Shown here in pieces: positions 1-40,750 of a DNA stretch of 40,750 bases. Every line of letters begins with the position of its first letter. The first letter of the stretch is position 1. The stretch lies in contig JAGPCO010000041.1 of the NCBI GenBank assembly GCA_018058095.1, positions 14,228-54,977 of the forward strand, read 5' to 3'. A program made the translations under genes and the position numbers. The notes under the pieces were generated by a model that was not told where the DNA came from, did no database searches, and was given only the letters and a program-made list of their open reading frames with translations. The stretch is from Kofleriaceae bacterium (GTDB lineage Bacteria > Myxococcota_A > Polyangia > Haliangiales > Haliangiaceae).

Positions 1-104
1 CGCGCCTCCGCGAAGGCGGCGCCGCCCCACGGCCACCAGTCGACTGGATTGTCCTGGTGCTGGCGCAGGTACGGCGAGCGCGACGCGGCGAGGCGGTTGG
101 CCAT
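1..104 (-). CDS. DUF255 / thioredoxin-domain protein, N-terminal fragment
   Basis: Reading the minus strand from the ATG at 104 gives 34 residues up to the window edge. They begin [17 protein letters not shown] and continue with [14 protein letters not shown]. This is the family signature (S-P-Y-L-x-Q-H, N-P-V-D-W-x-P-W) of the DUF255 / YyaL / spermatogenesis-associated-protein-20 family. These are large proteins of about 650-700 residues, with an N-terminal thioredoxin-like domain and a glycoside-hydrolase-like (alpha/alpha)6 barrel; their function is poorly known. Only the first ~5% is here; the rest lies beyond base 1. There is no Shine-Dalgarno sequence. A TAGGCT hexamer ends 8 bases before the ATG, suggesting a leaderless transcript. 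The gene is divergent from rnpB. Confidence 0.8.
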
Positions 105-112
105 GGCGGCGC

Positions 113-121
113 AGCCTAGCA
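113..121 (-). promoter_or_regulatory. Extended -10 (TG-C-TAGGCT) of the DUF255 gene
   Basis: The minus strand reads TGCTAGGCT, then 8 bases, then the ATG at 104. With a normal 6-7 base distance from -10 to the transcription start, the mRNA would begin at or next to the start codon. The same arrangement recurs upstream of many genes in this window. Confidence 0.5.
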
Positions 122-192
122 GGATGCCACGGCCCGCAGCCCGTGATGTCGATCGAGGCGGCCCGGCGAGGCCGGGTGACGCCGGCCCGCGG

Positions 193-221
193 TTGCGCGC
201 CGCCGCCGCCTGCGGTACTGC
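193..221 (+). promoter_or_regulatory. Candidate promoter of rnpB
   Basis: TTGCGC (193-198) and TACTGC (216-221) are separated by 17 bases and end about 10 bases before the first base of the RNase P P1 helix. The position fits a sigma-70-type promoter, but the -10 match is weak. Confidence 0.35.
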
Positions 222-230
222 TGGCACGCT

Positions 231-592
<362 letters not shown>

Positions 593-613
593 AGCACTTA
601 CGTCACGACCGGA

Positions 614-1417
614 TCAGGCCGCCTGCGGCAGGCCGTACACGTTGTCGCGCAGGTTGCGGCGGATGGTGAGGGCCTCGCGCACGACCTTGACCAGGTCGCG
701 CACCGGGTTGACCTTGGACCGCGCGTCGTCGACCCAGATCACGCCGATCTCGACCAGGGCCCAGCCGCGCCGCCGCGCCAGCGCCAGGATCTCGAGGTCG
801 AAGGCCCAGCCGTTGACGGTGGCCCGGCCGAACAGATCGCGCGCCGCCTCGGCGGTGAAGGCCTTGAAGCCGCACTGGGTGTCGAGCACGCCCGGCACCA
901 GGGCGCGCTGGATGACCTGGTTACACAGGCGGCTCCACAACCGGCGGTACAGCGGCTGGCTCATCCGGTGCGGCGCACCGGCGACGTAGCGCGAGCCGAT
1001 GGCGATCTCGGCGGTGCCGGCCGCGATGGGCGCCAGGAGTTTCTCGAGTTCCTCGGGTGGCATCGAGCCGTCGGCGTCGCACATGACGCGGACCGCGCCG
1101 CGCGCCCCGAGCATGCCGACGCGCACCGCGTGGCCCTTGCCACGGTTGGGGTAGGAGCGGATGACCCGCAGCCCGGGCAACTCGGGCGCCAGGCGCTCGA
1201 CCAGGCCCGCAGTGTCGTCGGTCGACCCGTCGTCGACCACGACCAGCTCGAACGCCGGGCCGCGCGCCGCCAGCACCGCGTGGTAGCGGCGCAGGGTCGG
1301 CTCGAGGCGTTGCTCCTCGTTGTAGGCCGGCACGACGATCGACAGCGGCAGCGAGATGGCGAGCGGGCCGAGCGAGGTCAGGGTCGACGAGGCGGCGGGG
1401 CTGGGCGAGCGGGTCAT
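614..1417 (-). CDS. Polyprenyl/dolichyl-phosphate glycosyltransferase (GT2, GtrB/ALG5-like)
   Basis: This 267-residue family-2 glycosyltransferase likely moves a sugar from a nucleotide donor to a polyprenyl phosphate on the cytoplasmic side of the inner membrane. Motifs seen: LSIVVPAYNEE near the start, VVVDDGSTDDT (donor-binding), the DxD-type CDADGSMP, and DTQCGFKAF followed by GWAFDLEIL, typical of the dolichyl-phosphate glucosyl/mannosyl transferase branch. There is no long C-terminal membrane pair, unlike many GtrB proteins. The ATG at 1417 is preceded by AGGAGAG at good spacing, which rules out the longer frame upstream. The next gene upstream is GtrA, the usual partner (flippase-type). 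The sugar and the final acceptor cannot be told from sequence. Confidence 0.88.
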   Translation of the reverse strand: MTRSPSPAASSTLTSLGPLAISLPLSIVVPAYNEEQRLEPTLRRYHAVLAARGPAFELVVVDDGSTDDTAGLVERLAPELPGLRVIRSYPNRGKGHAVRVGMLGARGAVRVMCDADGSMPPEELEKLLAPIAAGTAEIAIGSRYVAGAPHRMSQPLYRRLWSRLCNQVIQRALVPGVLDTQCGFKAFTAEAARDLFGRATVNGWAFDLEILALARRRGWALVEIGVIWVDDARSKVNPVRDLVKVVREALTIRRNLRDNVYGLPQAA

Positions 1418-1470
1418 GGCGATCTCTCCTGGGTTCTGGGGCGAGTGACGACGACGAGGGGCGGTGCGGC

Positions 1471-1956
1471 TCAGGCGGTGGCGCGGGCGAACACGAACCG
1501 GCGCTGCGCCGGGTAGCTCCAGGCCAGGAACACGGCCGCGGCGCAGGCGCCCTTGGCCAGCAGGGCTGGCAGGTGCAGGCCGACCACCGCGACGTGCATC
1601 GCCACCGCCATCAGCGCCGCGCTGACCACGGCGACGCCGACGAAACGCGCCAGCTGGCGCGGGTCGACCGGCGACGGATCGGCGAACGCGACGTACTTGT
1701 TGACGACGAAACACACGCCGGCGCCGGCCGCGGCGCCCACGAACGCCGCGCTGGCGATGGTCGCCCCGGCGGCGATGAGCGCGAGCAGCACCAGGGTGTC
1801 GAGCACGGTCCCGCTGATGCCGCCGAGCGCGGCCGCCAACCAGGGGGCGCGGGCGGTGCGAGCGGCCAGCGTGGCGAGCGTGGCAAGAGCTGGCGAGGTC
1901 TTCGGCACGAGCCAGGGTTCAGCACTCGCCGTGCCACCTGCCCCAGCACCGGGCAA
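1471..1956 (-). CDS. GtrA family membrane protein
   Basis: About 161 residues with four predicted membrane segments, matching the size and layout of GtrA (PF04138) proteins, which are thought to flip polyprenyl-linked sugars across the inner membrane or to assist that step. The diagnostic stretch FVVNKYVAFAD (related to the F-x-x-N-r-x-w-v-F pattern) follows the second helix, and the tail ends with RRFVFARATA. It lies 53 bases upstream of the GtrB-like gene on the same strand, so the two probably form one lipid-linked sugar module. The start is uncertain: TTG at 1956 is the longest option, GTG at 1908 is possible, and neither has a clear ribosome-binding site. Confidence 0.82.
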   Translation of the reverse strand: MPGAGAGGTASAEPWLVPKTSPALATLATLAARTARAPWLAAALGGISGTVLDTLVLLALIAAGATIASAAFVGAAAGAGVCFVVNKYVAFADPSPVDPRQLARFVGVAVVSAALMAVAMHVAVVGLHLPALLAKGACAAAVFLAWSYPAQRRFVFARATA

Positions 1957-2024
1957 ATGGTTGGACCAATTGCCGGAGCCTTCGTAACTAGCTGATCAAG
2001 GTGTCAGATTCTGCCCAGGTCGGG

Positions 2025-2041
2025 CTGACGCTGGGCGTCAG
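2025..2041 (-). terminator. Short hairpin at the end of the lipoprotein gene
   Basis: A perfect 7-base inverted repeat, CTGACGC / GCGTCAG with a 3-base loop, overlaps the stop codon of the minus-strand lipoprotein gene. No T-tract follows, so terminator function is only suggested. Confidence 0.3.
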
Positions 2042-3621
2042 TTGGTCACCCCTGCGTCGGCCAAGGGCTTGATCTCTGGCGGCCGCTTCTCCACCGCGGC
2101 GTCGGGCACCTCGGCGCTGGCCGTGGCCGGATCGATCCCGGTCAAACCCTCATCCTCACCCTCGCCGCCTGGGGTGTCCTGGGTGGCTGGTGGGGCGCAG
2201 GCCAGGCGTGGCGCGGCCTGGACGAACACGCTGCCCGCCACCAGCCGGCTCGTGCTGATGGCCGGCGCGGGCTCGAGCGTGGGCCCGCCGTTGGCGCCGA
2301 CCTCGACCAGCTCGGCCTGGCCGCCGGCGCTCACCAGCAGGCGCCGCTCGTCGATCCAGATCAGCTGCGGTGGCGCCGCGTGCTCGAGCAGGTGGGTGAT
2401 CCGGCCCGACGCCGCGTCGGCCACACACACCGCGAAGCGCGCCGTCGGGGCGCACGGGTCGTCGGGTTGCGCCACGAACGCCAGGCGGGCCTGGCCGGGC
2501 GACCAGGCCAGCCCGGCCCGGGCGATCAGCGACGAGCCCGGCGCGGTGATGGAGCGCCCGCGCTGATCGAGGCGCAGCGCCCCGGCCAGGCCGTCGTCAT
2601 CCCAGTCGGCGGAGATGCCGGCAGGGGTGCGGCGGACGATGGCCACCCCCTCGACGCCGACCACCATGACGTCGGACCGGACCGGCCCGGGCGCGCCCAC
2701 CAGCGGCCGCAGCTCGCCGCGCCGCCAGTCGACCAGCTGGGCCGGCAGGTCACCCCGGCCCGACGGACGGCGCCGCACCAGCACCAGCTCGGGCCCGCCC
2801 GCGACCTCGCGCCAGGTCAGCCGGCCGATGGTGCCGGCCGGCAGCTCGAGCTCGCGCCCGCTGCCACCCGTGCCGAGATCGACCACGCCCACCCGCAGGC
2901 CCGAGCCGGCGGTGGCGCCGAGGTAGGCGATGCGGGCGCCGGTCGGGCCTGGGTCACTCGCGACCGCGGCGCGGACCGGGCGCCGGTGCCGGGTCAGGCG
3001 CTGCCAGCGCCCGTCGGCGGGGTCGTACCCCAGCAGCGCCCCGTCGACGATGAGCGGCAGGCTGCGCCCGAGCACCTCCCGGTAGCGGGCCCGGTAGGCC
3101 TCACCCAGCGCGACCCAGCCCTGCCCGACCGGCGTCGATCGGAACGCCGCAAACATCGGCAGCACCAGCGACGGCTCGCCCCACTTGCCCCAGTCGCCGC
3201 TCGCCGCCAGCTGCAGCGGCGCCAGCACCTCGTCGAGCCGGCCGGCGCGGACGGCGGCGGCGGCCTCCAGCCAGGCCGCCTCGAGGTGGGTCGGGTCGAG
3301 CGCGCGCGCTGCCCGCGCCGCCTCGATCGTCGCCGGCCAGTCCGAGCGGTGCTCGGCCCGGACCGCGTCCTGGTAGCGGGCGTGCCCGGGCCGGCGCCGC
3401 CACCCGGCCAGGTCCGGGCTGGCCAGGCCGAGCGGCCTGGGCGAGAGCACCACCGGGGCGGCGTCCGCCGGCTCCGGCACCCGGCCGGAGGCCAGGTCGG
3501 CGTCGCGGCCGGCCTCGGGTCGAGATCGTTGACCGCACCCAGCCGGCGCCAAGCCTGCCAGGGCACTCACGATCACGACAAACCAGCGCACGCCCACCAG
3601 GTAGCAAGAAACCGCAGGCAT
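2038..3621 (-). CDS. Large lipoprotein, unknown function
   Basis: About 527 residues. A lipoprotein signal is clear ([19 protein letters not shown] in the shorter form; lipobox APAGC). A helical, TPR-like Ala-rich part follows (...[20 protein letters not shown]...). The C-terminal two thirds look like a WD40/TolB-type beta-propeller: repeated short strands such as [18 protein letters not shown] and [14 protein letters not shown], the last close to the TolB W-S-P-D-G motif. The tail is acidic and Pro-rich. Two starts are plausible: ATG 3621 (used here; AGGG 5 bases upstream) and GTG 3591, which gives a cleaner signal peptide. It is divergent from typA and shares a palindromic promoter region with it. 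No specific function can be assigned. Confidence 0.8.
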
Positions 3622-3649
3622 TGCACCCTGATCGCCTGGCTGGTATACG
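3621..3649 (+). promoter_or_regulatory. typA promoter with a palindromic -10 shared with the divergent gene
   Basis: On the plus strand TTGCAC (3621-3626), 17 bases, TATACG (3644-3649), then the typA ATG 11 bases later. The -10 core GTATAC is palindromic, so the minus strand also reads TATACC, 21 bases before ATG 3621 of the lipoprotein gene. typA has no Shine-Dalgarno sequence and would have an almost leaderless mRNA. Confidence 0.45.
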
Positions 3650-3660
3650 CGCCCGCCCCC

Positions 3661-5490
<1,830 letters not shown>

Positions 5491-5520
5491 CGCGCGGGCG
5501 GCCCCGACCGGCGCGGCCAG

Positions 5521-6702
5521 TCAGCGGGCGCAGCCGATCTCGACCACGTAGCGGCTGGTGGCCCGGGCCGACCAGTACAGGGCGCCGTCGTGCCAGCTCA
5601 GGAACTGGGCGAAGCGGGCGTCGGCGATGTCGTGCTTGAGCGCCAGCTCGCGCGCCGGGTAGGTCGCGCTCGGGTCGTACCCACGCAGCGGGAAGTCGGT
5701 CAGCTCGTTGATGTCGTAGCCGCCGGCGGCGTGGGTCAGGTGGCCGTCGAGGCCGACCTGCCAGATGCGCGACGAGCCGGCGATGAACAGGCGGTCACCA
5801 TCGGTGGTGATCGTGGAGATGACGGCCGAGCGCGACGGGTCGGCCGGCGGGTAGGCCTCGCCGGTGCCGGCGACCAGGGTCCGGTAGGCGCCGGTGCCCG
5901 GGTCGACCTCGACCACGTAGCTGGTGCCGGAGCCGACGTGGACGCCGACCAGGTACAGCTTGCCACCCCGCACGGCCAGGTCGTTCCACTGGTCGATCGG
6001 CTCGACGAAGGTGAACGGCACGGTCGACACCGCGCCGGCCGGGCTGATGGCGCGGACGGCGAAGTTCTCGTGGTCGAGGACGTAGGTGGTGCCGCCCTCG
6101 CCCTGGGCCGGCTTGCCCGGCAGCGCGAAGGTGGCGCCCGCGCCGGTGCCGTCGTCGAGGCCGACGTGGGGCGGCTCGTCGGGGCGGATGGCGCCCGCGG
6201 TGGCGTTGCCGGCCAGGTAGGCGACCGTGCAGGCGGCGCCCATCGGGTCGCTGATGCGGACCACGCCGTTGGCGTTGTGATCGGTGACGATCAGGCTGCC
6301 GTCGGCGGCGACGACGAGGCCCGAGGTGTTGGCCAGGCGTGCGCTCGCGCACGGGCCAGCCGCGAACTGCGGCAGGCCATCCTGGCGCTGGCCGACGATG
6401 CGGCGCAGCTGCGGGTCGGCGGCGCCGAGCTCGGCCGCCCAGATCTCCTCGCCGGTGTGGGTATAGACGGCCCCGCCCGCGAACACCACGTCGCGCCAGG
6501 CGACGGGCGCGCCGCCGCGCAGCGGGCTGCCGGTCGGCGAGGGGGCGTCGCTGCCAGCGTAGGTCGGGTCGCCGGCGTACAGGGTGCCGGTCGCGCACGG
6601 GCCGTCACCGTCGTCGCCGCCACCGGGCACGCCGTCGGCGAGGGTGGTGCAGGCGGCCTGAGTGGCGGTGAGCAGCAGGGCGATCAGGGTCGGGTTCTTC
6701 AT
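5521..6702 (-). CDS. NHL/beta-propeller-like lipoprotein
   Basis: 393 residues starting [18 protein letters not shown], a lipoprotein signal with the modified Cys at position ~18. The mature part has repeats resembling NHL propeller blades: [51 protein letters not shown] and similar strings of small and hydrophobic residues followed by Asp/Asn turns. Such proteins usually bind partners or carbohydrates on the cell surface; the target here is unknown. ATG 6702 is preceded by AAGGAG at 7 bases, so the start is well supported. Single gene, minus strand; downstream it faces typA. Confidence 0.82.
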
Positions 6703-6799
6703 CGAGGGGCTCCTTGTGTGGCGCCCCATATCGACGACCCCCGCCGCCGGTTGCGTGGCGCCCGGTGGGCTGCCGCGCTGGCCACTCAACCCATCGAGA

Positions 6800-8599
6800 T
6801 CATTGACGCGCCAGGCTGGCCACGCTGTCGTTGGTCAGGCCCGCGGCGTTGGCCTCGTCGGTGTCGACGTGCAGATCGAGCGCGTACTTGTCGCTGACCC
6901 GGACCAGCACGTCGCCGAAGGTGAGCTCGCGATCACCCTCGACCCGGAGCGTGACGAGGTCGCCGTCCCCGACGGCGAAGCGGGCGGCGTCGGTCGGGTG
7001 CATGTGGACGTGGCGGTGGGCCAGGATGACGCCGTGGTCGAGCGCGACGGTGCCGGCCGGGCCGCGCAGGGTCAGGCCCGGGGTGCCGTCGAGCTTGCCC
7101 GACTCGCGCAGCGGCGGGTTCACGCCGAGGCTGATGGCGTCGGTGCGGGCCACCTCGACCTGGGTCTCGCGGCGCAGCGGGTTGATGATGGCCACGCCGC
7201 GCAGCTCGCCCTTGGGCCCGACCAGGTCGACCGTCTCGCGGGTGACGTACTGGCCGGGCTGGGTCACGTCGCGCCGGTGGGTCAGCTCGTAGCCGGGGCC
7301 GAACAGCGCGTCGCAGTGGGCGCGCGACAGGTGGACGTGGCGCACGCTGACGCCGACCGGGATGGGGGCGCCGGCCAGCGTCTGCCGCACCGCGCTCGGG
7401 CCGGCCACCAGCGCGGTCGCCTCGCGCGCGATCATGAGCTCCTCGTTGGTGGCCACCACCAGCACGCGCGTCGGCGAGCGGGCGGCGGCGACGTCGACCA
7501 GCCCACCCTGGTCGCGCGCGCGCGCGGCCTGGTTGCGCTCGGCGTCGAGCACCACGCCCATGAAGGCGAGCGAGTCGCACAGCGCGGTGCGGACCCGGAC
7601 CGAGTGCTCGCCGATGCCGCCCGACAGCACGATGGCGTCGACGCCACCGAGCACCGCGGCGTAGGCGCCGACGTACTGCTTGAGCCGGTAGGTGAAGACG
7701 TCGATGGCCAGCCGGGCCCGCTGGTGGCCGGCGTCGGCCGCGGCTGACAGGTCGCGGAAGTCGGCGGTCAAGCCCGACAGGCCGAGCAGGCCCGACTGCT
7801 TGTTGAGCAACGTCTCGACCTCGGCCGGGGTCCGGCCGGCCGTGACCAGGAGCCCCGGCACCGCGGGGTCGAGATCACCGACCCGGGTGCCCATGACCAG
7901 GCCCTCGAGCGGGGTCATGCCCATCGACGTGTCGACCGAGCGCCCGCCATCGACGGCGCACACGCTGGCGCCGCCGCCGAGATGGCAGGTGATGAGGCGG
8001 AGCCGGGTCGGGTGGGTCTGCAGCTGCTCGGCCGCGCGCCGGGCCATGTACGCGTGAGACGGGCCGTGGAAGCCATAGCGGCGGATGCCGTGGCTCAAGT
8101 ACTCCTCGTGCGGCAGGCCGTACAGGAAGGCGTGCGGCGGCAGCTCGCCGTGGAACGCGGTGTCGAACACGGCGACGTGGTGCGCGTCCGGCAAGGCGCG
8201 CTCGGCGGCGATGATGCCGGCCAGGTTGGCCGGGTTGTGCAGCGGTGCATAACGCGCGCAGTTGGTGATGACCTGCCGGACCCCGTCGTCGATGAGGGCC
8301 GGACGGATGAGCTGCTCACCGCCGTGCACGACGCGGTGGCCGACGACGCGCAGCTCGCGGGCATCGGCCAGCGCGCCGCCCGGGCCGGTCAGGCTGGCCA
8401 GGATGGCGGCCAGCGCGGCCGCCGCGTCGGGCGCGGCCACTGGCGCCTCGTGGGCACACGGGCCCACCGTGCCGCGGTGCAGCGCCTGGGCGGTGCCGAC
8501 CCGCTCGACCTGGCCGGCCGCGAGCACGGCCTCGTGGTCCATGTCGAACAGCGTGTACTTGACCGAGGTCGAGCCGGCGTTGAGGACGAGGGCCTTCAT
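6800..8599 (-). CDS. Acetate kinase fused to PduL-type phosphate acyltransferase
   Basis: One 599-residue frame contains two enzymes. Residues 1-~398 are a complete acetate/propionate kinase: LVLNAGSTSVKYTLFD at the start, GHRVVHGGE, HNPANL, FDTAFH, RRYGFHGPSHAY, HLGGGASVCAV, GTRVGDLDP, LSGGIGEHS, ATNEELMIA. Residues ~413-590 are a PduL-type phosphotransacylase: RHVHLS (420-425) and RHVHMH (529-534) supply the zinc-binding His pairs, with VDLVGPKG, RRETQVEVARTDA, LGVNPPLRESG and LHVDTDEANAAG. Together they interconvert acetyl-CoA + Pi, acetyl-phosphate + CoA, and ATP + acetate. No stop, frameshift or start codon signal separates the parts. No microcompartment shell gene is nearby, so it is probably cytosolic. 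TAGACT sits 6 bases before the ATG (leaderless). Confidence 0.93.
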   Translation of the reverse strand: MKALVLNAGSTSVKYTLFDMDHEAVLAAGQVERVGTAQALHRGTVGPCAHEAPVAAPDAAAALAAILASLTGPGGALADARELRVVGHRVVHGGEQLIRPALIDDGVRQVITNCARYAPLHNPANLAGIIAAERALPDAHHVAVFDTAFHGELPPHAFLYGLPHEEYLSHGIRRYGFHGPSHAYMARRAAEQLQTHPTRLRLITCHLGGGASVCAVDGGRSVDTSMGMTPLEGLVMGTRVGDLDPAVPGLLVTAGRTPAEVETLLNKQSGLLGLSGLTADFRDLSAAADAGHQRARLAIDVFTYRLKQYVGAYAAVLGGVDAIVLSGGIGEHSVRVRTALCDSLAFMGVVLDAERNQAARARDQGGLVDVAAARSPTRVLVVATNEELMIAREATALVAGPSAVRQTLAGAPIPVGVSVRHVHLSRAHCDALFGPGYELTHRRDVTQPGQYVTRETVDLVGPKGELRGVAIINPLRRETQVEVARTDAISLGVNPPLRESGKLDGTPGLTLRGPAGTVALDHGVILAHRHVHMHPTDAARFAVGDGDLVTLRVEGDRELTFGDVLVRVSDKYALDLHVDTDEANAAGLTNDSVASLARQ

Positions 8600-8605
8600 C
8601 GGCGC

Positions 8606-8614
8606 AGTCTAGCA
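8606..8614 (-). promoter_or_regulatory. Extended -10 (TG-C-TAGACT) of the kinase/PduL fusion gene
   Basis: The minus strand reads TGCTAGACT followed by 6 bases and the ATG at 8599. No Shine-Dalgarno sequence fits in the gap, so translation from a leaderless mRNA is likely. Confidence 0.5.
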
Positions 8615-8625
8615 GGCCGCAAAGA

Positions 8626-8644
8626 ACCGCCGCGCAGCGGCGGT
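8626..8644. repeat. Perfect 8-bp inverted repeat (hairpin)
   Basis: ACCGCCGC (8626-8633), 3-base loop, GCGGCGGT (8637-8644). It lies just before the REP-like element and has no T-tract. It could be an mRNA-end hairpin of the upstream gene or part of the repeat cluster. Confidence 0.5.
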
Positions 8645-8645
8645 C

Positions 8646-8763
8646 CTAGCAGGATGCTGAAGAAGCATCCTGCTAGTCATTTCTGATCGCGCAGGCTGCT
8701 GAAGACACGGAGCCCGTCCCGTCGGCGAATGCCGCCGGCACGGGTTCTTCAGCAGCCTGCTAG
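8646..8763. repeat. REP-like double-hairpin element, copy 1
   Basis: A 118-base element found again at 20362-20477. Hairpin A: CTAGCAGGATGC (8646-8657), loop TGAAGAA, GCATCCTGCTAG (8665-8676), a perfect 12-bp stem. A spacer resembling TCATTTCTGATCGCG follows. Hairpin B runs from CAGGCTGCTGAAGA (8692) to TTCTTCAGCAGCCTGCTAG (ending 8763) with an inner GC-rich arm (CCGTCGGC / GCCGCCGG). Both outer ends are CTAG. It has no coding capacity. The layout recalls a bacterial interspersed mosaic element (paired REPs) or a miniature transposon; the two copies differ by compensatory stem changes. Confidence 0.75.
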
Positions 8764-8773
8764 CGGCCTGCCC

Positions 8774-8869
8774 CGTGCCCGTGCCCGTGCCCGTGCCCGA
8801 CGGTTCGGGCGGCGCCGAGTCCTCCGGCGCCTGACCGCCCAGAGGAGAACGGGCACGGGCACGGGCACG
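8774..8869. repeat. Long inverted repeat built from GTGCCC hexamers
   Basis: Four GTGCCC units (8775-8798) face three GGGCAC units (8851-8868), so 8780-8799 and 8850-8869 form a perfect 20-bp inverted repeat. The 50-base loop holds its own 7-bp stem, GGCGCCG (8811-8817) / CGGCGCC (8825-8831). It lies 22 bases past the stop codon of the hydrolase-like gene and could fold at the end of that mRNA. No T-tract was seen. Confidence 0.7.
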
Positions 8870-8891
8870 TAGGAGAACGCCTGCGGCGGTT

Positions 8892-10958
8892 CTACGGGCA
8901 GGGCGTGGTGACCGCGGCCGGGGCCGGGACGGTCGGCGTCCCGGTCGCAAGGTAGCTGGCCAGGAAGCAGCCGTACTGGTGCTTGACCTCGTCGAGCTGC
9001 CGGTAGATGTAGTGCGAGTTGGCGATGCCGTCGCTGCGGAACTGCACCACCACGTTGGTGCTGGCCGGCGCCCCCGCCGCGCCGGGGCGGTTGCCGGTGA
9101 TCGGGTAGGCGGCCACGCCGCCGAGGCCGTCCAGGCCGAGCGCGTCCTGCATGGGCGCCCACACCAGCTCGCCGGCCTGGGTGTTGCCGTACGCCAGCGC
9201 GGCGGCGTCGAAGATCGTGGTCGGGAAGTACTCGTCGCCCTGCCCGACCGGCTCGTACACGTGCCGGACCGGGTGCCCGGGCAGCGGGCGCCGGGCCAGC
9301 CGGGCCATCGACGCCATCGGCTCGGCGATCTCCCACGCGGTGGCCAGCGCGCCGAGCATCGGGTGTACGAACGCGAGCTGGTCGGGGTCGGTGCCGAACA
9401 GCGTCGCGAGCAGGACGCGGCCGTTGGGGATGGCGGCCGACTCGATGGCCATGAGGTTCCACAGGCCGCCGGCGCCGGTCGGCACCAGCGCGCCGAAGCG
9501 CGGCTCGACCGCGCCGACCATGTTGGTGTACATGCCGCCCATCGACTGGCCGCCGGCGACCAGCTTGGCCGGATCGATCTGGTGGGCGGTGGCGCCGGCC
9601 GGCAGGGTCAGGCCGGCGCAGGCGGCGACGGTGGCTGGCGCGACCCGCAGCGCCAGCAGCGCGTCGAGCAGCAGGCGCTGCTCGATCACGCCCTGCTGGA
9701 ACGTGTACGGGAAGGCGGCCAGGTTGTTGATGTTGAGGTAGGCGTAGTCGTCGGCGCCGGGCAGGCGCTCGGGGTTGGCCGGCAGCGCGGTCGAGGCGGC
9801 GGCGATGCCGTGGCGCGCGACCACCCAGCCCGGGCCGCGCCCGACCTCGGGCTCCGCGCCGACGGCCGGGATGCGCCCGAGGTCGACCACGCCCGACGAC
9901 ACGCCGCCCGAACCATGGAAGAACTGGTACAGCGGCCAGCCGGCGGCCGGCATGGTGCCGAGCGGCAGGGTGATGGTGAGCGGGATCGAGACCTCGCCCT
10001 GGGCCACCGGCACGCCGTCGCCGTCGAGCACGAACTGGCCGTCGTCGTTGTATGGCGGCGTGCCGCGCTGCAGCACCGGCACCCGCACCGTGCCGATGAG
10101 CTCGCAGAAGCCATCCTGGCCGGCGCCATCGACCGGGTCGACATGGAGCCCCTCGATGATCGCGTCGTGGCTGGCCCGGACCGCCTCCGACCGGGCCCGC
10201 AGCAGCGCGACCTCGTCGCCGGTGGTGAACACGCTGGCGACCAGCACGTCGCCCACGTCGACCCCGAGCTCGGCCAGCGCCGGCCACAGCGGCGTGTACA
10301 GCGCGGCGGCGGCGGCGCCGAGGCGCCCGGGCGGCGTGTCGCCAGCCGCCAGGGCGGCGAAGCTGGCGGGCGGCGCGGCGTCGGGCGCGAAGGCCCGCCG
10401 CACCACCAGGGCGTAGGTCGTGTCGGCCCGCAGCACCACGCCGGGCCGCGGCGCGAACCCGACCAGGAAGTCGGGCGCGTAGTCGTCGCGCACCAGCGAG
10501 CCGGCGACGACCGGGGCGAGCCGGCCGCGCTCGGGCGAGTCGAGGTCGATGTCGAGCAGCAGCACCGGCGCGTCGGCCTGAGCCGGGATGACGTCGCTCG
10601 GCGACCGCGCCGGCGGCGCTGCGCTGAAGCGGACGTAGCTGACCGGCATGACCGGGAAGCCGCGCCGGCTGGAGTGGGCTGCCAGCAGCTCGCGCACCAG
10701 CACCAGGTCGCGCCGGTTGGGGAACCCGGTCACGTCGGGGCTCCCGCCCGCGGTCAGGCGCAGGTCCGACGGGTACGGCAGGTCCCAGAAGGTGCCCCCC
10801 GCCAGCGCGCCATCGAGCTCGAAGTACACGGTCGGCCCGGCCGACGCGCCACCATCGTCGCCACACCCGGCGAGCGCCCCCGCGGCCAGGGCGACGGCGA
10901 CGACCGCCAGCGACGATACGGTGGACCGGGCGGTGAAGCGAGACATCGTCGCCATCAT
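8892..10958 (-). CDS. Alpha/beta-hydrolase-like lipoprotein
   Basis: 688 residues. The N-terminus is a lipoprotein signal ending VALAAGALAGC, followed by an Asp/Gly spacer. The second half has the marks of an alpha/beta hydrolase: FHGSGG (oxyanion-hole type) near residue 350 and the nucleophile elbow GGQSMGG with Ser ~472; a late SDGIANSHYIY segment may hold the catalytic His. The first half (about 330 residues) resembles the Ig-like domains that precede such hydrolases in large myxobacterial lipoproteins. Substrate unknown; an esterase or lipase-type role is possible. Three in-frame ATGs (10958, 10955, 10946) compete, and none has a good ribosome-binding site. It follows nuoN on the same strand by 60 bases. 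Confidence 0.78.
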   Translation of the reverse strand: MMATMSRFTARSTVSSLAVVAVALAAGALAGCGDDGGASAGPTVYFELDGALAGGTFWDLPYPSDLRLTAGGSPDVTGFPNRRDLVLVRELLAAHSSRRGFPVMPVSYVRFSAAPPARSPSDVIPAQADAPVLLLDIDLDSPERGRLAPVVAGSLVRDDYAPDFLVGFAPRPGVVLRADTTYALVVRRAFAPDAAPPASFAALAAGDTPPGRLGAAAAALYTPLWPALAELGVDVGDVLVASVFTTGDEVALLRARSEAVRASHDAIIEGLHVDPVDGAGQDGFCELIGTVRVPVLQRGTPPYNDDGQFVLDGDGVPVAQGEVSIPLTITLPLGTMPAAGWPLYQFFHGSGGVSSGVVDLGRIPAVGAEPEVGRGPGWVVARHGIAAASTALPANPERLPGADDYAYLNINNLAAFPYTFQQGVIEQRLLLDALLALRVAPATVAACAGLTLPAGATAHQIDPAKLVAGGQSMGGMYTNMVGAVEPRFGALVPTGAGGLWNLMAIESAAIPNGRVLLATLFGTDPDQLAFVHPMLGALATAWEIAEPMASMARLARRPLPGHPVRHVYEPVGQGDEYFPTTIFDAAALAYGNTQAGELVWAPMQDALGLDGLGGVAAYPITGNRPGAAGAPASTNVVVQFRSDGIANSHYIYRQLDEVKHQYGCFLASYLATGTPTVPAPAAVTTPCP

Positions 10959-11018
10959 GCCGTCAGCGCCACCGCGCTGGCTAGGGTCACGATCAGGCCG
11001 TAACCACCTGGCCCGCGG

Positions 11019-14239
<3,221 letters not shown>

Positions 14240-14241
14240 GG

Positions 14242-16626
<2,385 letters not shown>

Positions 16627-16635
16627 GGTGATGGC

Positions 16636-16956
16636 TCAGTGCTTGAGGGTGGTGAGGCGGTCGACCTCGACGTGGTTGCGGCCGCGGAACACCGCGACCA
16701 CCAGGGCCAGGCCGACCGCGACCTCGGCCGCGGCCACGGCGATGACGATGAGCGCGAAGGTGTGCCCACCCTGGTCGCCGTGCATGCGGGCGAAGGTGAT
16801 GATCGACAGGTTGGCCGCGTTGAGCATGAGCTCGATGGCCATCATGATGATCAGGGCGTTGCGACGGGCCAGCACCCCGGCCACGCCGATGACGAACAGC
16901 ACGGCGGCCAGGACCAGGAAGTGGCCCGGGCCGATGTCGAACAGGATCGTGTTCAC
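16636..16956 (-). CDS. nuoK: NADH-quinone oxidoreductase subunit K
   Basis: 106 residues, three membrane helices, the normal size for this small antiporter-related subunit of complex I. The two buried acidic residues needed for proton transfer are present: Glu in IIMMAIELMLNAANL and Glu in VIAVAAAEVAVGLAL, the latter after the HGDQGGHTFA loop. The start is GTG 16956, overlapping the nuoJ stop as GTGA. Confidence 0.95.
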   Translation of the reverse strand: MNTILFDIGPGHFLVLAAVLFVIGVAGVLARRNALIIMMAIELMLNAANLSIITFARMHGDQGGHTFALIVIAVAAAEVAVGLALVVAVFRGRNHVEVDRLTTLKH

Positions 16957-17851
16957 GCGGCACCTCCGGCCGGCGCGGCGCGGTCATCGCCGGCGCCCGC
17001 CTCGTCGTCCTTGCTGGTGAGCGGCCGAGCCACGGCGATGGCGCCGACCACCGCGATGAGGAGCAGGATCGAGATGGCCTCGAACGGGAACAGGTAGTCA
17101 CCAAACAGCCGGGTGCCGACCGCCTTGGTCGAGCCCCACTCGTGGCTGATCTTGACCGGCTGGCCCTGCTTGTCCTGCTGCATCACCACGACCGGCGGCG
17201 GCGCCATGGTCGCCAGCTTGGGGTTGGGCGGGCTGACGTTCCACACGGTCAGGACCAGGCGCAGCGCCAGGTAGGCCAGGCCGACGCCGGCCAGGCCCTT
17301 GCCGAAGATGCCGACCGCGTGGGTGCGCGGCTCGTCCTCGGGCTTGTTGAGGATCATCACCACGAACACGAACAGCACCATGATGGCGCCGGCGTAGACC
17401 AGCATCTGCATCACCGCCAGGAAGCTGGCGTACAGCAGCATGTAGGCGGCGGCGATGCCGAGGAAGGTGCCGACCATGCCCATCACCGCGGCGATGAGGT
17501 TGCGGCGGGTGATGACGAAGATGGCGCCGCCGATGGTGCCGAGCGCGAACAGCCAGAACACCAGCGCCATCAGCTTGCTGTTGCTCTCGACCCGGTCGAT
17601 GTGCGGGGCGACCACCGTCGGCAGCGCCGGGCTGGCCGCCGGGGCGCTCATCCCGGCCTTGCCGTCGCCGCGGACGATACGCACGTCGGGGGTGACGACC
17701 CGGCCGCGTGGCGCCTCGGCGTCGCCGGCCTGCGCCAGCAGCACCCCGGCCGGGCCGGTCTCGGCCGAGGCCGAGCCGGCACCGACGGCGAGCGCCGCCG
17801 TCACGGCCAGCGCCGCGACGAGGATCATGGATGTCGTGCGACCAGGGACGA

Positions 17852-17855
<4 letters not shown>
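16953..17855 (-). CDS. nuoJ: NADH-quinone oxidoreductase subunit J with N-terminal extension
   Basis: 300 residues; E. coli NuoJ has 184. The conserved core begins near residue 95 (LMALVFWLFALGTIGGAIFV) and includes the pi-bulge helix MLVYAGAIMVLFVFVVMILN that rearranges during catalysis. In front of it is a 93-residue extension that looks like a Sec signal peptide (MILVAALAVTAALAVGAGSASA, split here as helix plus ASA cleavage site) followed by a Pro/Ala/Asp-rich linker. ATG 17855 overlaps the nuoF stop as ATGA, which supports the long start. A shorter start at Met95 cannot be excluded. nuoG, H and I, which normally lie between nuoF and nuoJ, are absent. Confidence 0.9.
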
Positions 17856-19179
<1,324 letters not shown>

Positions 19180-19180
<1 letters not shown>

Positions 19181-19683
19181 CACACCACCTCCCCTTCCGG
19201 GTGCGGGTTCGCCTTGAGGAACGCGATGGCCTCGCCGGCCTCCTCGGGCTTCATGTCGAGGAAGTAGTGGGTGCCGCACACCGCGGCCGGCGCGTTGGCG
19301 CAGGCGGCGATACACTCCTCCTCGACCAGCGCGAACTGGCCGTCGGCGGTGACCTCACCCTTCTTGATGCCGAGCTTCTGCTCGAGGGCGGCCATCACCT
19401 CGTAGCCGCCGCGCAGCATGCACGAGATGTTGGTGCACATGCGGATGGTGTTGCGGCCACCCTTGTCGCGCCGGTACATCGTGTAGAACGTCGCGACGCC
19501 GAACACGTGGGCGACCGGCAGGTCGAGCGTGCGGGCGACCAGGGCCAGCACGTCGTCGTCGAGTTGACCGTGCTCCTTCTGGGCGAGGTGAAGGGCGGCC
19601 ATCACCACCGGCTTCTTGCTGGGGTAGCGCTCGCACAGGGCCGCGATCTTGGCCTGGGCCTCGGCGGAGAATTCTTTTGACAT
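19180..19683 (-). CDS. nuoE: NADH-quinone oxidoreductase subunit E
   Basis: 167 residues. NuoE is the thioredoxin-like subunit that holds the 2Fe-2S cluster N1a next to NuoF. The four ligands are present as CTNISC (C-x4-C) and CIAAC (C-x3-C), with the preceding family stretch HVFGVATFYTMYRR. The N-terminal helical part (AALCERYPSKKPVVMAALHLAQKE) is normal. The start is ATG 19683; GGAGG is 10 bases upstream. A longer frame upstream to 19764 overlaps the promoter and is not used. First gene of the nuo operon. Confidence 0.96.
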
Positions 19684-19734
19684 CGGCAGGTTGCCTCCGC
19701 CTGGCGGTTGCGTACCGGGCTGGAAAACGGCGCG

Positions 19735-19764
19735 AACGTACGAGGGCGCCGCGCCCGCCGTCAA
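19735..19764 (-). promoter_or_regulatory. Candidate nuo operon promoter
   Basis: On the minus strand TTGACG (19764-19759), 18 bases, TACGTT (19740-19735). Transcription would start near 19728, leaving a ~45-base leader with GGAGG before nuoE. This is the best -35 match seen in the window. Confidence 0.5.
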
Positions 19765-19900
19765 GGCCAGGGCCGGTCGAAGATCACGCCGGAACTGGGG
19801 GAGATCGTGAGGCTTTCGCCTCGCGCACCGGCGCCGGCCAGGTCACTCGCTGTCAGCTGGTGGCCGGGGTCGCTGCCGAGGTCCCGGGTGATGCTGTGGC

Positions 19901-20332
19901 ATGCCTCGTCCTCCGCCCCCCCGCCTCGCCGCCGCCGCCGCGCTGCTCGCCCTGGTCCCGGCGTGCTCGTGGCTGACGGTGCAGGGGCCGCCGCCGGTGC
20001 CGGCACCTGCCCCGGGCTGGGCCGGCGCGCCGGGAGGGCCACCCGGGCTGCAGGCTGCCCCGGCGTCACCCCGGACCGACGTCCCGTGTACGCGGTCGAA
20101 GCTGGCGCCCGGCTTCGACACCGGGGTCGCCGTGGTGTACGGCGGCATGGGGGCGCTGATGGCGTTGCTCGGACTCAGCCTGCAGAACGACCGCGATGAC
20201 TACAACCGCTTCATGGGCGGCATGTTCGTCGTCACCGGCGTCGGCAGCATCGCGTTCGCGGCGCCGTGGTGGATGTCGTCGCGCGCCGGCTACCGCAAGG
20301 TCGACGCCTGCCGGCGCCTGACCGGCGGCTGA
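19901..20332 (+). CDS. Small lipoprotein with two membrane-like segments
   Basis: 143 residues. Signal sequence RLAAAAALLALVPAC gives a lipobox VPAC. A Pro/Gly-rich linker follows, then a short Cys-containing stretch (DVPCTRSKLAPGFD) and two hydrophobic helices (GVAVVYGGMGALMALLGLSL and FMGGMFVVTGVGSIAFAAPW) joined by an acidic loop NDRDDYNRF. The final part has one more Cys (KVDACRRL), which could pair with the first. I do not recognise the family; similar small proteins are frequent in myxobacterial genomes. It is divergent from nuoE with 217 bases between. Confidence 0.7.
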   Translation: MPRPPPPRLAAAAALLALVPACSWLTVQGPPPVPAPAPGWAGAPGGPPGLQAAPASPRTDVPCTRSKLAPGFDTGVAVVYGGMGALMALLGLSLQNDRDDYNRFMGGMFVVTGVGSIAFAAPWWMSSRAGYRKVDACRRLTGG

Positions 20333-20361
20333 ACGCGTCGGCCGCCGGCCCGCGCCGCGGC

Positions 20362-20477
20362 CTAGCAGGCTGCTGAAGGAGCAGCCTGCTAGTCATTTTC
20401 GATCTCGCAGCTGCTGAAAACACGGAGCCCGTCCCGTCGGCAGGAGCCGCCGGCACGGGTTCTTCAGCAGCCTGCTA
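20362..20477. repeat. REP-like double-hairpin element, copy 2
   Basis: Same layout as the copy at 8646. Hairpin A: CTAGCAGGCTGC (20362-20373), loop TGAAGGA, GCAGCCTGCTAG (20381-20392). The stem pair A-T of copy 1 is C-G here on both arms, so pairing is kept. Hairpin B starts GCAGCTGCTGAAAACACGG near 20407 and ends TTCTTCAGCAGCCTGCTA at 20477, with the same inner arm CCGTCCCGTCGGC / GCCGCCGGCACGG. The terminal CTA is the stop codon (TAG) of the minus-strand gene that ends at 20475. Confidence 0.75.
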
Positions 20478-21707
20478 CAGGTTGGGGCGCAGGTTGCCGG
20501 CGATGAAGACCTGACCCGGCTGGCCCAGCAGCGAGTCGAACACGTGCCGGCTGGTCGGCAGCCCGCCGGTCGAGCGGACGAAGGCGACCGCGCCGGTGCT
20601 GGTGGCGTCCGGGTTGAGCGCCTGGTACGGCGCCGGCAAGGCCGGGACCGCCAGCACCCCGTCCTGGTACGGCCCGATCACCAGGTGCGCGCCGGCCCCC
20701 GCGCCGGTGCCGAGCTGCGCCACCGCCACGTCGGCCCGGCCCGCGCCCGCGGCCGGCCAGGTCGCCACCCGCAGCGTCGGGTCGTAGCCGAGCATGAAGG
20801 ACGGCTCGGGCAGGTCGAACCCGGTGGCGTCGACGCTGGCCGCGCCGCCAGGCCCGATGTCGAAGCGGCCGAGCCGGGCCCCGGCCGGCGACAGCACCAC
20901 GGTCCGCGTCACCACCAGCGGCGCCTGCACGTCCTCGAGCTGAAACGAGGTCTCGACCGCGGACTGCACCGCGATCCGACCGCCGGTGCGGAAGTACCCG
21001 CTGGCGGCCGGGACGAACCGGTCGACGCTGGGGTCCTGCGTCGCGGTCGTCTGCACCCGCACCAGCACCGGCGTCGCCGGCAGGTACGGCGGCATCGGGC
21101 TGACCGCCAGCATGGGGGTCGGCGCGACCGCGGGCACGGCGATGGTGCCGAGCACCACCCCGTCGCTGCGTCGGGCCCGCACCAGCAGATCGGTCCGGCC
21201 GTCACACGCCGCCACCGTGATCGGCCCCGCCGCGTCAGCCGGCCCGGTGTTGCGACAGCTCGACAGCACGTCATACCCGGCCGCGCCGGCCAGCATCGGC
21301 GCCGTCACCACCAGGTCGACGGCGTCGGTCACGACCGCCCCGGAGTTGACCGGCCCGCCGATGATCGGCGCGCCCCAGGCGTACCGTTCGCCCGGCTCGA
21401 CCCCGACGACGGAGATCGCGAACGCGGCATCGGGGCGGATGAGGGTGATGGTGCCGCCGGCCGGCATGGGTGCGCTGGCCAGCCCGGCCGCGTCGGCCAC
21501 CACGGTCGCCAGCACCACCCCGTCGCCGCCGAGGAACAGCACCGTCCACGGCCCGGTCGAGGCCGGGGTGGCGACCACCACCGTCGGGTCGGCGGCGGCG
21601 TCGATGGTCGCGATCGCGCCGTCGATGCCGACGCCCGCCCCGTCGTCACCGCCGCAGGCGACCAGCGGCAGGACCAGGAACACGACCATCACCCGCGCGG
21701 CAGCCAT
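20475..21707 (-). CDS. Lipoprotein of unknown function
   Basis: 410 residues beginning MAAARVMVVFLVLPLVAC, with lipobox LVAC and a Gly/Asp linker. The rest is strand-rich: repeated Val/Ala/Gly-rich segments such as TVLFLGGDGVVLATVVAD, TDLLVRARRSDGVVLGTIAVP and LGRFDIGPGGAASVDATG, suggesting several Ig-like or carboxypeptidase-regulatory-like beta domains. No catalytic motif was found. ATG 21707 is preferred over 21719 because the earlier ATG lies inside a TATGCT -10 hexamer ending 7 bases before 21707. The stop codon comes from the end of the REP-like element. Confidence 0.75.
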   Translation of the reverse strand: MAAARVMVVFLVLPLVACGGDDGAGVGIDGAIATIDAAADPTVVVATPASTGPWTVLFLGGDGVVLATVVADAAGLASAPMPAGGTITLIRPDAAFAISVVGVEPGERYAWGAPIIGGPVNSGAVVTDAVDLVVTAPMLAGAAGYDVLSSCRNTGPADAAGPITVAACDGRTDLLVRARRSDGVVLGTIAVPAVAPTPMLAVSPMPPYLPATPVLVRVQTTATQDPSVDRFVPAASGYFRTGGRIAVQSAVETSFQLEDVQAPLVVTRTVVLSPAGARLGRFDIGPGGAASVDATGFDLPEPSFMLGYDPTLRVATWPAAGAGRADVAVAQLGTGAGAGAHLVIGPYQDGVLAVPALPAPYQALNPDATSTGAVAFVRSTGGLPTSRHVFDSLLGQPGQVFIAGNLRPNL

Positions 21708-21714
21708 GGCCGCG

Positions 21715-21720
21715 AGCATA
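21715..21720 (-). promoter_or_regulatory. -10 hexamer TATGCT
   Basis: Seven bases separate this hexamer from ATG 21707. No Shine-Dalgarno sequence is present. The hexamer contains the competing upstream ATG, so it decides the start. Confidence 0.45.
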
Positions 21721-21729
21721 CCGCGACCG

Positions 21730-22578
21730 TCAGCGGACGGGATCGAACCGGGTGACCTGGCGCAGGAAGCTGGCGTCGAGGTACTCGCGCTTGATGACCT
21801 CGGCCATCTCCTCGGCGGTGGCGAAGCGCTCGTAGTCGACGCGGATGACCGGCACGGTGCGAGAGATGCGCTGGACGAACTCGGCGTAGCCCTCGTGCAG
21901 CGCCTGCAGGTACTCCATCTTGATGGTCGACTCGACGTCGCGGCTGCGCTGCAGGATGCGCTGGTACGAGCTCTCGGGCGACACGTCGAGGTAGATGATG
22001 ACGCTGGGCCGGCACATGAAGTTGCTCATGTGCTGGAACAGCTGGGCGTAGGTGCGGAAGTCGCGCTCGTCCATCAGGCCAGTGCGGGCCAGCATCTTGG
22101 CGAAGATCGAGTCCTCGTAGATGGTGCGATCCTGCACCGCCGAGCGGCCGCGCCAGATGATCTCCTGGTGCTGCTGGAACCGCCGGTTGAGCAGGTAGAC
22201 CTGCATCGCGAACGAGTAGCGTGCGGTGTCGCGGTAGAAGTCGGCCAGGTACTCGTTGTCGGCGACCGGCTCGTAGTGGACGTCGATGCCGAGGTGCTGG
22301 CCGAGCGCGGTGGCCAGCGTCGACTTGCCGGCGCCGATCATGCCGGCGATGCCGATGAAGATGTTGCCGAAGACCTCGGGCTCGGCGGTCCGCGCCGGTG
22401 GCGTGTCCGGGCCGGTCCGGGTGGTCCGGCCCGACCCGGTCGCGGTGGCGGACGGCGGGGACAACGAGGGGACGGCCACCGGCGCGGTCACCGCGTCGTG
22501 GCTGCCCTGGTCCGAGACCTGGCCGGTCTCCGGCAGCGGCACCGGGGTGCCGGACGAGGGAGGTGGGTCGAACTGCAC
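21730..22578 (-). CDS. Deoxynucleoside kinase (dAK/dGK/dCK family)
   Basis: 282 residues. The enzyme phosphorylates a deoxynucleoside for dNTP salvage. Seen: P-loop GMIGAGKST (residues 79-87), the substrate Glu after it (YEPVADNEYLADFY), DRTIYEDSIFA (the D-R-S-type catalytic motif, here D-R-T), IYLDVSPESSYQRI and the lid-type RILQRSRDVE. Size and order of the core fit deoxyadenosine/deoxyguanosine kinases of Gram-positives. The first ~70 residues are a Pro/Ser/Thr-rich, probably disordered extension, unusual for the family. GTG 22578 was chosen because upstream codons lose coding character. Which base it prefers cannot be told. Confidence 0.85.
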   Translation of the reverse strand: MQFDPPPSSGTPVPLPETGQVSDQGSHDAVTAPVAVPSLSPPSATATGSGRTTRTGPDTPPARTAEPEVFGNIFIGIAGMIGAGKSTLATALGQHLGIDVHYEPVADNEYLADFYRDTARYSFAMQVYLLNRRFQQHQEIIWRGRSAVQDRTIYEDSIFAKMLARTGLMDERDFRTYAQLFQHMSNFMCRPSVIIYLDVSPESSYQRILQRSRDVESTIKMEYLQALHEGYAEFVQRISRTVPVIRVDYERFATAEEMAEVIKREYLDASFLRQVTRFDPVR

Positions 22579-22740
22579 GCCCCGACCCTGCCACGCCCGT
22601 CTGACGCGCGCCGCGTGGGTGGCGCAACCGGCCGTGATGGTTGATTCACAAGTCGACGGCCTTCGCGGCCGCACGCACGTCGACATGATCGGGAACGTGT
22701 TCGTGGACCGCACCCCGGATGGTGCGTCGGATCATCACCG

Positions 22741-22796
22741 CCCGGCCGTGCCTGCCCGGCCGTGCCTGCCCGGCCGTGCCTGCCCGGGCGTGCCTG
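22741..22796. repeat. Tandem 14-bp repeat, four copies
   Basis: Unit CCCGGCCGTGCCTG, three exact copies and one with a single change (CCCGGGCGTGCCTG). It lies between the deoxynucleoside kinase start and the HutD-like gene, just upstream of the latter's -10 hexamer. Confidence 0.8.
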
Positions 22797-22809
22797 GCCG
22801 GGGCTGGGA

Positions 22810-22815
22810 TATGGT
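22810..22815 (+). promoter_or_regulatory. -10 hexamer TATGGT
   Basis: Ten bases before ATG 22826. It includes the ATG at 22811, which argues against that codon being the true start. Confidence 0.4.
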
Positions 22816-22825
22816 CGTGCCCAGC

Positions 22826-23410
22826 ATGGAGGTCCTCGCCCCGGTGTCGTGGCGGGCCGCGGCCTGGGCCGGCGGCCACACCTACGAGATCGCGCGTTTC
22901 GGCCCGGCCGAGGCGTACCAGGCCCGCCTGAGCGTCGCCACCATCGAGCGGGACGCGCCGTTCACCGTCCTGCCCGGCCGCCAGCGCTGGCTGGTCGTGC
23001 TCGATCCCGGCGCCGGCCTGGGCCTCGGCGGCGCCGATCGGCAAGGCGGCGACTTGCTGACCTTCGCCGGAGACGCGGTGATGACCGCGACACTCGGACC
23101 CGGCGCCCGCGCTGCCCGCGTCCTCAACGTCATCGTCGCCGACGGCGTGGCGGTGGCCGCACGCTGGGTCGACGCCAGGACCGCGACCACCATGCCCATC
23201 GACGCGCCGTGCTGGCTGCTGCTGTTCGCGGCAGCGCCCTGTGAGGTGGAGCTCTCGGGCGGCGTGACCGGCCCACGCCGGTTCGAGCTGGCCGCCGACC
23301 ACACCGCCGTGGTGATGGCCGACCCCGCCACGTCGCTCACGCTGCGCGGGACGGCGGCGGTCATCACCCTGCCCGACCACCTCACTCGGGCCGCGCCGCC
23401 GGTCCCCTGA
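22826..23410 (+). CDS. HutD/Ves family protein
   Basis: 194 residues. The pattern fits HutD/Ves (bicupin fold): W-x-x-A-A-W-A-G-G-H-T-Y-E-I-A near the start (family W-x-N-G-G-G-x-T-x-E-I), LSVATIERDAPFTVLPGRQR (family R-x-S-x-A-x-v-x-x-x-G-P-F-S-x-F-P-G-x-D-R) and a later FAGDAV. HutD proteins are linked to histidine use or to cold and urocanate responses, with no firm activity. No hut genes are nearby, so the role here is open. ATG 22811 would add five residues. The 14-bp tandem repeat lies in front of the gene. Confidence 0.72.
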   Translation: MEVLAPVSWRAAAWAGGHTYEIARFGPAEAYQARLSVATIERDAPFTVLPGRQRWLVVLDPGAGLGLGGADRQGGDLLTFAGDAVMTATLGPGARAARVLNVIVADGVAVAARWVDARTATTMPIDAPCWLLLFAAAPCEVELSGGVTGPRRFELAADHTAVVMADPATSLTLRGTAAVITLPDHLTRAAPPVP

Positions 23411-23483
23411 GCCAACCTCGGCCAGGCCCTGCTGGCGCCTCGCCGGCCGCGGTGTCACAGTCGGGGCCCACCCCCGGAGGACC

Positions 23484-23903
23484 ATGCGCCGCTTGCCCAT
23501 CCTGACCTCCTCCCTGCACGCCGCCGTGCTCGGCCAGACCGCGTCCGGTCGCATCTGGCGCTCCGTCGTCGTCGCCGGCGCCATGCTCGGCTGCGGCGGT
23601 GGCGCCCGGCCGACGACCACCCCGGTCGAGGCCGCCACCCCGGTCGCGACCGAACCCGTCGCCGCCGAGCCCACCGAGCCGGTCGCCACCGAGCCGGTCG
23701 CCGCCGAGCCGGTCGCCACCGAGCCGGTCGCCACCGAGCCGGTCGCCGCCGAGCCGGTCGCCACCGAGCCGGTCGCCGCCGAGCCGGAGGTGGTCGCCGC
23801 CCCGGCCCCGACCGCCAAGCCCAAGCCCAAGCCGGCCAAGCGGCCGCGTGGTGTCGTCAGCAAGAAGGAAGGCGGCCTCGGCCGCGGCTTCATCCTGTCG
23901 TAG
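23484..23903 (+). CDS. Repeat-containing lipoprotein (EPVAT/EPVAA)
   Basis: 139 residues. The N-terminus RIWRSVVVAGAMLGC looks like a lipoprotein signal, although a ~23-residue polar stretch comes before it. The middle is made of five-residue repeats EPVAT / EPVAA, then Pro/Lys-rich KPKPKPAKRPRG, typical of cell-wall or periplasm-spanning linkers (TonB-like character). It ends KKEGGLGRGFILS. ATG 23484 follows CCGGAGGACC, a good ribosome-binding site. Just upstream of the ferritin-like gene (14 bases), so possibly co-transcribed. Function unknown. Confidence 0.7.
   Translation: MRRLPILTSSLHAAVLGQTASGRIWRSVVVAGAMLGCGGGARPTTTPVEAATPVATEPVAAEPTEPVATEPVAAEPVATEPVATEPVAAEPVATEPVAAEPEVVAAPAPTAKPKPKPAKRPRGVVSKKEGGLGRGFILS
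23676..23786 (+). repeat. 15-bp tandem repeat encoding EPVA(T/A)
   Basis: Unit GAGCCGGTCGCCACC or GAGCCGGTCGCCGCC, about seven units, all inside the lipoprotein reading frame. Confidence 0.85.
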
Positions 23904-23917
23904 CCCCAACAAGCGCC

Positions 23918-24883
23918 ATGACCATCCATCCCGTGCTCGACCCGACCAGCCCGGACCCCGCCGCCAGCGGGGACTCCGCCGACGCCACCTACCAGCCGAC
24001 CAGCCCGTGGTGGCTGTCGGGCACGCCGCTCGAGGCCGAACACCACCGCCTGATGCGGCGCCGGCCGGTGCCCATCCCGTGGGAGGCGACCGGGGCGTCC
24101 CACCTGACCGCGCCCGAGCGGGCCCGGCTGGCCGCGACCTGGACCCGGCGGGCCCAGGCCGAGTACCTGGCGGTGTCGACCTTCTCGGTGCTGGCGATGG
24201 ACCTGGTCGCGGCCATGGCCCCGGCCGACGTGTTGTCGTTGTGCCTGCGCTCCGGCATCGACGAGGTCCGCCACGCCGAGCTGTGCCTGCGCATGATCGA
24301 GATCTACGGCGGCAAGCGCGTGCTGCCGCCGCCCGGCATGAGCGCCCTGCCCGACGACCCGGCCCGACCGCGCCTGCACCAGGCCCTGGCCAACACCATG
24401 CTGGTCAGCTGCGTGTCGGAGACCTACGCCACCACCGTGCTGTCGGCGACGCGTGACCTGACGACCGATCCGACCGCCCACGCCGTGCTGACCGCGATCT
24501 ACTCCGACGAGGTCATGCACGCGCGCCTGGGCTGGTCGTACCTGCGCCACGCCCTCGATCGCGGCGGCCAGGCCGCGATCGACGCCGCCGCGGCCATGGT
24601 GCCGACCGCGCTGCGCGGCGTCGCCAACGTGGTCGAGCGGGAGCGGCCGGAGGGCGCGGTGACCGAGGCGGTGCGCGGCCACGGCCTGATGACGCCCGAG
24701 GAAGAGCGCGTCATCTTCTCGACCTGCGTGCGCGAGGTCCTGGTGCCCGGCTTCACCGCGCTCGGCATCCCGGTCGGCACCGCGCTGGACGACTACGGCG
24801 CCGAGTGGGCGGCCCGGGCCCAGACCCCGGGTGCGCCGCTGCGGCCCGCCACCGCCGCGCCGACGGGCGCGGCCCAGGCCTGA
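23918..24883 (+). CDS. Ferritin-like diiron-domain protein
   Basis: 321 residues. A four-helix ferritin-like core with a full set of diiron ligands: Glu82 (AEYLAVSTF), Glu116-x-x-His119 (DEVRHAEL), Glu168 (VSETYATT) and Glu198-x-x-His201 (DEVMHARLGW). The spacing E...ExxH...E...ExxH is that of ferritin-like oxidases/hydroxylases rather than iron-storage ferritin. A 50-residue Trp/Pro-rich N-terminal part and a ~90-residue helical C-terminal part lie outside the core. No signal peptide, so cytoplasmic. It sits between two lipoprotein genes and is only 1 base from the next. The substrate is not evident. Confidence 0.8.
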   Translation: MTIHPVLDPTSPDPAASGDSADATYQPTSPWWLSGTPLEAEHHRLMRRRPVPIPWEATGASHLTAPERARLAATWTRRAQAEYLAVSTFSVLAMDLVAAMAPADVLSLCLRSGIDEVRHAELCLRMIEIYGGKRVLPPPGMSALPDDPARPRLHQALANTMLVSCVSETYATTVLSATRDLTTDPTAHAVLTAIYSDEVMHARLGWSYLRHALDRGGQAAIDAAAAMVPTALRGVANVVERERPEGAVTEAVRGHGLMTPEEERVIFSTCVREVLVPGFTALGIPVGTALDDYGAEWAARAQTPGAPLRPATAAPTGAAQA

Positions 24884-24884
24884 C

Positions 24885-25493
24885 GTGCGGACCACGACCG
24901 CTTGCCTCGTGCTCGCCGCGCTGCTTGGGCCCGGCTGCGGCGCGCGTGTCCCGGCGCCGGCGGCGCAGGTGTCGCCGGCCGCCGGGATCGACGCCCGTAT
25001 CGCCGCCGATCTCGAGGCCGCGGTGCGGGCCGGCCAGGCTGGATGGGAGGCGCTGTTCGACTTCGAGACCGTCGGCGTGTTCGAGATCTTGCTGCGCCGG
25101 TACGACCTGCTCGGCCGCCTGCCCGACCTGACCGAGGCCGAGCGGGCCGACCTCGCCCGCGACGACGGCACCCCGTACCCGGCGGCACGCGAGCGCCGCA
25201 ACGTCGGCCGGTTCTACCCGGTCCTGGGCCAGCGCACCGTCGGCAGCGGCGGCTGCGCCGCGGTCCCGCTGCGGTGGAACTACAACCGCCTGCTCGGCAC
25301 CATCTTCCCGCCGCTGCCGCCCGGGCACGAGGCGTACGAGCCGCTCCGGGTGCGGATCAACGGCCAGCTCGAGCGCGGCGGCGTGGTCGGGGTGCGCTGC
25401 CGCGGCGGGACCGGCGGGCTGGCCCTGGTGTGGTCGGCCCGGCCCAGCGCCCGCGGCTACGACCTCATCACCATCTACGACGACGGCGAGTAG
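24885..25493 (+). CDS. Lipoprotein, unknown function
   Basis: 202 residues from GTG 24885: signal TTTACLVLAALLGPGC (lipobox GPGC), then a helical N-terminal half (ARIAADLEAAVRAGQAGWEALFDF) and a C-terminal half with GRFYPVLGQRTVG, PLRWNYNRLL and GYDLITIYDDG. No known motif. The start codon lies one base after the stop of the ferritin-like gene, which suggests a shared mRNA and a functional link, though the partner is cytoplasmic and this protein is exported. Confidence 0.72.
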   Translation: MRTTTACLVLAALLGPGCGARVPAPAAQVSPAAGIDARIAADLEAAVRAGQAGWEALFDFETVGVFEILLRRYDLLGRLPDLTEAERADLARDDGTPYPAARERRNVGRFYPVLGQRTVGSGGCAAVPLRWNYNRLLGTIFPPLPPGHEAYEPLRVRINGQLERGGVVGVRCRGGTGGLALVWSARPSARGYDLITIYDDGE

Positions 25494-25519
25494 ACCCTCC
25501 GCATCCGCACCGGCCGGGC

Positions 25520-25525
25520 TACACT
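25520..25525 (+). promoter_or_regulatory. -10 hexamer TACACT
   Basis: Six bases before ATG 25532, no Shine-Dalgarno sequence; transcription would start at or beside the start codon. Confidence 0.45.
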
Positions 25526-25531
25526 GGGGTC

Positions 25532-26257
25532 ATGGGGTTCGCGTTCGAGCCAGGCCTGCGGCGGGCCGGTGGCGCGCCGTGGCTGGCGCCGCTGCTGCTG
25601 GCCGCGTGTTCGTTCACGCCGGCCAGCGCGGTCCTCGACGGGGCGGGCCCGGGCAGCGACGCCGCCAGCGCCGGCGCCGACGCCGCCGACGCCGACGCCG
25701 GCACCGGCCCGGGCGCGACCGACGCGCCCCTCACCGACGCGCCGATCGGCCCCGCCCCGGACGCGATCGTCGGCCTGTGCCCGATCGGCTACGAGGCCGT
25801 GCCGGGCCTGCCCAGCCGCTACCGATGGATCGAGGACAAGCGGACGATGGGCGAGCAGCACCGCGACTGCGCCGACGACCTGCCCGGCCAGACCCACCTC
25901 GCCATCCTCGACACCGCCGGCGAGCGGGCCGTGCTGTCGGCGTTGCACGTGGGCAGCTGGACCTGGGTCGGCCTGGTCCAGCTGCCAGGCCAGAGCTCGG
26001 CCAGCGCGGGCTGGCGCTGGCTCGACGACACCATGCTGAACACCACGCTGGCGCCGTGGGCCGACTTCCCCAACGTCAACCGTGAGCCCAACGACGACGA
26101 GGGCTTCGGGCTGGTGTTCGAGACCAACGAGGAGAACGCCGCGGTGCTCGACGCCGTCGACGGCCTGGTCGACGTCCGCTTCAGCAACGTCGAGCGCGCC
26201 ATCTGTGAGTGCGACGGCCGCGGCATCGTCCCGGCCATCGGCGGCCTCATTCCGTAG
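25532..26257 (+). CDS. C-type-lectin-domain lipoprotein
   Basis: 241 residues. Signal LAPLLLAAC (Cys ~26), then an Ala/Asp-rich linker (residues ~30-75). Residues ~80-235 form a C-type lectin-like domain: RYRWIEDKRTMGEQHRDC (first Cys of the fold), HLAILDTAGERAVL, SWTWVGLVQ, GWRWLDDT, then NVNREPNDDEGFG, where E-P-N is the mannose-type calcium/sugar motif, and VERAICECDG with the closing Cys pair. It probably sits on the outer surface and binds sugar or another ligand. Its last 11 bases overlap the convergent MCE gene. Confidence 0.85.
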   Translation: MGFAFEPGLRRAGGAPWLAPLLLAACSFTPASAVLDGAGPGSDAASAGADAADADAGTGPGATDAPLTDAPIGPAPDAIVGLCPIGYEAVPGLPSRYRWIEDKRTMGEQHRDCADDLPGQTHLAILDTAGERAVLSALHVGSWTWVGLVQLPGQSSASAGWRWLDDTMLNTTLAPWADFPNVNREPNDDEGFGLVFETNEENAAVLDAVDGLVDVRFSNVERAICECDGRGIVPAIGGLIP

Positions 26258-27314
26258 CGGCCGGGCGCTCGTCGTCGGGGTGGCCGACGATCCGCCACGG
26301 CTGCCGCTTCATGATCTTGCCCAGCTCCTTGGCGTCCTCGGGGAACTCGGGGTCGTGCAGCAGCTTGCCGAGCGAGCCCTGGCCCCGGCCGACCCGGCCC
26401 AGCACCTCGGCGGCGGCGGCGGCGATCGGCCCGACCCGGGCCAGCCCGGCGCGCGCCGACGCCAGCGCCTGCTGCAGCCGGACCAGGCCCGGGCCACCCC
26501 GGGCCGCCACCACCGCGCCGACGCGATCGAGCTCGGCCACCAGCGCATCGGAGGTCGCGCCGAGCTCGGCCAGGACCACGCCCACACGTGCCGCCACCGC
26601 CTGGGCCCGGGCCAAGAGGGGCGGCCAGCGGGTCGCGACCTCGGCGCCCTCCAGCAGCGCCTGGGTCCGGCCCAGCTCGGCCCAGGCCGCGCCGGCGTGC
26701 TCGACCAGCGCGGCCCAGCGCGGGCCGAGGTCGTCGCCGGCGCCGAGGGTGGCGCGGGCCGCGTCGAGCTCGGTCATGAGCGCGCGCAGCTCGGGCCCGA
26801 CCTCGTCCGCGAAGCGGCGGGCGATCATGAGGTTGGTCCAGGTGTTCTGCAGCACCCGATCGAGGCTGGGCGGATCGACCCCGCGCAGCGCAGCGCCGGC
26901 GCGGATCGGCGGCGCCGGCGCCACGCCACCGGCCGGCGGCCCGATCTCGAGGAACCGCTCCGACAGCGGCCCGCGCGAGGACACGAACAGCTCGGCGTTG
27001 CCCGGCACGCCGCCGGCGTAGCGGCGATCGATCGCCACCCGCGCCACCACGCCGGTGCCACCGTCGAGCGGCCCCGGCGTGCCGGCCCCGACCAGGCCGA
27101 GGGCCTCGACCTCGCCGACGGTGCGCCCGGCCTGGATCAGCGCCGCGCCCGGGCGCAGCGGCCCGGCGTGGGCGAAGTAGACGGAGACCCGGAGCTGCCG
27201 GCGCCAGGGCGGGTCACCCACGAACACCAGCACGACCACCACCGCGGCGGCCAGCGTGGCCAGGGTGACGACGCCGGCGCGCAGGGCCGATCGCTCCGAC
27301 GGCACGACCGCCAT
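26247..27314 (-). CDS. MCE-domain (MlaD-like) lipid-transport protein 2
   Basis: 355 residues from ATG 27314 (MAVVPSERSALRAG; GAGGGG upstream). One N-terminal membrane helix (AGVVTLATLAAAVVVVLVFVG) is followed by an MCE domain at ~50-145 (LRVSVYFAHAGPLRPGAALI, VGEVEALGL, NAELFVSSRGPLSERFLEIG) and a long Ala/Leu-rich helical tail. Such proteins form hexameric rings or tubes that carry phospholipid between membranes. The tail ends GSLGKLLHDPEFPEDAK...MKRQPWRIVG, similar to the end of its neighbour. A TTG at 27362 would add 16 residues. No MlaE permease or MlaF ATPase is nearby. Last gene of the group. Confidence 0.83.
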   Translation of the reverse strand: MAVVPSERSALRAGVVTLATLAAAVVVVLVFVGDPPWRRQLRVSVYFAHAGPLRPGAALIQAGRTVGEVEALGLVGAGTPGPLDGGTGVVARVAIDRRYAGGVPGNAELFVSSRGPLSERFLEIGPPAGGVAPAPPIRAGAALRGVDPPSLDRVLQNTWTNLMIARRFADEVGPELRALMTELDAARATLGAGDDLGPRWAALVEHAGAAWAELGRTQALLEGAEVATRWPPLLARAQAVAARVGVVLAELGATSDALVAELDRVGAVVAARGGPGLVRLQQALASARAGLARVGPIAAAAAEVLGRVGRGQGSLGKLLHDPEFPEDAKELGKIMKRQPWRIVGHPDDERPAATE

Positions 27315-27426
27315 CGCTACCGGCCCCTCACTGGGCAGGTCGATCGACCGAGGCGCCACCAAGCCCCCGGGGATGGGTCGGTCGTGAGATCGAACGAGGT
27401 GTCCATCCGGGGGCCCTGGCGCCGCC

Positions 27427-28449
<1,023 letters not shown>

Positions 28450-28457
28450 GGCGCCGC

Positions 28458-28790
28458 CTACATCGCGTCGACGGTGGCGTCGACGCTGGCATCGACCGCG
28501 GCGTCGACCGCGGCATCGACCGGACGGGCCGCGTCAGGGCGGGCGTCGGGCGCGCCCGGGGCGGCGTCGATGCCGGCGTCGGGCGCGGCCGGGTCGGCGT
28601 CGGGCCGCGGCGGGGCGGCGTCGGGCACCGTGGTGTTGCTGGCGCACACCGCGGGGCTCTGCCCGAAGTCGCACACCAGGCCCAGCTCGCACTCCGACGA
28701 TCCGGAGCACTGCTCGCCAGCGGCCTTGAGGGACGGCCCGCCACAGCTGGCCGCGGCGAGGACGAACAGGGACAGCAACAAGGGCCTCAT
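28458..28790 (-). CDS. Cys-containing small lipoprotein with Asp/Ala-rich tail
   Basis: 110 residues starting MRPLLLSLFVLAAASC. After the lipidated Cys comes a compact module with four Cys (EQCSGSSECELGLVCDF...AVCASNT), of the type common in myxobacterial surface proteins, then a low-complexity tail of P-D-A and V-D-A-A repeats. First gene of the MCE group; the MCE1 start is 8 bases after its stop. ATG 28790 is preceded by TATCCT at 8 bases and no ribosome-binding site. Confidence 0.75.
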   Translation of the reverse strand: MRPLLLSLFVLAAASCGGPSLKAAGEQCSGSSECELGLVCDFGQSPAVCASNTTVPDAAPPRPDADPAAPDAGIDAAPGAPDARPDAARPVDAAVDAAVDASVDATVDAM

Positions 28791-28798
28791 CGCCGAGC

Positions 28799-28804
28799 AG
28801 GATA
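28799..28804 (-). promoter_or_regulatory. -10 hexamer TATCCT (MCE operon)
   Basis: Eight bases before ATG 28790. Likely start of a leaderless lipoprotein-MCE1-MCE2 mRNA. Confidence 0.45.
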
Positions 28805-28940
28805 CCCTGGGCCCGGCCCGGGCGGGCAAGTAATGCCCAGGCGGCCGGCGGCCCCTGGTCACAGCCCGGTCGCTGCTGGCCGGCCGGCACCCACGGTATC
28901 GATCACCGCCACGGTTTCGTTCCCGTGCGGACGCCGCCAG

Positions 28941-30371
28941 TCAGCGGGCGCGGCGGGCAGCGACCGGCGGCATGAAGGTGCCGGCCGGGACGGTGGCGAG
29001 GTTGAACTCGACCGAGATGCCGTCGCGGAAGCGGGCCTTGCCGTCCGGGCCGATGGCCCGGGTGCAGTCCTCGGTGGCGGTGTCCAGCACCACGGTGCCG
29101 TCACCATCGATGCAGACGTCGACCGCCTTGTTGTCGTCGTCGGGGTTGGAGTCGCAGAACGCCTCGAGGCCGTCGCGGTCGACGTCGATGTCCGGCGTGC
29201 GGCAGCCGTCGTAGGTCTCGCGGATGGCCGGAGGCGCCAGCGGCAGGGCCAGGAGCGGGCCGAGCAGGTTGGCGAAGGTGGCGTCGAGCAGCGACTTGTC
29301 CGGGGTCAGGCCGATGTCCTCGACGTCGAGGCCGCGGATGGTGTCGGCGGTCTGGACGTCGAGCACGCCGCCGAGGCGACCGTTGCTGAGGTACGCGCCG
29401 CCGGCGCCGTCGATGACGTCGGCCTCGATGGTGGCGCCGGTGATGCGCAGGTCGAGCACGAGGTCGTCGGTGACCGGGATGGCGACCGAGAACAGGCCGG
29501 GGCCGGCCTTGAGCTGCAGGCCGGCGCCGCTGGCGACGATCTCACCCGAGGTGAAGGCGATGACCGGGGCGCCGCCGGCCGCGAACGACAGTGGGTCGAG
29601 GGTCAGCGTCTCCGGGTTGGGCGCGGTGTCGAACGGGTTGCACAGGATGGTCGTGCCGTCGACGCCGCGATCGGCGCGGCCGTCGCAGTCGTTGTCGAGC
29701 CCGTCACCACACACCTCGGTCGCGCCAGTGCCGCCGACCAGGTTGTTGGTGTCGTCGCAGTCGCCGGCCGCGATCGACACGCCGTCGGTGTCGCGATCCA
29801 TGGCGTCGGTCGACGGCGCGTTGCTGGTCGGGTCCTCGTCGGCCAGGCCGTCGCAGTCATCGTCGAGGAAGTTGCCGACGACCTCGGCCACGCTGGCGTT
29901 GACGCCCATCGCGCTGTCGTTGCACTCGCCGTCGTCGCGCGCGGTGTCGGCGTTGTCGCCGTCGCGGTCGAACGTGTACTCGCCGGCGTACAGCGCGAAC
30001 TTGACGCAGCTGTCGGCCGCGATGGCGGGCAGGTCGAAGAACTCGAACGGGATGATGAGCGAGTAGTCGGCCAGGGAGTCGTCGATGGCGTCCTGGGCCA
30101 GGCTGCCGATGCCGGCCAGCTTGTTGTCGGGCTGGCCGTCGCCGTCGAGGTCGAAGCCGTCCATCTTGGTGCCGATGCCGAACGACGAGATCACCATGTG
30201 CGAGGTGCCGGCGTACGGCGTGATCGCCGCGCCCATACACTCGGGCTTGGGCTCGAACAGTGGCGGCAGGGTCGGCCGGGCATCCGGGCCCGCGCCGTCA
30301 TCGCCGCCGCAGGCAGCGACCGGCGAGAGCAAGAGCATGAACAACGACGAACGAAGCCAAGGCTTGGGCAT
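28941..30371 (-). CDS. Lipoprotein with MopE-type metal-binding motifs
   Basis: 476 residues from ATG 30371 (MPKPWLRSSLFMLLLSPVAAC; GGGAGGA in front). The mature protein has Asp-rich metal loops (DLDGDGQPDN, DRDGDNADTARDDGEC) and two MopE-type motifs, FLDDDCDGLADED and GLDNDCDGRADRG, followed by a strand-rich domain (DLRITGATIEADVIDGAGG...) and a last Asp-rich stretch DVDRDGLEAFCDSNPDDDN. MopE-type motifs bind calcium or copper in related surface proteins; here calcium is the likeliest. About ten Cys probably form disulfides. It seems to stand alone, with its own promoter (TATGGT). Confidence 0.8.
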   Translation of the reverse strand: MPKPWLRSSLFMLLLSPVAACGGDDGAGPDARPTLPPLFEPKPECMGAAITPYAGTSHMVISSFGIGTKMDGFDLDGDGQPDNKLAGIGSLAQDAIDDSLADYSLIIPFEFFDLPAIAADSCVKFALYAGEYTFDRDGDNADTARDDGECNDSAMGVNASVAEVVGNFLDDDCDGLADEDPTSNAPSTDAMDRDTDGVSIAAGDCDDTNNLVGGTGATEVCGDGLDNDCDGRADRGVDGTTILCNPFDTAPNPETLTLDPLSFAAGGAPVIAFTSGEIVASGAGLQLKAGPGLFSVAIPVTDDLVLDLRITGATIEADVIDGAGGAYLSNGRLGGVLDVQTADTIRGLDVEDIGLTPDKSLLDATFANLLGPLLALPLAPPAIRETYDGCRTPDIDVDRDGLEAFCDSNPDDDNKAVDVCIDGDGTVVLDTATEDCTRAIGPDGKARFRDGISVEFNLATVPAGTFMPPVAARRAR

Positions 30372-30392
30372 GTGTCCTCCCACGAGGCCGCG

Positions 30393-30398
30393 ACCATA
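30393..30398 (-). promoter_or_regulatory. -10 hexamer TATGGT
   Basis: 21 bases before ATG 30371, leaving room for the GGGAGGA ribosome-binding site in a short leader. Confidence 0.4.
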
Positions 30399-30478
30399 GC
30401 CAGGTCCCGCGTCGACGGTCAACGCCAAAGCCCCCGGTGCGGCGTGGGGTGACGGTCGCTGCGACCTCCGTCACCAGG

Positions 30479-30484
30479 TAGGAT
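30479..30484 (+). promoter_or_regulatory. -10 hexamer TAGGAT
   Basis: Six bases before the GTG at 30491; no Shine-Dalgarno sequence. Confidence 0.45.
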
Positions 30485-30490
30485 GCGGCC

Positions 30491-31309
30491 GTGCCGCGCC
30501 CCCACCCGCTGACGCCGTGCGCCATCGCCACCGCGCTGGTGATGGCCGCCGTCGGCGGCCCGGCAGCCGACGCCCACGTCCAGCCCGCGGTCGACCGCAA
30601 CAACCGCTACCTCAAGCTCAGCCCCCACGGCGGCCGGGTCCGGCTGGTCTACACCGTGTACTTCGGCGAGATCCCCGGCGCCGCGGCCCGGCGCAACATG
30701 GACACCAACCACGACGGGGCGCTGAGCGACGCCGAGTCGACCCCGGTCGGCCTGCGGCTGGGCGAGGCGGTGCGGCCGGCGCTCGAGGTACTCATCGATG
30801 GCCAGCCGGTCCCGCTGCGGTGGGACCAGATCGACGTCGGCCTGGGCGCGCCGGTGGTGGCGGCCGGGTCCTTCTCGGTCGACCTGGTGGCCTGGCTGTG
30901 TGCACCCGCCAGCGCCCGCGGCCGCGGCGCCCACCACATCGAGCTGCGCGACCGCTTCGCCCTGCCCGCCCCCGGTGAGACCGAGCTGCGGGCCGAGCCC
31001 GACCTCGGCGTCCGGGTCAGCAAGGTCACCATCGGCGGCGAGCTGGCCCGGGGCGAGGACGTCAAGCTGTCGGGCGCGGCCGAGCCGCTGGCCGACGGCT
31101 GGGTCGTGCACTACGAGGTTGGCCCCGAGGCCGCCCTCGGCGCCGACGGCTGCGCGGCCGGCCCGGGGGGCAGCGGCAGCGGCAGCGGCCGCGGCCGGGC
31201 CTGGTGGCTGGCCCTGGTCGGCGCCGCGGTGCTCGGCGCCGGCCTCCTGGGCTGGAAGGTCAGAACTTCCAGGGGTACGCGAACGAGCCGCCGTTCTGCG
31301 TCTTCTTGA
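30491..31309 (+). CDS. Exported protein with EF-hand-like loop and C-terminal membrane anchor
   Basis: 272 residues from GTG 30491. Signal peptide with probable cleavage after GGPAADA (mature HVQPAVDRNN). A strand-rich domain contains one EF-hand-like loop, DTNHDGALSDAE (D1, N3, D5, E12). A Gly/Ser linker then leads to a single helix WWLALVGAAVLGAGLLGW and a basic tail, i.e. an anchor with most of the chain outside the cytoplasm. Its last ~50 bases overlap the end of the convergent GltJ-like gene. The layout recalls high-affinity nickel/cobalt-type exported proteins that begin with a His after the signal, but no family is assigned. Confidence 0.72.
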   Translation: MPRPHPLTPCAIATALVMAAVGGPAADAHVQPAVDRNNRYLKLSPHGGRVRLVYTVYFGEIPGAAARRNMDTNHDGALSDAESTPVGLRLGEAVRPALEVLIDGQPVPLRWDQIDVGLGAPVVAAGSFSVDLVAWLCAPASARGRGAHHIELRDRFALPAPGETELRAEPDLGVRVSKVTIGGELARGEDVKLSGAAEPLADGWVVHYEVGPEAALGADGCAAGPGGSGSGSGRGRAWWLALVGAAVLGAGLLGWKVRTSRGTRTSRRSASS

Positions 31310-33116
31310 ACGAGGCCTTCGACATCGCGCTAGCCACGCACGAGCCGAGGCCGGCGTCGGGCGACGACTTGACGGTGGCCGAGGTGACCGAGCCGCTCGG
31401 CGACACCTTGACCGACACCTTCACCTCGCCACGCGCCTTGTGCTGGGTGCCGCACGCGGTGACCCGGCCCTTGACCTTGTTGACGCCGTCCTGGATGGCG
31501 GCGCGGTCGAGCGTCTCGGGCAGGTTCGGGTCCTTGCCGCCGCCGGTGGTCGATCCACCACTCGGCTTGCTGCCGCCGCCCTTCTTGGCGTACTTGGCGC
31601 AGCAGGCCCCGGCGTTGCCGGCGAGGATACACGACACCTCGTCGCAGCCGCCATCGTCGCCGCCGGCCGGCTTGCTGCCGGTGCTGCCGGTGCTGCCGCC
31701 GCTGGGCTTGTCGCGCGACCCCGAGCTGCCCGAGCTGCTGCTGGTCGAGCCGCCTCGCGGCTTGCTGCCGGTGTCGCCGGTCGGCTTGGTGCCGCCGCTG
31801 CTCGGCTTGCTGCCGGTATCGCCGCTGCTCGGCTTGTCGCCGCCGCTCGGCTTGTCGCCGGTCTCGCCGCTCGGCTTGTCGCCGGTCTCGCCGCTCGGCT
31901 TGTCGCCGGTCTCGCCGCTCGGCTTGTCGCCGGTCTCGCCGCTCGGCTTGTCGCCGGTCTCGCCCGTCGGCTTGTCGCCGGTCTCCCCGGCGGGCTTGTC
32001 GCCGGTCTCGCCGGTCGGCTTGGTCGAGGGCGTGTCAGCCTGCGCGACCTGCGTGCCCTTCTTGTCGTCGCCGCCGCTGAGGAGGATGATGATCAACACC
32101 ACCAGCGCGACCGCGACCGCGCCGCCGGCGGCGATCAGGCCGTACATGAGCTTCTGGTTGCCGCCGCGGCTCCCCCCGGTCGGGACGATCACCGCCGGCT
32201 CGGCGAAGCCGCTCGACGCGAACACCGGCAGGTCGTCGACCGAGCCGATGGCCGACGAGGCGCCGGTCTGCTTGCTGCTGCCGCGCTCGCCCATGTACGC
32301 GGTGGCCATGGACCGGATGTCGATGAGGCCCGAGCCCTCGCCACCGGCGGGTGCACCGCCGGCCGCCGGGGCCGCGCCGCCGGCCGACGACGCCGCGGCC
32401 GGCTTCGGGCTGTCGGACGCCAGCTTGGCCAGGTTGTTGAGGGAGAACAGCACCGAGTTCTCGTTGCGCTCGCCCTTGAGGCGCGACCCCGCGGCCGCCG
32501 CCGGCTCGGGCGCGGCGGCCGCGGCGCGACCACCCCCACCGAACAGCGCGCCGCCGTCGTCGTCCTCGGCCACGTCCCGCGGCGCCGCGCGGGCGCCGAA
32601 CAGATCGTTGGGATCGCTGCGCACGGTCCCGGTCTCGTCGCCGACCGCGGCGCCGAACATCGCGGCGACCGCGTCCTGTCGGCTGCCGGGCTGCGCGGTG
32701 GTCGTGTTGCCCGAGACGGCCAGGGCCGCGAACACGTCGACCTGCGATAGCGGCTGCCAGTCGGCGAAGCCCTCGCGCCACACGAACGTCTCGGCGTCGA
32801 TCTGCCCGGACGCGAAGCGCTGCTGCACCTCGGCCACGGTCAGCGGGCCGACCTGCTCCTGGTCGATGACCACGTGCCAGACCGACTCGTCGCCGCCGGC
32901 GGCGCCCTCGTCGTAGCCGGGCTCCTGGTTGTAGTCGAAGACCCGGGTCTCCTTCTGATCGAACTGCGCTGGCGCCGGCTCCTCGGCCCCGCCAGCCCCG
33001 CCGCGGACGACGATGATGTTGCTGCACTTCTTGCAGCGGATCTTGAAGACCTTGCCTTTGACCTTGTCGTCGGCAATCGAGTACTTGGCCGAACAGGCGT
33101 CGCAGACGATTTTCAT
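31260..33116 (-). CDS. GltJ/AgmX-like protein: zinc ribbon, GYF domain, TM helix, TonB-like C-terminus
   Basis: 618 residues. Order: MJ0042-type zinc ribbon (Cys5, 8, 28, 31; MKIVCDACSAKYSI...KIRCKKCSN), GYF_2 domain ~79-130 (VWHVVIDQEQVGPLTVAEV), Ala-rich cytoplasmic linker, one membrane helix ~322-347, seven GETGDKP(S/T/A) repeats, a Gly/Ser linker with a CDEVSCI...GACC cluster, and a C-terminal AgmX/PglI-type domain ~533-618 (VNKVKGRVTACG, GEVKVSVKVSPSGSV) like TonB. In Myxococcus, GltJ of this build links the Glt gliding complex to MglA in the cytoplasm and to the outer membrane. No other glt/agl gene is here. AGGAAG precedes ATG 33116. Confidence 0.85.
   Translation of the reverse strand: MKIVCDACSAKYSIADDKVKGKVFKIRCKKCSNIIVVRGGAGGAEEPAPAQFDQKETRVFDYNQEPGYDEGAAGGDESVWHVVIDQEQVGPLTVAEVQQRFASGQIDAETFVWREGFADWQPLSQVDVFAALAVSGNTTTAQPGSRQDAVAAMFGAAVGDETGTVRSDPNDLFGARAAPRDVAEDDDGGALFGGGGRAAAAAPEPAAAAGSRLKGERNENSVLFSLNNLAKLASDSPKPAAASSAGGAAPAAGGAPAGGEGSGLIDIRSMATAYMGERGSSKQTGASSAIGSVDDLPVFASSGFAEPAVIVPTGGSRGGNQKLMYGLIAAGGAVAVALVVLIIILLSGGDDKKGTQVAQADTPSTKPTGETGDKPAGETGDKPTGETGDKPSGETGDKPSGETGDKPSGETGDKPSGETGDKPSGGDKPSSGDTGSKPSSGGTKPTGDTGSKPRGGSTSSSSGSSGSRDKPSGGSTGSTGSKPAGGDDGGCDEVSCILAGNAGACCAKYAKKGGGSKPSGGSTTGGGKDPNLPETLDRAAIQDGVNKVKGRVTACGTQHKARGEVKVSVKVSPSGSVTSATVKSSPDAGLGSCVASAMSKASFKKTQNGGSFAYPWKF
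31845..32012 (-). repeat. 24-bp tandem repeat encoding GETGDKP(S/T/A)
   Basis: Seven in-frame units of eight residues in the periplasmic stalk of the GltJ-like protein. Four units are nearly identical at DNA level, so copy number may vary between strains. Confidence 0.9.
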
Positions 33117-33193
33117 GGATGCTTCCTACCTGGGGGGACCGTGGGGGGTCGTCCTTGCCTCATGGACCCGGTGCCCCCCCGGGACCTTGGCAA

Positions 33194-33202
33194 AATCTAA
33201 CA
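33194..33202 (-). promoter_or_regulatory. Extended -10 (TG-T-TAGATT) of the GltJ-like gene
   Basis: The minus strand reads TGTTAGATT, about 78 bases before ATG 33116. It lies in the least GC-rich stretch of the 191-base gap after purA. The leader contains G-runs (GGTCCCGGGGGGGC) that could fold. Confidence 0.4.
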
Positions 33203-33307
33203 CAGGCACTCCCGGGCCGAGGCCAGGCGGGCGCGCTGTTTGCCAGCTCGCGGCGGTCACACCAGCGACGACCGGGCCAGACGTTCAGGTCGCGCCTGCG
33301 TCGGTGG

Positions 33308-34618
33308 TCAGGCCCGCCGCAGCAGCACGTCGTCGATGACGATGGTCTGGGTCCGCTCCGGGCCGACCGAGACCAGCGCCAGCGGGGCGCCGGCCAGCCG
33401 CTCGATCGACTGCACGTAGGCGCGGGCCGGTGCGGGCAGGTCGTCGAATGCCCGACACGAGGCCGGAAGCGGGCCCCAGCCCGGATAGGTCGCGTACACC
33501 GGCTCGGCCCGGCGCATGTCGTCGAGGTCGATCGGCGGCTCGTCGAGCTCGCGGCCATCGAGGCGGTAGGCCACGCACACCGACACCTCGGGCATGCCGC
33601 ACAACACGTCGAGCTTGGTCAGGGCCACGCCGTCCATGCCCGACAGGCGGATGCCCATGCGCAGCGCCGGCAGATCGAGCCAGCCGCACCGGCGCGGCCG
33701 GCCGGTGGTGGCGCCGAACTCGCCGCCGGCCTGGCGCAGCTGCTCGCCGAGCGCGCCGGTCAGCTCGGTCGGGAACGGGCCCTCGCCGACGCGGGTGGCG
33801 TACGCCTTGGTGATGCCGATGACGCGGTCGATGCGGGTCGGGCCGATACCCGCGCTCTGGCACGCGCCGGCGGCGATGGTCGACGACGAGGTCACGAACG
33901 GGTAGGTGCCGTGATCGAGATCGAGCAGGCTGCCCTGCGCGCCCTCGAACAGGACGTTGCGCCCGGCGGCGATGGCGGCGTCGACCACCCGCCCGGCGTC
34001 GCCGACGTATGGGGCCAGGCGCGCGCCGGCGGCCAGGGCGTCGGCGATCCAGCCGTCGCGCTCGGCCGCCGTCGGCGCGGTGCCGCCGAGGTGGACGATG
34101 AGCGGGGTCAGCTCGTCGAGGTTGGCGTCGACCAGGGCCGCGACCCGGGCCGGGTGGGCCAGGTCGCGGATGCGCACGCCGCGCCGGGCCGCCTTGGCCT
34201 CGTAGGCGGGGCCGATGCCGCGCCGGGTGGTGCCGATGGCGCGGCCGCTCGCCTTGCCGCGGTCCTCGCGCAGGCCGTCGACCAGCTTGTGGTACGGCAG
34301 GATGACGTGGGCGCCCTGCCCGACCAGCAGCTCGCCGCCGCACAGCAGGCCGCGCGCCTGACAGTCGGCGACCTCGTCGAGCAGCGTGTGCGGGTCGATG
34401 ACCATGCCGTCGCCGAGCACGCATTGCTTGCCCGGGTGCATCACCCCCGACGGGACCAGGTGGGTGACCAGCTTCTGGCCGCCGATGACCAGGGTGTGGC
34501 CGGCGTTGGCGCCACCGCCGTAGCGGACGACCACGTCAGCGTGTTCGGTGTACAGGTCGACGACCTTGCCCTTGCCCTCATCGCCCCACTGGGCGCCGAC
34601 CACGATGACGACGGCCAT
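33308..34618 (-). CDS. purA: Adenylosuccinate synthetase
   Basis: 436 residues, normal length. It makes adenylosuccinate from IMP, aspartate and GTP, the first step from IMP to AMP. Motifs: GAQWGDEGKGKVVD (P-loop and catalytic Asp), GGANAGHT (catalytic His), GTTRRGIGPAYEAKAARRGVRI split as the IMP-binding stretch, FEGAQGSLLDLDHGTYPFVT, GATTGRPRRCGW (loop that binds aspartate) and LTKLDVL (GTP-binding). ATG 34618 is preceded by AAGGAG. It starts 4 bases after the hisZ stop; the hisZ-purA pairing is common in bacteria. Confidence 0.97.
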   Translation of the reverse strand: MAVVIVVGAQWGDEGKGKVVDLYTEHADVVVRYGGGANAGHTLVIGGQKLVTHLVPSGVMHPGKQCVLGDGMVIDPHTLLDEVADCQARGLLCGGELLVGQGAHVILPYHKLVDGLREDRGKASGRAIGTTRRGIGPAYEAKAARRGVRIRDLAHPARVAALVDANLDELTPLIVHLGGTAPTAAERDGWIADALAAGARLAPYVGDAGRVVDAAIAAGRNVLFEGAQGSLLDLDHGTYPFVTSSSTIAAGACQSAGIGPTRIDRVIGITKAYATRVGEGPFPTELTGALGEQLRQAGGEFGATTGRPRRCGWLDLPALRMGIRLSGMDGVALTKLDVLCGMPEVSVCVAYRLDGRELDEPPIDLDDMRRAEPVYATYPGWGPLPASCRAFDDLPAPARAYVQSIERLAGAPLALVSVGPERTQTIVIDDVLLRRA

Positions 34619-34622
34619 GACG

Positions 34623-35966
<1,344 letters not shown>

Positions 35967-35979
35967 GGCGAGCGCCCGG

Positions 35980-35985
35980 AGGATA
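35980..35985 (-). promoter_or_regulatory. -10 hexamer TATCCT (hisZ-purA)
   Basis: Thirteen bases before ATG 35966, in the 40-base gap after the nif3 stop. It may give hisZ-purA their own start in addition to read-through from nif3. Confidence 0.35.
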
Positions 35986-36006
35986 CACGCCGCCGATCGC
36001 CGCGGA

Positions 36007-36777
36007 TCACAGCGGGGTCGGGATCGGCACGAACTCGACGTGGACCGACGGGAACACCCGGCGCAGCTCGTCGGCCACCCGCATCGGCCCGAACACCTCG
36101 GTCGCGTAGTGGCCGGCCGCGACCAGGGTGATCTGCAGCTCGGCCGCCAGCTCGGCCGCGCGCTCGGCCAGCTCGCCAGTGACGAACAGGTCGCAGCCAG
36201 CGGCGGCGGCGGCCTCGAGCAGGTCCGACGCCGCGCCCGAGCACACGCCGACCTTGCTCACCCGCGGCGGCCCGTGCGGGAACACGAACCGCGCCGGCGC
36301 GCCGACGGCGGCGCCGACGCGGGCGATGGCCTCGTCGCGCGTCAGCGGCTGCGCGAACGCGCCGGCCAGGCCGAGGGCGACCCCACGCACGTCGCCGAAC
36401 GCCTCGCGGGTCAGGCCGAGCCCGAGCGCGTCACACAGGCCGACGTTGTTGCCGAGGCGGGCGTGCTTGTCGAGCGGCAGGTGATAGGCCGCCAGCGACA
36501 GATCGTTGCCGAGCAGCAAGCGCAGGCGCTGCGCGGTCGGGCCGACCACCCGGTCGAGCCCGCCGCCCCACAGCAGCCCGTGGTGGACGACGACCAGGTC
36601 GGCCTGGCGCTCGATCGCCGCCTGCAGCAGCGCGGCCGAGGCGGTGACGCCGGTGACCACCACCTCGACCTCCGGCGCGCCCTCGACCTGCAGCCCGTTG
36701 CGGGCGAAGTCGCGGAAGCGATCGATCTCCAGGGTTTGATCGAGGTAGCCGATGAGGTCGCGCAGGTGGACGGGCAC
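36007..36777 (-). CDS. Nif3-like dinuclear metal centre protein (DUF34/GTP cyclohydrolase I type 2 homologue)
   Basis: 256 residues, the short bacterial form. Metal ligands of the Nif3 family are recognisable: VVVHHGLLWGG (His-His), the Asp of YHLPLDKHARLGNN, and GHYATE near the C-terminus with its Glu. The first residues LIGYLDQTLEIDRFRDFARNGLQVEG match the family start. The biochemical role of Nif3 proteins is unsettled; the GTP-cyclohydrolase name is a database tradition. Start GTG 36777, with TAGACT 7 bases upstream. It is followed by hisZ and purA on the same strand. Confidence 0.9.
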   Translation of the reverse strand: MPVHLRDLIGYLDQTLEIDRFRDFARNGLQVEGAPEVEVVVTGVTASAALLQAAIERQADLVVVHHGLLWGGGLDRVVGPTAQRLRLLLGNDLSLAAYHLPLDKHARLGNNVGLCDALGLGLTREAFGDVRGVALGLAGAFAQPLTRDEAIARVGAAVGAPARFVFPHGPPRVSKVGVCSGAASDLLEAAAAAGCDLFVTGELAERAAELAAELQITLVAAGHYATEVFGPMRVADELRRVFPSVHVEFVPIPTPL

Positions 36778-36784
36778 GGCGGCC

Positions 36785-36793
36785 AGTCTATCA
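36785..36793 (-). promoter_or_regulatory. Extended -10 (TG-A-TAGACT) of the nif3-like gene
   Basis: The minus strand reads TGATAGACT, then 7 bases, then GTG 36777. It uses the same TAGACT as the kinase/PduL fusion. The hexamer tract starts directly upstream. Confidence 0.5.
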
Positions 36794-36890
36794 GGGTAGG
36801 TGCCCGTGCCCGTGCCCGTGCCCGTGCCCGTGCCCGTGCCCGTGCCCGTGCCCGATGTCCACGCCCGTGCCCGTGCTGCTGATTCGACAT
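36791..36890 (-). pseudogene. Frameshifted His-rich peptide gene (candidate)
   Basis: ATG 36890 has AGGAAG 4 bases in front and opens MSNQQHGHGRGH. One extra C (in CATCGGGCAC) then shifts the frame into Ala-Arg repeats. Removing that base would give (Gly-His)9 and Leu-Pro-stop, a 32-residue peptide with 13 His. It may be a decayed or slip-controlled metal-binding peptide, or chance reading of a hexamer repeat. The neighbouring genes are a Fur regulator and a metal transporter with a Gly-His tail. Confidence 0.35.
36800..36854. repeat. Hexamer tandem repeat (GTGCCC)9
   Basis: Nine uninterrupted units. Further partial units occur at 36865-36876 and 37253-37265. The same hexamer forms the inverted repeat at 8774-8869 and the Gly-His tail at 39313-39354. 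Confidence 0.9.
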
Positions 36891-37053
36891 TTCTTCCTGG
36901 TGGAATTTCGGAAGGTCATGACGTCGTCGATCTCCTGGGACGTCGCCCCGTGGCCGTAGCTCGTGGTCGCGGCCGTGGTCGTGGCCGCGCTCGTGATCAG
37001 GAACGCACGCCGTGGACCTGATCGACGCCGGGAACGCGCGACCTGCACTGGTA

Positions 37054-37077
37054 CCGCTTGCGCCCCGGTGCAAGCGG
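37054..37077. repeat. 8-bp perfect inverted repeat
   Basis: CCGCTTGC (37054-37061) and GCAAGCGG (37070-37077) with an 8-base loop GCCCCGGT. It overlaps the start of the direct repeat pair. Confidence 0.5.
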
Positions 37078-37117
37078 GAACATGGGTGGCACTCTTGACC
37101 GGGCACATGGGTGGCAC
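37076..37117. repeat. Direct repeat pair GGG(A/C)ACATGGGTGGCAC
   Basis: 17-base copies at 37076-37092 and 37101-37117, one mismatch, 25-base period. Repeated short boxes like this are seen near the ends of IS21/IS481-type elements; no transposase remains. Confidence 0.6.
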
Positions 37118-37284
37118 CTGCCAAGCCGCGGGGCGGGGGGACAGGGATCACGGTCCGGACACGGGGATCGGCCAGGATCACGGCGTCGTTCCCGCTCACG
37201 AGCGTCGCCGACCACGATCACGTCGACGTCTGGGTGGCCGCGATGGTGTTCAGGTGCCCGTGCCCGCGCAGGCCCCGAGCCGCT

Positions 37285-37716
37285 TCAGTCGCACCGATCA
37301 CACACGCCACGCACCTCGATCTCGACCTTCCGCTTCTTCACCGCGCGCGGCGCCCGCCCCTTCACGCCGACGTCGAGCTCGGGCAGGCACTCGATGGTGC
37401 CGCAGTCGGTGCACACGAAGTGCGCGTGGGGATCACCGTCGGGGTGGGCCGGCCGGGCCAGCTCGAACCGCCACACGTGATCGCCGTGGTCGAACCGCCG
37501 CAAGAGGCCGGCATCGACCAGGTCGATGAGGTTGCGGTACAGCGTCGCTCGGTCCCACGCGCCGTCGCCGAGGCGGTCGGCCACGTCGGCGTGAGACAGC
37601 GGGCCGGTCGTGGCGCGCAAGAGGCGCAGCACCGCGACCCGGGCCGTGGTGGCGCGCAGGCCGGCCGCGCGCAGCGCGTCCTTGAGCTCGTTCTGCTCGG
37701 CGCTGCTCGGGCTCAC
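37285..37716 (-). CDS. Fur-family transcriptional regulator (Zur/PerR-like)
   Basis: 143 residues. Winged-helix DNA-binding part with LKDALRAAGLRATTARVAVL, SHADVADRL and DRATLYRNLIDLVDAGLL (recognition helix, family A-T-v-Y-R-N-L). Metal sites: FDHGDHVWRFEL, DPHAHFVCTDCGTIECL, and the closing VCDRCD, so both C-x-x-C pairs of the structural zinc are present. Fur, Zur and PerR cannot be told apart safely. The divergent ZIP-like transporter gene favours zinc or another divalent metal as signal. Start GTG 37716, TACGGT 6 bases upstream. Confidence 0.9.
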   Translation of the reverse strand: MSPSSAEQNELKDALRAAGLRATTARVAVLRLLRATTGPLSHADVADRLGDGAWDRATLYRNLIDLVDAGLLRRFDHGDHVWRFELARPAHPDGDPHAHFVCTDCGTIECLPELDVGVKGRAPRAVKKRKVEIEVRGVCDRCD

Positions 37717-37722
37717 GTGTCC

Positions 37723-37728
37723 ACCGTA
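37723..37728 (-). promoter_or_regulatory. -10 hexamer TACGGT of the fur-like gene
   Basis: Six bases before GTG 37716; leaderless arrangement. Confidence 0.4.
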
Positions 37729-37745
37729 GGGCAACCGAGGTGGCG

Positions 37746-37763
37746 ATGCAACGCGGATGTAAC
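37746..37763. promoter_or_regulatory. Candidate operator: direct repeat ATGCAAC / ATGTAAC
   Basis: ATGCAAC (37746-37752) and ATGTAAC (37757-37763), 11 bases apart (one helical turn), in the 78-base gap between the Fur-family gene and the transporter, covering the expected -35 position of the latter. Fur-family sites are usually inverted repeats, so this is tentative. Confidence 0.3.
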
Positions 37764-37779
37764 TGGGCGACCGGGGTGT

Positions 37780-37785
37780 TAGGGT
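37780..37785 (+). promoter_or_regulatory. -10 hexamer TAGGGT (extended TG-T) of the transporter gene
   Basis: The plus strand reads TGTTAGGGT ending 9 bases before GTG 37795. No Shine-Dalgarno sequence. Confidence 0.45.
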
Positions 37786-37794
37786 CCGCGCCCG

Positions 37795-39357
37795 GTGTGG
37801 CTCGCCCTCGTCGCCCTCGTCCTGTCCGTGGCCGTGGGCGCCGCCCTGCCCCTGCTCGGCGGCGCGCGCCCGGCCCTGCTGCGGCCGGTGCGGGCGTTCG
37901 CGCTGGTGGCGGTGGTGGCCGGTGTGGTCGGGCAGATCCTGCCGGAGGTGGTCGCCAGCATCGGCGTCGCCGGGCTCGGCGTGTTCGCGCTCGGGCTGCT
38001 CGGGCCGCACCTCCTGGGCCGGCTGGCGCCCGCCGGCCCGGCCGGGGCGCCGGACCAGCACGCCCGCCTGGCCACCACCATCGGCTTCTGGGCCGTGTTG
38101 TTGCACCAGGCCGGCGACGGCCTGGTCGCGGGCGCCATCACCGGCGGCGGCCACGCCGCGCACGATCATCGCGACCTGATCCTCGGCCTGGCCGTTCACA
38201 CCGTGCCAGTCATCGCCGCCATCACCCTGGCCAGCATGGCGCTGCATGGCCGCCGCGGCGCCACGGTGCGGGCCGGCCTCCTGGCGGCGGCGACCGCGAT
38301 CGGCGTGCTGGCGGTCGGGCTCGACCTCGGGCTCGACCCCAGCGCGAGCGAGCCGTGGGTCAGCGCGCTCGCCGCCGGGTTGCTGCTACACGTGCTCGGC
38401 CATGATCTACCGGGCCCTCACGCCGAGGGCGCGCGCCCGGGCCCGAGCGAGCTGGTGGCCATGGCCCTCGGCGCAGCGCTGCCCCTCCTGGTCGATCACG
38501 GGCACGAGCACGACGCGGCGCACCCGGCGTTCGGCCCGGTGCTGTGGGACCTGATGCGCGCGACCGCGCCGATCGTGGTGATCGCCACCCTCGCCCGCGC
38601 CGGCGCGGTCGCGGCCATGCTGCCGGCCCGGGCCGCGGCCGCCATCCCGGCCCTGCTGGCCGGCGCGCTGGCCGCGCTGCTGCTCGGCCCCGGCGCGGCG
38701 CTGCCGTTCGTGCTGGTGATCGCCGCGGCCGGCCTGGGTGGCGGCGAGGCGCCGGCCGCGCCGCACGGCGGAGAGGGTGAGCAGGCGGCGCTCGATCGCG
38801 TCGAGCGCGCGCTCACCGCGGTGGCGCCACCGGTCGCGCTGGCGGTGACCCTGGCCGCGCTGGCCGCGGCCAGCGACGGCGGCGCCAGCACCACCGTGCC
38901 GGTGTTCGACGCGGCCCTGCTCGCGGCGGTGATCCTGCTGCTCGACGTCGGCGCGCTCGGCGCGGTGCTGGTGGCGGTCGGCGCCAGCCTGGCCGGCCTG
39001 CCACTGGCCGCGGCGGTCGCCGGTGGCGTCGCCGCCGCCGCGGTCGCGGTGATCCGGCGCCCGGCGCTGCGGACGCGGATCGGGGCGCCGGTCGCCGCCG
39101 CGCTCGGCGTCGCCCTCGCGCTTGGCCTGGGCGCGGTCGATGTCCAGACCGGAGCCGCCGTGGTGATGCCGGAGGTGGTGAGCCTGCCCGCGCTGGTCGT
39201 GCTGGCCGCGCTCGCCGCGCTGTCGATCGCCCGGCGCGGCGTGGGCCCGTGGCTGGCGCCGATCACCCGCGCCGGCGAGGGCCACCACGGCCGTCCGGAC
39301 CAGGCCGGCGGCGGCCACGGGCATGGGCACGGGCATGGGCACGGGCACGGGCACTGA
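37795..39357 (+). CDS. ZIP-like metal transporter with extra membrane half and Gly-His tail
   Basis: 520 residues, about 13-15 membrane segments. The first ~215 residues resemble a ZIP transporter: His104-Q-A-G-D-G109 in helix 4 (ZIP H-x-x-x-D-G), a His-rich loop GHAAHDHRD, His135-T-V-P-V in helix 5 (ZIP H-E-x-P-E, with both Glu changed) and the helix-8-like LLLHVLGHDLPG. A His loop DHGHEHDAAH leads to a second half starting VLWDLMRATAPIVVIATLARAG, similar to the first helix of SO_0444/ArsP-type permeases, then several Ala/Leu helices. It ends in (Gly-His)7. Divergent from a Fur-family regulator. Metal and direction of transport are unknown. Confidence 0.72.
   Translation: MWLALVALVLSVAVGAALPLLGGARPALLRPVRAFALVAVVAGVVGQILPEVVASIGVAGLGVFALGLLGPHLLGRLAPAGPAGAPDQHARLATTIGFWAVLLHQAGDGLVAGAITGGGHAAHDHRDLILGLAVHTVPVIAAITLASMALHGRRGATVRAGLLAAATAIGVLAVGLDLGLDPSASEPWVSALAAGLLLHVLGHDLPGPHAEGARPGPSELVAMALGAALPLLVDHGHEHDAAHPAFGPVLWDLMRATAPIVVIATLARAGAVAAMLPARAAAAIPALLAGALAALLLGPGAALPFVLVIAAAGLGGGEAPAAPHGGEGEQAALDRVERALTAVAPPVALAVTLAALAAASDGGASTTVPVFDAALLAAVILLLDVGALGAVLVAVGASLAGLPLAAAVAGGVAAAAVAVIRRPALRTRIGAPVAAALGVALALGLGAVDVQTGAAVVMPEVVSLPALVVLAALAALSIARRGVGPWLAPITRAGEGHHGRPDQAGGGHGHGHGHGHGHGH
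39313..39354 (+). repeat. Coding hexamer repeat giving (Gly-His)7
   Basis: GGC-CAC then six GGG-CAY codon pairs right before the stop. It is the coding-strand counterpart of the intergenic GTGCCC tracts. Confidence 0.9.
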
Positions 39358-39358
39358 T

Positions 39359-39382
39359 CCGCGGGGCGACCCGCTCCCGCGG
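39359..39382 (+). terminator. Hairpin after the transporter gene
   Basis: CCGCGGG (39359-39365) and CCCGCGG (39376-39382) with a 10-base loop, starting right after the stop codon. No T-tract. The remaining ~175 bases up to the next gene show nothing else clear. Confidence 0.4.
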
Positions 39383-39546
39383 TGGCTGTCAGGTCATCGA
39401 CACCGGTGGTGACCGGCCATCGGGGCTGACAGGGCCGGGCCAGGGCCACGGTACGCAGCCGCGCCAGCCGCGTCGCCGTTCACCCGTAACCCCGCGTCGC
39501 GCCTCACGACCTGCGCTCGCCCGTCGAGCTGGCGCGGCTCCTGCAG

Positions 39547-39552
39547 TACAGC
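39547..39552 (+). promoter_or_regulatory. -10-like hexamer TACAGC
   Basis: Six bases before ATG 39559; weaker match than the others of this type. Confidence 0.3.
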
Positions 39553-39558
39553 CAAACC

Positions 39559-40344
39559 ATGAGCCCACGTGTCGTTTGCCCGCTGCTGGTCACGAGCCTG
39601 GTCGCCCTGGCGACCCCCGCCTGCGTCGAGGAGGAGCCGGCGCTCGAGACCACCGCCGTCGCCCTGACCGGCCCCGACGAGGTCGACTCGCCGCCGCGGC
39701 CGACCGCGGGCCCCCGCGTCGCCGCCGTCATCGTCGGCCAGCCATTCGAGCTCGTGACCTCCTTCCACGGCACCTGCCAGGACCCGATCGGCGGCGACTA
39801 CACGTGCCTGCAGCAGACCTACGACCTCGAGGTCGAGTGCGTCGACGCGCCGTGTGAGGTGACCGGCGCCGACGTCGCCACCGACGTCGCCGTCACCACC
39901 GTTCGTCCGCTCGCGCCCGGGCCGCTCCGGGTCCGGGCCCGCCTGACCGACCACGCGCTCGGCGGCGTGCACGAGCTGATGAGCACCGTCGACGTGCGCG
40001 CGCCGGAGCGGATCATCATCGACTGTCGCGCCGGCGAGCCGAGCCGTCCGTGCCGCGAGCGCTACAACCCGCACCCGCTGTGGCTGACGTTCTCCCTCGG
40101 CGCGGGCGACCTGGTCTACCCGGCGCCGGATGGCTACGTGGTCACCTCCAGCCTGCCCGGCGTGACCTCCGGCCGGGTCTGGGGCACCGGCGCCAGCGGG
40201 GAGCTGAGCCTCACGGTCGCGTACGACGGCGTCGTCGCCGACCTGGCCCTGCACCTGGCGCCGGTGCGCGACCCCGGCCTGGCGACGACCGTGCTGCCGT
40301 CGGCGCAGGGCGACGACGCCGAGCCTGCCGCCGCGGCCTGGTGA
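39559..40344 (+). CDS. Lipoprotein, unknown function
   Basis: 261 residues. Signal VCPLLVTSLVALATPAC (Cys 22), then an acidic linker and a strand-rich domain with several Cys (FHGTCQD, YTCLQQ, VECVDAPCEV, IDCRAG, RPCRER) that suit two or three disulfides in an Ig-like fold. The segment GPLRVRARLTD resembles adhesion-type beta sandwiches. The C-terminal ~80 residues are also strand-like (GELSLTVAYDGVVADLALHL). No enzyme motif. It is followed by the minus-strand transposase fragment. Confidence 0.75.
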   Translation: MSPRVVCPLLVTSLVALATPACVEEEPALETTAVALTGPDEVDSPPRPTAGPRVAAVIVGQPFELVTSFHGTCQDPIGGDYTCLQQTYDLEVECVDAPCEVTGADVATDVAVTTVRPLAPGPLRVRARLTDHALGGVHELMSTVDVRAPERIIIDCRAGEPSRPCRERYNPHPLWLTFSLGAGDLVYPAPDGYVVTSSLPGVTSGRVWGTGASGELSLTVAYDGVVADLALHLAPVRDPGLATTVLPSAQGDDAEPAAAAW

Positions 40345-40431
40345 GCGCCGGCTGCTGATCGAGCGCGATGCGCGCGGCGGCGACCCGGCCCACCAGGCGA
40401 TGGCTGATGTCCTTGGACGTCACGCGCCTGC

Positions 40432-40750
40432 TCACGCCGTGGGTTGCCACCGCGTCCGCTGGTGCGCCGCCAGCACGCGGGCGCGGCGGGCGGCGACCAC
40501 CGCCGGGTCGATCGGCGCGACGAAGCGCGGCGGGCTGGGGAAGCAGCCGGCCGGGAAGCCGGGCACCTCGTGCTCGCGCCGCCACCGCCGCTCGCGCGCG
40601 GCCGCGTACGCCGCGCACAGGTGCTCGCGGCCGGCCTTGAACGCGTCGCGCCGGTGGCGCTCCGTCGTGTGGCACGGCGGCGCCGCGCCGTGTTTGCTGC
40701 GCGTCGGCCGGTCGAGCGGATCCTGCGCCAGCACCGCGGCCCGCCCGAGC
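40432..40750 (-). CDS. C-terminal part of a REP-associated (Y1-type) transposase, running off the window
   Basis: At least 106 residues, open to the right edge; no start is visible. The text reads LGRAAVLAQDPLDRPTRS at the start, then KHGAAPPCHTTERHRR, EHLCAAYAAARERRW and a closing FPAGCFPSPPRFVAP. This matches the region after the catalytic domain in IS200-like/REP-associated tyrosine transposases, where G-R-x-x-V-L-x-Q-x-P-x-D-x-P is followed by a basic stretch and an F-P-x-G-x-F-P-P-x-x-x-F-V motif. Catalytic HUH and Tyr residues would lie beyond the window. Third codon positions are nearly all G/C, so the frame is real. RAYT proteins act on REP palindromes like those at 8646 and 20362. 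Recognition is from memory of the family. Confidence 0.55.
   Translation of the reverse strand, partial: LGRAAVLAQDPLDRPTRSKHGAAPPCHTTERHRRDAFKAGREHLCAAYAAARERRWRREHEVPGFPAGCFPSPPRFVAPIDPAVVAARRARVLAAHQRTRWQPTA

Follow-up and report, generated by a model that had tools for sequence, protein, structure and literature searches.

A single protein of 599 residues, encoded on the reverse strand at positions 6800-8599 of the window (i.e., the whole stretch of 40,750 nucleotides analysed here), carries an acetate kinase followed by a PduL-type phosphotransacylase, and its sequence makes it very probable that this is a soluble cytosolic bifunctional enzyme interconverting acetyl-CoA and acetate. The fusion is real but ordinary, having been reported in 2016 and being found in about a third of the genomes sampled from the class. 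The features of the gene are the following:

6800..8599, reverse strand: acetate kinase-PduL fusion gene, 599 amino acids, two-domain form without a cNMP-binding domain.
7424..8596, reverse strand: acetate kinase domain, residues 2-392, from the Pfam match and the catalytic-residue alignment (N7, S10, S12, K14, R89, H121, D146, H178, H206, R239, E386).
7361..7423, reverse strand: interdomain linker, residues 393-413, of which 402-410 are predicted to be disordered in the AlphaFold model.
6836..7360, reverse strand: PduL-type phosphotransacylase domain, residues 414-588, from the Pfam match and the ligand alignment (first zinc H421/H423/E482; second zinc H530/H532/H577; phosphate R476).

The original prediction of one continuous frame holding both enzymes is borne out by the open reading frame, which starts with ATG and runs uninterrupted, and by two full-length Pfam domains. 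The first half matches Acetate_kinase (PF00871) over profile positions 1-392 of 392 with 434 bits (cut-off 22), as well as TIGR00016 with 427 bits (cut-off 293), whilst the second matches PTAC (PF06130, which together with NF011652 models the PduL phosphotransacylase family) over positions 1-175 of 176 with 241 bits. GC content by codon position is coding-like throughout both domains and the linker, and no stop codon lies between the two domains. An assembly chimera, or a frameshift at the domain junction, is very unlikely and was rejected, since 17 of the 30 genomes of the same family (the present one included) have the same one-frame fusion.

Conservation of the catalytic residues was assessed by alignment to solved structures and by comparing the protein with 65 distinct fused relatives (66 sequences in all). 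The nearest solved relatives are the acetate kinase of Methanosarcina thermophila (PDB 1g99, 1tuu) for the kinase half and a microcompartment PduL (rPduL, PDB 5cuo/5cup) for the other. The former is a full-length homologue which differs in standing alone, and its catalytic residues N7, R91, H123, D148, H180, H208, R241 and E384 (M. thermophila numbering; roles as generally known for that enzyme) are all kept here. Across the fused sequences N7, R89, H121, D146, H178, H206, G210, R239 and G330 are invariant (66/66), and S10, S12, K14 and E386 are kept in the window protein and in 60 of the 66. The residues of the acetate pocket match in the alignment too, and this suggests that the substrate is acetate and not a longer acid. 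The one departure is at the position of Asn211 in M. thermophila, occupied here by Gly209; as 26 of the 66 fused sequences also have glycine there, Asn211 would seem to be usual for acetate kinases yet not defining. In the PduL half, which aligns with rPduL over 185 residues and no gaps, all six zinc ligands (H421, H423, E482, H530, H532 and H577) are invariant in 66/66, and the phosphate-binding R476 is arginine in 63/66, the roles of these residues being those given by Erbilgin et al. (2016, PLoS Biol, PMC4784909). The earlier expectation that all active-site motifs of both enzymes would be present thus holds for every zinc ligand, for R476 and for the kinase catalytic residues, and fails at the Asn211 position; loss of PduL zinc ligands, which would have spoken against it, is not seen.

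If both halves are active, the PduL half would convert acetyl-CoA and phosphate to acetyl-phosphate, from which the acetate kinase half would yield ATP and acetate, and both steps may run in reverse. Fusing them would probably hold the two activities near each other and in constant proportion. A refinement of this explanation, rather than its opposite, is channelling, in which acetyl-phosphate made at the PduL site would reach the kinase site without being released, and this signalling metabolite would be kept from leaking. Channelling is possible, and we regard it as doubtful rather than far-fetched: acetyl-phosphate is common to both steps, single-chain fusions of the two enzymes occur in several phyla, and the idea was put forward in the passages of Erbilgin et al. 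that deal with such fusions (PMC4784909), but the fusion alone does not require it. The AlphaFold2 monomer model, built from 32 sequences, has two confident domains (mean pLDDT 89.1, pTM 0.66) joined by a linker disordered at residues 402-410 (pLDDT<50), and as such does not point to a fixed interface or a rigid tunnel; it may nevertheless be compatible with channelling in a dimeric enzyme, dimers being formed by both protein families.

Neither the fusion nor its main interpretation is new. The same passages of Erbilgin et al. (PMC4784909) state that PduL also forms part of larger proteins with several domains, most of which carry the annotation acetate kinase, and describe PduL-Ack fusions without encapsulation peptides for which channelling was proposed. 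The present protein likewise unites both enzymes in a single chain without an encapsulation peptide, with channelling as the suggested role, and shows no difference of substance, although distribution and sub-types are not given in those passages; nothing more specific on the fusion was found in the open-access literature searched. The novelty implied at the outset, which was to fall if the fusion proved common in Myxococcota, accordingly does not survive, the one-frame fusion being present in 89 of the 289 genomes sampled from the class. That the fusion suggests a service of PduL outside microcompartments, as a replacement of Pta, is likewise a point those passages already make. The present analysis adds how widely the fusion is distributed, that it falls into three clades, that it shows no association with shell genes and that a cNMP-binding sub-type exists.

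In the genome itself a second acetate kinase was not found, the only PF00871 match and the only PF06130 match both lying in the fusion. The sole PF01515 match falls in the tail of a malic enzyme, and the PTA-like tail of such enzymes is generally taken to be regulatory, not catalytic; judging by these family matches, the fusion is probably the genome's only catalytic phosphotransacylase. An AMP-forming acetyl-CoA synthetase is present, and no phosphoketolase was found in the genome as a source of acetyl-phosphate. Operon context was tried as a clue to function and rejected, as the neighbours of the gene in the window (BipA, the nuo cluster and proteins that match no Pfam family) are not conserved within its clade.

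The original prediction also had no shell genes nearby, which is true of the window; the genome, however, carries ethanolamine-type microcompartment genes on other contigs (the shell proteins BMC-H and BMC-T, EutN, aldehyde dehydrogenase and EutB at L120:7683-11064 and L121:2-2021), and the start of the aldehyde dehydrogenase resembles an encapsulation peptide when judged by eye. A search of the assembly for a standalone PduL found none; one contig starts inside a BMC gene, so that a PduL may sit in an assembly gap. Given these shell genes, the aldehyde dehydrogenase and EutB, with no PduL of their own in the assembly, the fusion might be thought to serve as phosphotransacylase of this microcompartment, but such a role is improbable. 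Among 95 relatives the fusion occurs in 28 of 63 EutN-positive and 11 of 32 EutN-negative genomes (Fisher p=0.38, a guide only, close relatives not being independent), and a link to the microcompartment was rejected for want of association across these genomes. Several relatives within the family keep EutN and EutB without any PF06130, and eight genomes have the fusion and a standalone PduL together. Among 12 loci with a non-fused PduL, nine have EutN and aldehyde dehydrogenase as neighbours, whilst no shell genes were found in the flanks of fusion genes. In addition, as had been foreseen, the PduL domain has no obvious encapsulation peptide: only the linker and the kinase precede it, without an N-terminal extension, whereas rPduL, of the same family and with the same zinc ligands and phosphate arginine, is a standalone, microcompartment-associated protein with an N-terminal encapsulation peptide of its own. 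Overall, the fusion is most readily understood as a cytosolic enzyme distinct from the microcompartment.

Slightly less probable still is that one of the halves is catalytically dead and has kept a regulatory or structural role. The kinase half is the candidate, for its mean identity to its clade is 62.5%, compared to 68.5% among the other members, and it has the replacement N211G (M. thermophila numbering); the PduL half is not more diverged (76.3 vs 76.5 among other clade members). Degeneration also seems to occur in the fusion family, since in six cNMP-bearing relatives from the Pseudomonadota the residues at S10, S12 and K14 are no longer kept. Against this, all other catalytic residues of the window protein are intact, and the genome seems to have no second acetate kinase to fall back on. 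A bifunctional enzyme interconverting acetyl-CoA and acetate is the reading retained here.

Beyond the class, the contig scan found the fusion in records labelled Hydrogenedentes, Elusimicrobiota, Nitrospirae, Chloroflexi, Syntrophaceae, Zoogloea, Pseudohongiella, Burkholderiaceae and Bdellovibrionales, the matches coming from many independent assemblies. In the acetate kinase tree the 29 cNMP-bearing fusions form one group and the two-domain forms another two (of 27 and 10), with the window protein in that of 27, made up of Myxococcota and genomes of the same class. The PduL tree gives the same three groups, except that a fusion remnant falls inside that of the window protein, and as both domain trees yield the same three clades the fusion appears to have been inherited as a unit. 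The remnant (L146:1871-2701, from genome G001 of the same genus) is a 276-residue frame in which the apparent first part of an acetate kinase is joined directly to PduL, the kinase core being missing. A single origin of the fusion was neither established nor rejected on the PduL tree (p-AU 0.104), in a weak test that counted the remnant as unfused and with a standalone AckA sample made up of best database matches only.

The cNMP-bearing group shares the AckA-PduL core and differs in an additional N-terminal cyclic-nucleotide-binding domain, which neither the window protein nor its clade has. A profile derived from six of the cNMP-bearing frames detected it in 29 of 70 fused frames, and Pfam confirmed it in six of the eight proteins scanned. 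Such three-domain proteins (L016, L039, L043, L046, L056 and L018) have open frames of about 770-930 amino acids and come from several phyla; no description of this form was found in the open-access literature searched. It is tempting to speculate, if only tentatively, that the cyclic-nucleotide-binding domain controls the acetyl-phosphate step in the same chain, the clade of the window protein being unregulated and having lost or never had the domain, gain and loss not being distinguished by the unrooted domain trees. If so, a second messenger would gate acetate flux in the cNMP-bearing fusions, which makes this sub-type a testable lead on acetyl-phosphate regulation. The six relatives with an altered kinase half (L052-L057, Zoogloea and other Pseudomonadota) have S10, S12 and K14 replaced in most or all of them, the region reading VLNVGLSQIHF in L056, and these replacements suggest a changed or lost kinase activity. 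In Pseudohongiella (L058:9939-12347), a gene for phosphoketolase, an acetyl-phosphate-producing enzyme, lies directly downstream of the fusion gene.
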